Shown here piece after piece: positions 1-64,000 of a DNA stretch of 64,000 bases (the stretch's first letter is position 1; every line of letters begins with the position of its first letter). Where the stretch lies: NCBI GenBank assembly GCA_022841915.1, contig JALHQN010000014.1, positions 1-64,000 on the forward strand. Direction: 5' to 3'. The stretch is from Burkholderiales bacterium. GTDB taxonomy: Bacteria; Pseudomonadota; Gammaproteobacteria; Burkholderiales; WYBJ01. Position numbers and translations under genes: made by a program. The notes below the pieces were generated by a model. That model was not told the origin of the DNA. It saw only the letters and a program-made list of their open reading frames with translations, and ran no database searches.

Positions 1-426
1 GACAACGTGGCGGAATTGAAGCGCGGCTGGATCAAGCGCGCCGACACCATCGCCGAGCTGGCGAAACAGATCAATCTCGATCCTGCCGCGCTGGAAGCCA
101 GCGTGAAGCGCTGGAATGACCATTGTGCGAACGGCAGCGATCCTGAATACGGCCGCAAGCTCATGCTGTCGCCGCTATCGAAGGGACCTTTCTACGCGGT
201 CGAACTCGTTCCCTCAATGCTCAATACACAAGGCGGGCCCAGGCGCAATGCCAAAGCCCAGATCGTTCGCCCCAACGACGAGCCGATCCCGCGCTTGTAC
301 AGCGCCGGCGAGTTGGGATCGATCTACAGCTACATGTATCAGGGCACCGGCAATATCGGCGAGTGCTTCGCCTTCGGACGCATCGCGGCGCGCAATGCCG
401 TGGCGGAGAAGCCTTGGGATAGCTGA
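1..426 (+). CDS. FAD-dependent oxidoreductase, C-terminal part (fumarate reductase/3-ketosteroid dehydrogenase-like)
   Basis: The gene enters from outside the window, so only the last 141 codons are present; the frame is open from base 1. The C-terminus carries the FAD-contacting end typical of the fumarate reductase/succinate dehydrogenase flavoprotein family: 'LYSAGELGSIYSYMYQGTGN' followed by a helix with 'GECFAFGRIAARNA'. Such proteins oxidise or reduce C-C bonds of acids or steroids with bound FAD. The substrate cannot be told from this fragment. The next gene is convergent after about 160 bases. Confidence 0.8.
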   Translation, partial: DNVAELKRGWIKRADTIAELAKQINLDPAALEASVKRWNDHCANGSDPEYGRKLMLSPLSKGPFYAVELVPSMLNTQGGPRRNAKAQIVRPNDEPIPRLYSAGELGSIYSYMYQGTGNIGECFAFGRIAARNAVAEKPWDS

Positions 427-585
427 GAGCACTGGCATGGGCGGCGGTCTCGGCGATCGGGGCTGCTGCGGGCAAGCCCGTTAGGCGTGCATCAGCCGTG
501 CGAAGCTCGCGCGCGCGAAAGCGATGCCATACCCATGGCATCGCATCGAGGCGCACCCAGCCACGAAGCGGCGGATCCGCTTGGG

Positions 586-1542
586 CTACTTCGGCGCCGG
601 CGTGACCGCGTTGGTCTTCTGCGGTGATGCGGCTACCCCGTCCACGGATGCGCCAGGCGCCGTATCGACCAGCATGAACCGCCGTTCCGGCGGCGTGCCG
701 GCGTGGAAATGGGTCTGCACGAGGCTGGGCACCTTCACCTCGTTGCATGTCTTGGATATCCGGTAGACCTCGACCGGCGGCGTCCAATCGGACCGGAATT
801 CGCAGCTCACCTGTACGCAGCTGATGCGCTTGAGCCAGGAGCACATCTTCACTTCCGCGCCGCTCGCGCTCTGGATCTCGGTGAGATAGGGCGAATTCGC
901 GTAATGCGGCCGATTCTGACCGGATTCGGAATGCACATCGGCGAGAACGGTGTGATAGCTCCCGCCCACGGTCAGCAGGGAGAGGGTCTTCTCCATGAAC
1001 TGCGACAGCCGGGGCGAATACGAGAACCCGCCCATCACATCGGTGATAACCTGAAACTGACCCAGTTCCTCGTTCGAGTAGTCGCTCAGAGGCTTGCCGA
1101 ACAGGTATTGGATCTGGCCGCCTCCTAGGGTGGCGGCGGTATCGTGCCAACGCTGGGTCCTGCGGTCTTCGATCGACATCGCGACCGCCTTGACGCCGTT
1201 GTGCAGCTTGGCGACGACGCTCGCATCCATGTCCTCGAACCGGGCGGTCGAATAATCCAGTATGGCCTGCCCCTCGCCCGCTCCGATATCGAGCCAGCGA
1301 TCGGCGGGGCCGAGTTCGGACAACGAGCGCACGAATCCGCCTGACAATGCGTGGGCGTACGCCGAGAAGGTGCGTCCGATGACATAACCCTCGGGACGAG
1401 CCGCCCCGCTGTTGTAGATGGCTTGCTGCCTGGTCAACTGCTCCTTGATCGGGGCGCTGACAGGTTCGTTGGCAAGCACGGTTTGGCTGGACAGTGTCGA
1501 CCACACCACCAGGGCGAACGCACAATTGCTGTAATTGAACAT
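586..1542 (-). CDS. Secreted class I SAM-methyltransferase-like protein
   Basis: The 318-residue product starts with a hydrophobic signal peptide ending near 'SSQTVLA'. A glycine-rich motif I, 'WLDIGAGEGQAILDY', follows around residue 90 and matches the SAM-binding loop of class I methyltransferases. The rest does not match a family I know. The ATG at 1542 was chosen because it places the signal peptide at the N-terminus; the frame is open further upstream to 1653. A periplasmic location is odd for a SAM-dependent enzyme, so the fold may be reused or the leader may be a membrane anchor. It is convergent with the oxidoreductase end and no operon partner is seen. Confidence 0.6.
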   Translation of the reverse strand: MFNYSNCAFALVVWSTLSSQTVLANEPVSAPIKEQLTRQQAIYNSGAARPEGYVIGRTFSAYAHALSGGFVRSLSELGPADRWLDIGAGEGQAILDYSTARFEDMDASVVAKLHNGVKAVAMSIEDRRTQRWHDTAATLGGGQIQYLFGKPLSDYSNEELGQFQVITDVMGGFSYSPRLSQFMEKTLSLLTVGGSYHTVLADVHSESGQNRPHYANSPYLTEIQSASGAEVKMCSWLKRISCVQVSCEFRSDWTPPVEVYRISKTCNEVKVPSLVQTHFHAGTPPERRFMLVDTAPGASVDGVAASPQKTNAVTPAPK

Positions 1543-1800
1543 CGCAAATTTCAAAGTTGAGTGTTGAACGTCGGCCCGGACTGGCGACCCCTGCAACTGA
1601 CCTCTCGGCCGCGTGGATCGACGCACGAGGAGCCTCCCTTTACGAACGCGCATGCCGTTCGTATTTTCAGCCTACAACATCGTCCCATGCCGAATCATCC
1701 GGAACTCCCTGTACGTTAATATACAGTAGCGACGCAGAGCAATGGCAGGGATCGATCCCGCGCCGACAGGGACAGCGTCGGAGCGAAACGGCTCCGGCCG

Positions 1801-2346
1801 CTAGACCTTCAATACCTCCTGCCCGGGGCCAGGCGGCAGTTCGCAGGCATTCACGGTCATGGCGAGCAGGCTGTAGTAGCCGATCGACCCGGTCAGCTCG
1901 ATGAACTGCTCGTGGCCGAAGCGCTCGATGAGTGCTTGCGCCGTGACATCGTCCACACGATGCTTGCGCAGCAGGTCGCGGGTGAACTCGATGATTTGGG
2001 CATCTTCGGCAGGAACGCCGCGCGCATGTTTCTCCCGGATGGCCGTGATCGTCGATTCGGGCACCCCGAGCTTGCGAGCGATGCCTGCCTGCGCACCCCA
2101 AACATAGAGCGCATCGAATTCTCGACCCACCACCATCGCCGCCAACACGCGTACCCGCATGTCGAGTTTTCCCTGGAAACGCACGTAGCCTCCGAGTGCC
2201 TCCATGTGAGCCGCGATATCGGGGCAGTGCATGAACATGGTGAACGGTCCGCTGATGCCGCCCCGGCTTGCGATGACCGCGTCGGCGATCGCATGATGCT
2301 CGGGTGCCACCTGATCCTTGCTCGTGATGGGCGTGAGTCTGGGCAT
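1801..2346 (-). CDS. Carboxymuconolactone decarboxylase-family (AhpD-like) protein
   Basis: The 181-residue protein has the layout of the carboxymuconolactone decarboxylase/AhpD superfamily: a conserved 'ISGPFTMFMHCPDIA' stretch near the N-terminus, then 'RVRVLAAMVVGREFDALYVW' and a later helix pair. In AhpD the 'ExxCxxC' site carries the peroxidatic cysteines. Here the corresponding region reads 'EFDALYVWGAQA' with no CxxC, so peroxidase activity is unlikely and a decarboxylase or isomerase-type role fits better. The start at 2346 follows a strong GAGGAGAGG Shine-Dalgarno; the open frame extends to 2487. It is divergent from a fumarase-superfamily lyase at 2586, which suggests a shared control region in 2347-2585. 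Confidence 0.8.
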   Translation of the reverse strand: MPRLTPITSKDQVAPEHHAIADAVIASRGGISGPFTMFMHCPDIAAHMEALGGYVRFQGKLDMRVRVLAAMVVGREFDALYVWGAQAGIARKLGVPESTITAIREKHARGVPAEDAQIIEFTRDLLRKHRVDDVTAQALIERFGHEQFIELTGSIGYYSLLAMTVNACELPPGPGQEVLKV

Positions 2347-2585
2347 CGTTCCTCTCCTCTCGTGTGTCGTCTGGGATATTCCCCCGCGTGCGTGCGCGGT
2401 GTACCCATAGGGCTGCACACTATGCTCGATATGTGCGGTTGCGCGCAACTCCCCTTGCGCCGTGCAATCCGACCGGGCAGTCGACATGCTTGCAACCGTG
2501 TCGTTGCGCTATGCTCGGGCCCAACCGATCTGCGTAGCGCGCGGCCGGCTTCGGTCGCGAAGTCCATTCGAGGAGGCACATTGTC

Positions 2586-3950
2586 ATGAGCGACGAACGT
2601 TCCACGGCCAGCCGCATCGCCGACCCCGGCTTGCGAGCTCTCTACAGAATCGAGAACCGCTGGCAGGCGTGGCTCGACGTCGAAGCGGCCCTGGCTCGCG
2701 CACAGGCCGAACTGGGCATCATTCCCGCAGAGGCCGCCGAGGCGATCGCACGCGCGGCCCGCTTCGACCGGATGGACCGCGCCCGCATCGACGAAGGTTT
2801 CGCCCGCACCGCCCATACGATCGTGCCCCTGGTATGGGAGCTGAGCCGCTTGGTCGGCGACCCGCACGGCGGCTGGGTGCACTGGGGCGCAACGACGCAG
2901 AACATCACACAGACGGGCGACCTGCTCGTTCTGCGCCAGGCGCACGCGATTTTTCGACGCCAGATCGGCGAGGCTCTCGGCGCCATGGCCGATCTGGCAG
3001 AACGCAGTGCCGACATGCCGGTTGCAGCGAGAACCCACGGGCAGCATGCCGTGCCGGCGACCTTCGGCTTCAAGATCGCGGTGTGGATCGACGAGATGCT
3101 GCGCCACGTCGAACGCTTCGAGCAGGCCGCGCCACGCATCTTCATGGCGATGCTCGGCGGTGCGGCGGGTACGTTCGCATCGCTCGGCGAACATGGCCCG
3201 GCGGTACAGGCCGGGATCGCCAAGCATTTGGGCATGACACAGATGCGCGTCCCCTCACGTGCCATCGGCGATCACCTGGCGGAGAACATCTGCCTGCTCG
3301 GCATGCTGGCGGCCACCTGCGGCAAGATCGGACGCGAGATCTACACGCTGATGAAGACGGAGTTCGGCGAGGTGGAAGAACCCGTCCCCGCCGGCACCGT
3401 CGGCAGTTCCACCATGCCGCAGAAGCGCAATCCCAAGCTGTGTCAGGACATCATCGCTGCCGCTGCCGAGATTCGCTCGGTCGTACCCCTGGCGCTGGAA
3501 TCGATGTATACCGAACACGAAGCGGACCGCACGACGACGCTCATGATGGATTCCGCGGAAGCCCGCGCCTGCATCGCCACCGGCGACATGCTCGCGCGTC
3601 TGACCGAAGTCGTCCGAGGGCTGACGCTGAATCCCGAACGCATGCGGGCGAATCTGGACTTGGGCGGCGGGCTGATCGTCGCCGAAGCGGTGATGCTCGA
3701 ACTGGGCAAGACCTTGGGGCGACAACACGCGCACGATGTCGTGTACGACGCTGCTCAAGCCGCCTTCGTCGAGAATCGCCCCTTCTCCGGCCTGCTTGCC
3801 GCCGACGAACGGGTCACTCGGCATCTGGACCGCAAGGCCATCGACGCGCTGCTCGATCCGACGACCTATACGGGCTTGTGCGCCGAAATGGCGCGCGATG
3901 CAGCCGGCCGCGCACGCGCTTCGATCGCCCTCACCGAGGCGATGACGTAA
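2586..3950 (+). CDS. Fumarase/aspartase-superfamily lyase (adenylosuccinate lyase / PcaB-like)
   Basis: The 454-residue protein has the superfamily signature 'GSSTMPQKRNP' near residue 280, which forms the mobile active-site loop with the catalytic serine. It also has the upstream conserved 'HWGATTQNITQTGD' and 'ARTHGQHAVPATFG' regions. Family members catalyse beta-elimination of fumarate-type products, or lactonisation in the case of 3-carboxy-cis,cis-muconate cycloisomerase (PcaB). Length and divergence from the purB core fit a catabolic PcaB-like enzyme, and a carboxymuconolactone decarboxylase-family gene sits divergently next door. True protocatechuate pathway partners are absent, so the substrate is inferred only loosely. 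AGGAGG lies about 10 bases before the ATG. Confidence 0.85.
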   Translation: MSDERSTASRIADPGLRALYRIENRWQAWLDVEAALARAQAELGIIPAEAAEAIARAARFDRMDRARIDEGFARTAHTIVPLVWELSRLVGDPHGGWVHWGATTQNITQTGDLLVLRQAHAIFRRQIGEALGAMADLAERSADMPVAARTHGQHAVPATFGFKIAVWIDEMLRHVERFEQAAPRIFMAMLGGAAGTFASLGEHGPAVQAGIAKHLGMTQMRVPSRAIGDHLAENICLLGMLAATCGKIGREIYTLMKTEFGEVEEPVPAGTVGSSTMPQKRNPKLCQDIIAAAAEIRSVVPLALESMYTEHEADRTTTLMMDSAEARACIATGDMLARLTEVVRGLTLNPERMRANLDLGGGLIVAEAVMLELGKTLGRQHAHDVVYDAAQAAFVENRPFSGLLAADERVTRHLDRKAIDALLDPTTYTGLCAEMARDAAGRARASIALTEAMT

Positions 3951-4118
3951 GCTCGAGCCTAGCTGAGGCAAGAGGCCTTGCGCCGAGGCCCTTAGAACAT
4001 CATGAATCTTGCGATCGATCTCGAGCCCTTCCCGGTGCAGCCGCAACCGCTCGCACCGGGAGCGCTTGCGGGCAATCGAATTCCGACGACACCCGGCTCT
4101 CGCGGCAATGACCTTCGA

Positions 4119-5069
4119 CTAAACGGAAGGCGGCTCGATGGCTCCGACCTGCTCCACGAGCGGACCGTACCACTGCGGGCGACGGTGCGCGGCGAAATCG
4201 AACATGCGCTGCCTGCCATGCAGGCATAGATCGAGGTCGGCGTCGACGACCAGCAGTTCGTCGCCCAACGTGCTTGCCTGGGCTCGGATCTGGCCGTTCG
4301 GGTCGACGATGACCGACCCGCCGATCAGGCCCGCCCCATCCTCGTTGCCCGCCTTGGCGACACTGACTGCCCAGGTGGCATTCATGTAGGCGTTGGCCTG
4401 CACGACCAGGGTGGAGTGGAAGGTGCGCAGCTCCGCGCTTTCCCCATCGCCCCCGCCCGGATCGTAGGCGGCGGAGTTATAGCCGATGCAGACGAGTTCG
4501 ACGTTCTGCAACCCGAGCACGCGCCATCCTTCCGGCCAGCGCCGATCGTTGCAGATCAACATGCCGATCGCGGCATTGCTCCATTGCGGGCGCGTGCGCA
4601 CGACGGGAAAGCCCAGATCGCCATAGCGAAAATAGCGCTTCTCCAACTGCTGATAGCGCAATCCCGGCTTGGGTTCGCTCGTCCCCGGGAGGTGGATCTT
4701 GCGATACTTCGAGAGCAGTTCGCCTGTAGGCGAAACGAGCACAGCGCTGTTGTAGCGATGGCCCTCGGGGGTCAGCTCGCCGTAGCCGACGTAGAAGCCC
4801 ACGTTGTGCTCGCGTGCCCGATCGAACAAAGGCTGGACGTTCGGATTCGGCATCGAAGGCTCGAAGTACCGCAGCAGATCGGACTCCCGCTCCTGATACC
4901 AGCGCGGAAAAAAGGTGGTGAAGGCGAGCTCGGGAAAGACGACGAGCTGCGCTCCCTGTTCGGCCGCATCGTCCAACAGCCTGATCATGCGCGCAAGCAC
5001 CTGCTCGCGCGTGTCCTGCAGAGTGTTCGGGCCCATCTGGGCGCCGGCGATGCGAAGAATGCGAGTCAT
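4119..5069 (-). CDS. Nitrilase-superfamily amidohydrolase, N-carbamoyl-D-amino acid hydrolase-like
   Basis: This 316-residue protein shows the nitrilase catalytic triad in order: Glu47 in 'VVFPELAFTTFFPRW', Lys124 in 'KYRKIHLPG' and Cys173 in 'MLICNDRRWPE'. The sequence around each residue, including 'FFPRW' and 'ICNDRRWPE.WRV.GL', is close to the known Agrobacterium N-carbamoyl-D-amino acid hydrolases, and so is the length. These release CO2 and ammonia from carbamoyl amino acids, the product of hydantoin ring opening. A hydantoinase A/B pair occurs about 40 kb away in this window, though not in the same operon. The ATG at 5069 is the family start; the frame is open upstream to 5636. Confidence 0.85.
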   Translation of the reverse strand: MTRILRIAGAQMGPNTLQDTREQVLARMIRLLDDAAEQGAQLVVFPELAFTTFFPRWYQERESDLLRYFEPSMPNPNVQPLFDRAREHNVGFYVGYGELTPEGHRYNSAVLVSPTGELLSKYRKIHLPGTSEPKPGLRYQQLEKRYFRYGDLGFPVVRTRPQWSNAAIGMLICNDRRWPEGWRVLGLQNVELVCIGYNSAAYDPGGGDGESAELRTFHSTLVVQANAYMNATWAVSVAKAGNEDGAGLIGGSVIVDPNGQIRAQASTLGDELLVVDADLDLCLHGRQRMFDFAAHRRPQWYGPLVEQVGAIEPPSV

Positions 5070-5176
5070 GGTCGATCCGGGTGGATGGGGAGTTGGCAAA
5101 AAGCTAGCACATCGCGCCGCCCCGCACCAGGCACACTGCAGGCAAGCGAAGCGTCGGAAGGTGCGCGGACTGCGGA

Positions 5177-5920
5177 TCAGTCCGCTTTGGAAGCCGCTTT
5201 GCGCGCAGCCTTCGTTTTGCCGATCTGGGCGGAGAACGCATTCTCCATGTTCTTGGCGATGGCGAAGGGCACCTCCTGCGCCAGGTTGTAGATCTGCTTG
5301 GCGGCTGCAATGACGTCGGGATCCTGCGCCGCGAGCTCGCGCGCGAGCTTCATGGCCTCGGGCAACAGCTGCTCGGCGCTCACGCAGGCCTCGATCACGC
5401 CCAGTCGATAAAGCTCCTGAGCGCTCACCCGCATGCCGGTGAAGAACATCCGACGACCGCGGGATTGGCCGAACAGCCGCACCAGCGCGGAGGCCCCGTT
5501 GGGCACGCCGACCCCCACCTCGGGCATCGCCATATAGGCGTTCTCCGATGCCAAAAGGATATCGCACGCTGCCGCGATGTTGACCCCGGTGCCCACCGCG
5601 GGGCCGCTGATGGCCGCGACGATCGGCTTGCTGCACTCACGCAGCGCGCTATGAAAGTTGCGATGCTCGTGGACGCTGCGCGCCTTGTCGCCGAGCGCGG
5701 GCCTGGCCTCGCGATGCTCCTTGAGATCCATGCCGCCGGAGAAGATCTTGGGCGTTCCGGTCAGCACGATGGCGCGCACGTCGTCGCGCTCGTCGAGCTG
5801 CCCGAAGAGCTCGACGACGTCCCGCCGCAGTGCATTGCTCATTGCATTGACCGGCGGGCGATCGATGACGACGACTGCGACGCCTTCGTCCACGCTCACT
5901 TTCAAGTATTCAGAGGACAC
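5177..5920 (-). CDS. Enoyl-CoA hydratase/isomerase (crotonase) family protein
   Basis: The protein has the crotonase oxyanion-hole segments 'FSGGMDLKEH' and 'SGPAVGTGVNIAAACDILLA', followed by 'YMAMPEVGVGVP'. Rat crotonase uses two glutamates. The second (PEVG) is present here, but the first, normally in a GGGxEL segment, is replaced in 'GTGVNIA'. This favours an isomerase or other crotonase reaction over classic hydration. The start is taken as GTG at 5920 because AGGAG sits six bases upstream. An in-frame ATG at 5947 lacks such a site but would add nine residues. The C-terminus is Lys/Ala-rich. It lies upstream of the nitrilase gene on the same strand, 107 bases apart. Confidence 0.85.
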   Translation of the reverse strand: MSSEYLKVSVDEGVAVVVIDRPPVNAMSNALRRDVVELFGQLDERDDVRAIVLTGTPKIFSGGMDLKEHREARPALGDKARSVHEHRNFHSALRECSKPIVAAISGPAVGTGVNIAAACDILLASENAYMAMPEVGVGVPNGASALVRLFGQSRGRRMFFTGMRVSAQELYRLGVIEACVSAEQLLPEAMKLARELAAQDPDVIAAAKQIYNLAQEVPFAIAKNMENAFSAQIGKTKAARKAASKAD

Positions 5921-6075
5921 GTTTCGCTCCTGGGATCGGGTTTCCATGGAGACCGATTATGGATCAAGCGCCTGTCCGTGCGGTCGGGGAGAGCATTGGC
6001 GGCGAAAGCGCGCACGCCCGCTCGCAAGTGCGGCAGAATCGGCGGACGAGAATCGAACAGCAGGCGGGTGATCGC

Positions 6076-6918
6076 ATGACGACCGACAACTTGACCGTAG
6101 CGCCGATATGGCATCCCGTGGCTATCCCTGCGCAGGCACCAGCCCGCGAGGGCACGGTGCCAGTACCGGGCTGCCATCTCGGCTACTGGGATACGGGCGG
6201 CGCAGGTCCTGTCGTTATCCTGCTCCACGCCGGCACGCAGAGCGCGGCCGGATGGGTGTATCAGCAGCCGGTGCTGGCGAATGCGGGCTACCGGGTCATC
6301 GGCTACTCCAGGCGAGGTTATCTCGGCTCGGGCGCGGGGGATCCTGCCGATCCCGGCGTCGCCTCCGCTGACCTGCATCACCTGGTCGAGCATCTGGGCA
6401 TAGGCAGCGCGCACTTGGTCGCCGCTGCCCAGGGCGGGTTCTTCGCCCTGGACTACGCGCTGCACTACCCGGAGAAGGTGCGCAGTCTCGCCATCGTTTC
6501 CTCGCTGATGGGGGTCACGGATCCGGACTACGTCGCAGTCAACGAGCGGTTGCGCCCTCCTTTCTTCGCGAGCCTGCCGCACGATTTCCAGGAGTTGTCG
6601 CCTTCCTACCGCGCCGGCAATCCGCAGGGGCTCGCCGCATGGCGCGCGTTGGACGAACAAGCCATTCCCGTGCGCCGGATCACCCCCCGCGTGCGGCAAC
6701 CGCTCACCTGGGCCCTGCTGGAAACGATCCGACACCCGACGCTGCTGCTCACCGGCGATTCCGATCTCTACACGCCGCCGGCGCTGCTGCGCATGCAGGC
6801 GCAGCACATGCCGCACGCGCAGGTGCACATTCTCCCGGAAGCGGGTCACAGTCCCTATTGGGAGCAGCCGACGGCCTTCAACGATATCCTTATGGCATTC
6901 CTTAAAAACATCACCTGA
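6076..6918 (+). CDS. Alpha/beta-hydrolase-fold protein with alanine at the nucleophile position
   Basis: The 280-residue protein has a clear alpha/beta-hydrolase fold. The oxyanion strand is 'VVILLHAGTQSAAGW', the acid is in 'LLLTGDSDLYTPP' and the histidine in 'EAGHSPYWEQP'. At the nucleophile elbow, where GxSxG is expected, it reads 'LVAAAQGGF' (codons GCC GCT GCC CAG GGC GGG). Ala118 therefore takes the place of the catalytic serine. A standard esterase mechanism is ruled out by this; the Asp and His are kept. The ATG at 6076 is chosen because homology begins soon after; the frame is open from 5959. It is divergent from the crotonase gene. Confidence 0.8.
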   Translation: MTTDNLTVAPIWHPVAIPAQAPAREGTVPVPGCHLGYWDTGGAGPVVILLHAGTQSAAGWVYQQPVLANAGYRVIGYSRRGYLGSGAGDPADPGVASADLHHLVEHLGIGSAHLVAAAQGGFFALDYALHYPEKVRSLAIVSSLMGVTDPDYVAVNERLRPPFFASLPHDFQELSPSYRAGNPQGLAAWRALDEQAIPVRRITPRVRQPLTWALLETIRHPTLLLTGDSDLYTPPALLRMQAQHMPHAQVHILPEAGHSPYWEQPTAFNDILMAFLKNIT

Positions 6919-6953
6919 CCGCCGTAACGGCGTCGACCGGTCACGGCCGGATA

Positions 6954-8789
6954 CTATTTCGTGGCTCGTCGCGACAGTCGCGCAATGTTGATGCCGCTCG
7001 ATATGACGCCGACGTGACTGAACGCCTGCGGGTAGTTGCCGAGGAAGGCGCCCGTGCTCGCATCGATCTGTTCGGGTAGCAAACCGAGCGGATTCGCGCG
7101 TTTGCACAGCGCATCGTAGAGGTCGGTCGCCTCCTGCAGGCGGCCCTGCCATGCGTAGTTATCCACCAGCCAGAAGCTGCACAACAGGAACGCACCCTCG
7201 TCGCCCGGCAGACCGTCGGGAGATTCGTGCGGAAGATAGCGATACAGCAAACCGTCGCCTGCCCCCAGACGTTGCTCGATCGCCCGAGTGGTCGCAACCA
7301 TCTTGGGATGATCCGCCGCAATGACACGGCGCAGCGGCAGCGACAGCAGACTCGCGTCGATACCGCCCGGGCCGAGATGCTCGGTCAGGCTATTGCGCTG
7401 CGGATCCCACGCTCGCTCCAGAATCGCGTCCCGAATCCGGATGGCCTCGGCTTTCCATGTCGGGACATCTCCCGGCAAGCCGAAACGCTCCGCGAGGCGC
7501 ACGCCGCGATCGAGCGCCACCTGGCAAAGCGCGGCGGAATAGGTGAACGGGCGCCCCGATGTGCGCACTTCCCAGATGCCATGATCGGGCTGGTTCCACT
7601 CGCGAAGCGCTGCCTCGATGCAGCGGCGCAGACGCGCCCAGAGCCGTGGCTCCAGCGGCTTCTCGCGAGCGCCCCATTGATAGGCGCAATCGAGGATCTC
7701 CCCGTAGACGTCGTTTTGCCTCTGCAGCACGGCAGCATTGCCCCAACGCACCGGCGCCGAGGCCCGGTAGCCTTCGAGTTCGGAGTCGATCCGTTCCGGT
7801 CCCGGAACATTGCCGTCGAGGTCGTACAAGACGCTCGGGCGCTCGCCCCGCTCAACCACGTCCAGCACCCAGCGCAGGAAGGAATCGCTTTCGCCGTACA
7901 GTCCGATGCCGCGCAGCGCATAAACCGAATAGGCGGCATCCCTGACCCAGGTGTACCGGTAATCCCAGTTGCGTTCGCCGCCGATCTTCTCCGGCAAGGA
8001 CGAGGTCGGTGCGGCGATCATGGCGCCGTTCGGGCTGTAGTCGAGCAGCTTGAGCGTCACTGCGGAACGCCGCACGAGCGCGCGCTGCGGTCCGTCGTAG
8101 CGCACGGTGCCCATCCATCGCCGCCACGCCTGCACGGTGTGCTCGATGCGCTCGGCCGGCTCGCCGATGCCGTGCGCCTGCTCCGAGCCCCAGCGCAGAC
8201 TGACGCAGAAGCGCTCGCCGACGTTGAGATCGATCTGCTGGCGCAAAGCATCGAGCGGGCGCGAAGCCGCCAGATGCAGGCGAAGACCGGGGAACCGGCT
8301 GCAGCGCAATCGCAAGCCGCCCTCGCAGGGTTCGACGTGCGCGCCTCCACGCGGAGCCACCTCCATTCGCAGGCGAGCGCTTCCGTGCAGCACTTCCACG
8401 TGGCGCAGCAGTTCACCTCGCGCATGGGATGCATCCTGGGACAGCTCGACACCTTCTGGAAAAGTGCATGCATCGGTGATGCGTATGCACCCGGCGGCAT
8501 TGCGAATCTCGGTTTGCAGAACACCAGTGTCTTCGACATAGAGCTGTCGTGACTCCACCGGCCCCATCAGACCCAACGCAAAACGGCCGCCGCGAGCCGC
8601 ATCCAGCAGCCCGCAAAAGACAGCGTCGGAGTCGAAGCGCGGCAGACATAACCAGCGCAGCGCGCCATCCCTGCCGACCAGCGCCGCAGTCGTGCAGTCG
8701 CCGACGAGGCCGAAGTCCTCGATGGGCAGATAGTCCTCCGTCCCGGACATTGGACGAAACGGGATCCATGGTTGAGCACGATCGGTCAT
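6954..8789 (-). CDS. Glycoside hydrolase family 15 protein (glucoamylase/trehalase-like)
   Basis: The 611-residue protein has the bacterial GH15 layout. An N-terminal beta-sandwich domain begins 'YLPIEDFGLVGDCTTAALV', and an (alpha/alpha)6 catalytic domain contains the hallmark 'GERNWDYRYTWVRDAAYSVY'. The acid/base region 'GIWEVRTSGRPFTYS' and a later 'NSLTEHLG' supply glutamates at the expected distances. The family removes glucose from alpha-glucans or splits trehalose. No signal peptide is visible, so it probably acts in the cytoplasm on storage glucan or trehalose. It converges with the alpha/beta-hydrolase gene and is followed on the other strand by an epimerase pseudogene. Confidence 0.9.
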   Translation of the reverse strand: MTDRAQPWIPFRPMSGTEDYLPIEDFGLVGDCTTAALVGRDGALRWLCLPRFDSDAVFCGLLDAARGGRFALGLMGPVESRQLYVEDTGVLQTEIRNAAGCIRITDACTFPEGVELSQDASHARGELLRHVEVLHGSARLRMEVAPRGGAHVEPCEGGLRLRCSRFPGLRLHLAASRPLDALRQQIDLNVGERFCVSLRWGSEQAHGIGEPAERIEHTVQAWRRWMGTVRYDGPQRALVRRSAVTLKLLDYSPNGAMIAAPTSSLPEKIGGERNWDYRYTWVRDAAYSVYALRGIGLYGESDSFLRWVLDVVERGERPSVLYDLDGNVPGPERIDSELEGYRASAPVRWGNAAVLQRQNDVYGEILDCAYQWGAREKPLEPRLWARLRRCIEAALREWNQPDHGIWEVRTSGRPFTYSAALCQVALDRGVRLAERFGLPGDVPTWKAEAIRIRDAILERAWDPQRNSLTEHLGPGGIDASLLSLPLRRVIAADHPKMVATTRAIEQRLGAGDGLLYRYLPHESPDGLPGDEGAFLLCSFWLVDNYAWQGRLQEATDLYDALCKRANPLGLLPEQIDASTGAFLGNYPQAFSHVGVISSGINIARLSRRATK

Positions 8790-8820
8790 TCGCGATCTTC
8801 CGCAAAGCGCATACCCCGCC

Positions 8821-9982
8821 GGGGACCTAGGCTCGTGCCTCGCCGCCGCCCTCGCCGCCGATTACACCGTGGTCAGCCTCGACCAGCCCGGAAAAACGGC
8901 ATCGAGCCCCCTGATCGACGTCGATCTGAGTTCTGCCGAGTCGGTGAGGCAGGCGATCGGGCAACTGCGCGAGCGCTAGGAACCGCGCGTCCCAAGCGTG
9001 ATTCACCTCGCCGCCTAGTTCGACTTTGCCGGCGAGGATCATCCGCTCTATCGACAAGTCAACGTCATGGGGACGCACGCGCGGGCCAGTCGATGCTGCA
9101 CAAAGACGAGATGATCGACGCGTTCCGGCGCACCGTGCAGCGCCGGGCCGAGTTGCCGCCACAGACGGCCATGCTGATCGGCGAAGCGGAGGCAATCAGC
9201 TACGAAACGCTGCAAGACCAACTGGGTCGGCCGATCCATGGCGAGACGGAATGGACGACGCTGAGCGTGCCCGAGCCTGCAGCCAAGCTCGGGGCGGCGA
9301 TCGAAGAGAAACTCGAGCCGCTGGTGCCCGATGCCCTCGATCAAGGCGAAAAGCCGTTCATTCGCCCCTTCATGGTGGAGATGGCCGACGACCACTACGC
9401 GCTCGATACTTCCCGCGCGCGCGAACTCCTGGGGTGGGCACCGAAACTTCGCCTCGCCCAGGTGCTGCCCGCGCTGGTGGCCTCCTTGAAGAAAGACCCG
9501 GCGACCTGGTACGAGAGACACGGCATCGCGGCCCCCGCGTGGGTGCAAACCGCCGCCGCGGGCACAGCGCAGATCGATGCGATTCGCACTCGACACGAGG
9601 CCGAGTTTCGCAACGCGCATCGCCAGCACCTGTGGGCGCACTTCTTCAACGTCTTCCTGGGCATTTGGCTGATCGCGAGCCCACCCATCCTGGGACTGGA
9701 ATCGAGCCTACTGGCATGGAGCGACACCATCGCGGGCATCGCACTGGTAGTGTTCGCGGCCTTGTCCCTGTCGTGGCGGTTGGCGTGGGCGCGCTGGGTA
9801 TGCGCGGCGATCGGTGCCAGGTTGATGTCGGCGCAGCGCTGTTCGTGACGCCATTCCTCTATGCCGCCACCACGTCGCAGCTGGTCGGGTCCATGGTGGT
9901 CGGCGGCGCGTTGATTCTGCTGAGCCTGCCGTGCGGTTCGGTCGTCGAGCGCTACGCCAGTCGGGACCGCTACATTCGCTGA
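8821..9982 (+). pseudogene. Broken NAD-dependent epimerase - SPW-repeat membrane protein
   Basis: Three reading frames together spell one decayed gene. From 8821 (frame 1) a Rossmann start '[18 protein letters not shown]' runs to a TAG at 8977, continues through 'VIHLAA' to a second TAG at 9016, then 'FDFAGEDHPLYRQVNVMGTH'. Near 9085 the homology jumps frame to 'GQSMLHKDEMIDAFRRTV', with roughly 130 family residues missing. This second frame goes on through the epimerase C-terminus and a first SPW motif ('GIWLIASPPILGLESSLLAW') to a stop at 9848. A last shift gives 'ALFVTPFLYAATTSQLVGS' ending at 9982. The 5' end is also missing. It is clearly non-functional. Confidence 0.8.
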
Positions 9983-10024
9983 GCGGGACGGGAGCCCGGA
10001 TTATTCGCGCAGCTCGACACGTCG

Positions 10025-10192
10025 TCAGTGATGGCTGTGCAGATGGTGGCGCAGCATCTCTCGCGCGGCCTCCTTGCTGGCGTCCGGGGACACGCACATG
10101 GAGGCGTCGGACGCGTGATCGCCCGACAGCTCGTGGGCAAACTCGATACCGGCAACGGTCAGCAAGAACACAGCCAGCAGCACATACTTCAT
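10025..10192 (-). CDS. Small secreted or membrane-anchored hypothetical protein
   Basis: A 55-residue ORF begins MKYVLLAVFLLTVAGIEFAHE, a hydrophobic leader of about 16 residues, and continues with a short acidic part ending in a His-rich tail (HHLHSHH). GGGGA lies just ahead of the ATG. No family is recognised. It could be a small membrane protein or a metal-binding peptide. The call rests on start context and leader alone. Confidence 0.45.
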   Translation of the reverse strand: MKYVLLAVFLLTVAGIEFAHELSGDHASDASMCVSPDASKEAAREMLRHHLHSHH

Positions 10193-10329
10193 GACGTCCC
10201 CGCAACGGCTCGCCTCGGAATACACCGTCCATCGGTCGATTGCTCGCTCGCACGCTGCCGCCGACGGTTTCTTTTTTAGATGGAAATATTACGCCGTTTG
10301 ACGCCGAATAGGCATCGCCATTCCAACTC

Positions 10330-10352
10330 GCTGCGGCTCTTTGGCCCGCAGC
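10330..10352. other. Inverted repeat in the 10193-10420 divergent intergenic region
   Basis: GCTGCGG and CCGCAGC form a perfect 7-bp stem around a 9-base loop, about 70 bases ahead of the MFS gene. A T-rich run (10270-10278) lies further upstream. It may be an operator or an attenuator-like hairpin; there is no decisive sign of either. Confidence 0.35.
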
Positions 10353-10420
10353 CTGTTAACATACGCGGGCCCCGTCGCGGCGCGCCCATTCAAACGACAT
10401 AAGCACGAAACAACCGGTAC

Positions 10421-11671
10421 ATGTCACAGCTCAGACGATTTCGTTGGCACTACGCCTGGGTCGTGCTGGCTGCCGCATGCGTGCTCAACATCGTTGCCCG
10501 CGCCGATCAATCCTCGTTCGGCGTATTCATCGATCCCCTGGTCGAGCAGTTCGGCTGGAAGCGCGGGGACATCTCGTTCGGCTACTCCCTCGCGTTTCTG
10601 ATCGGCATGCCCGCGGTCATCATCATGGGCTGGCTGGGCGACCGCTTCGGCGCCCGACAACTCATGCTCGGCGCCGCCATCATGATCGGCACCGGCACGG
10701 TGTTGCTGGGAACGATCTCGGAACTGTGGCACTTCTATCTCATCTACGGCGTGCTGGTCGGCTCCATGGGGCATGCCGCCTTCAGCGTGCTGCTGCCCGT
10801 CATCATGACGCGCTGGTTCTACCGGCATCTGGGCATCGTGATGGGCATCTACTGGGCAGGCCAAGGTCTGGGCCCCGTCATCTTCGCGCCCTTGTTCCGG
10901 TGGTCGCTGGAGACTCAGGGCTGGCAGCACACGTTCCTTCTGATCGGCACGGTCATCGGCTGCATCCTCGCGTTCTTCTCGCTTTTCATCTACAGCAGCC
11001 CCGAGGAGAAGGGCGTGAAGGCGTACGGGATCGAGGATGCGGTGGATCGCCCGGAACTGAACACCTCGTCGCGCCCCGCTCCGACGAACATGCGCGAGAT
11101 CGTGCGGCAGCCGACGGTCCTGCACCTGATGGGCATCCATCACGTCGGCTGCGTGGCCCACGCCATCATTCTCGCCCACGTCGTCTCGATGGCAACCTTC
11201 AAGGGCATTCCCGGCGTCGAAGCGGCCGGCGTACTCGCCACGATCGCAGGCACCTCCGTGATCAGCCGCTTCGCCTTCTCCGTCATCGCCGACCGTTTCG
11301 GCGGCCGCATCACGCTGACCTGCGCCCTGCTCGGGCAAGCCTTGCCGGTCATCATCCTGTTCTTCGCCAACGAGGCCTGGGTCTTCTATCTGTTCGCGGT
11401 CATCTTCGGTCTGAGCTATGGGGGCGAGATGGTCGGCTTCCCCATCATCAACAAGCAGCTGTTCGGCGCCAAGGCGCCCCTGGGATCGATCTTCTCGTTT
11501 CAGATGGTCGGCGGCGGCACCGGCATGGCCCTGGGCGGCTGGCTGGGCGGCGGACTGTTCGACATGACCGGCGACTACACCTGGGCGCTCGGCGCCTCGT
11601 TGATCATCGGCTTGCTCGGCGTGCCGATGGCACTCGCTCTGCCCAAGCACAAGCGCCATCCGACAGGCTGA
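10421..11671 (+). CDS. MFS transporter (organic-anion/oxalate-formate antiporter-like)
   Basis: The 416-residue protein has about twelve hydrophobic segments. It carries the MFS loop 2-3 motif 'GWLGDRFGARQLMLGA' and a second-half counterpart 'SVIADRFGGRITLTCALLG'. The N-terminus 'RWHYAWVVLAAACVLNIVARADQSSFGVF' is typical of the OFA/monocarboxylate branch. It should act in the inner membrane as a carrier for a small carboxylate; the substrate is not evident. No strong Shine-Dalgarno is visible. A Bug protein gene converges downstream, consistent with an organic-acid uptake locus. Confidence 0.88.
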   Translation: MSQLRRFRWHYAWVVLAAACVLNIVARADQSSFGVFIDPLVEQFGWKRGDISFGYSLAFLIGMPAVIIMGWLGDRFGARQLMLGAAIMIGTGTVLLGTISELWHFYLIYGVLVGSMGHAAFSVLLPVIMTRWFYRHLGIVMGIYWAGQGLGPVIFAPLFRWSLETQGWQHTFLLIGTVIGCILAFFSLFIYSSPEEKGVKAYGIEDAVDRPELNTSSRPAPTNMREIVRQPTVLHLMGIHHVGCVAHAIILAHVVSMATFKGIPGVEAAGVLATIAGTSVISRFAFSVIADRFGGRITLTCALLGQALPVIILFFANEAWVFYLFAVIFGLSYGGEMVGFPIINKQLFGAKAPLGSIFSFQMVGGGTGMALGGWLGGGLFDMTGDYTWALGASLIIGLLGVPMALALPKHKRHPTG

Positions 11672-11832
11672 TCATCGGTGCTGGCAGATGGCAAGAGGCG
11701 CTTGACGCTTGTCGCAGGTGTGGCACGGATCCGGACAGCAGACCGCGCGCGCCGCTCACGACAGTTCCTGATCGCGACGCCAGCCACCTCGCGAGGAAGC
11801 GGCAGGGCAGCGCAGAAAGCCCTCCGTTCCGC

Positions 11833-12822
11833 CTATTCGACCTTGATGTTGGCTCGCCTGATCACCTGCGCCCATTTCCCGGTTTCCGATCGGGCGTACG
11901 CCGTCAGCTGATCGGGCGTGGAGGCGATCACTTCGATGCCGTCGGCGATGTAACGCTCCCTGAGCTCCGAGGCCTTGAGCAGTCCGCTCACTTCACCGTG
12001 CAACCGGGCAATGACAGAGGCCGGCGTGGCACGAGGCGCGAGCAGCGCGTACCACACGCCGGAGTCGTAGCCGGGCACACCGGCCTCTGCAAGGGTAGGC
12101 AGTTCCGGAAGTGCGGGCGAGCGCTTGGCGGTCGTCGCACCCAGAGGTCGCAACTTGCCGGCGCGAATGTGACCGCTCGAAGTGCCCCAACTCACGAACA
12201 TGGCTTGCAGCTGACCGGACAGGAGATCCGGCATCGCCGGCCCGCCGCCTTTGTAAGGAATGTGCAGCACATCGATCTTCGCCAACGATCTCAACAGTTC
12301 CATCGACAAGTGCAAGCCACTGCCGTTGCCTGAAGAACCATACAGGATCTGACCGGGTCTCGCCTTCGCAAGCTTGATGAAATCCTCGACGTTGCGAACG
12401 GGCAATGCGGGATGCACCGCAAGAAAATAGGATGCTGTGCCGATGAGCGTGATCGGCGCGAAATCCTGCACGGGATCGTAGGGCAGCCGACTGTACAGAC
12501 TTTGATTGACCGAAAGCTGCGGCCCCAGACAAAGCACGAGCGTGTAACCGTCCGGGGGCGATTTGGCCACGATCTCCATCCCGATGTTGCCGCTGGCACC
12601 GCCGCGATTGTCCACCAGCACCTGCTTGCCCAATTTTTCGGTCAGCCGGTGCGCCAGCGGACGCGCGACCACATCCGCGCCACCGCCCGGTGCATACGGC
12701 ACGATCAAGCGGATGGGCTTCTCGGGCCAGCCCTGGGCAAAGGCCACCGATGTGAGACCACCGCAAATCAGGGCGGCTGCGGTCGCACGCAGTGTCGGTC
12801 CTGGCAACGCTTTCCTGTTCAT
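11833..12822 (-). CDS. Bug-family tripartite tricarboxylate receptor protein
   Basis: This is a periplasmic solute-binding protein of the TctC/Bug type, 329 residues. After a signal peptide ending 'LTSVAFA' comes the family opening 'WPEKPIRLIVPYAPGGGADVVARPL'-like region, then 'VDNRGGASGNIG', 'SPPDGYTL' and the hinge 'VLHIPYKGGGPAMPDLLSGQ'. The ATG at 12822 directly precedes the signal peptide; the frame is open to 12906. Bug proteins usually bind carboxylates or amides. No TctA/TctB membrane partner is in the window, which is common for orphan Bug genes. It converges with the MFS gene. Confidence 0.92.
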   Translation of the reverse strand: MNRKALPGPTLRATAAALICGGLTSVAFAQGWPEKPIRLIVPYAPGGGADVVARPLAHRLTEKLGKQVLVDNRGGASGNIGMEIVAKSPPDGYTLVLCLGPQLSVNQSLYSRLPYDPVQDFAPITLIGTASYFLAVHPALPVRNVEDFIKLAKARPGQILYGSSGNGSGLHLSMELLRSLAKIDVLHIPYKGGGPAMPDLLSGQLQAMFVSWGTSSGHIRAGKLRPLGATTAKRSPALPELPTLAEAGVPGYDSGVWYALLAPRATPASVIARLHGEVSGLLKASELRERYIADGIEVIASTPDQLTAYARSETGKWAQVIRRANIKVE

Positions 12823-13291
12823 GGCTTCCTTCCTCTGTGGAACAACCCGGCAGACATCCCTGCACCTGCGAACGCATCGCGCTCCGTTCGAGCAACGCCT
12901 CCACACCTAGCAACGTCCTTACGCGGTGGCGAGCTATGCACGGAGAATAATCCAATCGCCACGCCAGCGGGTCGTGATCAAGCGCCGAAGACGGTTGCTG
13001 GCGACGACCGACCGGAATGCACCGGCGAGACGACCGCCGAACGGCCCTGAAGCCCGCAAGGCGAGGCACCCACGTACCTGGCCGGGCGACCGGGACGAGC
13101 CGATCGGCGTCGACCACGCTGTCACCGAAATGAAACCTGGGCGGAATACTTTAGACGAAGTCGGTGTCATGTGCCGCCTCGGCCAAGACACGATCCAACG
13201 CTCCAGACCGAGATGCACGCCTCGAGGCGAGGCGAAGCAACTGCGCTGGAGAGCGACGCTGCCCCCTTCCCATAACGCTTCAGGAGATCCG
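12823..13291. other. Divergent intergenic region without a recognisable gene
   Basis: It separates the Bug gene and the PEP-CTERM gene and must carry both promoters. Open frames cross it on both strands but none has a start site, domain or plausible composition. No repeat or RNA gene was seen. Confidence 0.5.
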
Positions 13292-14818
13292 ATGAGACGT
13301 TCGCTGCTTTCGATCTGCGTGACCGCTGCGCTCGCAGCGGCCACCGGCACGCTGCACGCATCCCCGCTTGCTGGCTTCACCAAGGAATGGACTTACAACC
13401 ACACCGCGTCCGGCATCGTCGGCCAGACCGCGGAAATCCTGGCGTTCGACGCTTCCACAAGAACGCTGTGGGTCGCGGGCCTCAAGGGCGTCGATGTGCT
13501 CAACGCCGCCAACGGCAGCTTCATCGGCCATATCGACACGAGCGCCTTCGGCGGTTCGGCGAACAGCGTCGCGATCTCCAACGGACTCGCTGCCGTGGCG
13601 ATCGAGGCGTCGACGCGCACCCAGCCGGGCGTCGTCACGTTCTTCGACACGGCCAGCCGCAGCCTCGCGGGCGGCTTCTACCCCAGCAGCGTCACTGTCG
13701 GCGCGTTGCCCGACATGCTGACCTTCACCCCGGACGGCAGCAAGCTCCTGGTCGCGAACGAAGGCACACCGACGGTCTACGGCACGGCCATCGGCTCGTC
13801 GACACCCCGAGTGTTCGGCGCGCCCGCCTTGGATCCCGTGGGTAGCGTCAGCATCATCGACGTTGCGACCCGCAGTGTCGTCGCGACGCCGACGTTCGCT
13901 GGCGTCCCGACCACCGGAACACATCTGCGCACCACGACCGGGATGGATTTCGAACCCGAATACATCGCGGTGAACGCCGCCGGCACCAAGGCCTATGTCG
14001 CCCTGCAGGAAGCCAACGGCATGGCCGTGCTAGACCTGAACTCGCGCAGCTTCGAGAAGGTCGTCGGCCTGGGCGCCAAGGACTTCAGCCTGCCCGGCAA
14101 CGAAATCGATCCGCGCAACGACGGCAGCGTCAGCTTCATCTCGGTGCAGGCCAAAGGCCTCTACATGCCGGACAGCATCGCGACCTACCAGGCCGTCACG
14201 AACAACGTCGCCCGCACGTACATTCTGAGTGCCAACGAAGGGGATTTTCGAGAGGACGACGCCGATCGCATAGCCTCAGGCACGCTCGGCGCGGCCAATC
14301 CGCTCGACCGCCTTCGGGTATCCGCCACCGACTCGTCTCCAGGCAATCTGTTCGCCGCAGGCGCGCGGTCGTTCTCGATCTGGGACGAGAACGGCGTCCT
14401 GGTGTACGACAGCGGATCGCTGCTCGACAAGATGGCCTTCGCCAAGGGAATCTACGACGATGGCCGAAGCCGCGACAAGGGCGTCGAGCCGGAGGGGCTG
14501 ACCCTACTCGAACTCGACGGGCGAACGCTCGCTTTCATCGGGCTGGAGCGCACGACCCAGTCCGCCGTGGCTATCTTCGATGTCACCGATCCATTCAACG
14601 TGAGCTATGTCGACATGATCGTGAGCCAAGGCGATCTGAGTCCGGAAGGGCTGACGGCCTACGTGATGGATGGCAAATACTATCTGGCCTTTTCCAACGA
14701 AGTGTCCATGACCACATCGGTGTACAGCCTGCAGCCGGTCCCGGAGCCGGGCACGTATGCCATGATGCTCGCCGGCCTCGGTCTGGTCGGCTTGTGGGCG
14801 CGCAAGCGCAAGTCCTAG
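13292..14818 (+). CDS. PEP-CTERM protein with choice-of-anchor I-type beta-propeller domain
   Basis: The 508-residue exported protein has a signal peptide (to 'GTLHASP'), followed by a YVTN/choice-of-anchor I-like propeller with repeated 'AYVALQEANGMAVLDL' and 'YILSANEGDFRE' segments. It ends in the sorting signal 'VPEPGTYAMMLAGLGLVGL' and 'WARKRKS'. The PEP motif, hydrophobic helix and basic tail are the exosortase recognition signal. The product should be processed at the inner membrane and sent to the surface or matrix. AGGAG lies six bases before the ATG at 13292; the frame is open upstream to 12926. A similar domain occurs in proteins annotated as alkaline-phosphatase-like. No exosortase gene is in the window. 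Confidence 0.9.
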   Translation: MRRSLLSICVTAALAAATGTLHASPLAGFTKEWTYNHTASGIVGQTAEILAFDASTRTLWVAGLKGVDVLNAANGSFIGHIDTSAFGGSANSVAISNGLAAVAIEASTRTQPGVVTFFDTASRSLAGGFYPSSVTVGALPDMLTFTPDGSKLLVANEGTPTVYGTAIGSSTPRVFGAPALDPVGSVSIIDVATRSVVATPTFAGVPTTGTHLRTTTGMDFEPEYIAVNAAGTKAYVALQEANGMAVLDLNSRSFEKVVGLGAKDFSLPGNEIDPRNDGSVSFISVQAKGLYMPDSIATYQAVTNNVARTYILSANEGDFREDDADRIASGTLGAANPLDRLRVSATDSSPGNLFAAGARSFSIWDENGVLVYDSGSLLDKMAFAKGIYDDGRSRDKGVEPEGLTLLELDGRTLAFIGLERTTQSAVAIFDVTDPFNVSYVDMIVSQGDLSPEGLTAYVMDGKYYLAFSNEVSMTTSVYSLQPVPEPGTYAMMLAGLGLVGLWARKRKS

Positions 14819-14849
14819 CCTGACTGCCGGCTTGATTCGTGCCGGAACG

Positions 14850-14877
14850 GGCGGCGGCGCATGACAGCGTCGCCGCC
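14850..14877 (+). terminator. Possible hairpin downstream of the PEP-CTERM gene
   Basis: GGCGGCG and CGCCGCC form a 7-bp stem around a 14-base loop, about 30 bases after the stop. There is no T-run, so it may only stabilise the transcript end. Confidence 0.35.
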
Positions 14878-15044
14878 TGCAGGGTGAGCGCTCGACACCC
14901 ATCTGTCCGCTCCCCGTTGCAGCGAGAATATCGAAGCGCAGCGACTGCTCGCATCCCCAAGACAGAACGCGGCCCTCACGGCGATTCGCCCGAATCGGAT
15001 CGAATACGAGACTGTCGACGAGCGCGCGAGCGCAGCATCGAAGC

Positions 15045-15590
15045 TCAGCGACCGGCCTGCTTGCGCTTGACGACCAGCCAGATGCCCCGCCCCATCATTT
15101 CATGGCTCTGCAGGTGCAACACCTCGAAATGCTTCGCCAGTCTGGGCAGCCACCAGGAACTCGGTTCCTGAATCAGGTGAGCGTTCCTGCCGTCGGCGAG
15201 CACTTTCGCGGCCGGCCCCATGTGGATGGAGAAGAAGCCCACGCCCACGGTGATTCGTGCCAGTTCGTCCAGCACGCTCTCCAGCCTTTCGGGTTCGATG
15301 TGTTCGAGCACATCGATGCAACAGACGAGATCCGCCTCGCGAGGCTGGCCGTATTCGGGGAATACCGGGTCGTAGGGATAGTACGCCTGCAATTCGATCC
15401 CGGCCTTGGTCAAACCGACCAACAGGTTCTTCTTGCCCGCCCCATAGTCGGCAAGCGTTCGAATGTTCAATTGACGGATCAAATCCGCCACGATGGGCGC
15501 GAACGAAAGCGAAGCCACGCCGTAGTTCGGGTTCTTGTGCAGTTCGGTCTGCAACTGCAGGTAGTCGTTGGATATGGTTTCGGCAGCCAT
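15045..15590 (-). CDS. Small class I methyltransferase-like protein
   Basis: The 181-residue protein has a Rossmann-like motif I 'LADYGAGKKNLLVGL' and a motif IV-like 'ADLVCCIDVLEHIEPERL', both typical of methyltransferases of the type 11/12 fold. The acceptor is unknown. Homologues of this shape occur in glycan or surface-modification clusters, but here the neighbours are a PEP-CTERM gene (convergent) and a CoA-transferase. There is no signal peptide, so it acts in the cytoplasm. Confidence 0.75.
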   Translation of the reverse strand: MAAETISNDYLQLQTELHKNPNYGVASLSFAPIVADLIRQLNIRTLADYGAGKKNLLVGLTKAGIELQAYYPYDPVFPEYGQPREADLVCCIDVLEHIEPERLESVLDELARITVGVGFFSIHMGPAAKVLADGRNAHLIQEPSSWWLPRLAKHFEVLHLQSHEMMGRGIWLVVKRKQAGR

Positions 15591-15945
15591 CGATTTCCTA
15601 GCGTCTCAAATCCGAGATTCTGAAGTGCCAGTCGCTTTCAGGGACCATGCGCTCGCTGAACGCGCGCCATCGAGACGCAGCCCGAAGCAGGCCGCAGCAT
15701 GATCGGGCTGCCTGGCGAGCGTCCGCGGCACAGTGTCGTGTCGCTTATCCGCGCCTATCGCACAGCGACTTCCGCGTCGGGACGCCAGCTCGGCACCCGC
15801 CCCAGGACGACGACGTCGGTGCGCCGAGAGCGCCGGTCGAGCCAGCCCGGAAGCCCGCTCGACCATCATCCCCGACGAATCCCGTGCCAACCGCGACCGC
15901 ACCATCGTGCAGTTGGCATCTCGACGCACATTGGTCGCGCCGCCG
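15591..15945. other. Intergenic region, nothing recognised
   Basis: These 355 bases lie between the CoA-transferase stop and the start of the methyltransferase, both leftward. Open frames in it are continuations of antisense frames of the CoA-transferase and show no family resemblance. Confidence 0.5.
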
Positions 15946-17157
15946 CTACTGCGACAGCCCTGGCCCGCGCACCACGCCCTTGGCCGCGAGCGCTTGGGCC
16001 TCGTCGGCCGAGTAGCCCAGTTCGCGCAGGATCTCGACGGTATCGCGACCCGGCTCCTTGGGCGCCGAGTGACGCACGGAGAAACTGTAGGCGTCGCTCT
16101 CATAGGGAATGGGCGGCAGGCGTCCGGCCGCATCGCCGATCTGAACGGGCAGCGTGCGTCCTTCGGAACGCACGTGCTCGTCTTCTTCCAGCACGGAGGA
16201 GGGCGAGTGCAGCGGCGCCACGCACACGTCGGCGGCGTCCAGCATGTCGACGATTTCCTTGCGCGTGTAGCGCGCGCACACATCGCTGATGCGCTTCTTG
16301 AGGATGTCGTGCCGCTCGGCCCGGCCGGGATTATGGTCGTAGTTCGGGTCCGCCCCGAGGTCTTCCATGCCGAAGATCGGGCAGATCCGCCGCCACTGCC
16401 CGTCGCTGACGATGCCGATGAACACCTGCTTGTCGTCCTTGCAGGTGAACAGATCGTAGATCGCCGTGCCCTTGCGCTTGCCGCCGTGACGCTGTGCGCG
16501 CATCGGCTGCGACGGCTCGCCGGTGAACTGCGCGGTGGCCATGTGCTGGCCAACGTAGAACAGCGCGGTCTCGAACAGGCCGCCGGTGATGTGTTGTCCC
16601 TTGCCGGTCTTCTCGCGCTGCATGATCGCCGCCATGACGCCCAGCACCGCATAGGTGGCGGCCCCCATGTCGACCACCGAGGCGCCTGCTCGCATCGGCT
16701 GCCCGGGCGGACCGGTCATGAACGCCAAGCCGGACGCCATCTGTCCCGGTTCGTCCATCAGCGGACGCGCGGCGTACGGGCCCTTGAGATAGCCTTTCAG
16801 ACTGCAATAGATCAGACGCGGATTGGCCTCGCGGGCTTGCTCGTAGCCCAGGCCGAGTCTGTCCATCGAGCCCGGTGCCAGATTCTCGATCAGCACATCG
16901 GCACCCTTGATGAGGCGCAGCGCCACCTCGCGCCCCTCGGCCGAGGCGAGATTGACCACGATGCCACGCTTGTTGCGGTTGAAATAATAGAAGGCGCCGT
17001 TGCGCATGTTGCCCATGCGGCTTTCCTTGCCGGCATCGGGCGGCTCGACCTTGATCACATCGGCGCCCAAGTCGCCGAGCAGCAGGCCGGCGGTCGGCCC
17101 AGCCACGATCTGCCCCATCTCAACAACGCGTATTCCTTCTAGTGGTAAGCCGCTCAT
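15946..17157 (-). CDS. CaiB/BaiF-family (class III) CoA-transferase
   Basis: The 403-residue protein opens 'PLEGIRVVEMGQIVAGPTAG' and contains 'LLLGDLGADVIKVEPP', 'FYYFNRNKRGIVVNL' and 'DVLIENLAPGSMDRLGLGY', the standard block order of class III CoA-transferases. The conserved aspartate that forms the acyl intermediate lies in the 'ASVVDMGAATYAVLGVMAA' block. It transfers CoA between organic acids, for example activating an imported acid with succinyl-CoA. It faces away from the ABC exporter gene, and no substrate-defining partner is adjacent. Confidence 0.93.
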   Translation of the reverse strand: MSGLPLEGIRVVEMGQIVAGPTAGLLLGDLGADVIKVEPPDAGKESRMGNMRNGAFYYFNRNKRGIVVNLASAEGREVALRLIKGADVLIENLAPGSMDRLGLGYEQAREANPRLIYCSLKGYLKGPYAARPLMDEPGQMASGLAFMTGPPGQPMRAGASVVDMGAATYAVLGVMAAIMQREKTGKGQHITGGLFETALFYVGQHMATAQFTGEPSQPMRAQRHGGKRKGTAIYDLFTCKDDKQVFIGIVSDGQWRRICPIFGMEDLGADPNYDHNPGRAERHDILKKRISDVCARYTRKEIVDMLDAADVCVAPLHSPSSVLEEDEHVRSEGRTLPVQIGDAAGRLPPIPYESDAYSFSVRHSAPKEPGRDTVEILRELGYSADEAQALAAKGVVRGPGLSQ

Positions 17158-17342
17158 AGATCGAACCCGTCCTAAAGTTTCGTATCGGAAATCTCACGCC
17201 GGTACAGTGTGATTTCATGGATCATAGCGCGGAGTGGCCCGCCGGTGCGCCTCGCTCGGCCTTCGACTCCCCGGTCGCCCCAGCCCTCGGATACAGCGGC
17301 GCAGCGCCACCACCTCATCCATGCTCCGGGCTACACTAGGCC

Positions 17343-20300
17343 ATGTACTTCGACTGGCAGCTGTGGGGCATGACCCGGGGCTTGCGAGGGCGCATCGCGC
17401 TCGGCGTGCTGCTGGGGGTGCTCGCCCTGGTGGCCGGCCTCGCGCGCTTCGTGTTCCTCGGAGGGCTGCTCGCGCGCGTACTGCAGGGGGCGCCCACCGA
17501 CCAGCTCCTCTGGCCGGCCCTCGGCGTGGCCGTAGCGATCCTGCTGCGCGCGGCGCTCGAACAGCTGCGAACGATGCTCGCCCATCGCACCGCGGCACGG
17601 GTGCAAGCAACGCTGCGCGAACGCCTCTACGACAAGATCGTCGCGCTCGGTCCGTCCTGGTTCGCCGGCAGCCGCACGGGCGGCGTGATGCTCACGATGG
17701 TCGACGGCGTCGAGCAGCTGCAGACGTTCTTCGGCCAATACCTGCCGCAGCTCTTCATATCGGCCTGCGCGCCGATCGCGATATTCGTCGTGATCGCCTG
17801 GTGGGATCTGCCCGTTGCAGGTGTCATGCTCGCTGCGGCTCTGTTCGCACTGGTGCTGCCCGGCCTCGCCCACCGCCAGAACCGCGCAGCCGCAGTCGCG
17901 CGACAAAAGTCGTTCAAGGAGTTCGGCGAGGAGTTCCTCGACGCGATGCAAGGTCTGCCCACGCTCAAGGCCTTCGGCCAGAGCAAGGCCTACGGCCGCA
18001 TGCTTGCCGCCAAGGCGCGCGCGCTCTCGGAAAATACCATGTGGGTGCTCGGCGTGAGCGTGATGACGCGCGGGATCACGGATCTGGGCATCGCGGCAGG
18101 TGCAGCGGCGGCACTGGCGCTCGGCGCGTATCGCGTCACCCAAGGCATGATGAGCCTGGAAGCACTGCTCATCGTGCTCATGGCGGGCACCGAGATCTTC
18201 CGCCCGCTGCGCGACCTGCGCACGGTGCTGCATCAAGGCATGGTCGGGCAGTCGGCCTCGCGCGGCGTGCTCGAACTGCTCAACGCCGACGAAACCGCGC
18301 CCGCAAGCGGCGCGACCGGCGTCGATCTCGGACGCCGGCCCTCCATCGAATTCGACGATGTCCGCTTTGCCTATCCGGGCGGTCGGGCAGCGGCCTTCGC
18401 GGGGTTGTCCTTCAGCGTGGCGGCCGGAGAGCGCGTCGGGGTGGTCGGCCCCAGCGGGGTGGGCAAATCCTCGATCGTGCGCATGCTGCTGCGGCTGTAC
18501 GATCCCCAGGGCGGCGCGGTACGGATTGGTGGACGCAATCTAACCGAGATCGCCCCGGAGGAGATTCGCAGGCAGATCGCCGTCGTCGCCCAGGATACCT
18601 ATCTCTTTCATGGCAGCGTGGAAGACAACTTGCGCCTCGGCCGCCCGGACGCGACGCCCCAACAGATCGAGGCTGCAGCGCGCGCGGCGCATGCGCACGA
18701 GTTCATCATGGCCCTGCCCGAGGGTTACCGCACGCTGATCGGCGAGCGCGGCACACGGCTCTCCGGGGGGCAACGCCAGCGCATCGCGATCGCGCGCGCA
18801 CTGCTGGTCGATGCGCCCATCCTGATCCTGGACGAGGCATTGTCGGCGGTCGACGCCGAGAACGAAGCCCTGATCCAGCAGGCACTCGATCACCTGATGC
18901 AGGGCCGGACCACACTCATCCTGGCGCATCGGCTGTCGAGCGTCATCGGCGCCGACCGCATCCTGGTGCTCGAGGCCGGCAAGGTCGTCGACAGTGGCCG
19001 ACACGACCAGCTCATCGCCCGCGACGGCCCGTATCAGCGCCTGATGGCCCCGCAGTTGCGCCGCGACGCGGACGATGCCACCGCCGAGCTAGCCATCGAA
19101 GAAGCCATCGCGGACGACGCCGCGGCGCTTCCCGGTACGGCGACCGTCGAGGACGCCTCGCGGGCGCTGAAGGTTCGCGACATCGACGCCGACGCGGCCG
19201 CGGTCGGTTGGGGAGCGACGCTGGGCATGCTGTTCGACTTCATCCGTCCCTGGCGCGGACAGCTCACCTTGACCGCGGCGCTGGGCGTGGCGCGGGTGAT
19301 GGCATTCATCGCCGTAGGCGTACTGGGCGCCTGGACGATCGCCGATGTGCGCGGCGGCACGTTTCCGCAGCCGCTCGTCATCGGCCTCCTGGTGGTCGCG
19401 CCGCTCGCCGGCCTTCTGCATTGGCTGGAGTCGTGGCTCGCGCACGACATGGCCTATCGTCTGCTGGCGGAGATGCGGATCGCGCTCTACGAGAAACTCG
19501 AAACGCTGGCGCCCGCGTATCTCATCGAGCGACGCTCGGGCGATCTGGTGGCCCTGGCGACCCAGGACGTCGAGACGGTCGAATACTTCTTCGCGCACAC
19601 GGTCGCCCCGGCGATCGTGGCCGTGCTGGTGCCCTGTGCCGTGATCGCGTGGCTCGCCCATGCGAGCTGGGCCTTGGCGGCGGCGCTGCTGCCGTTTCTG
19701 GCGTTTGCTGCGCTCGCGCCGGTATTGCATCGCAAAGCGGTGGACATCGCCGCGTCGCGGGCTCGAGCGGCCCTGGGCCAGCTCGGCGCGCACGTGACCG
19801 AAACGATACAAGGGCTCTCCGAGCTGATCGCGTTTCGCGCCACACGCGCACGCCGGGCGTCCTTTCTCGCTCTGATCGAACGCTATCAGACGCTGCGCCT
19901 TGAACTGCTGCGCGATCTTGCGAGGCAATCCGAGCGCCTGGAGATCGCCACCGGCTTCGGCGGCTTGGCCGTGGCGCTCGTCGGCGCCCATCTGGTCGCC
20001 TCGGGTGCATTCGCACCCACCATGCTGCCCCTGTTCATTCTCATCTCGGTGGCAGCCTTTCTCCCGGTGTCCGAGATCGCCCAAGTCAGCCGGCAACTCG
20101 CCGACACCATCGCATCGACACGACGCCTGCATGTAGTTCATGGCGAGCCCGCGTGCATCGTCGACGGGCAGCGCACCCCGCCCTCGTCGCAGGGCGGGCT
20201 AGGGGTCGGCTTCGACCAGGTGGACTTCACGTACCGAGGTCGCCATGCGCCCGCACTCTCGCAAGTGAGCTTCGAGGCCGACCCGGGCACCACGGTCGCG

Positions 20301-20954
20301 ATCGTCGGGCCTTCGGGCGCGGGCAAGACGACGATCGCCAATCTGCTCCTTCGCTTCTGGGATCCGGATGCCGGCAGCATCCGCCTGGGCGACGTCGATC
20401 TCCGGGAACTGCCGCTGGACGCGCTACGCCACCGGATCGCGCTGGTGGCCCAGGACACCTACCTTTTCAACGACACGGTGGAGGCCAATGTGCGGATCGC
20501 ACGACCGGACGCCTCCGCGGAAGCACTCGGCGTCGCGCTCGATCAGGCAGCCCTCTCGCAATTCGTCGCGGGGCTGCCAGAGGGACTGCAGACCCGAGTC
20601 GGCGAGCGCGGCGTGCAGCTCTCCGGCGGTCAGCGCCAGCGCATCGCGATCGCCCGAGCCTTCCTGAAAGACGCGCCCATTCTCGTGCTCGACGAAGCCA
20701 CGTCGCATCTGGACACGATCAGCGAAGCCCAGGTACGCGCCGCGCTGGATGCGCTGATGCGGGATCGAACCACCATCCTCATCGCGCACCGGCTCTCGAC
20801 CATACGCAACGCGCACAAGATTCTGGTGCTGAGCGAAGGCCGGGTGCTCGAACAAGGAACCCATGCGCAGTTGATCGCCCAGCGCGGAGTCTATGCTCGT
20901 CTGGTGGGTCACCAGATGCGTGGAACGAGTGCGAAGCGCGTGAGCATCGCCTAG
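17343..20954 (+). CDS. Double-length ABC exporter (TMD-NBD-TMD-NBD in one chain)
   Basis: The 1203-residue protein is two ABC half-exporters joined head to tail. Half 1 has about six membrane helices, then Walker A 'GPSGVGKSS' (369-377), signature 'LSGGQRQ' (473-479) and Walker B 'ILILDEA' (493-499). Half 2 has membrane helices from about 635, Walker A 'GPSGAGKTT' near 989 and Walker B 'ILVLDEATSHLD' near 1112. Both nucleotide sites look complete. Bacterial exporters of this class, including CydDC, are usually two genes or homodimers. A charged linker rich in Asp/Glu/Ala (about 575-625) joins the halves. The substrate is unknown: CydDC-like thiol export and drug or lipid export are both possible. 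Confidence 0.9.
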   Translation: MYFDWQLWGMTRGLRGRIALGVLLGVLALVAGLARFVFLGGLLARVLQGAPTDQLLWPALGVAVAILLRAALEQLRTMLAHRTAARVQATLRERLYDKIVALGPSWFAGSRTGGVMLTMVDGVEQLQTFFGQYLPQLFISACAPIAIFVVIAWWDLPVAGVMLAAALFALVLPGLAHRQNRAAAVARQKSFKEFGEEFLDAMQGLPTLKAFGQSKAYGRMLAAKARALSENTMWVLGVSVMTRGITDLGIAAGAAAALALGAYRVTQGMMSLEALLIVLMAGTEIFRPLRDLRTVLHQGMVGQSASRGVLELLNADETAPASGATGVDLGRRPSIEFDDVRFAYPGGRAAAFAGLSFSVAAGERVGVVGPSGVGKSSIVRMLLRLYDPQGGAVRIGGRNLTEIAPEEIRRQIAVVAQDTYLFHGSVEDNLRLGRPDATPQQIEAAARAAHAHEFIMALPEGYRTLIGERGTRLSGGQRQRIAIARALLVDAPILILDEALSAVDAENEALIQQALDHLMQGRTTLILAHRLSSVIGADRILVLEAGKVVDSGRHDQLIARDGPYQRLMAPQLRRDADDATAELAIEEAIADDAAALPGTATVEDASRALKVRDIDADAAAVGWGATLGMLFDFIRPWRGQLTLTAALGVARVMAFIAVGVLGAWTIADVRGGTFPQPLVIGLLVVAPLAGLLHWLESWLAHDMAYRLLAEMRIALYEKLETLAPAYLIERRSGDLVALATQDVETVEYFFAHTVAPAIVAVLVPCAVIAWLAHASWALAAALLPFLAFAALAPVLHRKAVDIAASRARAALGQLGAHVTETIQGLSELIAFRATRARRASFLALIERYQTLRLELLRDLARQSERLEIATGFGGLAVALVGAHLVASGAFAPTMLPLFILISVAAFLPVSEIAQVSRQLADTIASTRRLHVVHGEPACIVDGQRTPPSSQGGLGVGFDQVDFTYRGRHAPALSQVSFEADPGTTVAIVGPSGAGKTTIANLLLRFWDPDAGSIRLGDVDLRELPLDALRHRIALVAQDTYLFNDTVEANVRIARPDASAEALGVALDQAALSQFVAGLPEGLQTRVGERGVQLSGGQRQRIAIARAFLKDAPILVLDEATSHLDTISEAQVRAALDALMRDRTTILIAHRLSTIRNAHKILVLSEGRVLEQGTHAQLIAQRGVYARLVGHQMRGTSAKRVSIA

Positions 20955-21069
20955 GCAGATATCGACGCGCGCCACCGGCTCGCCGAGCCTTCGACGAGAC
21001 TTCGACGAACCGGTCAGTCGCGGAACCGAAGGATCGCCTCTCGCAAGCGATCGCTGCAACCGAAGCGAC

Positions 21070-22095
21070 TCACCCCGCGATTCGATACGCCCGCACGGCC
21101 GTATCGTGGAACATCGCCGCCCGCTCGGTCGCCGAATACGACTTCGACATGCGCTTGAAGGCGTTGTACATGACGTTGTACGAGAACGACACCTTGTCGA
21201 CCGGAAAATTGCTCTCGAACATCGCGCGCTGCGGGCCGAATTTTTCGATGCAGTAGTCGATCCACGGCGCCATGGCTTGCGCCAGTTCCTCCGAGCCGAT
21301 CGGCTTGTCGCGCAGATGCCAGTCGAAACCGCAGCGAACCATGCCCAGCCCGCCCAGCTTCACGAGCACGTTCGGGCATGCGGCGACAGCGTCGATGCCT
21401 TTGCGCCACTGGGCCATGACCTCGGCCTCGCGATGGGCGTAAGGGCCGGTGCGCAGCAGACCGCCGACATGATTCAGGATGATCGTGAGCTCCGGGACGG
21501 CCTTGGCGAAGTCCGCGAGTTCGGGGAGCTGCGGATGATAGAGCCAGCCCTCCAGCGACAGCCCCATGCGGGCGAGTACGCGCGCACCGGCGCGGAAGGC
21601 ATCGGTGCCCAGTTGCCCGGGCTGCTGGTGCGCAGACGTGTTCTCGATCTCGGGATGCGGATCCCACGTCACGGAGTGGCGGATGCCGCGCAAGCGGTTG
21701 GGGCTCGCGGCCAATAGCGCTTCGAGCACGGGGGCGACGCGCTCGCCCAGGTTCAGATTGGCATGACCGATGATTGCGGCGGCCATGCGTGCCGGGCCGT
21801 AAATGCCGCTGGCACTCGCAGCGGCGATGCCTTGCACGTACTCCACTTCGCCAACGGGACGCATCGCCTCCGGCCCATCGGGACGATACATCGAGCGGCA
21901 CTCGATGAACACTGTCGAGCGAACGTCATGACCGCCGTAAATGTCCGCTGCCAGCTCGTCGAGCTGGTAGCGCTGGTAAGGTACCCGCGCGGCTTTCAGA
22001 TCCCACAGATGATGATGCGGATCGCATATGGGCAGCTCGGGTTCGAGTATGGGTTCCTGCGTGAGCGCGTGCCAGTCGTTGCCGCCGAAGGGCAT
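21070..22095 (-). CDS. Amidohydrolase-family (2-pyrone-4,6-dicarboxylate lactonase-like) metal-dependent hydrolase
   Basis: The 341-residue protein has the amidohydrolase-2 start 'LPICDPHHHLWDL', which supplies the HxH-type metal site, then 'IILNHVGG' and a late 'AMFESNFPVDKVSFSYN'. Family members hydrolyse lactones (PDC hydrolase, sugar lactones) or decarboxylate aromatics. It ends a leftward run with a TauD dioxygenase, LeuD/LeuC and a Bug protein, which suggests degradation of an imported organic acid. The exact substrate is not evident. There is no signal peptide. Confidence 0.87.
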   Translation of the reverse strand: MPFGGNDWHALTQEPILEPELPICDPHHHLWDLKAARVPYQRYQLDELAADIYGGHDVRSTVFIECRSMYRPDGPEAMRPVGEVEYVQGIAAASASGIYGPARMAAAIIGHANLNLGERVAPVLEALLAASPNRLRGIRHSVTWDPHPEIENTSAHQQPGQLGTDAFRAGARVLARMGLSLEGWLYHPQLPELADFAKAVPELTIILNHVGGLLRTGPYAHREAEVMAQWRKGIDAVAACPNVLVKLGGLGMVRCGFDWHLRDKPIGSEELAQAMAPWIDYCIEKFGPQRAMFESNFPVDKVSFSYNVMYNAFKRMSKSYSATERAAMFHDTAVRAYRIAG

Positions 22096-22250
22096 GGAGC
22101 ATCCTCCTGATCGAGTTGAGTCCGACGGATGTCGATGACACAGCCATCCGCCCCGAAACGCGGTCCGTGCGCCGATCCGACTAACGCCTCGGAGCCGCCA
22201 TTGCGCCAGACCGATACGCGCCTAGGCGCGCCCACACGATCGCGCGCGGC

Positions 22251-23210
22251 TCAAGGCGCGCTGCGATGCAGTCCTCTCGGATGGGGCGCCTTGGCTTGGC
22301 TCGCGGTATCGACATACGGGCGCGTCCCCTTGATCTGCGTCCGGTGCATGACGCGCCGCGCGTTGTTGTCGAACGCGTTGCGCCGATGCATCGTGCAGCG
22401 GTTATCCCAGATGACGACATCCCCCACCGACCACGTGTGGTACCAAGCGAACTCGCTGCTGGCCGCATGGATCCACAGTTGATCCAGCAGCGCCTCCGAC
22501 TCGGCCACCGGCAGACCGTGCGCATGCGAGAACGGCCGGCGGCCAAGATACAGGGCGTCGCATCCGGTATCCGGGTGCGTGCGAACGGCCGGATGATTCG
22601 GGCCGGGCGAGCGCGTGACGTCGGCGGGAAACTCGAAGCCCTTGCGAAGGAATCCGCCGCTGTTGTGGGTGGCGTCGTGCTTGATGGTCAACCCGTCGAG
22701 TTGGGCGCGCAGGCCGGGCGGCAGCGTCTCGAGCGCCCGATACATGTTGCAGAACCCTGTTTCGCCGCCTGCCGGCGGGATCTCGAGGGCATACAGAATG
22801 CTCGCGTCGGGCGGCACCTCGATGTACGACATGTCGGTGTGCCAGACGAGATCGACGTTGGCGAGCGCGCCGATCGGCTTGCCGTCCTCGATCACGTTGG
22901 AGACGATCGTCAATGCCCGGTTCTCGCGGGGCTGGCCGGGCTGATCGGTCGGCTGCGGGCGAAAGGTATCGTCCGGCGTACCGAAGCGCGCCGCGAGTGC
23001 GAGCAGGTCGTCGTCGCTCAACGACTGACCGCGAAAAACCAGCACGAGGTGATCGAGCCAAGCCTGGCGAATCGCTTCGAATTGCGCTTCGCTCGCTTGT
23101 CGAAGATCGCCGCAACCGACTTCGGCTCCCAAGGCCGCGTCGAACGGGCGCACCTCGATTCCAGGGTATCGGCTAGCAAGCGTAGCCGGAAGCTTCTCGG
23201 TGCTATTCAT
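22251..23210 (-). CDS. TauD/TfdA-family Fe(II)/2-oxoglutarate dioxygenase
   Basis: The 319-residue protein has the facial triad His124-X-Asp126 in 'LVWHTDMSYIE' and distal His275 in 'DNRCTMHRR'. Arg286, eleven residues later, is placed to bind 2-oxoglutarate, matching TauD spacing. The family hydroxylates sulfonates, chlorophenoxy acids or other small acids with release of a fragment. It sits between the amidohydrolase and the leuD-type gene on the same strand, with gaps of 155 and 108 bases. A second paralogue lies at 29226-30194. Confidence 0.92.
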   Translation of the reverse strand: MNSTEKLPATLASRYPGIEVRPFDAALGAEVGCGDLRQASEAQFEAIRQAWLDHLVLVFRGQSLSDDDLLALAARFGTPDDTFRPQPTDQPGQPRENRALTIVSNVIEDGKPIGALANVDLVWHTDMSYIEVPPDASILYALEIPPAGGETGFCNMYRALETLPPGLRAQLDGLTIKHDATHNSGGFLRKGFEFPADVTRSPGPNHPAVRTHPDTGCDALYLGRRPFSHAHGLPVAESEALLDQLWIHAASSEFAWYHTWSVGDVVIWDNRCTMHRRNAFDNNARRVMHRTQIKGTRPYVDTASQAKAPHPRGLHRSAP

Positions 23211-23318
23211 CGAAAGGTCCTCTGCCAGCAGGCTGCAGTCACGATGGCGCCCCAGGGCACCTCGATCCCGCAGACTCGAAAAATTGAACTGCGATACGAG
23301 CGCCGATGCCGAGCGCGT

Positions 23319-23927
23319 TCAGGCATAGAGCCATGCCCGCTCTTTCTTGTACGCGGCTTCGAACGCATCGAACGCATCCTTGTATTGCAGCGTGCGGGCG
23401 ATGTCGTCCAGCCCCTCGAGCAGGCATTTCTTGCGCACCGGATGAATGTCGAAACCGTGAGTCTTGCCCTGCGCGTCGGTCACCGTCTGCGCAGCGAGAT
23501 CCACGCTGATCGTGCTGCCCGGATGCTCGCGCAGCTGCTTGCGCAGCGCCTCGCATTGCGCCTCGTCGAGCACCACCGGCAGCAGCCCGTTCTTGTAGCA
23601 ATTGTTCAGATGGATGTCGGCGAAGCTCGGGGCGATGACGCAGCGAATGCCGAACTCGTAGAGCGCGTACACCGCGCTTTCGCGCGACGAGCCGCTGCCC
23701 CAGTTGCGATCGGCGACGATGATCTGCGCACGATTGAACGGCTCCGCATTGAGGATGTGCTCCTTCTCGCTGCCGTCGGCGTTGAAGCGCCGATCATGAA
23801 AAAGAATGCGGGCATAGGCCGGGCCGCGCGGCACCTTGTTGAAGCGCGTCGGGCACAGCTGATTGGTATCGACGTTCGGCTCGTCGATCGGTGCGGCTAT
23901 CGCGGTGATGGTGGTGAAGGGTGTCAT
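23319..23927 (-). CDS. leuD: 3-isopropylmalate dehydratase small subunit (LeuD-type)
   Basis: The 202-residue protein matches LeuD over its whole length: 'VDTNQLCPTRFNK', the substrate loop region 'NWGSGSSRESAVYALYEFG', 'VIAPSFADIHLNNCYKNGLLP' and the C-terminal 'WLYA'. LeuD pairs with LeuC to isomerise isopropylmalate or hydrate related acids such as citraconate. Here the pair sits in a catabolic run with a dioxygenase, amidohydrolase and Bug protein, and leuB is not adjacent. A paralogue acting on another 2-hydroxy-diacid is therefore as likely as leucine synthesis. Confidence 0.92.
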   Translation of the reverse strand: MTPFTTITAIAAPIDEPNVDTNQLCPTRFNKVPRGPAYARILFHDRRFNADGSEKEHILNAEPFNRAQIIVADRNWGSGSSRESAVYALYEFGIRCVIAPSFADIHLNNCYKNGLLPVVLDEAQCEALRKQLREHPGSTISVDLAAQTVTDAQGKTHGFDIHPVRKKCLLEGLDDIARTLQYKDAFDAFEAAYKKERAWLYA

Positions 23928-24025
23928 GTGTAGATCCTAGTCGGCCGCAGCGGAGCAGAGTGGGCGCGCAGGTGAACCGAGTCGAGTTGTCGGCAGCCTG
24001 CGCGATCCCCCATCGTCATCCGTGG

Positions 24026-25456
24026 CTAGCTGTTCTTCAAGAGTTCGCGCACATCGGTGAGTTTGCCCTTGATCGCGGCCGCAGCGGCCATCGCCGGACT
24101 GACCAGGTGCGTGCGCCCGCCCGTGCCTTGGCGACCCTTGAAGTTGCGATTGGACGTCGAGGCGCAACGTTCTCCGGGTCGCAACTGGTCACCGTTGATG
24201 GCGGTGCACAGCGAGCAGCCCGGCTCGCGCCATTCGAAGCCTGCATTTCGGAATATCGTATCGAGGCCTTCCTGCTCCGCCTGGCGCTTGACCAGCTGCG
24301 ATCCGGGCACGATCCAGGCGGGCACCACGGCCTTGCCCAGTTTCGCCACCTGCGCGGCGGCCCGGATGTCCTCGATGCGACTGTTGGTGCACGAACCGAT
24401 GAACACCTTGTCGACCTCGATGTCGCAGAGCGCCATACCGGGCGTCAGCCCCTGGTACTCGATGGCCGACGCGACTTCCTGCGCGATGATCGCGTCCTTG
24501 ATCTCGCGCGGATTGGGCACGACCCCGGTCACCGGACCACCCTGAGCGGGGTTCGTCCCCCAGGTGACCATGGGCGCGATATCCGCTGCGTTCAGCGCGA
24601 CTTCGCGGTCGTAGCGCGCCCCCTCGTCGGAGGGCAGCTGTTTCCACGCCGCCAGGGCCTCGTCCCACTGCGCGCCCTTGGGCGCATAGGGCCGACCCTG
24701 CAGGTAGCTGAACGTGGTCTCGTCGGGTGCGACCATGCCGGCACGCGCCCCTGCCTCGATCGACATGTTGCACACGGTCATGCGACCTTCCATGCTCATG
24801 GCGCGCAGCGTGCTGCCGGCGTATTCGACGATGTGGCCGGTGCCGCCGTCGACACCGATCTTCGCGATGATGGCGAGGATGATGTCCTTGGGCGAGATGC
24901 CGAAGCCCAGTTCACCGTCGATCGTGATGCGCATGGACTTCTGGCGGCGCTGCCAGATGGCCTGTGTGGCCATCACGTGCATCATCTCGGAGGCGCCGAT
25001 GCCGAAGGCGATGCACCCGAACGCGCCGTGGGTCGCGGTGTGGGAATCCGCGCCGCAAATCAATAGCCCCGGCTGGGTGATGCCCTGCTCCGGCGGCACG
25101 ATGTGCAGAATTCCCTGACGGGGATCGTCGATGCCGAACAGCGTGATGCCATGCTTGGCGGAATTGGCATGCAATTGCAGCACCATGTTGCGGATCTCGG
25201 CGTTCGCAATGCCGTCGACGCCTTTGTCGCGCCCGGTCGTCGGCACGTAATGATCGGCGAACGCGAATACCTGCTTGGGCCGCGCGACCGAACGTCCCTC
25301 CTCCGCCAGCTTGTCGAAGGCATGCGATGCGCCTTCGTGTATGAAGGCGCGATCCACGTGCAGCAGCAGTTCGCCGCCATCCTCCACGACGACGTGGCGG
25401 TTCCAGATCTTGTCCACCAGCGTCTGCGGCGAGGCAGAACGAGCAGTTTGATTCAT
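24026..25456 (-). CDS. leuC: 3-isopropylmalate dehydratase large subunit (LeuC-type aconitase-family)
   Basis: The 476-residue protein has 'ICGADSHTATHGAFGC', 'KVFIGSCTNSRIEDIRAAA' and 'CSLCTAINGDQL', which together carry the three [4Fe-4S] cysteines, plus 'NRNFKGRQGTGGRTHLVSP'. This is a complete LeuC. The ATG at 25456 follows GGGAAAG and is 13 bases from the Bug reading-frame stop; the frame is open further to 25603. The order Bug - leuC - leuD is leftward. As with leuD, the neighbours point to organic-acid catabolism, not to a leucine operon. Confidence 0.93.
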   Translation of the reverse strand: MNQTARSASPQTLVDKIWNRHVVVEDGGELLLHVDRAFIHEGASHAFDKLAEEGRSVARPKQVFAFADHYVPTTGRDKGVDGIANAEIRNMVLQLHANSAKHGITLFGIDDPRQGILHIVPPEQGITQPGLLICGADSHTATHGAFGCIAFGIGASEMMHVMATQAIWQRRQKSMRITIDGELGFGISPKDIILAIIAKIGVDGGTGHIVEYAGSTLRAMSMEGRMTVCNMSIEAGARAGMVAPDETTFSYLQGRPYAPKGAQWDEALAAWKQLPSDEGARYDREVALNAADIAPMVTWGTNPAQGGPVTGVVPNPREIKDAIIAQEVASAIEYQGLTPGMALCDIEVDKVFIGSCTNSRIEDIRAAAQVAKLGKAVVPAWIVPGSQLVKRQAEQEGLDTIFRNAGFEWREPGCSLCTAINGDQLRPGERCASTSNRNFKGRQGTGGRTHLVSPAMAAAAAIKGKLTDVRELLKNS

Positions 25457-25469
25457 CCTTGCTTTCCCT

Positions 25470-26455
25470 TTACTCCGCCGTGATCTTCGCGTCGCGCACG
25501 ACCTTGAGCCAGCGCTCCCGCTCTTTCTGGACGAACCGGCCGAACTCGGCGGGCGTCGAGCCGGCGGGCTCGGCGCCTTGCGCCTCGAGCACACGCGCGA
25601 CATCGGGTGTCCGCAGCTTGGCGGCGATGGCCTTGCTCAGCTTGTCGATCACCGCCGGCGGCGTGCCGGCCGGCGCGAACATGCCCTGCCACAGGTCGAT
25701 ATCCACGCTCGGATATCCGGCCTCGGCGAAGGTCGGAATGTCCGGGGCTGCATTCATGCGCTTGTTGCCGGTGACCGCCAGCCCGGTCACCTTGCCGCTC
25801 TTGGTCATCGGGATCAATGCCAGCGCGTTGGTGAGAAACACCTGCACTTGACCGGAAATCAGCGCCAGCGTGCCAGGCCCGCTGCCTTTGTACGGCACGT
25901 GGACGATGTCGATCCCAGCCTCGCGCTTGAGCAATTCCGTGGCGAGGTGCTGAATCCCGCCCACGCCGCCGGACGCATAGCTGAGCTTACCCGGATGAGC
26001 CTTGGCATGAGCGACGAACTCGCGCAGGTTCTTCACCGGCAGCGACGGATGGACGCCCAGCATGCTGGTGCCGTTGGCCATCAGGCTCACTGGAGCGAAG
26101 TCCTTCACCGGATTGAAGGCCACCTTGCGCGCGAGGTGCGCGGACATCATGTGGCCGACGTTGAACACGATCACCGTGTATCCGTCCGCAGGTGCCTTGG
26201 CCACCAATTCCATCGCGATCAGGCCCGTGGCGCCCACCCGATTGTCGACCACGATCGGTTGCCCCATTCCTCGCTCAGTTTCTGCGCCACCAGTCGCGCC
26301 ATGAAATCCGTGCCGCCGCCGGGCGCGACGCCCACCAGAAACCGAATGGGCTTGGTCGGAAAATTGGTCGCCAGCGCGCTGCCGGCAACGCCAAGGGATG
26401 CGATAGCCAGCAGGCCGCCCAGCCCTCCGAAAATACGATGCTTCATTGACGCCAT
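25470..26455 (-). pseudogene. Bug-family receptor gene with a one-base frameshift
   Basis: A full Bug gene is present but split over two frames. The start at 26455 (AGGAGG four bases upstream) gives a signal peptide and 'FPTKPIRFLVGVAPGGGTDF' up to 'LVAQKLSEE'. From about 26265 the other frame continues 'GQPIVVDNRVGATGLIAME' to the normal C-terminus 'LKVVRDAKITAE'. One base is missing in 'gaatgggg' (26264-26271): restoring it gives the family reading KLSEE-x-GQPIVVDNR. Everything else is intact, so the mutation is recent or is a sequence error. It heads the operon with leuC and leuD. Confidence 0.8.
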
Positions 26456-26938
26456 GACTCCTCCTGTCGTTCTTGACTGATTGCGGCGCTCGCTCGTTCA
26501 GCGTTCGAACCGGGCCCTCGATGCCCTCCAGGGCACAGGCCTCCCGCCTGCGGGCGCACGCAGCGCCTCGCGCCCCAGGGCGCAGACCGTACGCACCATC
26601 CCGCGTGAAAGTGAGGCCGCGTGCTAGGCGGCCACCCGATACCGGCCCGCATATATATCCCGAGCGCGTCTGTCTGACAATATGGCCCTAGCGGTCGAGC
26701 GCCTCAGGGTCGGACAATTTCCGGGCCGACGATCATGTGCCGATACTCGCGCCGCGTCGGTTCAAGCCGCTCCGGAAGTCTGGTGACAGCCCGCTCGTTG
26801 CTGGCGTCAGCACGCCACTGCTACCATCGTCTGCGCCAGGGTCCCGGTCGCACTCGACGTCGCGGGAATGCACAGCTTCGGTTCGATGGCTTCCGGTTCG
26901 TGCGTCGGCCAGAAGCCCCGCAAGCAGGAGGACATAAC
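26456..26938. other. Divergent control region between the Bug-leuCD run and the UGSC operon
   Basis: The two transcription units face apart over these 483 bases. The frame of the right-hand gene is open back to 26735, but composition and the strong TTG start signal at 26939 argue against coding. No operator could be assigned by eye. Confidence 0.5.
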
Positions 26939-27985
26939 TTGACGGTACTGGTCTCCAACCGGATTCGCGCCCCGCGCGATATGCGTGCCGTGTTCGACGA
27001 CATGGAGCGGCGCGGCTTCACCGACGGCCTGCCGGTCATCCCGCCGACCGAGGAGCGCGTCCACGAAATGCTCGACTACGTCGGCATGGCGCCTGACGAA
27101 CTGATCGCCGTCGTGCCGCCCGAGGGCGGACCGGCCACCGCCGAAAAGGTGGCGATCAACGCGGTCATGGCAGGCTGCCGCCCCGAATACATGCCGGTCG
27201 TGGTCGCCGCGGTGAGAGCCGTGACGCAGCCCCAGTTCAACCTGCTCGGCATCCAGACCACCACCAATCCGGTGGCACCGGTGCTCGTCGTCAACGGTCC
27301 GGTGCGCGAGCGCATCGGCATCCACTCGCGGCGCGGCTGCCTCGGGCCGGGGTTTCGCGCCAATGCCACGATCGGGCGTGCCCTGCGGCTCGTGATGCTC
27401 AACATCGGCGGCTGCCCGCCCGGCGACGTCGACAAGGCGATCCATGGCATGCCCGGAAAATTCACGTTCTGCTTCGGCGAATTGGAAGAGGAAAGCCCCT
27501 GGCCATCGCTGCACGAAGAGCAGGGCTTTCGCAAGGAGCAGAGCACCGTCACCGCCTTCGGAGGCCAAGGCACGCAGAACCTCTACGCCGCCATGCTCGA
27601 TCCGGAGCACATCGTGCACATGCTCGCCGATGGCATGCGCGTCTACGGCAACAACGGCTACCTGCGTGCCGTGGGCTCGCCCCTCGTGATCATGAGCCCC
27701 GGCCATGCGCGTATATTCGCCGACCACGGCTGGGACAAGGCGAGGCTGCGCGTCGAGCTCTTCGAGCGGACCAAGATCCCGCGCGCCTACATACCGAGCG
27801 CACCACAGCTCTCCAAGCCGGTGTATTCGGACTACCCGCCGGAGGCGATGTGCCAGCTGTGCAATGCCCCGGAGGACATCAGGATCGTCGTCGCCGGCGG
27901 CCCCGAGGCCTACCACATCACCTACGTCCCGAGCTTCGGCACGACCGTCCCGACGACAGCGGAGATCGCGGTGGTCGTCGCATAA
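26939..27985 (+). CDS. Conserved companion protein of the UGSC selenoprotein
   Basis: The 348-residue cytoplasmic protein starts at TTG 26939: AGGAGG lies at 26926-26931 with seven-base spacing, and family-like sequence begins 'LVSNRIRAPRDMRAVFDDME'. It has no signal peptide. Notable segments are 'VIPPTEERVHEMLDYVGM', 'ATIGRALRLVMLNIGGCPPG', and a C-terminal Cys305-X-X-Cys308 ('CQLC'). I do not know its biochemical function. Its stop is only 11 bases from the ATG of the UGSC selenoprotein. The two are probably co-translated partners, and the CxxC could exchange electrons with the Sec-X-X-Cys site. Confidence 0.8.
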   Translation: MTVLVSNRIRAPRDMRAVFDDMERRGFTDGLPVIPPTEERVHEMLDYVGMAPDELIAVVPPEGGPATAEKVAINAVMAGCRPEYMPVVVAAVRAVTQPQFNLLGIQTTTNPVAPVLVVNGPVRERIGIHSRRGCLGPGFRANATIGRALRLVMLNIGGCPPGDVDKAIHGMPGKFTFCFGELEEESPWPSLHEEQGFRKEQSTVTAFGGQGTQNLYAAMLDPEHIVHMLADGMRVYGNNGYLRAVGSPLVIMSPGHARIFADHGWDKARLRVELFERTKIPRAYIPSAPQLSKPVYSDYPPEAMCQLCNAPEDIRIVVAGGPEAYHITYVPSFGTTVPTTAEIAVVVA

Positions 27986-27996
27986 GGAGATCGTTC

Positions 27997-28548
27997 ATGA
28001 ACACGCCCCCGATCGAGCAAACGCTGGTGTATCTGGATCCCGTCAGCCCGAATACCGAACGCAAGCTCTTCGTGCCGGCGGTCAGCGAACTGGCAGGCAA
28101 GCGCATCGCGTTCGTCAACAACGGCTGGCTCAGCTTCACCCGCATCGGCGAGCACATGGCCACGGTGCTCGAACGACGCTTCGGCATCGCCTCCTTCACC
28201 ACGTACGCGATACCGACCTCCTGCGCGCCGCCCGAGGGCCTGCTGGCGCAGATCGCCAGCGAGGCCGATGCGGCCATCGTGGGCATGGCCAATTGAGGCT
28301 CCTGCACGTCGTGGAGTGTCCACGACACGGCTCAACTGGTGAAGCTGGGGCTGCCGGCTGTTGTGATCGCCACCGGGCAGTTCGAGAAGCTCGCTCGGGT
28401 CATCATGCGCTCGCAGCGGGTGCCCGAATCGATTGCCATCGTAATCGGTCCGAACACCGAGTTCGTGCCGCCGCAGACCCTGGAGAAAATCGCCGACGAA
28501 GTGATCGAACAAGCGGTCAAGCGCCTGTCGGAGGTCCATAGGGGCTGA
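27997..28548 (+). CDS. UGSC-family selenoprotein (in-frame TGA read as selenocysteine)
   Basis: Reading from ATG 27997 (AAGGAGA upstream), the frame meets TGA at 28294-28296 and then continues without a break to TGA at 28546. Read through, the product is 183 residues with Sec100-Gly-Ser-Cys103 in 'VGMAN-U-GSCTSWSVHDTAQL'. This is the motif that names the UGSC (seleno)protein family, in which other members carry Cys (CGSC). The part after the TGA has normal composition and matches the fold: 'LVKLGLPAVVIATGQFEKLA' and 'IVIGPNTEFVP'. Sec-X-X-Cys suggests a thiol/selenol redox role. Conventional gene callers would end it at residue 99 or call it a pseudogene. Confidence 0.9.
28297..28330 (+). promoter_or_regulatory. 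SECIS-like hairpin directly after the selenocysteine TGA
   Basis: GTCGTGGA (28308-28315) pairs perfectly with TCCACGAC (28319-28326) around the loop GTG. The loop begins 20 bases after the TGA and its first base is G. These features agree with the bacterial SECIS description: a stem-loop about 16-37 bases downstream with a G among the first loop bases, bound by SelB. The hairpin lies within coding sequence, as in formate dehydrogenase genes. Confidence 0.8.
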
Positions 28549-28673
28549 GCGGCAGGCGCGGCATCTCGGTCGGGCGGTCGCGCCTGGCGACGATCGGCCC
28601 GACGCCAAGCGTTATCACCGGGCCCGACGGCGGCCCATGCATTGTGAGGAGGTGCGTTGGGAGGCGGCCTGGG

Positions 28674-28979
28674 TCACTTGCGCTTCGTCAACGGGCTCCC
28701 GCCCTTCTGCGCGATGCTGGCCTGATGCGTCGCTTCGATGAGCGGCTGCACGGTGAACTCTGCCGGCACGCATTCCTGCCACTGATTGATGAGCTGGTGC
28801 AGGTGTTCGTGCGAGACGGCATCGAACACCACGACCGCGCCGCGGCCGGTCTTGACCCAGATGTTCTTGACCACGCCTGATTTCTGCAGCGGCGCGAGCC
28901 AGACCCAGAACTTGCGTTGGTTGCCGCGGGCCTTCGATGGCTGCTCGGGCCGCGGCGTGCTGATGACAAGAAACAGCAT
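28674..28979 (-). CDS. Small muconolactone isomerase/YciI-like dimeric alpha-beta barrel protein
   Basis: The 101-residue protein begins 'MLFLVISTPRPEQPSKARGN' and contains 'VWLAPLQKSGVVKNIWVKTG' and 'AVSHEHLHQLINQWQECVPA', the beta-alpha-beta pattern of muconolactone delta-isomerase/DUF3303-type proteins. Members either isomerise lactones or bind small ligands. The ATG at 28979 begins the first strand; the longer frame to 29111 is low-complexity. It converges with the selenoprotein gene. The function is not established from the sequence. Confidence 0.7.
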   Translation of the reverse strand: MLFLVISTPRPEQPSKARGNQRKFWVWLAPLQKSGVVKNIWVKTGRGAVVVFDAVSHEHLHQLINQWQECVPAEFTVQPLIEATHQASIAQKGGSPLTKRK

Positions 28980-29225
28980 GGAAGGCCCCCTCCTCTTGCG
29001 GCACGATGCCGCTCGGCATGGTACACCGGGGCCTGAGCGCGGTGGCTCGACGACGAACTTTGCCCCGCGCTTGCGAACGCTCTTGCTGCAGCGCAATGCG
29101 ATCGCCGCCATGTCGGCGATCGTCAGTCCACAATCGGCGCCTCGAACAAATTACACTTGGGAAAGTCGATCGGCCCGCACGCGCCGCAAGCCGTGCCCGG
29201 TACCAACGAGCGAAGGGAATCCGCA

Positions 29226-30194
29226 ATGGAAATCACACAGCAAGCCCAATCGAGCGCCGCAGCCACTCGGCCAACCCCGGTAGCGAATACGTTGCTCGGT
29301 CTGCAGATCGTGCCGACCGGCGCAGCGGTCGGCGCCGAAGTGCGTGGCATCGATCTCTCCCAACCCATACCGGACGACGTCGCACGAGCGCTGCGCGACG
29401 CCTGGTCCCAGTACCTCGTCCTGCTCTTCCGCGATCAGGAAATGACGCCCGAGCAATACCTTCGGGCGGCGAGCATTTTCGGCCGGCCGCAAGTGGGCGC
29501 TGCGCGCGCCTACTTCGAGAAGACCGGCACCCTCGATAGCATGCACACCCTGCCGGTCCCCGAGATCTCCATCCTTTCGAACCTGGACAGCCAGGGCAAC
29601 CCGGTGATGGAGAACGCAGGGCTGGGCAGCATGGAAGTCGTTTGGCATTCCGACAATTCCTACATCGAGGAGCCGCCGGCAGGCAGTACTCTGTATTCGC
29701 GCGAGATTCCGAACGACAGCACCGGCAAGACGTCGTTCAACAACCAGTATCTCGCCTATGACGAAATGCCGCCCGACTTGAAGAAGGCCATCGAGGGCAA
29801 GCGTTCGAAGCAGGATGCGAGCCGCAACTCCGCGGGCACCTTGCGGCCGGGCGTGAAGAAGCCGGAAAAACCGGAAGATGTCCCCGGCCCCATGCACCCG
29901 ATGGTGCGCAAGCACCCGGTCACAGGGCGCAATGCGCTCTACCTCGGTCGACGGCGCGTGTTCCCCTCGCAGTTCATCGAGGGGCTCGCTCAGGAAGAGA
30001 GCGAAAAGCTGCTCGACCGGATCTGGGCGCACGCGACGCAGCCGAAGTATGCCTGGACCCACGTCTGGCGCGTCGGCGACATGCTCGTTTGGGACAACCG
30101 CTGTGCCATGCACTATCGCGAGCCGGTCAACTCCACGCAGCGCCGTGTCATGTGGCGCAGCCAGTTCCAAGGCGAAAAGGTCCTCGCAGGGTAA
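29226..30194 (+). CDS. TauD/TfdA-family Fe(II)/2-oxoglutarate dioxygenase (second paralogue)
   Basis: The 322-residue protein has His141-X-Asp143 in 'VVWHSDNSYIEEPP', distal His296 in 'DNRCAMHYREP' and Arg307 for 2-oxoglutarate. Overall it resembles the dioxygenase at 22251-23210, so the two are likely paralogues with related substrates. The ATG at 29226 was preferred to the open frame from 29157. It is followed by a Bug receptor and a GST on the same strand, with gaps of 208 and 97 bases, suggesting uptake and oxidative cleavage of one compound class. Confidence 0.92.
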   Translation: MEITQQAQSSAAATRPTPVANTLLGLQIVPTGAAVGAEVRGIDLSQPIPDDVARALRDAWSQYLVLLFRDQEMTPEQYLRAASIFGRPQVGAARAYFEKTGTLDSMHTLPVPEISILSNLDSQGNPVMENAGLGSMEVVWHSDNSYIEEPPAGSTLYSREIPNDSTGKTSFNNQYLAYDEMPPDLKKAIEGKRSKQDASRNSAGTLRPGVKKPEKPEDVPGPMHPMVRKHPVTGRNALYLGRRRVFPSQFIEGLAQEESEKLLDRIWAHATQPKYAWTHVWRVGDMLVWDNRCAMHYREPVNSTQRRVMWRSQFQGEKVLAG

Positions 30195-30402
30195 TCCATC
30201 CACGCAGTACGGAAACGAGCTGCAAGCGCCCGCGCATGCGGGCGTAGCCGACCCAGACGCCCCGCCGGTCCTCGACCACGGATGATCGACGGCTCGGTAC
30301 GGCGGCGCGGATAGCGAGATCGTTGCGCCATGCGTTCGCCGCACGAGCGGCGCGGCGCAGCGATCTTACGAGAACACGAAAACACGAAACGAGGAGACCG
30401 CG

Positions 30403-31377
30403 ATGCGTATCTACCACTGGCCGTTGGCCGCTGTCATCGCTTGCACAGCTGTATCCATCCCATCTGTCCAGGCGGCCGACGCCTACCCGACACGGCCCGT
30501 CCGGTTCATCATCCCGTTCGCGCCCGGCGGCAGCAACGACACCATCGCCCGCTTGTTCGCACAGCATCTGACCGAGCATCTCGGCCAACCGGTCGTCGTC
30601 GACAATCGATCCGGCGCCGGCAGTCTCGTGGGCAACGAAATCGCGGCCAAATCGCAGCCCGACGGCCATACGATCGTCATCATCTCAGCCTCGTTTGCAT
30701 TCAGCTCCGCACTCTACAAGAAACTGCCCTACGATCCCGTCAAATCGTTCTCCCATGTTGCGAAGATCGCCACCGGCCCCGTCGTATTGGCGGTCAATCC
30801 GTCGTTGCCGGCCAAAACGGTCAAGGAACTGATCGCCCTGGCGACGGCGAAGCCTGGGCAGCTCAACTTCGCGAGCTCGGGCGTGGGCAGCGCGCAGCAT
30901 CTGGGCATGGAATTGCTCAAGACGCTGGTCAAGATCGACGTCACCCACGTCCCATTCAAGGGCGGCGGTCCGGCGACGCTCAGTGTCATGACCGGCGACT
31001 CGCACATCTCGATCGGGTCGGTGATATCGCTGATTCCTCACATCCGGTCGGGCAAGCTGCGGGCGCTGGCCACGGGCGGACTCAAGCGCAGCAGCGCCCT
31101 GCCTGATTTGCCGACCATCGACGAAGCCGGTGTCAAGGGCTACGAGGCGTCGAACTGGTGGGGCGTCCTCGCCCCCGCGAAGACGCCCCAAAGCGTCATC
31201 ACGCGCCTGGACAGCGAGATCAAGACCATCGTCGCAAAGGAAGCCGTGGCCAAGCGCCTATCCAACGACGGCGCGGAGCCGGACTATCTGAGCCAGCAAA
31301 CCTTCGCCGACTTCGTCGCCAAGGAAAGAGCCAAATGGACCCAGGTCGTCAGAGCCGCAGGCATCACGCCGCAGTAA
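30403..31377 (+). CDS. Bug-family tripartite tricarboxylate receptor protein
   Basis: The 324-residue periplasmic binding protein has a signal peptide ending 'SIPSVQAAD', then 'YPTRPVRFIIPFAPGGSNDT', 'VVVDNRSGAGSLVGNEIAAK', 'LPYDPVKSFSHVAKI' and 'VTHVPFKGGGPATLSVMTG'. This is a complete Bug protein. GAGGAG lies six bases before the ATG. It probably binds the acid that is the substrate of the adjacent dioxygenase; this is inferred from context only. Confidence 0.93.
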   Translation: MRIYHWPLAAVIACTAVSIPSVQAADAYPTRPVRFIIPFAPGGSNDTIARLFAQHLTEHLGQPVVVDNRSGAGSLVGNEIAAKSQPDGHTIVIISASFAFSSALYKKLPYDPVKSFSHVAKIATGPVVLAVNPSLPAKTVKELIALATAKPGQLNFASSGVGSAQHLGMELLKTLVKIDVTHVPFKGGGPATLSVMTGDSHISIGSVISLIPHIRSGKLRALATGGLKRSSALPDLPTIDEAGVKGYEASNWWGVLAPAKTPQSVITRLDSEIKTIVAKEAVAKRLSNDGAEPDYLSQQTFADFVAKERAKWTQVVRAAGITPQ

Positions 31378-31387
31378 GCGCAGAGGG

Positions 31388-31405
31388 GGCGGCTGGATAG
31401 CCGCC
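31388..31405 (+). terminator. Hairpin after the Bug gene
   Basis: GGCGGCT and AGCCGCC pair perfectly (7 bp) around a GGAT loop, 10 bases after the Bug stop. There is no T-run, so it may attenuate expression of the following GST gene or simply protect the transcript end. Confidence 0.4.
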
Positions 31406-31474
31406 ATGATCTTTCATGACGCCGCCGGTAACTAGCCGGTTGGCTGTACCCGAGAAACGAGACGAGGAGACGAC

Positions 31475-32131
31475 ATGCTGAAGATTTGGGGCCGCGCAGA
31501 CGGCTCGAACGTCATCAAGGCGATGTGGTGTATAGGCGAACTGGGCATCGCGCACGAGCGCATCGACTGGGGCGGAGAGTTCGGCGGCAACGACGACCCG
31601 GAGTACCGGCGCAAGAACCCGAACGGTCGGCTGCCGACGCTCGAAGAGGACGATGGCTGGACGCTTTGGGAGTCGGGTGCGGTCGTGCGCTATCTGTGCA
31701 TGAAGCACAGTCTGGGCAATCTGTGCCCCGAGACGCCGCGCGAGCGCGCCGACGCGGAGAAGTGGATGGACTGGAGCTCGCTCAATTTCGCCGGCTTCAA
31801 CAGCATCTACCTGGCTCAGTACTTCGGGCCTGAAGACAAGCGCAACCGCGACGCCCTCTTGGCCGCGGCCAAGAACCAGGTGCAGTGGCTGAATATCCTG
31901 GAGCGGCATCTGGCCGGCCGTCAGTATCTATGCGGGGAGCGTTTCACCATGGCCGATATCCCCGCCGGCTCGCTGACGCATCGGTGGTTCCACTGGACGC
32001 CCAAAGAGGTGCTGCCCTCGCACCCGAACGTGCGCGCCTGGTACGAACGCCTGGTCGCGCGGCCGGCGTATCAAGAGCACGTGATCAAGGTCAACGCAAA
32101 GCGCACGCGAGAGATCGCAGCGCGCGGCTAA
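31475..32131 (+). CDS. Glutathione S-transferase family protein
   Basis: The 218-residue protein has the thioredoxin-like N-terminal domain, 'LKIWGRADGSNVIKAMWCIG', with the glutathione-binding 'GRLPTLEEDDGWTLWESGAVVRYL' (the ESxAI-type motif). A helical C-terminal domain contains 'YLCGERFTMADIPAGSLTHRW'. The catalytic residue is probably Ser or Asn in 'DGSNV'. Its place after a dioxygenase and a Bug gene fits detoxification or dehalogenation in the same pathway. GAGGAG precedes the ATG. Confidence 0.92.
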   Translation: MLKIWGRADGSNVIKAMWCIGELGIAHERIDWGGEFGGNDDPEYRRKNPNGRLPTLEEDDGWTLWESGAVVRYLCMKHSLGNLCPETPRERADAEKWMDWSSLNFAGFNSIYLAQYFGPEDKRNRDALLAAAKNQVQWLNILERHLAGRQYLCGERFTMADIPAGSLTHRWFHWTPKEVLPSHPNVRAWYERLVARPAYQEHVIKVNAKRTREIAARG

Positions 32132-32145
32132 GGCATGTGGCTGGA

Positions 32146-32170
32146 GCAGCGCGGCCCTAAAGGGCGCTGC
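32146..32170. terminator. Possible bidirectional terminator between convergent genes
   Basis: GCAGC...GCTGC encloses a perfect GCCC-TAAA-GGGC hairpin between the convergent GST and PEP-CTERM genes. The stem is interrupted by GCG on one side. Confidence 0.4.
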
Positions 32171-32304
32171 GCTGCGTTTGCTTCGAAGTGGGTCGAAGGA
32201 TCTGCGCCGCGAGACAGCGGGGTCGTCTTACATCACCCGAGCTTGTGGCACCCGCTTGCCTCGCTGGCCCTGCTCCGGCCCGTCGACCAAGCGCTCGAAA
32301 CCGA

Positions 32305-32886
32305 TCAGCCGCGCTCGGCCAGCTTGCGGCGTCGTAGTTGATACGCGGTGAGAGCGAGTCCCGCAAGCATCAAGGCATAGGCCGAGGGCTCCGGTATCGG
32401 CGCGGTGAAGTCGCCGGCGCCCGAGGTATCGAGATACCAGTCGGCATTGAGCGTCGACAAGTAATTGAAGCCTCCCGGCGCCGGCACCGGCGGAACGAGT
32501 GCCACGAAGTCACGCAGGGCAATCGCGGCGTAGAGGCCGTTTGCGCTGCGCAGGAACACCGTGTCGCCCTCGCTCGCCTCGACGAAGCTCGTTTGATACG
32601 CGAAGGTCGCTGCATTGGCGACGGTCGTCGGATCCGCCAGTCCGGGAGCCACATACACCGTCAGCGCATCGGGGCCACCCGCATAAAAGTATCCGGAAAA
32701 ATCGGGAGACTGGGTGGACCAGGTGAAGGTGAGCGCAGTGGTGTCGTTGCCGACTACGTAGAACTCCGACTCGTAGATATCGTCGAACTGGCCTTGCAGC
32801 AGACTCGCATGGGCCGAGGCCAACCCGGCTGCAGTCAGGCAAATCGCGGCGACCCACGATCTCGTACTTTTTGCATTCTTGAACAT
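32305..32886 (-). CDS. PEP-CTERM sorting-domain protein
   Basis: The 193-residue exported protein has a signal peptide ending 'GLASAHAS' and a beta-rich body ('YESEFYVVGNDTTALTFTWS'). It ends in the sorting signal 'IPEPSAYALMLAGLALTAYQ' with an Arg-rich tail. Substitution of VPEP by IPEP is common in the family. The function beyond surface targeting is unknown. AAGGAG lies upstream of the ATG. Confidence 0.88.
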   Translation of the reverse strand: MFKNAKSTRSWVAAICLTAAGLASAHASLLQGQFDDIYESEFYVVGNDTTALTFTWSTQSPDFSGYFYAGGPDALTVYVAPGLADPTTVANAATFAYQTSFVEASEGDTVFLRSANGLYAAIALRDFVALVPPVPAPGGFNYLSTLNADWYLDTSGAGDFTAPIPEPSAYALMLAGLALTAYQLRRRKLAERG

Positions 32887-33536
32887 ATCCCTGGCTCCTT
32901 GCAGATTTCATGCAAGGCTATGACAGTCTGCTAGGATACGTCGCGGTCATAAGTCACAGTCGTTGCGGACAAAACTTGCTTGTTTTCGATCACCGCGTTC
33001 CGGATCAGGCGGGAAGGCCCGGCACGACGCTGCAGCGCTGCCGAGGCATGATTCCGACGGCATCGTTCGAACGCACGCAGGCATTCATCGCGGAGCGGCA
33101 CATCGGCATTTCGCATCGCCGGCATCGAAAGCTGTCATGCATGCGACCGCACCTGAACCGCCGGCGCAGCGAACTTCTCCCGACGCCGAACGGCCAGCCT
33201 CATTAGGCATCCGCGCACGCGCCCTATCGCCTCTGCGTGCGCTGAAGGCGGTTCGTCGTAGCGGCTTCGCACGAAGGCTGATGGCCATTAAGGCGGCGCC
33301 TGACGACGATGCATCGACGTCGATGCCGATGCCGAGATCCTCGGCTGGACGAGGCGCTCGACACCTGAGCGCGAAACCAGATAACGAGGGCGCGGGAGTT
33401 TGTGCTTCGTTGACTCCATAAATACGAATGGTTATCATTTGCATCCGTTGCACCTGGCCCGGCTGGACTTGCCGATCGGCGCTCGGAGCCGGCTGACTGC
33501 CCAGATGCACGACGAAATCCAGTAAGGAATCAGGAC
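32887..33536. other. Long intergenic region with promoters and a Fur-like box
   Basis: These 650 bases lie between a leftward PEP-CTERM gene and the rightward S4 paralogue. Frames of about 100-140 codons cross it on both strands, but composition and lack of starts argue against genes. The right end carries the Fur-like site listed separately. Nothing else was recognised. Confidence 0.5.
33425..33444 (+). promoter_or_regulatory. Fur/Zur-like operator upstream of the S4 paralogue
   Basis: The site reads GAATGGTTATCATTTGCATC. The core AATGgttatCATT is an imperfect palindrome, and its right half TTATCATTTGC is the common half-site of proteobacterial Fur boxes. It lies about 95 bases ahead of the ATG, close to where a promoter would be. 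Zur boxes also contain GTTAT elements, so the metal cannot be decided by eye. Confidence 0.55.
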
Positions 33537-34145
33537 ATGAGATATACCGGGCCGCGGTTGAAGATCATGAGGTCGCTCGGGATCGAGCTGCCGGGACTTT
33601 CGCGCAAGTCGATCGAAGCCCGACCCTATCCGCCCGGCCAGCACGGCCAGAAGCAGCGGCGCCGTTCCGATTTCGGCACACGGCTGCAGGAGAAGCAAAA
33701 GCTTCGATTCAACTACGGCCTGTCGGAGCGCCAAATGCGTCGGGTGATGATCGAAGCTCGGCAGATGAAGGGCAACTCGGGCGAACGCATGCTGGAGTTG
33801 CTCGAGCGCCGCCTCGACAACTTCGTGTTTCGAGCGGGATTCGCCCCCACCATCGTCGCGGCGCGCCAGCTCGTCGCTCATCGGCACATCCTGCTGAACG
33901 GACGCCGCGTCAACATTCCTTCCATTCGCGTGCGGCCGGGTGACCAGGCCAGCCTGACGACGCGCGCGAACCGCAACCCGCACGTCGTCGAGTCGCTCGC
34001 CGATCCCGCACTCGCCCGCCCGGAATGGCTCTGCGTCGACGACGCGACGTTCACTGCGCGTATGACGCGCGTGCCGGCCGCCGACGAAGTGCCCTTCCCC
34101 ATCGATGTCCAGCGCGTGGTCGAGTACTACGCCAACCGGCTGTAA
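33537..34145 (+). CDS. Ribosomal protein S4 paralogue (stand-alone)
   Basis: The 202-residue protein is full-length S4: N-terminal 'MRYTGPRLKIMRSLG', 'PPGQHGQKQRRRSDFGTRLQ' and the S4 RNA-binding domain 'RLDNFVFRAGFAPTIVAARQ'. It is not in the rpsM-rpsK-rpsD-rpoA context of the housekeeping gene and differs from it in many positions, so it is a second copy. It may replace S4 under a stress. The Fur-like box upstream suggests metal limitation. The next two genes follow closely. Confidence 0.88.
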   Translation: MRYTGPRLKIMRSLGIELPGLSRKSIEARPYPPGQHGQKQRRRSDFGTRLQEKQKLRFNYGLSERQMRRVMIEARQMKGNSGERMLELLERRLDNFVFRAGFAPTIVAARQLVAHRHILLNGRRVNIPSIRVRPGDQASLTTRANRNPHVVESLADPALARPEWLCVDDATFTARMTRVPAADEVPFPIDVQRVVEYYANRL

Positions 34146-34176
34146 CCCCAACGCCACCCTTTCGGCGAGGACCCTC

Positions 34177-34422
34177 ATGTCGCGTCCTTATCTGCACGCC
34201 CCACCGGACTATCCCACCCAGCCCGAACTGGCCGTCGCTGCGCTCATTCGGATGCTGACTCGCTTCCCGGTCGTCGGCCACGCCTGCATGACCGAGCCGA
34301 TCGAACATCACCTCGCGATCGTCGCCGCAGATGCGAGGCTGCCCCAAGCGATTCGTGATGCGGCCGCGGCCGCCGCGCAGGACGGGCATGCCGCCACCAA
34401 GGCCGGAGCCCTCTCGTCGTGA
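34177..34422 (+). CDS. Small hypothetical protein linked to the S4 paralogue
   Basis: The 81-residue protein starts 'MSRPYLHAPPDYPTQPELAV', with GGCGAGG before the ATG, 31 bases after the S4 stop. It is largely helical ('LAIVAADARLPQAIRDAAAA') with several His and one Cys. Its stop overlaps the GTG start of the DUF2325 gene (GTGA), so the three genes look translationally coupled. No family is recognised. Confidence 0.65.
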   Translation: MSRPYLHAPPDYPTQPELAVAALIRMLTRFPVVGHACMTEPIEHHLAIVAADARLPQAIRDAAAAAAQDGHAATKAGALSS

Positions 34423-35786
34423 CGACACACCACCATTGCGATTGCGATCCGGATCGCGGCGAAGGCGCCGATCCGGATCGATCCGAACCGGCCGTATTCG
34501 CGGCGCCACCCGTCGACGCCCCAGTGCGCCCGCTCGCGCGTCCGACACACGTCGCTGCGGCAGCGGTCCGCACCTCGGGACGGCGGCGCCTCTGGGAAGT
34601 CGAACACGTCCACCATTGCGTCCTCCTCGGCGCGGCTTTCGGCGCAGAAGAATTGCGTCGCATGTTCAAGCGCAGCAACTATGGCGGATGGGAGCAGGCG
34701 ACGGAGTATCAGCTACACTCGAGCGCAGTGAGCCTCGCCGGTAGCGCCAACAAATTCTCTCGCGCTGCGCATCGCAAGCTGGATGAATTCTACGAGCCGG
34801 TCGTGGCCACATTTCGAGGCATCTCGTCAGCCGTCGAACTGATGGAGGCATGGGAATCCTGGGCCGCACGCGGCGAGGTGATCGCGGCTTACTGGGCAGC
34901 GATCACGCATCCCTGCTGTGATTCCGCGGCGAGCGAGACGCTGTCGCAGGAAATGCACATGGCCGCGCACACGGCGTTCATCGGCAACCGCACGGCCTCA
35001 CGCCGCATCCGTGCGCTGCAAGATGCCAACAACGCCTTGGACGCGCAGAACGCGCGCATGCAGGGACAGCTTTGCGAACTGCGGACGGAAGTCTCGCGCC
35101 TGCGCGAGGCCTTGGTGGAAGCTCGTGAAGAAGCTCGACGAGAACGGGCGAGCGCAGCCAGTGCGGTGGAGGAATTGCAGCGCTGGCGCTCCGGGGACCA
35201 GATCGCGCTGTGGGACACTCGGCTCGCCACCCTGACCGAAGCTCACGCCGCCGCCAAGTCGCAATACGCCGCCGAGCGCAAGACCGTCGCGAGCCTGCGG
35301 GCCCGGATCGATTGGCTGCAGCAGCGCGTGATGCGCACCGCTTCCGATCCGGCAAAGCCCGAGGCGCCGGCAGAGTCGCCGCACTGCGCGAAGGCCGCCA
35401 TCGATACGGACCCGGTGCCCGACCTGACCGACACCTGTGTGCTTTGCGTGGGCGGGCGGGCGAGCCTCGTGCCGAAGTACCGGGCGCTAATCGGACGAGC
35501 ACAGGCCGATTTTCTCTATCACGATGGCGGCGTCGAGGATCACCTGAGTCGATTGCCCGCACTCTTGTCGTCCGCTCATGCAGTCATTTGTTTTTCCGGG
35601 GAAGTGAGCCATGCGGCGTACCGCGCCGTGAAGCGCTACTGCAAGGTGCGCGGCAAGCCGTGCGCCTTGATTCAACAGCCGAGCATGAACGGACTCAATC
35701 GCGCCTTGGCCGCGATTCGAGACCTGCTCCTTTTGGATGGCAAGATGCGCATACACCGGATCGACGCCGCCAGCCGGACGGGATGA
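34419..35786 (+). CDS. DUF2325 domain protein with coiled coil
   Basis: The 455-residue protein begins with a His/Cys-rich N-terminus ('TTHHHCDCDPDRGE'). A helical middle part follows, then a coiled coil (about 195-310) and a C-terminal DUF2325 domain (about 345-440: 'TCVLCVGGRASLVPKYRALI', 'AVICFSGEVSHAAYRAVKRY'). DUF2325 proteins are of unknown function. GTG 34419 was chosen because it overlaps the upstream stop in the usual coupled manner. The metal-ligand-like N-terminus and the Fur-like box ahead of the operon suggest a role in metal homeostasis, as inference only. Confidence 0.82.
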   Translation: MTTHHHCDCDPDRGEGADPDRSEPAVFAAPPVDAPVRPLARPTHVAAAAVRTSGRRRLWEVEHVHHCVLLGAAFGAEELRRMFKRSNYGGWEQATEYQLHSSAVSLAGSANKFSRAAHRKLDEFYEPVVATFRGISSAVELMEAWESWAARGEVIAAYWAAITHPCCDSAASETLSQEMHMAAHTAFIGNRTASRRIRALQDANNALDAQNARMQGQLCELRTEVSRLREALVEAREEARRERASAASAVEELQRWRSGDQIALWDTRLATLTEAHAAAKSQYAAERKTVASLRARIDWLQQRVMRTASDPAKPEAPAESPHCAKAAIDTDPVPDLTDTCVLCVGGRASLVPKYRALIGRAQADFLYHDGGVEDHLSRLPALLSSAHAVICFSGEVSHAAYRAVKRYCKVRGKPCALIQQPSMNGLNRALAAIRDLLLLDGKMRIHRIDAASRTG

Positions 35787-35870
35787 TGCGTGCCGGGCAA
35801 TGCCGGTTCCGGACATGCTCCTAGGCCTTGCCTAAGAGCACTGCCACTGCCCCCACCGCGAACTGGCCCG

Positions 35871-38328
<2,458 letters not shown>

Positions 38329-39105
38329 TCAGAGAAACCCCGAGATCAATCCGACAGCGACCAGGAACAAGAGCACCGCGACGATGCGCTGTATGCGCGC
38401 CATCGTCACTTTCGGCAGCAGCCGGTTGCCCATATACGCACCGATGAATGCGGCGAGTACCGCCGACGCGAGCAACGCATACTCCGACTGCGACTGGATG
38501 GTCGCGAATGTTTGCCAATAGACGCTCAACCGGGCAATGTCGATCGCGAACGCGACGGCGGCACCCGTCGCCACGTAGGCCTCCTTGCTCAATCCGGCCT
38601 TGACTAGGAAAGCCGACCGCAAAGCCCCCTGCATCCCGGACAGCCCGCCGAAAAAGCCGCTCAACACGCCCCCCAAGGGCAGGTACTTGGCAGGGAACGC
38701 CACGGCACGGAAGCGGGCGGAGAACTCCAATGTGGCGAACAGCATCAATAGCACGCCCACGATGAGTTTCACGGGCATGACCGTGTACGTCCGGCCGAAC
38801 AAGGTGTAGTCTGCCATGGGCGCGGCATCGGCCGCCGCGAGCAACAGCCACGCGCCGGCGAAGGACGCCACGATGGCCGGCAGCCCAAAACGGATCGCCA
38901 CGCCAAAGTCGATGTGGCGGCGCACGAGAGCGAGCTTGAATCCGCCGTTGAGAAAATGAACGACCGCGGTGAGCGCGATCGCCTTCTCCACAGGAAAGAA
39001 CAGAATGAACGCAGGGAGAAGCAAGGTCCCCAGACCGAAGCCCGAGAAGAATGTCAGGGCCGACGCCAGCAACGCGACCGCGCACACAACGCTATAGATC
39101 AACAT
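38329..39105 (-). CDS. Sulfite exporter TauE/SafE-family membrane protein
   Basis: The 258-residue protein has about eight hydrophobic helices with the TauE/SafE pattern: N-terminal 'FFSGFGLGTLLLPAFILFFP' and the second-half repeat 'VLSGFFGGLSGMQGALRSAF'. The family exports sulfite, sulfoacetate and other small anions. Two TauD-type dioxygenases in the same window, a family that can release sulfite from sulfonates, make a sulfur role possible but not shown. Confidence 0.9.
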   Translation of the reverse strand: MLIYSVVCAVALLASALTFFSGFGLGTLLLPAFILFFPVEKAIALTAVVHFLNGGFKLALVRRHIDFGVAIRFGLPAIVASFAGAWLLLAAADAAPMADYTLFGRTYTVMPVKLIVGVLLMLFATLEFSARFRAVAFPAKYLPLGGVLSGFFGGLSGMQGALRSAFLVKAGLSKEAYVATGAAVAFAIDIARLSVYWQTFATIQSQSEYALLASAVLAAFIGAYMGNRLLPKVTMARIQRIVAVLLFLVAVGLISGFL

Positions 39106-39172
39106 TCGTCTCTCCGCTCACGCCCAACAACCCGGCTTCGAATGATCCGTGCCGAAAGTCCGGGCCATCACA

Positions 39173-39448
39173 TTACCCCGACATTCTTTCGAGCGCCCAC
39201 CTTGCCACGGCACTGAGCAACACGATGAGCCGCGGCGTGGCTTTCCAGAACACCCGCCATGCAAAGGCCCTCGGTACCCAACCGAAGTTCGACAGGACTG
39301 CGCTGGCGCGAGTCCCTACCGGATGATACCTGCTGCCAGCAACAATCCGACCACGGCGGCATACACGCTACCACACCGGTCGTGCTTTTCGAAGGCGTCG
39401 CGAATCGTCCAAAAACGGGAGCATGCCGATCGTGGGCAGGAAGGTGTG
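39173..39448 (-). pseudogene. Chromate transporter (ChrA-type) C-terminal remnant
   Basis: On the reverse strand, fragments in shifting frames line up with the end of ChrA. First is 'TFLPTIGMLPF', then after a shift at a T-run 'WTIRDAFEKHDRCGSVYAAV' with 'VGLLLAAGIIR', a stop, and then 'FWKATPRLIVLLSAVARWAL' ending at 39173. ChrA proteins end with an equivalent LPFW...AAVVGLLLAA...WKLPPWLVVLL pattern. The rest of the gene is absent. It is a decayed piece. Confidence 0.5.
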
Positions 39449-39557
39449 CGGCGACTACACGGCTAATGGCAGGCGGACGTCGAGCACGCGTCGACATGCA
39501 GAAATAGAACGAAGCGCTCAGGCAAAATGATCAGGCATAGGTGCCTCGAGAGCGCCC

Positions 39558-40202
39558 TCAGGAGCCTGCAAGCACGAACACCTGCTCCAGACGCGAGCAA
39601 CGCCCCTCGGGCATCGTGATGACCCGAGCGTAAGCGCTGCCTTCCAGTCCGATGATGAGCTTGCCGATCTCTTGCTCGCCGACCATACAGGGACGAAAAC
39701 GCGTCAGGACCGACGTCGTGGGCAACACGAAGATCACCCTGCCTGCGTCGCCACCGAAGAAAATGGTTTCGAGCATCCCATGCACCGCGCTGAGCAGCAC
39801 CGCGGTGCGGCCCGCCTCGCGCAGGCAAGTTCTGTTCGACATCAGACCAGCCTTGGAGATCTCGTAGCACCGACCGTCGAGATCGAAGCGCTTCAGTACC
39901 CCGTCGACGGGAACCGACGGGACGGTGATCGTGCACACCCGCTCGTCGCGCGCATTACGGACCAGCACCTTCATCGCCGCCGCCTTGCCCGTGTCCTGCC
40001 ACACGGCCCACAGGAAGTCCGGCCCGACAAGGAGATCTTTGCATTGGGCAGCCACTTGCGCAGCGCGCATGGCAAATCCTTCCGCGTCCGCAGCCCGCCG
40101 CACACGCAGACCGAACACCGTGAGCAGGACAGTCAACGAAGCGATTCCGCCGAATACGGCCAAGTACGCCATCGGCGCCTGATTTTCCACGCCAAAGCCC
40201 AT
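39558..40202 (-). CDS. Hypothetical membrane-anchored protein
   Basis: The 214-residue protein has one N-terminal transmembrane helix ('YLAVFGGIASLTVLLTVFGL') followed by a soluble, beta-rich part with five cysteines ('VRNARDERVCTITVPSVPVD'). I recognise no family. It stands alone between a decayed chrA remnant and an MBL-fold gene. Confidence 0.6.
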   Translation of the reverse strand: MGFGVENQAPMAYLAVFGGIASLTVLLTVFGLRVRRAADAEGFAMRAAQVAAQCKDLLVGPDFLWAVWQDTGKAAAMKVLVRNARDERVCTITVPSVPVDGVLKRFDLDGRCYEISKAGLMSNRTCLREAGRTAVLLSAVHGMLETIFFGGDAGRVIFVLPTTSVLTRFRPCMVGEQEIGKLIIGLEGSAYARVITMPEGRCSRLEQVFVLAGS

Positions 40203-40348
40203 GCGAAGAACGGATCAGCAAGGGATAGCGGCAAATCGCAAGAAAAATGGACGACGGGTGATCGTAGGGATGCGCTTGGCGCTCTGGCATGCCGTGGCAA
40301 CCGACCGCGAGCGCAAGCATCGAAACACCCGCCCCGGCGCAAACCGCG

Positions 40349-41272
40349 CTACACGACGACCGTGTCGAAGTGGCGTGGAACGACGACGCGGGTATCCGGC
40401 GCGGCCTGGCGGACCTCCTGCACGAAGGTCTGCGCCTGCTCGTACGCTGCATCTTGAGGCGCACCGTAGGGCCACGATTGCACATCCCAATGGGTCGCGA
40501 TCACCACGGGCGGCTTGCCGAGCGCACGCAGCAGCCGGCCCGTGTAGTCGTGAATCTCCAGGCGCGCCTTGGCGGCCGGGATCAAGGCCACGCTCGGCTG
40601 CAGTCCCGCAACCTCGCGTTCGATGTAGTTCATCGAGCAGAACACGATGAGTCGATGCGCGCCGAGGCGAATGAAATAGGCGAGCGTGTTGCCCTCCACG
40701 TACTCCACCAGCCGCATCGGGGCGCGCACGTCCTTCGGCACCACGCCCGAGTCGAAATAGTGCTTGCTGCTCAACGCTGAATGCAGGCTCGGGATCACCT
40801 TGAGCGAAAAGGCGCCGAACTCGAAATCCTCGCCGCCCTTGACCGTGATGAGTTGCGCTTCCGGCACGCCGTGAGCGCGCGCGATATGGATCGTGCTTTC
40901 CGTGCCCACGACCGTCGCCCCGGTCTTCTTGGCGATATAGGGCATGTCCATGCAGTGGTTGAAGTGCGAATGCGACGTCAGGATGTAGTCGACCTTGGCG
41001 GCATGCATGTCGATGAGCTGCAGCGTGTCGGCGTTCGGACTCAGCGTGTCGTTCGGGCCGAAGATCGGTCGGATATCACCCGGTGCAACCGGCGGCGTCG
41101 ACGTGCCGAAGCCCTTGTCCGCATACCGGATGCGTGAAAAGAAAGGATCGACCAGGATCCGCGTCTGCCCATCGGTAATCGACCAGGCCGCTGCGCCGTA
41201 GTGAATCAGCTGCAGCCGTCCGGCGGCGGTCGCGCCGTCGCTGAGATCGTGGGTCTGAGGTGCAATGCTCAT
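40349..41272 (-). CDS. MBL-fold metallo-hydrolase with Asn in the metal motif
   Basis: The 307-residue protein shows the metallo-beta-lactamase fold. The metal motif, normally HxHxDH, reads His101-Ser-His103-Phe-Asn105-His106 in 'ILTSHSHFNHCMDM'. The aspartate that binds the second metal is thus Asn, while later histidines ('SLHSALSSKHY', 'ATHWDVQSW') remain. Activity may need one metal or be altered. The fold resembles the UlaG/YhfI-like group. The ATG at 41272 begins the family sequence; the frame runs on to 41407. Confidence 0.82.
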   Translation of the reverse strand: MSIAPQTHDLSDGATAAGRLQLIHYGAAAWSITDGQTRILVDPFFSRIRYADKGFGTSTPPVAPGDIRPIFGPNDTLSPNADTLQLIDMHAAKVDYILTSHSHFNHCMDMPYIAKKTGATVVGTESTIHIARAHGVPEAQLITVKGGEDFEFGAFSLKVIPSLHSALSSKHYFDSGVVPKDVRAPMRLVEYVEGNTLAYFIRLGAHRLIVFCSMNYIEREVAGLQPSVALIPAAKARLEIHDYTGRLLRALGKPPVVIATHWDVQSWPYGAPQDAAYEQAQTFVQEVRQAAPDTRVVVPRHFDTVVV

Positions 41273-41523
41273 GTGTTGGCTCCTCGCACGCTGATCGTGA
41301 GGCAAGTGCCGGCCGCGTTCGCCAAGCGGCGTCGTATGCTCAATTGCTGCTCGTGCCCTGGGCTGCAACGTTGCTGCGATGGCGCCGAGGCACCTTGCTC
41401 GCCGCATTCATGATGCGGGCGTTTCCCAAGATGCCCGCGCTCGGCGGGGAAAAACCCGTGCGCGAATCCGCAAACACGCGACGCTACAATGATGACTATT
41501 CATTTGCCCCGGTCGATTGTGCG

Positions 41524-42423
41524 ATGCAGATGGCCCAAGTGTCCAGCAAGGAACGCGCCTTCGTCCGCTTACGCCGTAGGCGCATCCAGCTTCGCAAGCT
41601 TCTCGCTCATGCGATCGTTGCGCTCGCAGCGACCGCTTGTGCTGCCGTTGTCCGAGCGGCCGACCCCAACCTCGAACACCCGACGCGGATCGTCACCGTC
41701 GCCCGCGACGGCTATACCATCGCAGGCTTGGCCACTCACCTGCCCGGGCCGTCGAAGTTCAAGCATGGCATCGCGATTTTCCCGGGCAATCCGGGCATCC
41801 TTCGCCTGCGGGAAGAAAACGGCGAAGTGCGCCATGCCATGGGCGGCAACTTTCTGATCCGCTCACGTCGCCACTGGCTCGACGAAGATACGCTGGTCCT
41901 GAGCATCGATGCCCCTTCGGATCGATGGGACAGCTTCACGCAAGCGTTTCGCGAAACCGAGCGCTACGGCAAGGATGTCGCGGCGCTGCTCGCGGAGGCC
42001 GGCCGCCGGTTCGGCATCGACGATTGGACACTCGTCGGCACGAGCGAAGGCTCCGTGAGCGCCTTTCACGCGGCACGCATGAATCCGATGCTCGCACGCC
42101 GGTTGATCCTCACCGCCTCGCTCTTCATGCCCAACCGCAATGGCGATGGATTGAGCAGCGCGGATTTCTCGCAGTTGAAGATCCCGTTGCTTTGGGTCCA
42201 TCACGTCGACGATCCGTGCCGCGTCACCGCCTACAGCGATGCCGTGGATTTCGCGCGACGCAGCCATGCGCCGCTGGTCACGGTGCGCGGCGGCGGCCCC
42301 GGACACGGCCCAGCCTGTCAGGCACGTACTGCCCACGGCTTCGTGGGCATCGAACGCCAGACGGTGCTCGCCATGCGCGCCTGGGTGAAGACCGGCAAGG
42401 TTCCGCAGGACGTCGGCCCCTAG
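41524..42423 (+). CDS. Secreted alpha/beta-hydrolase-like protein
   Basis: The 299-residue protein has an N-terminal basic region and signal peptide ('LAHAIVALAATACAAVVRA'), then an alpha/beta-hydrolase core. The nucleophile elbow is 'LVGTSEGSVSAFH', the acid is probably in 'VHHVDDPCR', and the histidine is in the 'GPGHGPACQARTAHGF' stretch. The periplasmic substrate is unknown. The ATG at 41524 puts the leader near the N-terminus; the frame is open from 41260 but reads as non-coding there. Confidence 0.72.
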   Translation: MQMAQVSSKERAFVRLRRRRIQLRKLLAHAIVALAATACAAVVRAADPNLEHPTRIVTVARDGYTIAGLATHLPGPSKFKHGIAIFPGNPGILRLREENGEVRHAMGGNFLIRSRRHWLDEDTLVLSIDAPSDRWDSFTQAFRETERYGKDVAALLAEAGRRFGIDDWTLVGTSEGSVSAFHAARMNPMLARRLILTASLFMPNRNGDGLSSADFSQLKIPLLWVHHVDDPCRVTAYSDAVDFARRSHAPLVTVRGGGPGHGPACQARTAHGFVGIERQTVLAMRAWVKTGKVPQDVGP

Positions 42424-42493
42424 ATCGAAAAACACCGGCGCCGCCCGCGTGTCGGCGCTCGGCCGCAATTCGCAGTTGCGGCGCACGCAGGCG

Positions 42494-42868
42494 TCACCTC
42501 CTCGCACATGAGCCTATCTCGCTCTTCATCTCGACCAAGATGACGTGGGTCGAAGTTTCCCCATTGTTGGTACCGATGTGCGTTTGGCTGTCGGACCACA
42601 TGACATCGCCTTCCTTGAACTGGCGCTGCAAGCGCCTGCCATCGGGAAGTTCTATCGATCGCCTGAAAGCCGACAGCGAATAGAGAACGAACGCCGGATG
42701 GGTGTGCTGGTGCGTGCTTTCACCGGGCTTGTCCTTGTAGTCGAGCACTCGCACGCATTCGTTCTCGAAAATGACCTTGTACTTGTCTCCATCGGTCCGG
42801 ACGGCGTCCTGAGCAAGTACCGCAAGAGGAAAACTCAAAACCACATACGCGAGCATGGTGCGAAGCAT
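42494..42868 (-). CDS. Small exported cupin-domain protein
   Basis: The 124-residue protein has a signal peptide ('MLAYVVLSFPLAVLAQDA') and a single cupin barrel. The first motif is in 'ESTHQHTHPAFVLYSLSAF', with His ligands, and the second around 'FKEGDVMWSDSQTHIGTNNG'. It could bind a metal and a small acid. It converges with the hydrolase gene at 41524-42423. Confidence 0.78.
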   Translation of the reverse strand: MLRTMLAYVVLSFPLAVLAQDAVRTDGDKYKVIFENECVRVLDYKDKPGESTHQHTHPAFVLYSLSAFRRSIELPDGRRLQRQFKEGDVMWSDSQTHIGTNNGETSTHVILVEMKSEIGSCARR

Positions 42869-43069
42869 GGGATTCCTTCAGAGAGGATTGTCAGTATAGG
42901 ACGACAAGTGCGTGCACCACGGCAGATCCTCCTTCTCGAGGCAGCGGTGAGCCTGGAACCGCGTGCGCTCACCACCCATGGGGTGGGCACGATTCGACCT
43001 ACGGATACAGTGCGCGGGGTAACCACTGCGTGTGCCGTACACCTCTTTAGCCCCTACGCCGGACCAGTG

Positions 43070-43252
43070 TCGGACACGCCTCGGCTGATCGAGTGCATCG
43101 ACCTGGGCGTCGAGCGCTCGCTAGCGCAGGATCCGCTGTTCGGATTCCGCATCATCGTGAATATCCCCGCCAAGGCAATGGCGCCCGCCAGCGACGATCC
43201 GTCGACCGACTTGTTGGCGATCGATCAGTGGACCCCCTGCGCCATGGGCTGA
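43070..43252 (+). pseudogene. DUF2254 membrane protein, C-terminal remnant
   Basis: The frame carries 'LGVERSLAQDPLFGFRIIVN' followed by 'IPAKAMAPASDDPSTDLLAI'. This matches the conserved DUF2254 segment usually read as QDxxFGxRQLVDIAxxALSPxxNDPTTA. Only this piece exists; the membrane helices and the C-terminus are missing, and the sequence from 42870 to 43070 shows nothing. It is a decayed fragment. Confidence 0.6.
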
Positions 43253-43336
43253 GGTGTGATTCTCTTGTGTTGGCTCCTCAGACGCCAAGTTTCAGCGAAG
43301 TGCCGACCATGTTGGCAACGCAACCGCCTTCACCCC

Positions 43337-44698
43337 TCACTCCATCCCCAAGCGCTTTTTGTACTCGGCATCGCGATACGCAAGCCGTCCCATCTTGACC
43401 TGCTCTTCGACGGTAAGCGACAGCATCTCGCGCATCTTCTTGGGCTTGTCCGCGACGAGTTCATCGCGCTCGAGCGCGGCGATACGCTCGTCGTCATACT
43501 TCAGGATATCGCGCAGCACTTCGCGATTGTGCTCCCCGAACTTCGGCGCGGGGCCGCGGACCTTCACGGCCGTTTTGCTGAAGCGCCACGGGCGGCCGAT
43601 GATGAGGCGCCGACTGCCCATTTCACGTTCCGGCGGGAACTGCACCCATTCGAGCAGGCCGCGGTGATTCAACTGCGGGTCGAGATTGAGATCGCGGCCG
43701 TCGAGCACCGCACCGGCCGGCACGCCTGCCGCTTGCAGACGCTCCATCGCTTCGATCTTCGTCAACGTGGCGCTCCACTGCCCGATGATCGTGTCGATCG
43801 CATCGTGATTGAGTCTCCGCGCCTCCGTCGTGGCATAGCGCGGATCATGTGCGAGTTCGGGCCGTTCGATGACTGTACACAGCGCTTGCCACTCGGTGTC
43901 GTCGCGCACACTGATCACGCACCAGGCGTCCTTGCCGTCGCAACGATAGCAGCCCTGCGGCGCGTATTGCCGATGCCGATTGCCCAAACGCTCGCCCGAT
44001 GCGCCATTGGCGATGTGATCGAGCACGTACTCGCTGACGCCGAAGCAGCCGAGCTGATACATCCCGACGTCCGCCCACAAGCCGCGGCCGAAACGATGCC
44101 GGAACCTCAGCCCGAGCAGGATCGCCGTCATGCAATTCCAGGTCGCGAGGAAATCGACGAACGACTGTCCCGCCTTCGACGGCGTGCCGCCCCGATAGCC
44201 GGTGACGGCGGCAAGCCCGTGGGTCGCCTCCTGGGTCGTCGCCTGCGCGGGGTAACTCGAATACGGCCCGCCATGACCATAGCCGGTATTCGAAACCATG
44301 ATGATGCGTGGATTGAGGCGCTGAAGATTCGGATAATCGAGGCCCCAACCGCGCATGACCCGGGGCGTGAAGTTCTCGAGCACCACATCGGCGGTCTTGA
44401 TGAGGTCGGTCAGGACGTCGCGGCCTTCCTTGCGCGCGAGGTCGAGAACGAGCGACTTCTTGCCGCGATTGGCCAGATTGAAGCTCGACGTCCGGTTCCA
44501 GGGGTCGCTCCCGTGCTGGTCGTCGGGGGCGACGACTGCTTGGCCGCCGCGCGTCTGATCCGGCCGCGACGGCCCCTCGATCTTGATGACCTCCGCACCG
44601 AGGTCGCACAGCAGCCCGGCGGCGTAGGGCCCGGCAAATACGTAACTCGTGTCGACGATACGCACACCGTCGAGGGGTAGTCGCTTCATTCGAATCAT
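43337..44698 (-). CDS. CaiB/BaiF-family (class III) CoA-transferase, second copy
   Basis: The 453-residue protein opens 'PLDGVRIVDTSYVFAGPYAA' and has 'LLCDLGAEVIKIEGPSRPDQ', 'NRGKKSLVLDLARKEGRDVL' and 'DVVLENFTPRVMRGWGL'. It differs strongly from the copy at 15946-17157, so it should have another substrate. It lies 250 bases downstream of the Bug gene in the hydantoinase run, which suggests activation of an acid made or imported by that set. The start at 44698 has no clear Shine-Dalgarno; a second ATG at 44689 is possible. Confidence 0.92.
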   Translation of the reverse strand: MIRMKRLPLDGVRIVDTSYVFAGPYAAGLLCDLGAEVIKIEGPSRPDQTRGGQAVVAPDDQHGSDPWNRTSSFNLANRGKKSLVLDLARKEGRDVLTDLIKTADVVLENFTPRVMRGWGLDYPNLQRLNPRIIMVSNTGYGHGGPYSSYPAQATTQEATHGLAAVTGYRGGTPSKAGQSFVDFLATWNCMTAILLGLRFRHRFGRGLWADVGMYQLGCFGVSEYVLDHIANGASGERLGNRHRQYAPQGCYRCDGKDAWCVISVRDDTEWQALCTVIERPELAHDPRYATTEARRLNHDAIDTIIGQWSATLTKIEAMERLQAAGVPAGAVLDGRDLNLDPQLNHRGLLEWVQFPPEREMGSRRLIIGRPWRFSKTAVKVRGPAPKFGEHNREVLRDILKYDDERIAALERDELVADKPKKMREMLSLTVEEQVKMGRLAYRDAEYKKRLGME

Positions 44699-44948
44699 GG
44701 TCTAGATATCCGTGCCAGTCGCGACGCGACGTGCAACATCTTACCGTGACGCGGAGGATGGAACGCCACTCGATGCCCATGGCCGGTTCGTCGAGCGAGC
44801 CAACCGGTTGCGGTCCCCCGCAGCAGATGCTCAAGACGCGCGAGCCCGAGTGCATGCCTCGAAACCCCGTCATTCTGAGTGGGCGCGGCGTATCGCGCCC
44901 TCTGGCGGCCGCCGCCCCGCTGATCGAGCATCCCCGCCGAATGGACGA

Positions 44949-45968
44949 TCAATTCGCCTTCGCGCCGGACACCTTGATGACCTGCGCAAACTTTGCGATT
45001 TCCGCCTTGATCCATGAAGAGAGCTCTTCGGGGCTCGACGACTCGGCCGAGGCCGCGTCGGCGGCGAGACGCTCGCGAAAATCCGTACTGTCGATGACCG
45101 CGGTCAGCGCGCTGTGCAGGCGCTTTACCACCGGATCCGGCGTGCCTCGCGGTGCCACGACGCAGTACCAGATCGTTGCTTCGAATCCCGGATAGCCCGA
45201 TTCGGCGATGGTCGGCACCTCGGGCATCGCCGGCGAACGCTTGAGGCTCGATACCGCCAGCAGCCGGATCTTTCCCGCCTTCGCCTGCGGGATCAGCGTG
45301 GGCGGCGGCGTGATCATGAGATCGACTTCGCGCGAGAGCAGGGCAACGAGGCCGGGCCCGCCACCCGCATACGGCACATGGACGATATCGATGCCGGCTG
45401 CGGCCTTGAGCATTTCGCCCATCAGGTGATTCCCGCTGCCGGCGCCCGAGGTCGCGTAGTTGAGCTTGCCCGGATTCGCCTTGGCGAGAGCGATCAGTTC
45501 CTTGAGCGTCTTTACCGGCACGGCAGGATGGGAAGCGAGTGCAGACGGCGCCTTCGCCACCAGCGTGATCGGCGTGAAGTCCGTCAACGGGTTGTAAGGT
45601 ATCTTCCCGGCATAAAGGGTGGGGCTGATCGCCAGTGTCGGGGTTGCGCCCATGAGCAGCGTGTACCCGTCGGGAGATGCCTTTGCGACGATGTCGGCGC
45701 CGATCATGCCGTTCGCCCCGGGCCGGTTGTCGACGATGACCTGCTGCCCCAGGATTTCACTCAGCTTCGCGGCAATGTAGCGCGTGTAGAGGTTCAGCGA
45801 ACCGCCGGGCGGCACGGGCACGACGAGGCGGATCGGCTTCGACGGGAACGGCTGCTGAGCATGGACAGGCCCGCCAATCCACGCAGCGCCTGCGAGCGAC
45901 GCGAGGCACACTGCCCGAGCACCGACGTTACGAAAGCCCAGCACGATTTTTCTTCTTGTAGACGACAT
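44949..45968 (-). CDS. Bug-family tripartite tricarboxylate receptor protein
   Basis: The 339-residue periplasmic binding protein has a long signal peptide to 'GGPVHAQQ', then 'PSKPIRLVVPVPPGGSLNLY', 'VIVDNRPGANGMIGADIVAK', 'DGYTLLMGATPTLAI' and 'IVHVPYAGGGPGLVALLSRE'. The start codon overlaps the stop of hyuA (TGATG), so the two are translationally coupled. This ties the receptor to the hydantoinase substrate. Confidence 0.93.
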   Translation of the reverse strand: MSSTRRKIVLGFRNVGARAVCLASLAGAAWIGGPVHAQQPFPSKPIRLVVPVPPGGSLNLYTRYIAAKLSEILGQQVIVDNRPGANGMIGADIVAKASPDGYTLLMGATPTLAISPTLYAGKIPYNPLTDFTPITLVAKAPSALASHPAVPVKTLKELIALAKANPGKLNYATSGAGSGNHLMGEMLKAAAGIDIVHVPYAGGGPGLVALLSREVDLMITPPPTLIPQAKAGKIRLLAVSSLKRSPAMPEVPTIAESGYPGFEATIWYCVVAPRGTPDPVVKRLHSALTAVIDSTDFRERLAADAASAESSSPEELSSWIKAEIAKFAQVIKVSGAKAN

Positions 45969-48049
45969 CACGATTTCTCCCTGACGACGATCGATCCGAA
46001 CTTGTCGACCTCGGCAACCTGCCCCGGCAGGATCAGCGTGGTCGCATCCAACTGCGTCACGATCGCCGGACCGTCGAAGCACGCGCCACAGCCGAGCTTG
46101 TTGCGGTCGTAAATCGGAACGTCGCTCGGCCCTGCCGCGAATGCCACGCGCTGCTTGCCGATGATCGCAGACGAGGCGGGACCTCGCTCGGGCACCTCGG
46201 GCAGCGTGACTTGCGGCAGCATCCCCACGGCATCGACGCGCAACGTGACGATCTCGATCGGCATCGCGGGCAGCGAGAAGCCGTAGATCCGCTGGTGGGT
46301 CGCATGGAAGCTCTCGAGCAGCGCCGCGAGTGCGGCGTCATCGACCTGACCGCTCCAGAGGACGTCGAGTTCGAAGCCCTGCTCCTTGTAGCGCAGGCTC
46401 GCCTGCTTCGTAAGCAGCCTGGAAGCCGGCGGCACGTTCTCGTTGTCCAGCCACGCGATCGCCTCGTGGGTGAGTTCGTCGAACACCGCACCGAGTTGGG
46501 CCATGTCGTAGTGGCCCGCGCGTTGCATGCAGGTGCGGGCAAACTCGGCGCGCAGGTTGGAGACCAGCAGACCCAGGGCCGAGAGCACGCCCGGTGCGGG
46601 CGGCACGAGTGTCGTCTTGCACCCCATCAGCCGCGCGAGCGAGGCGCCGTGCAAAGGACCAGCGCCGCCGAAGGGCACGAGCACCAGTTCGCCCGGATCG
46701 ATGCCCCGCTCGACCGAGACGACCCGCATCGCGCCGACCATGTTGTTGTCGAGCACGTCGAGCATCCCGCGTGCCGCGGCCTCGATGCTCAACCCCAGCG
46801 GCTGTGCGATGCGTGTCTCGATTGCCCGCCTCGATGCCTCGACGTCGAGTTCGAAGCGGCCGCCGAGGAGGTACGGCGGCAGATGGCCGAGTGCCACATG
46901 AGCATCCGTCGTCGTGGGCTCGGTGCCGCCCCGTCCGTAACACACGGGCCCCGGCTGCGCTCCGGCGCTCTCGGGACCAACGACCAGCCCGCCCGCTCGA
47001 GATACTCGCGCGATCGAACCGCCGCCGGCGCCGATCGTCATGATGTCGACCATGGGCAGCCCCACGCGCCAGCCGCCGATGGCGGAGACCGTCGTCAATC
47101 GCGGGGTACTTCCCAGGATGAGCGCGATGTCGGCCGACGTCCCGCCGATGTCGTTGGTCAGGATGTCGCGAAAGCCCGAAGCCGCACCGACGAAAGCCGC
47201 GCCGACAGCCCCTGCTGCGGGACCCGACAACGCTGTTTCGACAGGCTTGCGCCGCGCGCTTTGGGTGCTGGTCACGCCGCCGCTGGACTTCATCAGCAGC
47301 AGCGGGGCGCCGATGCCGGCCTCCTTCGTGCGCTGCTCCAGGCGCTCGACATACGTCGACACGGCGGGCATGACATAGGCGTTGAGCAGTGTCGTCACGC
47401 AGCGCTCGTACTCCCGGAAAACCGGCAGGATGTCGCTCGACACGGAGACGAGCGCTTGCGGATGCTCGGCACGCACGATCTCGGCCGCCCGACGCTCGTG
47501 TTCCGGATTGGCATAGCTGTGCAGCAGAACGATCGCAACCGTCGAAATGCCCTCGGCGGCGATCTCCCGCGCGGCCTTGCGCACGACCGCTTCGTCCAGC
47601 GGTTCAAGAATGTCTCCCTCGTGAGACAGTCGCCCGGGGATCTCCCAAATATGCTGCGGCGGTACGGGTCGAACCGGCTTGACCCACGTGAACAGATTGG
47701 ATTTACGGGGAATGTCGTGGCGGCCGATCTCGAGGATGTGCTTGAATCCCTCCGTCACGAGGATTGCGACCGAGGGGCCCTTGCGCTCGAGGATCAGGTT
47801 GGTTGCGACCGTCGTGCCGTGAAGGACGCGGCCGACGCTCGCACCCTCGACGCCGCCCACCGCAAGGCCGTCGGCGATGCCTTGGGCAAAACCGCGAGAA
47901 GGATCGTCGGGCGTCGAAGATGTCTTGCTGACCCAGAGTGCGCCGCTCGCCGGATCGAGAAGCGCGACATCGGTGAACGTGCCGCCGGTATCGACGCCGA
48001 TCAATACGCCATCTGCGATGGATGCTGAATTTGAAACAGAGCCGGTCAT
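45968..48049 (-). CDS. Hydantoinase A / 5-oxoprolinase-type subunit
   Basis: The 693-residue protein has the HyuA hallmark 'GVLIGVDTGGTFTDVALLD' at the N-terminus, the mid-domain 'DILTNDIGGTSADIALILG' and 'PFGGAGPLHGASLARLMGCK'. HyuA works with HyuB in ATP-dependent hydrolysis of hydantoins or 5-oxoproline, or carboxylation as in acetone/acetophenone carboxylases. It overlaps hyuB by four bases (ATGA). The exact substrate is open. Confidence 0.93.
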   Translation of the reverse strand: MTGSVSNSASIADGVLIGVDTGGTFTDVALLDPASGALWVSKTSSTPDDPSRGFAQGIADGLAVGGVEGASVGRVLHGTTVATNLILERKGPSVAILVTEGFKHILEIGRHDIPRKSNLFTWVKPVRPVPPQHIWEIPGRLSHEGDILEPLDEAVVRKAAREIAAEGISTVAIVLLHSYANPEHERRAAEIVRAEHPQALVSVSSDILPVFREYERCVTTLLNAYVMPAVSTYVERLEQRTKEAGIGAPLLLMKSSGGVTSTQSARRKPVETALSGPAAGAVGAAFVGAASGFRDILTNDIGGTSADIALILGSTPRLTTVSAIGGWRVGLPMVDIMTIGAGGGSIARVSRAGGLVVGPESAGAQPGPVCYGRGGTEPTTTDAHVALGHLPPYLLGGRFELDVEASRRAIETRIAQPLGLSIEAAARGMLDVLDNNMVGAMRVVSVERGIDPGELVLVPFGGAGPLHGASLARLMGCKTTLVPPAPGVLSALGLLVSNLRAEFARTCMQRAGHYDMAQLGAVFDELTHEAIAWLDNENVPPASRLLTKQASLRYKEQGFELDVLWSGQVDDAALAALLESFHATHQRIYGFSLPAMPIEIVTLRVDAVGMLPQVTLPEVPERGPASSAIIGKQRVAFAAGPSDVPIYDRNKLGCGACFDGPAIVTQLDATTLILPGQVAEVDKFGSIVVREKS

Positions 48050-49845
48050 TCCAGAGTCTCGAAGTATTCGTGGCGATGAAAAAGTTTGGTGGTCGGCCGA
48101 TCCTTGCGCCGCTCGGCGGTCGCTTCGATATCGATAGCACGCCCATTGGCGCTCAGAACCACGCCGTAGTCCCGCTCTGCGCTCTCACGACTCACGAATC
48201 CACCGAGCACATCAGCCAGCACGCGCTCGGGCTCGCGGTCGAAGGGGTGTCCCCAGCCACCCCCGCCGCCCGTTTCTATGCGCACGACATCGCCTCGCTT
48301 CAGGATGTTGCCGTCGGACAGCGGCGGCAGCAGCCGCTCGTCCGGGCGCCCCGGATTCACCACGCAACGTCCCGAGCCGGCGCAACGGCCACCCGATACG
48401 CCCCAGGGCGGATTGGCGTCGCCTTCGATCCGCACGGAAACCATGGCTTCGTCGCACAGGATTTCCATCTCGCGCACGACCCCGCAACCGCCTCGCCAAC
48501 GACCCGCGCCCCCCGTGTCGGCATTGATCGAATACCTGCGCACGCGCAACGGATAGGCCGCTTCGACGAACTCTGCCGGGTAGTTCTCTTGTGCGACGAG
48601 ATAGATCGCATCGTGCCCGTCGGCGGTGGCACGGCCGCCGTAGCCGACAGCGACGCCATCGGACATCAGAAAGGGTTGACCGCGCGAATTGCGGCCACGA
48701 ACGTTCCAGATGACATAGCCCGTATGGGCGGCCGGCATCTTGCCCCCGGTCGCAACGCCGAGAAGACCGAGATAGGCACCGAGGTTGCGCATCTTCGTGA
48801 TGCTGCGCTGACCGAGCGGCGCCGGGAAGCGCGGCTGCAGGATGGAGCCCTCGCGCACATGCAGTTCGTCGAACAAGCTCTCGGCACCCGCGTTGAGCGT
48901 GTGCTCCTTCATGTCGGCCAGCAGAAACGAGCCGAAGGTCATGGCGGGCTCGGTCATGCTCATGAGATAGTTGACCGGGCCTCGCACCTGATCATCGCTT
49001 TCCCTCGCGTCGAGCACGATTCGATCGGGCGTCACATCGAGCTTCCAGCGCAGCTTGATGGGCCCGCTGCCATGCCCGTCGGAATCGACCGTGTCGACGA
49101 ATCGATACGTGCCGTTCGGAACCAAATCGCGGAAACGCTCGCGCACCACGCGGCGTACGCGCTCGATGAGCGCATCGAATACCGCACGCATCTTCGGCAC
49201 GCCGAAGCGCGCAAGCAGATCCTGCATACGCCGATCACCGAGATTGACCGCGGCCATCAGGGCGCGCATGTCGCCACGGACCGCATCGGGGAAGCGCGAA
49301 TTGCGAAGAAACACGCGCAGCAGGTCTTCGTTCACGCGGCCTTCGGTGGCAAGTCGCACCGGCGGGATGATCAATCCCTCCTGGTAGTACTCGGTGCAGT
49401 TGGGCGATATCGACCCCGCGTGCATGCCGCCGATGTCGCTGAAATGGGCCCAGGCTTGCGAAAACGCGACCAGTTCTCCCTGATGAAACACCGGTGCGAC
49501 GAGAACCTGATCCGGCGAATGCGACACGGCGCCGCGTGCGGTGTAGCAGTCGTTGTACCAGTAGAGGTCGCCGGCACGCATCGATTCGGCCGGATACTGC
49601 TCGAGAATGGGCCCGATCAAATCCGATGAGCCCGGGCGCGACTTGCCGACGAGGAAACGACCACGCTCGTCGAACAGGCCCGCGTAGAAGTCCTTCTTCT
49701 CTCGTATGAACGCCGACATCGCGGTGCGCTCGATCAGCGCTTCCATTTCGTTCTGGATGGACTTCATCGCACCACGTATCAGTTCGATCGTGATCGCGTC
49801 GGCGGCCACCTCCGCAGCGGCCGCCTTCGATGGAATGTCGTTCAT
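48046..49845 (-). CDS. Hydantoinase B-type subunit
   Basis: The 599-residue protein matches HyuB: 'AITIELIRGAMKSIQNEMEA', 'IRPGSSDLI'-like early blocks, 'DLYWYNDCYTARGAVSHSPD' and the Gly-rich C-terminus 'VRIETGGGGGWGHPFDREPE'. HyuB is the partner of HyuA in the hydrolase/carboxylase complex. Order in the run is Bug (49889) - hyuB - hyuA - Bug (44949), with 43 bases between the first two. A carbamoylase-like nitrilase occurs elsewhere (4119-5069). Confidence 0.93.
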   Translation of the reverse strand: MNDIPSKAAAAEVAADAITIELIRGAMKSIQNEMEALIERTAMSAFIREKKDFYAGLFDERGRFLVGKSRPGSSDLIGPILEQYPAESMRAGDLYWYNDCYTARGAVSHSPDQVLVAPVFHQGELVAFSQAWAHFSDIGGMHAGSISPNCTEYYQEGLIIPPVRLATEGRVNEDLLRVFLRNSRFPDAVRGDMRALMAAVNLGDRRMQDLLARFGVPKMRAVFDALIERVRRVVRERFRDLVPNGTYRFVDTVDSDGHGSGPIKLRWKLDVTPDRIVLDARESDDQVRGPVNYLMSMTEPAMTFGSFLLADMKEHTLNAGAESLFDELHVREGSILQPRFPAPLGQRSITKMRNLGAYLGLLGVATGGKMPAAHTGYVIWNVRGRNSRGQPFLMSDGVAVGYGGRATADGHDAIYLVAQENYPAEFVEAAYPLRVRRYSINADTGGAGRWRGGCGVVREMEILCDEAMVSVRIEGDANPPWGVSGGRCAGSGRCVVNPGRPDERLLPPLSDGNILKRGDVVRIETGGGGGWGHPFDREPERVLADVLGGFVSRESAERDYGVVLSANGRAIDIEATAERRKDRPTTKLFHRHEYFETLE

Positions 49846-49888
49846 GAGCGCTTGACTGCCTTGTTGGATGGGGGGAACTGCGTCTGTC

Positions 49889-50848
49889 TCAATCGATGCG
49901 GATGTTCGCCGAGCGCACGACCTTCGCGTACTTCTCGATCTCGGCAGCCATGAACCGGCCGAACTCCTCCGGGGTCGAGGATTCGATCTCCAGACCCAGG
50001 CCGTTCAAGCGCTCCCGCACATCCGCGAAACGGAGCGTCTTGGCCAGATCGGCGCTGAGCCTGTTCACGATGGACGCCGGTGTGCCAGCAGGCGCAAGCA
50101 GGCCGTACCAGCCGATGAGAACGAAATCGGTCAGGCCGGATTCGATCACGGTCGGAACCTCCGGCATCACGGCGATGCGCTTGTTCGTCGTCACCGCGAG
50201 CGCCCGAAGTCGCTTCGACTTGACGTGAGGCATGACGGCCGGAGAACTGGCAAAGACCATGTGCACTTGGCCACCGAGGAGATCGACCAGTGCCGGAGCG
50301 GCGCCCTTGTACGGCACGTGAACGACGTCGATCGTGGCCGCCGCCTTGAACAGTTCCCCGCCCAGATGGGCCAGACTTCCATTGCCGGAGGAGGCGAAAT
50401 TGAGTTTTCCGGGCTGCGACTTCGCGAGACGCACGAGATCGGCAACTGACCGAACCGGAATCGACGGGTGCACGGTGAGCACGTGTGGCTGCAGAACGCT
50501 CAGGCCGATGGGCGCAAAGTCGCGCAGGGGGTCATAGGGCAGTCGCGAGTACAGGCTGGGATTGATGGCCAGGGTTCCGCTGCCGTTCTTGAGCAGCGTG
50601 TAACCGTCGGGAGGCGACTTCGCCACAAGCTCGGTACCGACGTTGCCGTTCGCGCCGGACCGATTGTCGAGCACGAGCGACTGGCCGAGGACCTCGGCGA
50701 ACCGGGTGGAGAACGCGCGCACGATCGAGTCCGTCCCGCCGCCCGGAGGAAAGGGAATCACGATGCGGACCGGCTTGGCTGGGTAGGGCTGGGCGACTGC
50801 GCCCACGGCCAGGCACAGCAAGCTCAGCAATGCCGTGAGACGAAACAC
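49889..50848 (-). CDS. Bug-family tripartite tricarboxylate receptor protein
   Basis: The Bug protein has a leader 'FRLTALLSLLCLAVGAVAQP', then 'YPAKPVRIVIPFPPGGGTDS', 'LVLDNRSGANGNVGTELVAK', 'LPYDPLRDFAPIGL' and 'VVHVPYKGAAPALVDLLGGQ'. GTG 50848 gives a normal 319-residue protein with the signal peptide first. ATG codons at 50968, 51031 and 51154 are in frame but would put 40-102 non-signal residues before it. It heads the hydantoinase run and is the second receptor in it. Confidence 0.88.
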   Translation of the reverse strand: MFRLTALLSLLCLAVGAVAQPYPAKPVRIVIPFPPGGGTDSIVRAFSTRFAEVLGQSLVLDNRSGANGNVGTELVAKSPPDGYTLLKNGSGTLAINPSLYSRLPYDPLRDFAPIGLSVLQPHVLTVHPSIPVRSVADLVRLAKSQPGKLNFASSGNGSLAHLGGELFKAAATIDVVHVPYKGAAPALVDLLGGQVHMVFASSPAVMPHVKSKRLRALAVTTNKRIAVMPEVPTVIESGLTDFVLIGWYGLLAPAGTPASIVNRLSADLAKTLRFADVRERLNGLGLEIESSTPEEFGRFMAAEIEKYAKVVRSANIRID

Positions 50849-51928
50849 ACGCTCGCCTACGGGGCGAGTCCTGCAGCGGCGCGGCGGAATCGTCGTGGTG
50901 TCGTCAGGATCACGCCCGCCTGAGCGGACCACACTTGCGGTATCGCTGAAACCGCAGAGATGACCCATCGAGCATCGGTTCAGACCCAGAACCCGATCTG
51001 ACGGGACCACAGCACTTGATGCAAAAGGCATTGCAATTCTCTCGCGTCGACGCCAAGGCGTCGCGTTCGCCCCCCACTTCACCGCCGCGACGACTTCAGG
51101 AAACGATCCTGTCGCTCTTTTCTCTTGGAGCACCACGGTACCACCCACGCTCACCGAACGTCAAACGCGGGTAGCGCCAGACCATCACGTTCAACCGACG
51201 AGCAGTCGCGCACGGCCACCGGCCCGAGAACCTCGAAGCGACGTCGCGTCGAACCAGGTGCCCCAGCGGATCCGGCGGCCGGTACACGATGCCCCCTATC
51301 AGGTCGCGACGCACGCCGATCTCTACGTCCCCATCCTGGTTCGGATCTTCCACCTCTTCGGCACGCTTGGCATCCGCCGCCCTGCCTACCGCCTCCAAAG
51401 GACAGGCTCGCAGTCGGGCTTGTCCGCGCCATGCATCCATTGATGTCGATGCAGCAGTCGATGCGACCCGGTCGTCCCCGGTATCGGGATGCGCACCACG
51501 ATCGACATGCACCGAAAGCGCTGACGGTCCTATGACGCCGCGTGCAAAGGCGCGAAAGAGACCGAAAGCCTTACCGAACCCCACGCAATCGACCGCCCGA
51601 GCAGCCGGCGATACACTCTCGGCAAACGAAGACAGTATTTCGGACCGTCTCTCCGCTGATCAAGCAGTTCAGGTCGCGGGGTGACACTTGCACGCGGGGC
51701 AGGCACGGCGCTGGGAACGCGACGACTCACGAACGCCCTGGGCTGTGTACCGCCTGCGCGGGATGCGCTGCTTGCTTGGCAATCTTTCGGGGCACCAGGC
51801 GTGCCGCGTAATTCGACGAGCCGACCCACCGCTGGCAAGCCGTTCGGGGAAGTCCCCAGGCGCGGTTCGAAGGTGGCGGTTGGCTCTTAACCCGGCCTCC
51901 AGGCCGAACAGGATCCGACGTCTTACCC
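50849..51928. other. Long intergenic region, no gene recognised
   Basis: These 1080 bases lie between the Bug gene (leftward) and the histidine kinase (rightward). Frames exist on both strands, the longest a 162-codon leftward frame at 51096-51584, but none has a domain, a leader or a ribosome-binding site. It may hold decayed sequence. Promoters for both flanking units must lie here. Confidence 0.45.
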
Positions 51929-53563
51929 GTGCCAAGCACCTGCCCTGCTCCAGTCGCCTCATCCTCGTCCATCCGCCGTCGACCGTGGTTGCGCCATGTG
52001 CCGCGCGGCAGCCTGGCCTGGCTCGCAGCGGCCACGTTGCTGGTGCTGCTGGGCGCAACCGCCATCGTGCGCTGGGACATCGCGACCCGGCGCGAGGCTT
52101 TCGCCGTCGATGCGCGCATCGCGCACCGGCTGCTGAGCCAGCGGGCCGCGCAACTGGACGCGGTGCTGGCCATGCTGGCGTTGGTCACACCTGCCACCGA
52201 CAACGAAGAGCCCGCCGCGCGATTGTCGGCGCTGTGGCCTGCTGTGATGACGGTGCAGCGCAGCGACGTGCAACACCCTTGGAGCGATCCCGCTCTGGCC
52301 GCCGCCGAAGCGCAATCGCGCGCCCTGCCCGCCAGCCAGCGCCACGCCGTGTTGGCTGCGGTGGACCCTGGCCCTGCACACTATTGGCTCGTTCTCGCCG
52401 GCAGCACTACCAGCTGGGCCGTGCGTGTGGACGCCAGGCGCCTGGTGCCGGCCGACGAGTGGCCGCTGTCCGAGGCCGGGCCGGTGCGCGCGCTGCTGCG
52501 GGCGGGTACGCATACGCTCGTGCTGCAGCCAGGCGCGCCCCAAGCCGAACAGCCCACAGGCCTGACACCGGGCTTCACCTTCGCCAAGGCGCTCGCCACA
52601 CCCAGCCAACCGTTCGAGTTGCACCTGCAGCGCGCCACTGGTCCGGCGCAGTGGCCCTGGGGCTTGCTGCTGGCATGGACAGTCGCCTGTGCGGCGGCCA
52701 TCGCCGCGTTGTTGGCACTGCAGCGCGCCCGCGACACACAGCGACGCAACGCCGAGCTGGTGCGCATGGCGCAGGTATCGCGCTTGAACACCCTGGGCGA
52801 ACTGGCCGCCGGCATGGCGCATGAGCTCAACCAGCCGCTTGCCGCGGTGCTGGCCAGTACACAGGCCGCACAGCGCTTGCTGCAGCCTGGCGAACAAGCA
52901 GGCGCACGGGAAGTCGGTGAAGACGATCCCGATCTGCCCGCGGCGCGCCAGGCGCTGGATCTGGCTGCGGCTCAAGCGCGGCGCGCATCCGATGTGCTGA
53001 CACGCCTGCGCCGGCTGGTGCAGGACCCCACGAAGGGTGCCGTGCCGCAAGACCTGGACCTGCATGCCCTGTGCGTTCAGATGCTGCGCCTGTTGGGGCC
53101 AGAGCTACAGCGGCGCGGCATCAGCGCTTCGGTGAGCGGCGATGTTCCCGTGCTGAGGACCGATCCGGTGATGCTGGAGCAGATCGTGCAAAATCTGGTG
53201 ACCAATGCGATGCAGGCTCTGGAAGACGCACCGACCCCATCGCCCACCATCTCTCTCGTGCTGCAGCCCATGCCGGACCAAGCGCAGGCGCTGCTGCTGG
53301 TGCGCGACAACGGCCCGGGTTTCGCACCCGAGCATCTGGGGCGCGTGTTCGAGCCGTTCTTCAGCACCCGTGCCGGGGGTCTGGGCCTAGGGCTGCCGCT
53401 ATGCGAAACCCTGGCACAGGCTCTGGGCGGCAGCTTGCAGGCACGCAACCTGGGCGCCTCCGGCGCCGATGCCGAGGGCGCCGAACTGGTGCTGAGTCTG
53501 CCGCTGACTGGCGCTGCTCGGGTGGCCCCTGCTGCACAACGCTCCGAAGGCATCGACCCATGA
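51929..53563 (+). CDS. Membrane sensor histidine kinase
   Basis: The 544-residue protein has two membrane helices (about 30-48 and 243-265) flanking a periplasmic sensor of roughly 195 residues. A HisKA domain follows with His298 in 'GMAHELNQPLAAV', then the ATPase domain: N-box 'IVQNLVTNAMQAL', G1 'VRDNGPGFAPEH', F 'VFEPFFSTRAG', G2 'GLGLGLPL'. It is of the FixL/TtrS-like class. It starts at GTG and overlaps the response regulator by four bases (ATGA). The sensed signal is unknown; a HbpS/GlcG-like gene follows downstream. Confidence 0.9.
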   Translation: MPSTCPAPVASSSSIRRRPWLRHVPRGSLAWLAAATLLVLLGATAIVRWDIATRREAFAVDARIAHRLLSQRAAQLDAVLAMLALVTPATDNEEPAARLSALWPAVMTVQRSDVQHPWSDPALAAAEAQSRALPASQRHAVLAAVDPGPAHYWLVLAGSTTSWAVRVDARRLVPADEWPLSEAGPVRALLRAGTHTLVLQPGAPQAEQPTGLTPGFTFAKALATPSQPFELHLQRATGPAQWPWGLLLAWTVACAAAIAALLALQRARDTQRRNAELVRMAQVSRLNTLGELAAGMAHELNQPLAAVLASTQAAQRLLQPGEQAGAREVGEDDPDLPAARQALDLAAAQARRASDVLTRLRRLVQDPTKGAVPQDLDLHALCVQMLRLLGPELQRRGISASVSGDVPVLRTDPVMLEQIVQNLVTNAMQALEDAPTPSPTISLVLQPMPDQAQALLLVRDNGPGFAPEHLGRVFEPFFSTRAGGLGLGLPLCETLAQALGGSLQARNLGASGADAEGAELVLSLPLTGAARVAPAAQRSEGIDP

Positions 53564-54237
53564 ACCTGCCCGCCGCCCAACCGAGCCCGCTTTCCCCAGT
53601 GACGCCGCTGATCCACTTAGTGGACGACGACGAAGCCGTACGCCAGGCACTGGCGCTGCTGATCGGGACGGTCGGTTTGCGGGTGCAGCCCTGGGCGCAC
53701 CCGCAAGTGTTTCTGGACGGCTTCGACCGCCAGTCCGTAGGCGCCATCGTGCTGGACGTGCGCATGCCCGGCCTGTCGGGCCTGACGGTGCTGGACCTGC
53801 TGCGTCAGCAAGGCGCAGACCAGCCGGTGGTGATGCTCACCGGTCACGGCACGGTGGACATGTGCCGGCGCGCCTTCAAGGCGGGCGCAGCGGAGTTTCT
53901 GGAGAAGCCGGTGAACGACGAAACGCTGCTGGAAGCCGTGCACAACGCCGTGCGCGATCACGTGCGCAGCCGCCAGCGCGATGCCGCCGGACGCGAGGCC
54001 CGCGAACGCTATGCGCTGCTCTCCCCGCGTGAACGGAACGTATTGTCGCTGGTCGTGGCGGGCCTGACGAACAAGGAGATCGGGCGTGCACTCGCGCTGT
54101 CGCCTCGCACCGTCGAAACACACCGCGCTCACCTTTGCGCCAAGCTGCAGGTGCAAACGCTGGCGCAGATGATTCGCGCCTATGCGCAACTGGTGGATGA
54201 AGAGGCCGCCGCGGGGCGTGCCTCGCCATCGGCCTGA
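53560..54237 (+). CDS. FixJ-family response regulator
   Basis: The 225-residue protein has a receiver domain with acidic pocket Asp22-Asp24, phospho-acceptor Asp66 in 'AIVLDVRMPGLSG' and Lys116 in 'EFLEKP'. A LuxR-type HTH follows ('LLSPRERNVLSLVVAGLTNK', 'SPRTVETHRAHL'). It is the cognate partner of the overlapping kinase. Likely targets are the adjacent rightward genes at 54393-55585, inferred from position. Confidence 0.92.
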   Translation: MNLPAAQPSPLSPVTPLIHLVDDDEAVRQALALLIGTVGLRVQPWAHPQVFLDGFDRQSVGAIVLDVRMPGLSGLTVLDLLRQQGADQPVVMLTGHGTVDMCRRAFKAGAAEFLEKPVNDETLLEAVHNAVRDHVRSRQRDAAGREARERYALLSPRERNVLSLVVAGLTNKEIGRALALSPRTVETHRAHLCAKLQVQTLAQMIRAYAQLVDEEAAAGRASPSA

Positions 54238-54392
54238 CGAGAGCCATCCGTAAACATACGGATGCGACGCGGTGCGCGTGCGGATGGCGCGGCCCGGGCG
54301 GCCAATCCAATATCGGTGACACGACTGAACCTGCACTGCCAAGCAGATGCCGGCGCAGTCCCAAGCCACCCGTCATGCACATGGAGCCGCTC

Positions 54393-54896
54393 ATGAATAC
54401 CCCCCGCATCGCCGCCATCGCCCTCGCAACGCTCACCGCCATCGCCGCTTTCGGGGCGGCCCAGGCTCAGGCTGTTCAAACCGAGCGCAACATGTCGCTC
54501 GAGTTGGCCAGCCAGCTGGCCGCCGCCACGGTGGCATCGTGTCTGGCCAGCGGCTACAACGTCACCGCTGCCGTGGTCGACCGCTCAGGCCAGCTGCGCG
54601 CGCTGCATCGTGCCGACAACGCCGGTCCGCACACCATCAGTGCCTCGCAGGCGAAAGCCTTCACCTCCGCATCGGCCAAGAACACCACGCTGGCGATGAT
54701 GCAAGCCGCACAGAAGAATCCGGCGGCGGCCAACCTCGTGCACATCGACGGCTTTCTCTTGCTGGGCGGCGGCGTGCCGGTGAAGGTGGGCAACGATGTC
54801 ATCGGCGCCATCGGCGTGGGTGGCGCCCCCGGCGGTCATCTGGACGAGCAATGCGCCGTGGCCGCCATCGAAAAAGCCAAGGACCTCCTGAAGTGA
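54393..54896 (+). CDS. Secreted HbpS/GlcG-family (heme-binding-like) protein
   Basis: The 167-residue protein has a signal peptide ending 'FGAAQAQAV' and the GlcG/HbpS core: 'LASQLAAATVASCLASGYNV', 'TAAVVDRSGQLRALHRADNA', 'SASQAKAFTSASAKNTT' and 'GGGVPVKVGNDVIGAIGVGG'. HbpS proteins bind heme and can modulate histidine kinases; GlcG proteins are otherwise uncharacterised. Here a kinase/regulator pair lies just upstream. The start at 54393 has GGAG; an ATG at 54375 is also in frame. Confidence 0.88.
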   Translation: MNTPRIAAIALATLTAIAAFGAAQAQAVQTERNMSLELASQLAAATVASCLASGYNVTAAVVDRSGQLRALHRADNAGPHTISASQAKAFTSASAKNTTLAMMQAAQKNPAAANLVHIDGFLLLGGGVPVKVGNDVIGAIGVGGAPGGHLDEQCAVAAIEKAKDLLK

Positions 54897-55585
54897 AGAT
54901 CCGGGCCATTACCCTGCTGCTGGCGCTGGCCTCAGCGCTCACCGCAGTGACTTCGCTCGCGCAGGTGCCCCCTACGGTTGCCGAAGTGGCGACCTACCGG
55001 GGCCTGCATGCGGCAGCGCACCGGGGCGACCTTGCCGCCATCCAACGGATGGCGGCAAGCAAAACGGCGCTGGAAGCCCGCGATGGCGCCGGGCGCACAC
55101 CGTTGCACGTGGCCACTTTCGCGCGCCAGCACAAGGCGGTGCAGGCCCTCCTGCAAGCCGGCGCCAACCACGCGGCGCTGGAGCGTGGCCGCTACGACGC
55201 GGTGACCATCGCCGCCGTGGCCGACGACGAAGAAACGCTGCGTGTGCTGCTGGCGGGCGGCGCCAGCGCCAAGCTCACCACCAGCCGCTACGACGGCACC
55301 GCGCTGATCGCCGCAGCGCACCTGGGACATGACGGCGTGGTGCGTCAGCTCATCGAAGCTGGCGCACCGTTGGACCATGTCAACAACCTGCACTGGACGG
55401 CGGTCATCGAAGCGATCGTGCTCGGTGATGGCGGCGCCCGCCACCAGGCCACGCTGAAGGCGCTGCTCGACGCCGGCGCCAACACGCAACTGGCCGATCG
55501 CAACGGCGCCACACCGCTGCAACTGGCACGTGCGCGCGGTTATGCCAACATGGTGAAGATGCTGCAGGCAGCCGGCGCGCGCTGA
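54893..55585 (+). CDS. Exported ankyrin-repeat protein
   Basis: The 230-residue protein starts at GTG overlapping the previous stop (GTGA). It has a signal peptide ('ALASALTAVTSLAQVP') and about five ankyrin repeats: 'GRTPLHVATFARQHKAVQAL', 'GTALIAAAHLGHDGVVRQLI', 'GATPLQLARARGYANMVKML'. It is a periplasmic protein-binding scaffold. Translational coupling with the HbpS/GlcG-like gene suggests they act together. The function is unknown. Confidence 0.85.
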   Translation: MKIRAITLLLALASALTAVTSLAQVPPTVAEVATYRGLHAAAHRGDLAAIQRMAASKTALEARDGAGRTPLHVATFARQHKAVQALLQAGANHAALERGRYDAVTIAAVADDEETLRVLLAGGASAKLTTSRYDGTALIAAAHLGHDGVVRQLIEAGAPLDHVNNLHWTAVIEAIVLGDGGARHQATLKALLDAGANTQLADRNGATPLQLARARGYANMVKMLQAAGAR

Positions 55586-55622
55586 GGCGCAGTCGCAAAG
55601 GCGCGAGGGACGGCACGGCGGC

Positions 55623-56366
55623 TTACTGCCACAACTTTCCGCACAAGCCCCGGTAGGCAAACGGCTGGCTGGGGCTGGCGGGCTGGCTGCCTTTGGCTTC
55701 AATCGACACTGCCAGCTCCACGGCCGTAAAAAACAGCTTTTCGGCGGGCTCCGGCAGGGACACACGAGCAAACTTCGCGTTCGGGATGGGGCCGATGGAA
55801 GTCAGTCGGCCTTCCTTGTCGATGCGCCACAAATGAAACTCTTGTGTGTCAGTCAACGCAACCGCGGTGACCTGCTTGATTTCGATGGCAAGGCCATGGC
55901 GCAGACTGGAGACGATCAGACCTGGCTTGCCGTCGGCGGTGGCCAGCACGCCGACATAGCTGTCGGGAAGCAAGGTCTTCTGCGTCGCCTGCTGAGCCTG
56001 CCACAGGTTGGGCAGCAGGATGCCGACCATGACACCCAGGGCCAGCGTGGCTACCGGAATCGGCATCAATAAGCGTCGCCACCACGCCAGGGGCTGCCCT
56101 CGATGGGACGCAGGAGTGTCCGCAGACGATGCCGTGCCTGTGCGTTGCGCAATCGCCTTCCAGGTGGCCGGCGACGGCGTCATGGGCGGCTGGATCAGAT
56201 TCAAGGGCATCAGGCGCAGGGCCCAGGCTTCGGCGGCGGCGGCTACGGCCGGGTCTTGGCGACACACGGCCTCGAAACGGCGCCGGGCCGGGCCTTGCAG
56301 CGCACCCGAGACGTAGGCGCCTGCCAACCATTCGACCAAGGCCGGGTGGTTTCGCCAGGTCGTCAC
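55623..56366 (-). CDS. Anti-sigma factor (RskA/anti-sigma-K-like)
   Basis: The 247-residue protein has a cytoplasmic N-terminal part ('NHPALVEWLAGAYVSGALQG', anti-sigma zinc-less type), one membrane helix ('VATLALGVMVGILLPNLW') and a periplasmic RskA-like domain ('YVGVLATADGKPGLIVSS', 'TQEFHLWRIDKEGR'). It follows the ECF sigma gene on the same strand by 100 bases. It should hold that sigma factor inactive until a signal arrives. GTG 56366 has GGGAGGG upstream; the frame continues to 56567 inside the sigma gene. Confidence 0.85.
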   Translation of the reverse strand: MTTWRNHPALVEWLAGAYVSGALQGPARRRFEAVCRQDPAVAAAAEAWALRLMPLNLIQPPMTPSPATWKAIAQRTGTASSADTPASHRGQPLAWWRRLLMPIPVATLALGVMVGILLPNLWQAQQATQKTLLPDSYVGVLATADGKPGLIVSSLRHGLAIEIKQVTAVALTDTQEFHLWRIDKEGRLTSIGPIPNAKFARVSLPEPAEKLFFTAVELAVSIEAKGSQPASPSQPFAYRGLCGKLWQ

Positions 56367-56466
56367 AGTGCCCTCCCGGCTCGACACAGGCGTGTACTCG
56401 CTGCCTCTCCGAGAGACGCATTGCAGGCTTCGTGCGGCCAGGTTCCGATCAGGCAGTGGTGCGCGC

Positions 56467-57069
56467 TCATACCGCAGCCTCCAGGCACGCGCGAAGCCGC
56501 AGCAGAGAGCGGCGAGTCCAGGCCTTGACCGTTCCGAGCGGCCTGCGCAGGCGCTCGGCGATTTCAAGGTGAGTCAAGCCGTCGTAGAAAGCCAGCAGCA
56601 CGGCCTGGCGCGGCAGGGCCTCCAACGCCGACAAGCAATGCGCCAGACGCTGGCCGTCTTCCACTTCCAGCAGTTGCTGCATGGGCGAGCCGCCGTCGAC
56701 GGCGGTATCGTGGAAGCGCTCTTCGCCACTGTCGTCCTGCCACAGCAAGGGCTCCTCGGGCTTCTTGCGCCGAAGGAGATCGATGGCCCGGTTTCGCGTG
56801 ATTACACACAACCACGCGAGCGACACGGACTGGCCTGCCGGCCGCAGCATGCTTTGCTGCCAGAGCGTCACGAACACCTCTTGCAACACGTCCTCGGCCA
56901 GCGCCCGATCCTGGAGCACACGCCAGGCCACCGCCAGAAGACGAGCAGAGATCCGCTCATACAGGGCGCGCAGTGCAGCGGCGTCGCGCAGGGCGATGCG
57001 CGCAAGCAGTTGGGCGATTTCGTCGCGATCATCCATGGGATTGGCGTCGGTGTGGGGCGGCACAGGCAT
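56467..57069 (-). CDS. ECF-family RNA polymerase sigma factor
   Basis: The 200-residue protein has sigma region 2 ('LALRALYERISARLLAVAWR'-like start, 'ALAEDVLQEVFVTLWQQ', 'AWLCVITRNRAIDLLRR') and region 4 ('LPRQAVLLAFYDGLTHLEIA', 'RRPLGTVKAWTRRSLLRL'). It pairs with the anti-sigma gene. Starts at 57069 or 57036 are both plausible. A PEP-CTERM gene lies divergently at 57310, so the sigma factor may control surface-protein genes. No target promoter could be assigned by eye. Confidence 0.9.
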   Translation of the reverse strand: MPVPPHTDANPMDDRDEIAQLLARIALRDAAALRALYERISARLLAVAWRVLQDRALAEDVLQEVFVTLWQQSMLRPAGQSVSLAWLCVITRNRAIDLLRRKKPEEPLLWQDDSGEERFHDTAVDGGSPMQQLLEVEDGQRLAHCLSALEALPRQAVLLAFYDGLTHLEIAERLRRPLGTVKAWTRRSLLRLRACLEAAV

Positions 57070-57309
57070 GGTATCAGGATGACGGAGCGCAAGGATGCAA
57101 TCTGATGTCTGAACGTTGGATTTCCCTCGCCGGATGCAGGCCGAAAAAAATATTCGCATGTGCTGCATCTGATTGGCATGCGACTGCGTTCATCCATTGA
57201 CCCTGGCGCGCGACTTCCGTCCAAACGAAGGACCAGGCCGGCCCCGGGGCACCACACCGCTCGGATTCATCGCGCCGCATGCTTCAAATCCATCAACCGG
57301 AGGACTCTC

Positions 57310-57972
57310 ATGAAAAATCACGCACTCCCGATTCTGACAAGCACCGTTGCTGCCCTGCTGCTCGTCGCCCAGCCCGCCCAAGCAGTCGATGTGCTCTTCA
57401 ACAGCAACCCGTTCGCCGGTTCGACCGCGAACCCCGACGACGGCGTGCGCACTGTGGTTGCCGGCAACCAGATCACCCTGGCCAGCTTCGATATGGCCAC
57501 CGATCGATTCGTCTTCGATCGCAACTTCTTCGCTGTAGGCGATTCCCTGAATTTTGCGAACAGCGTGGCAGCCAACCTGCCGAGTTCCGGCATCAATGTC
57601 ATCGTGATCCAAGACACCTCTACAACCACGGGTGCCGCCTTCAACGCCGGCACCGCCGCCAACCTGATCGCCCAGGCCGTGACCAGCGATGGGGCCGGAT
57701 TCTTCTTCTACAACAACAGCGGCCTGCAGGTTAACCGGCTGGTCTACTCGACCAATCTCAATTCGCCAACCGCCGACCTGTCGATCCTCGCGCGCATCAA
57801 TTCACCCGCAGGGCTGGACGCCGTGGCGGCCCTGCCCGATTTCACCACTGCCAATTTTGCCCTCGCCCCGGTACCCGAGCCTGAAACCTATGCGCTGCTG
57901 CTGGCCGGCCTTGCCATGGTGGCGGTGGGCGCACGCGCCTCGCGTGGAACAGCGAGCGGCAAGTGGGCGTGA
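57310..57972 (+). CDS. PEP-CTERM sorting-domain protein
   Basis: The 220-residue exported protein has a signal peptide to 'LLVAQPAQAVD', a body with DUF4394-like repeats ('TLASFDMATDRFVFDRNFF', 'LVYSTNLNSPTADLSILARI') and the sorting signal 'VPEPETYALLLAGLAMVAVG' plus basic residues. GGAGGA is eight bases upstream. It is divergent from the ECF sigma unit. A clear hairpin terminator follows. Confidence 0.88.
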   Translation: MKNHALPILTSTVAALLLVAQPAQAVDVLFNSNPFAGSTANPDDGVRTVVAGNQITLASFDMATDRFVFDRNFFAVGDSLNFANSVAANLPSSGINVIVIQDTSTTTGAAFNAGTAANLIAQAVTSDGAGFFFYNNSGLQVNRLVYSTNLNSPTADLSILARINSPAGLDAVAALPDFTTANFALAPVPEPETYALLLAGLAMVAVGARASRGTASGKWA

Positions 57973-58024
57973 AATCGACACGATGCCGAGACAATGTACC
58001 CACGAGTGATGTGAGGTAGACCGG

Positions 58025-58048
58025 ACCATCGCTTGCGGGCGATGGTTT
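58025..58048 (+). terminator. Rho-independent-type terminator
   Basis: ACCATCGC and GCGATGGT form a perfect 8-bp stem around a six-base loop, followed by TT(T)CC. It is placed 53 bases after the PEP-CTERM stop. Confidence 0.6.
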
Positions 58049-58160
58049 CCTCATGGTGGCTCCGTATGGCACGCGAAATGATCTCCGACCCGGGGGGCAC
58101 AGGCGTAGACCGTGGCCGAGATCACCTGTGACAGGATTCAATCTGATCAGGAGTGAATCA

Positions 58161-58307
58161 ATGGCCCATTCCGATACCCGCGTTATCACCTCACACGTCC
58201 CAGTGCCGCTCGCCGATCAGGTTGATGCGCTCGCAGAGCGCATGGAGCGTTCGCGCGGTTGGATCGTAACCGGTAAACCACTGGCGTTCTTCCTTGCGCG
58301 CGCGTGA
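58161..58307 (+). pseudogene. Truncated CopG/RHH antitoxin fragment
   Basis: The frame gives 'MAHSDTRVITSHVPVPLADQ' and 'VDALAERMERSRGWIV', the N-terminal ribbon-helix-helix of CopG/ParD-like antitoxins, and then unrelated 'TGKPLAFFLARA'. The usual continuation (KQALxAWxxQEEER) is missing. AGGAG precedes the ATG. No toxin partner follows. It is a gene end cut by a rearrangement next to the TonB-receptor piece. Confidence 0.6.
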
Positions 58308-58388
58308 CGTGGTCAATTACTCCCGTAGTTCAACAACGACAGGAGCAAGCACGATTCAGACGCAGACTAGGAAGCTGATCAGACGTGA

Positions 58389-59156
58389 CCGCAGCGGAGT
58401 GAGCACCAGAACGTCCATGCGAAGTACTTACGAGGCTTCAAGAGCGGCGGCTGGAACCTGAACTTCATCGACCCGAACGCCGCCGCCGACCCTTCCTTCG
58501 GCACCGAAACGGTCAACGGCATCGAAGCAGGCACGACAGGAAAGTTCCTCGACGGGCGGCTACGCTACGACTTGGCCGTCTACGTGAGTCGATACAAAGA
58601 CTTTCAGGTGTTTCAGTTCGTCGATCTCGGCGCCGGCGCGACCTCGATCCTGCTCAAGAACGCAGCCAAGGCAGAATCGCGCGGTTTCGACGCCGGCCTC
58701 GCATGGCGGGCAAGCTCTCGGCTGGACATCGGCATTCGGGTTGGCTGGAATCAGGCAGTCTTCAAGCAATTCGACAACTGCTCGACGACAATCGACTGCA
58801 CCGGGCACCGGTTACCTTACGCGCCGAAGTTCTCCTCGGCACTCACGCTGAAATATGTCCTTCCAATGCCTAGTCTGGACGGAAATCTGGAGCTCTATGG
58901 CGAGTATGGCCGTCGCGGAAAATCGTTTTCGGACCCGGTCAACGACCCCGTGACCCAAATGATTCCCGCTCGCGACCTCGTCAATGTTCGGGTGGGATTC
59001 TTCCCCAACGGTGCGCAATGGGACATCGGTCTGTGGGTGCGCAATCTGTTCGACGAGGATGCCGCAGCGATCCGTGGCCGGGACTTCCTCGGTAATGAGT
59101 TCACCCGGCGCATCGATCCGCGCACGGTCGGCCTCGAGGCACGATTGAGCTTCTGA
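58389..59156 (+). pseudogene. TonB-dependent receptor, C-terminal beta-barrel fragment
   Basis: From 'KYLRGFKSGGWNLNFIDPNA' the frame runs through the end of a TonB-dependent receptor barrel: 'TVNGIEAGTTGKFLDGRLRY', 'LFDEDAAAIRGRDFLGNEFT', last residues 'LEARLSF' with the aromatic C-terminus of an outer-membrane barrel. The signal peptide, plug domain and most strands are missing, and no start codon precedes it. It is followed by an IS4-type remnant and is probably the result of a deletion. Confidence 0.75.
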
Positions 59157-59203
59157 GAGCCCACGCAGCGTGCTGTTTGCGTGCCCAGACCCACTTCCGC
59201 AGT

Positions 59204-59475
59204 TCAGTGCCATGAACGTCGGTGTATCGAGGAGCTGGTGTTGTGAGCAAGCGTGGCTCGCGACCGCCCTTGCTGCAGTCTCTTGCACATCGCGTAGGCA
59301 ATAAAACAGATCGGGATGTGCGCCTTGACCCCATGGAGCGCATCGCCAGAGCGGACTCGCGGACACGAAATGCTGCTTCAGCCTCGGTGAGTTGGATGTA
59401 GATGTGCCACAACGCCGGCGATGCTGGTGCGAACGATGTAAGCCCCTCGGTCAGGTTTGCCCGCTCGGCCCTTCA
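59204..59475 (-). mobile_element. IS4/IS1634-type transposase remnant
   Basis: Shifting frames on the reverse strand match the transposase C-terminus: 'GAYIVRTSIAG', then 'LWHIYIQLTEAEAAFRVRES', then 'HGVKAHIPICFIAYAMCKRL' to a stop at 59204. Intact copies read GxYLLRTN...LWxxYIQLTEAEAAFR...HRVxAHILxCFLAY. No inverted repeats were found. Confidence 0.7.
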
Positions 59476-59549
59476 ACACTTTGATCATGAGCTCGCTTTA
59501 GCTCTTGTGAGTACGGCTCACCGACAATAGCCTAGCGACAAGTGGTCTC

Positions 59550-60467
59550 TTACCGAGCTTGGATGGAAAGCCCACGCAGCCGGCGAGGGCGCAAGCGGAA
59601 TCCGACCAGCCCAAGTCCGACCAACATCATGGCGTAGCTCTCCGGCTCGGGGATCGGCACGCTCAGGACGAACGACGCCCGAGTAAAGGTCTCGCCGTCA
59701 AAGATATGCCCTGGCGTTGCGAAGCTTCCCGTCGCGACGACGTCACCGGCCTTGAGATAATCCCACGAAGCGTAGATGGCTGTGCCGTTCACTTCGGGAT
59801 GGCTCAAATAGAAGCGCAGCTGATCTGCACCCAAGGCCGTATCGAGCGCAACGGTGTCGATGATCTCGTTGGTTCCGACCTGGAAATTCTGTTCGGTAAA
59901 GCGGATCTCCGGCGCTGCGCCCGGCGCTGTATCGCGTCGCAGCGAAATGGCGAGGTAATCGCTCCGATGCCCCGGTGCCGTCGCATCCTGGTGAGTGTCG
60001 ATCAGGCGCAGTTGAAAAAGGTCACCCGCCCCGGGCATAGCAATGTCGAAAAGCACGGATGCGACAAAGGTGCGGTGAATCTTCAATCCGCCGTTGAGGT
60101 CCGCTGGCGCATCACTCCGATTTGTAAGCAGTGCCACTCCGTGATTGACACGCGAATTGCCTGAAGCTGTGCTCACTTGAGCACCCTGCGCGGAATCGAG
60201 CCGCAACTTGCCGCCGGCTTCGTCTCCGACGTTGAACGTGCCCGTGAGGCCGTAGCAGTTGGGCACGAGCGCGCCGCAGTTGAAGGTGCTGGTAGAAGGC
60301 CTCGCCGGCGGCACGATGCCATCGCTGAACGTGTCCAGGAAGTAACCGACCCCATCGCGCGTGAGGCGAAACTCATCGACGAAAACGACAAAGGCGTGAG
60401 ACACACCGCAGGCCAACGACAAAGCCGTGGCAACGACGAAACGAGACAATGGACTTGCGTCATACAT
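59550..60467 (-). CDS. PEP-CTERM sorting-domain protein
   Basis: The 305-residue exported protein has a signal peptide to 'SLACGVSHAF' and a jelly-roll-like body ('FLDTFSDGIVPPARPSTSTF', 'GDLFQLRLIDTHQDATAPGH'). It ends in the sorting signal 'IPEPESYAMMLVGLGLVGFR' with an Arg-rich tail. GAGGAG is seven bases before the ATG at 60467; the frame goes on to 60500. It sits among mobile-element remnants but is intact. Confidence 0.88.
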   Translation of the reverse strand: MYDASPLSRFVVATALSLACGVSHAFVVFVDEFRLTRDGVGYFLDTFSDGIVPPARPSTSTFNCGALVPNCYGLTGTFNVGDEAGGKLRLDSAQGAQVSTASGNSRVNHGVALLTNRSDAPADLNGGLKIHRTFVASVLFDIAMPGAGDLFQLRLIDTHQDATAPGHRSDYLAISLRRDTAPGAAPEIRFTEQNFQVGTNEIIDTVALDTALGADQLRFYLSHPEVNGTAIYASWDYLKAGDVVATGSFATPGHIFDGETFTRASFVLSVPIPEPESYAMMLVGLGLVGFRLRPRRLRGLSIQAR

Positions 60468-60667
60468 GACAGTGCTCCTCAGCAATGTTGGCCGGATCAT
60501 CTAGTTTCTCGGCATGCTCCTCGTCCGATGCAAAATGTCGCTAATGGAGGACTGCCAGAATAGATGCACTCTATTCAATCGCATGAGTGCTCACATCATC
60601 CAAACGGGTGATGTGCACCGCGGAACGCCCGTTTACTCTTCTCGCCGATTCCGATTCGCATCGATCG

Positions 60668-60892
60668 ATGCGACATGGCATCTATCAGGGCAATGAATTG
60701 AGCATTGAGATACGGGTGATTCGAGATCCTTGCGACCGGAGAGCCGTTTACCGCCTACGCCACCGTGCGTACTGCTCGAAGGGGCTGCTCAAGGTACGGC
60801 CTAGCGGGGAGTTCAAGGACGATTTTGACGATCTTCCCAATCAAACGCTTCTGGGAGCGCTAGTCCTGGACGGCAGAGTTCTCCAGATCTAG
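60668..60892 (+). pseudogene. N-acyltransferase (autoinducer-synthase/GNAT-like) N-terminal fragment, cut by an IS3-type remnant
   Basis: The frame 'IEIRVIRDPCDRRAVYRLRH' followed by 'RAYCSKGLLKV' and 'FKDDFDDLPNQTLLGALVLD' matches the start of LuxI/FeeM/GNAT-like acyltransferases (YRLRYRAY...DEYDxLPN). The match ends at about 60866, where IS3-type sequence on the other strand begins, and the frame stops at 60892. The C-terminal half is lost. The start is uncertain. Confidence 0.6.
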
Positions 60893-61045
60893 CTCGGCGT
60901 AGTACATCGTCTCAAGTTTGGCATTCTCGGCCTCGATTTCCCTGAGCCGTTCTAAGTCCGACACCGCCCTGCCGCCGTCCTTCGCCTTCCAGTTGAGGCA
61001 GTACGTTGGCTGATCCCATGCCCGCGACGTCTCGACCGCACGGTA
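60869..61045 (-). mobile_element. IS3-family OrfA remnant
   Basis: On the reverse strand one frame reads 'NWKAKDGGRAVSDLERLREI' then 'EAENAKLETMYYAELDLENS'. This matches the helix-turn-helix/leucine-zipper end of IS3 OrfA (FYNWKAKYGGMxVSELKRL.ELEAENxKLKRMYAELALEN). OrfB and the ends are missing. Confidence 0.65.
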
Positions 61046-61069
61046 TACGGCAACACCGATATGGGTAAA

Positions 61070-62206
61070 TCATCGACGGAGGCGCGGGAGCGCGTGGACG
61101 AGTTGAATCAGCTCCACCTGCCGGTGCGTCTGAGTCTTGGTAAAGACGGACTGTAGCTGCGTTCGCACGGTATTGATGCTAACGCCCGCCTGCTCGGATA
61201 CCTGCTGAAGGGTTGCCCCTTCGGCCAACCCAGAAACGAGTTTGGCCTCGGCATCGGACAGCCCGAAAAGATCACGCAGCAGACCAAGGCTTCCCGATCC
61301 AGCCTTCCAACGCGCACCGAGCGTCACCAGAGACATCCGAGGGCCCGACGGGCCATCAACCCAATCGTTTGCGGGATTAATCGGCAAAAACACCACCTGA
61401 CATTCAGGAGAGCCGATATCGCTCTGGAATGAAAAGGCACTTGCCCGGCACTCGCGTTCCGAAGTTGCAAACCTTATCCCCTGCGTGAGCTTATCGTGAC
61501 ATGAGGGAGTAAAGCCCCGGAGCCTGCCATTGCGAACCCGCAGGGGAGCCGACGGAAGCCTCAACATCGATTCCGCCGCAACATTCGCAAATCGGATGAA
61601 CAATCTATCATCGACGATGAACAATGGGTAATCGAGCGCATTGGTCGCGCTTAGTCCGACTGCGGCTTGGCGACGCAGTGCCTCGAACCGAAGATGCAGT
61701 TCGGAGGCGCGTTGTACGTGAGGCGTTATTCGGCTGAGCCATTCCTTCTCCATGTCGCCGAAGGGGTTCTGCTTCGACGATCGGAAGAGGGCCATTGCCC
61801 CACGTGCCTCGCTCCCTTCGGAAAGCCGAATTGCCGCCGCATATCGAATATCCCACGGACGGAGCCATTGATAGACTTCATTTCGATCCACAAAGCTTGC
61901 ATCGAAATGCTCATTGTCGAACACCCACTGCCCCGGAGCCGAGGCCTCGGTAAGCTTTCGCCTCGGGTCTCCGGGGGCAAGATGGGTGTTGTAGTACTCT
62001 GTTTCTTTTTCCGGATACTGGTCGGTCGTAACCGCAAGGGCCATTCTGTTTCTTGCCGTGTCCCAGAGGTGGTACTGACCACCGCGCGCGTCGATTACCT
62101 CGCTGAACTTCGCGAGAAAAACCGCCCAAGCACGAGGTTCGGTCGGGGTTTCGTAAAGACTGGTAAGTGCCGATTCGTAGAGCTTGAATCTGTCTGAATC
62201 ACGCAT
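61070..62206 (-). CDS. LuxR-family transcriptional regulator
   Basis: The 378-residue protein has a long N-terminal sensor part (PAS-like 'RLFIRFANVAAESMLRLPSA') and a C-terminal LuxR HTH ('LSDAEAKLVSGLAEGATLQQ', 'AGVSINTVRTQLQSVF'). It lacks a receiver domain, so it is not a classic response regulator. GGGAG lies seven bases before the ATG at 62206; the frame goes on to 62314. Its targets are unknown; PEP-CTERM genes lie on both sides. Confidence 0.88.
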   Translation of the reverse strand: MRDSDRFKLYESALTSLYETPTEPRAWAVFLAKFSEVIDARGGQYHLWDTARNRMALAVTTDQYPEKETEYYNTHLAPGDPRRKLTEASAPGQWVFDNEHFDASFVDRNEVYQWLRPWDIRYAAAIRLSEGSEARGAMALFRSSKQNPFGDMEKEWLSRITPHVQRASELHLRFEALRRQAAVGLSATNALDYPLFIVDDRLFIRFANVAAESMLRLPSAPLRVRNGRLRGFTPSCHDKLTQGIRFATSERECRASAFSFQSDIGSPECQVVFLPINPANDWVDGPSGPRMSLVTLGARWKAGSGSLGLLRDLFGLSDAEAKLVSGLAEGATLQQVSEQAGVSINTVRTQLQSVFTKTQTHRQVELIQLVHALPRLRR

Positions 62207-63002
62207 GACGATCTCCCACCGGTCGGACAAGAAAGACGCGGAGGAGAATCCGCGAGGCCGCCGATCAGCACGATCAACGCAATCTTGAATCGATGATATG
62301 TGGTTTTCGTCCACGGATGAAGTGCGTACGCCTTTGGGCTAATGCCGGAGGCTTAACACAGTATCCGATCACCCTCTGACCTATGGGATGAGTGTCCGCT
62401 CGGGGCAATGGAGCGAACGGAGGCATTTAGGCCGATTCCGGCAAGCGTTCGCCAAAGGGACCTCGACGGTCTCCATGCCGCTCGGTGGATCGCCAAATGT
62501 CATGCCACTGTCCGATATGGACTTCAGCGAGCAGCCACACAGTGTGGTCTACGTGGGCGAGCCAGGCACGGGCAAGACCATCCATCGCGATGTCACGGCT
62601 CAGTAAGCGCTCCCATGCCCCCGTACTTCCGGGGTTGAATTGGGCAAGGGGGCGTCGACCTTGGCACGCCACGACTGTATCTACTGCACCGCCAGATTCT
62701 CGATCGTCTGAACTCCTCGGCAACGTCATTGATGGTGGCCTTACGACCGCGTCGTCCCACGTAGCAGGCGAAGCGCTTCTTAGGTAAGGGATAGTCCGCC
62801 AATGGTCCTCGCTCTCGGAGGCGGCGGGCCGGACGTTGGCGGCGGCGCGAACTCGCTGATTGCGGACCACAAGTCACGTTTCGAGATCGCCTCGAACAGC
62901 CCGTAATCCCGGTGCAGACTACATTGCATCACCCGTTTGGATGATTCGCGCTTCTCGAAGCCCAATTAGTCTATCGACTTCCATTTCGACCGGAGAACCA
63001 TC
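62207..63002. other. Intergenic region with decayed mobile-element sequence
   Basis: Within these 796 bases one piece resembles IstB (listed separately). The rest shows short frames on both strands (for example leftward 62593-62877) that match nothing I recognise. The promoters of the LuxR and PEP-CTERM genes must lie at its ends. Confidence 0.5.
62517..62606 (+). mobile_element. IS21-type IstB remnant
   Basis: The frame 'MDFSEQPHSVVYVGEPGTGK' followed by 'TIHRDVTAQ' and a stop resembles the Walker A region of IstB ATPases (xxxNVVLVGGPGTGKTHLA). Only this short piece remains and the reading after the P-loop does not match. Confidence 0.4.
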
Positions 63003-63785
63003 ATGCACAGGTTCCTCAGCTGCTCGCTTCGTGTTGCGTTCTTGCTGGCCGCACTCGTTCCCGGTGCGAGTTCGGCGATGTCGATAATCGAGCGGTACGA
63101 CCGCAGTACGATGATATTTCCGGACTCAGAGACGTTCGCGGGTGCACTACAGCAAAGCGAAATGCGCCAGTTCAATGTGCCGATCGCACTGGGCGAGACC
63201 GTCACCCGCAATCACACGCTCAACGGCGTCACGGTCGGTGACATTACCTGGGTTGGGGACTCGAACATAGGCGTCACCATCACCGAGATCGTGGCGGGTA
63301 GTCCCACGACTGTCCGCGCACGCGTGACGGGAACCACCGGCGCTGCCGGATACACCACGCTCGTTTCCCAGCGCGAACGCACGTCGATCATCGAGAACGG
63401 TATTCATGTCTTCCGCCGCACCGGCATTGGCGGATTCGGCGGCGTAACAGCGGGAAACCCCTACATCTACGAGATTCTGTTGCCCGGCGACTGGTCGGAG
63501 GTCGGCACCACGACCGGTCGTCACACGCTCGACGCGATCAACCCGCTCTGGAGCATCGAACGCAACTTCGTCTACGACGGCAGCAACACCGTATTTCGTG
63601 CTCGAATCGCCAGCTATGTGAACGACGGCCAGCATGACCTCGATTTGTCGTACTCGCTCTACGGAGTGGCCGCGGTGCCCGAGCCGTCCGCTGCGGTGCT
63701 CATGCTGTTGGGCTGCGGATTTCTCGCCTCCACTCTTGTGCGACGATCAGGACAACGGAAGTCAAGTGCGCACCTACGAGCGTAG
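63003..63785 (+). CDS. PEP-CTERM sorting-domain protein
   Basis: The 260-residue exported protein has a signal peptide to 'ALVPGASSAM', a beta-rich body ('NHTLNGVTVGDITWVGDSNI') and the sorting signal 'VPEPSAAVLMLLGCGFLAST' with a basic tail. GGAGA lies seven bases before the ATG. No related function could be assigned. It is the fifth PEP-CTERM protein of the window. Confidence 0.85.
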   Translation: MHRFLSCSLRVAFLLAALVPGASSAMSIIERYDRSTMIFPDSETFAGALQQSEMRQFNVPIALGETVTRNHTLNGVTVGDITWVGDSNIGVTITEIVAGSPTTVRARVTGTTGAAGYTTLVSQRERTSIIENGIHVFRRTGIGGFGGVTAGNPYIYEILLPGDWSEVGTTTGRHTLDAINPLWSIERNFVYDGSNTVFRARIASYVNDGQHDLDLSYSLYGVAAVPEPSAAVLMLLGCGFLASTLVRRSGQRKSSAHLRA

Positions 63786-64000
63786 TCCGTCGATGCGTTC
63801 GGCCGGGCAGACAGGGCGTCTCGCTCCGTAGCGAAGAACACCCCTACCGATCAATCGGGACGTGGGCGAATGTCTGTGCAATCATCAGCCGGGACGCTTC
63901 GTGCCGCGGACACTCGGCATCGACATTGTAATGACCAGCCGTACTATGCCGAGACCTCTGCGCTTTCGATAACGTAGAGTTCATAGGCCTGATCAGAGCG

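Follow-up and report, generated by a model that had tools for sequence, protein, structure and literature searches.

A UGSC-family selenoprotein gene and its partner in a Burkholderiales genome: a duplicated two-component system with a remote relation to GrdB/PrdB

The UGSC family (PF24696, NF041046; GOS survey 2008, PMC2398784) was counted in the GOS survey among the commonest selenoprotein families of aquatic metagenomes (255 Sec against 21 Cys homologues), and a fusion of the UGSC domain to an unnamed conserved domain (UGSC/Unknown_1) was recorded there (PMC2398784). Its function is placed among the largely uncharacterised selenoproteins in a 2026 review (PMC13188914), and one table row of a further study (26 and 33, here taken as organisms and genes) corresponds to approximately one UGSC gene per genome (PMC5029168). 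All statements on cited papers, here and below, are limited to the parts of them that were accessible; within those parts, none of the three accounts describes an expanded two-component family, unlike what is found in the genome studied here. The second relevant system is GrdB/PrdB (PF07355), the Sec subunits of glycine, sarcosine, betaine and D-proline reductase. Enzymes of this type carry out reductive cleavage of C-N bonds (PMC13188914), and related glycine-reductase genes have been linked to the reduction of monofluoroacetate (PMC10838667). The UGSC proteins resemble GrdB/PrdB in an aligned UxxC motif within a shared profile region and in the association with a second subunit, with which GrdB/PrdB also work. 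They differ in being shorter, in lacking a direct Pfam match to that family, in having a regular partner that does not match PF09338, and in being located beside TctC, TauD and other catabolic genes instead of in a Stickland operon. As far as searched, the gene described here joins a known family, and the two-component, GrdB/PrdB-related and massively duplicated system that surrounds it has not been described.

The window (the whole stretch of 64 kb that was analysed) contains a UGSC-family gene on the + strand (27997..28548, terminal TGA included) that encodes 183 amino acids with a predicted Sec at residue 100. It starts with ATG at 27997 downstream of an AAGGAG sequence, passes through an in-frame UGA at 28294..28296 (+ strand) and stops with TGA at 28546-28548. 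The sequence-only reading had proposed an open frame running from its start through the internal TGA to a normal stop, with one protein family on both sides of the TGA and the codon at the position where that family carries Sec or Cys, and the follow-up bears out each part: the gene is a single reading frame, PF24696 aligns with residues 13-178 on both sides of the TGA (101.3 bits, curated cut-off 25 bits), and an alignment with 29 relatives puts the UGA at the Sec of the U-G-S-C motif. The proposed comparison with CGSC homologues agrees, with one Cys homologue (L092) aligning at the Sec position and two more Cys members found among the loci from named genomes. Among all UGSC reading frames with a readable motif from the host, its relatives and the named loci, 124 out of 127 carry UGA and three carry Cys; this count omits matches with an unreadable motif or undetermined bases (7 out of 90 in the named loci). 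Membership of the window gene in the family rests on the Pfam score and the shared Sec motif. The NCBIfam equivalog model NF041046 gives only 77.1 bits, under its curated cut-off of 125, so that a pipeline using that model would probably leave the protein unnamed, and mechanical ORF finding stops the frame at 28296. A scan of the window for further genes with UGA read-through returned an empty list, but the scan also missed the known UGSC gene and is therefore uninformative.

The host genome (6.21 Mb in 66 contigs, 96% complete) was expected on the sequence-only reading to make selenocysteine, and the search it suggested found the complete set of genes. The selA (C1:633191-634555, 573.8 bits), selB (C1:634630-636525, 434.2 bits) and tRNA-Sec genes (selC, C1:637593-637683, 75 bits, the sole match over the gathering score among the matches listed) lie in a row in one cluster on contig C1 (633191-637683). 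The selD gene is located on contig C28 (17953-18882, 424.4 bits) and contains one in-frame TGA, indicating that the host SelD is probably a selenoprotein itself. No tRNA gene was found within the 64-kb window. PF24696 matches the host genome at 19 places, all above the cut-off and each with exactly one TGA inside, and this repetition in 19 out of 19 places excludes a chance origin of the in-frame TGA. The starts are plausible throughout (18 ATG and one TTG, in L049), and the motif is U-G-[S/T/A/R]-C with U at the same aligned position in all 19. Reading the UGA of the window gene as Sec is thus well supported by sequence comparison; incorporation is inferred and experimental proof is lacking. 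Multiple copies are not confined to the host. Out of 200 genomes of the order, 21 match PF24696 at E <= 0.001 and 19 of these exceed the cut-off; among the matches listed over the cut-off there are at least 146 including those of the host, 142 with one TGA and four with none, no more than 16 places having been scored in each genome. With all places scored, three genomes of the same genus contain 26, 24 and 17 UGSC matches and two genomes of another family contain 18 and 14.

A putative SECIS-type hairpin follows the UGA of the window gene (28308..28326, + strand), with an 8-bp stem and a GTG loop, starting 11 nt past the UGA. It corresponds to the hairpin drawn for the family, which has the same stem length and distance and a three-base loop that mostly starts with GT. 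The eight stem positions are paired in 86 to 113 of 114 distinct sequences, and one stem pair is kept in 110 of the 114 through exchange of G-C and C-G. The exchange is visible in the Val codons at codon +8: where TGG precedes them the codon is GTC in 39 out of 39 cases, and without a preceding TGG it is GTG in 21 out of 21, with a C-G pair in 19 and A.G in two. This covariation at a synonymous position is the strongest sign of the hairpin, as judged from sequences that are related to each other, so that the exchanges do not represent independent events. Folding after the UGA compared with synonymous recodings gave a mean z of -1.17 over 117 distinct sequences (25% at P < 0.05), against mean z values between -0.33 and +0.18 when five control offsets within these genes were used. 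The hairpin of the window gene is not significant alone in this recoding test (z -0.72, P 0.22), and its support comes from the family data and not from its own score. The host copies have a mean z of -0.77 (18 of the 19 tested, one being dropped as a repeated sequence); in five of these 18 (L037 and L050-L053) the signal is absent, with z at or above zero, and in several host copies the minimum-energy fold differs from the drawn hairpin. The three Cys members (z -0.29 to -0.54) show no clear contrast with Sec members of average strength.

Directly upstream of the UGSC gene lies a gene without a Pfam model (26939..27985, + strand), identified with our own gene caller and with an uncertain start at ATG 26939. 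Its stop codon precedes the UGSC start by 11 nt and is overlapped by the Shine-Dalgarno sequence of the UGSC gene. A scan of 57 members of this partner family against Pfam at E up to 10 matched no model, PF09338 included. The host genome contains 20 copies of the partner, the window copy included, and each of the 19 UGSC genes has one: eight are fused, ten are next door and one is clustered at 3.4 kb (L037). One further partner gene (L063 1429-2502, C13:102003) has no UGSC gene within 1.5 kb on either side. The partner served as query to retrieve 80 loci from named genomes, and UGSC is present in 72 of these; among the remaining eight, one carries a piece of UGSC at its edge (L153) and seven have none, some of them being short stretches. 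The order of the two genes is not fixed in 91 split pairs (47 partner-UGSC and 44 UGSC-partner), and the gap is at most 100 nt in 72 of them. These pairs exclude fusions, and five out of 96 single UGSC genes, most of them on truncated loci, remained unpaired. Distances in the trees of the two proteins show a correlation of 0.80 over the 91 split pairs (<=0.15 in 1000 permutations) and of 0.83 (P 0.0005) over the ten split pairs of the host, where the correlation cannot reflect species history. It is well supported that UGSC and its partner form a conserved two-component unit and co-evolve; a physical complex is inferred. The domain Unknown_1 of the GOS fusion is probably the same as this partner domain, the alignments not having been compared, and the accessible part of the GOS paper gives no split-gene pairing, coevolution or structure, unlike the present analysis.

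The relation of the UGSC domain to the Stickland reductases is remote, since the Pfam GRDB model (PF07355) gave no match to any of the 30 UGSC members searched with an E limit of 10; two of the 30 match PF09338 (best 0.047). PF07355 matches occur in the order at 18 places in 15 of the 200 genomes, and reading through them gives UGA at a U-P-x-C motif in 14, Cys in three and no motif in one. The host itself carries such a PrdB/GrdB-like gene (L110 1396-2619, C3:349683), whose UGA lies at U-P-N-C and whose C-terminus is extended by a long stretch; genes of this form are found in relatives as well. A PrdB-like profile built from 14 proteins (11 Sec and three Cys) was aligned with the UGSC profile by hhalign at a probability of 83 (E 8.9e-6), with the Sec column on the Sec column. 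A trimmed repeat scored 42.7, compared with at most 20.2 in 60 column shuffles and 10.5 for the reversed profile; it scored 33.1 with the UxxC columns masked, and the unrelated controls gave 13.8 (UGSC against partner) and 23.1 (PrdB-like against partner). We take this as remote homology between UGSC and the Sec domain of GrdB/PrdB, with the UxxC motifs in register, inferred from profiles. Searches of PDB sequences with the UGSC, PrdB-like and partner profiles yielded nothing usable, and the link to GrdB therefore rests on profile comparison without a structure.

The best explanation of these observations, towards which the evidence leans only slightly, is a two-subunit selenoenzyme of the GrdB/PrdB kind that probably cleaves C-X bonds reductively in imported carboxylates; the relation to GrdB/PrdB makes the same type of chemistry the most likely one. 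The UGSC protein would be the Sec subunit and the protein encoded directly upstream, which is fused to it in other copies, its partner. SelB would be recruited by the hairpin past the UGA and Sec inserted at U-G-S-C, a step inferred from the presence of selA, selB, selC and selD, from conservation and from covariation. The selenolate is proposed to attack the substrate and cleave the C-X bond, leaving a selenenyl-sulfide (Se-S) with the Cys three residues past the Sec, which would act as the resolving thiol, and a dithiol may then reduce this bond. The partner may fill the place of the pyruvoyl subunit (GrdE/PrdA) and hold the substrate, presumably a small carboxylate imported via TctC-type binding proteins. 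Paralogues that differ in substrate would explain the 19 pairs of the host and the many more in one Chloroflexota genome. All of these steps are inferences, and the chemistry of UGSC may differ from that of GrdB, as no substrate, product or activity is known.

The fold of the Sec domain bears on a different function, a thioredoxin-type thiol-disulfide oxidoreductase or antioxidant in which U-G-S-C serves as a CxxC-like motif acting on protein or small disulfides or on peroxides. The UxxC motif fits this function, and the GOS paper called the fold likely thioredoxin-like (PMC2398784). The predicted structure argues otherwise. A fused paralogue of the host (L038) was modelled with pLDDT 95.4 and pTM 0.94 from 92 sequences (alignment A7, 92 of 124 rows, the remainder omitted by hand to limit size). 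In this model the Sec domain is an alternating parallel beta-alpha domain in which the Sec (residue 97) immediately precedes the helix coming after the third main strand. The matches listed by structure comparison (Foldseek, VIA) are generic and limited to receiver and Rossmann-like folds, the best being 8s7v_H (Z 11.3, rmsd 4.3 over 139 residues). Neither a thioredoxin nor a GrdB/PrdB entry is among the fold matches listed, an absence that does not exclude a thioredoxin fold. In the model, the Sec domain is a parallel Rossmann-like sheet, which differs from the thioredoxin-like fold suggested earlier without ruling that fold out. The profile similarity also points to PrdB/GrdB, and many divergent copies with partners of their own would better fit a diversity of substrates, an inference that adds to the reasons for regarding the thioredoxin-type function as unlikely.

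The surroundings of the window pair are relevant to the carboxylate substrates proposed for the reductase. The pair is flanked by a divergent set of genes (TctC, LeuC-like, LeuD-like, TauD and amidohydrolase) on one side and by a TauD-TctC-GST set on the other. These include a TctC solute-binding protein gene on the - strand (25470..26267) and, downstream on the + strand, a TauD-type dioxygenase gene (29226..30194) and a second TctC gene (30403..31377). Among the neighbours of the 19 host loci, 20 out of 115 genes encode TctC against an expectation of about 7.5 (P 6e-5). The expectation assumes that all 386 candidate places for TctC are real (150 were scored) and that the genome has 5900 genes. 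The scan covered 115 of 151 listed genes, 36 having been omitted on the basis of position and length while their families were still unknown, and the families taken from it are the 25 most frequent of 137. The host has a great many TctC genes (150 of the 150 scored candidate places match), and this abundance weakens the argument for carboxylate substrates. The window gene and its orthologues L121 to L126 group in a clade with support 99 in a quick tree. A TctC gene lies directly upstream of the partner in L121 to L125 and third upstream in L126, by our own gene calls. The scanned TctC gene of the partial locus L127 is not adjacent, and the one gene scanned in a Chloroflexota relative (L128) is a flavin reductase. 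In Xenophilus azovorans DSM 13620 (L122 1314-7550), the array TctC-partner-UGSC lies next to selA and selB in divergent orientation, and this UGSC match is the only one in the genome. The function of UGSC becomes testable through the remote link to the Stickland Sec reductases, the regular partner and a cultured host whose only copy adjoins selA-selB.

The LeuC/LeuD-type dehydratase genes near the window pair are also compatible with a Sec that binds a metal or metalloid or serves as a non-redox nucleophile, for example in hydrolysis or in lyase chemistry with a fumarase-like partner. The partner does weakly resemble class I fumarases and cyclic amide hydrolases. The window partner modelled alone reached pLDDT 93.7 and pTM 0.93, and in a structure search with the partner (Foldseek, VIA) the best match was the alpha subunit of a class I fumarase at Z 5.3, below a meaningful level; no partner similarity exceeds this value. 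A single Cys of the partner is nearly invariant, so that no Fe-S site is evident, and the Sec-Cys pair is conserved across deep divergence, which leaves the ligand or non-redox role improbable.

The largest number of UGSC genes was found in a Chloroflexota MAG from groundwater (JACPQD01, Chloroflexi bacterium NC_groundwater_644_Ag_B-0.1um_60_123, 5.0 Mb, the genome of L129), for which no values of completeness and contamination were given. All 150 scored places (of 208 candidates) exceed the PF24696 cut-off; at least 146 of these UGSC matches have at least one TGA inside and four have none. A profile of our own resolved the 150 places into 161 domains, 155 with U at UGxC, one with two UGA codons (UGTU, located in L241) and five with neither U nor C. 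The last are paralogues in L241, L252, L257, L266 and L269 (with GGSN, SGVY and similar in place of the motif) and are perhaps non-catalytic. No two of the domains are 95% or more identical, nine have their closest relative at 80% identity or above, and best identities have a median of 69%; with this divergence, the count is not explained by duplicated contigs or by strain copies that are nearly identical. When further stretches were added there were 169 distinct domains, 163 of them with a U motif, and 134 pass a stricter position filter. The hairpin is less regular in this MAG: 47 of the 60 Val cases have the covarying stem pair, and at several further positions of the stem the paired share of the 155 lies only between one third and two thirds, suggesting that the hairpin there is looser or built differently. 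Neither selA nor selB (sought by tblastn, host proteins as queries) nor tRNA-Sec (ARAGORN) was found in the approximately 2 of 5.0 Mb that were read; the sole selB-like match in this part is IF-2 by its translation. UGA also serves as the ordinary terminal stop in this MAG and is present in none of 99 partner domains, and since UGA is likewise the terminal stop of many of the UGSC genes that have one inside, a genome-wide reassignment of UGA can practically be set aside together with a true stop at 28296, where mechanical ORF finding ends the frame, followed by a decaying remnant, given that the downstream half is kept in 19 out of 19 host copies and the hairpin co-varies across the family.

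The largest bacterial selenoproteomes in the accessible part of PMC13188914 comprise 57 genes and, in a Methylomirabilota MAG, 63 genes. The UGSC genes with internal UGA in JACPQD01 number at least 146, far above the published 63, with sel genes not found in the part read. No report of UGSC expansions of this kind was found in the open literature; most subscription papers and all preprints were outside the search. Ordinary annotation cuts UGSC genes at the UGA, and estimates of selenoproteome size would change for this reason. With 14 to more than 140 copies per genome, selenium would rank among the major cofactors of catabolism in some bacteria of lakes and groundwater. It remains a tentative proposal, for which the evidence falls somewhat short, that UGSC and its partner represent a separate class of selenium-dependent catabolic reductases in which a Sec domain of the GrdB/PrdB type works with a novel partner in substrate-specific duplicated sets, and that they account for the largest selenoproteomes known in some Chloroflexota.

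By the labels of the records, UGSC genes are found in Betaproteobacteria, Chloroflexota (SAR202 and Dehalococcoidia), Rokubacteria, Binatia, Nitrospinota, Myxococcota, Gemmatimonadota, a haloarchaeon and others. The 90 UGSC matches in the loci from named genomes consist of 81 with U, two with C (Natrialba asiatica and one Binatia MAG) and seven undetermined. Three of the loci with UGSC (L132, L143 and L197) are labelled Bordetella parapertussis; they come from MAGs with environmental-looking isolate names, and the species label seems doubtful.
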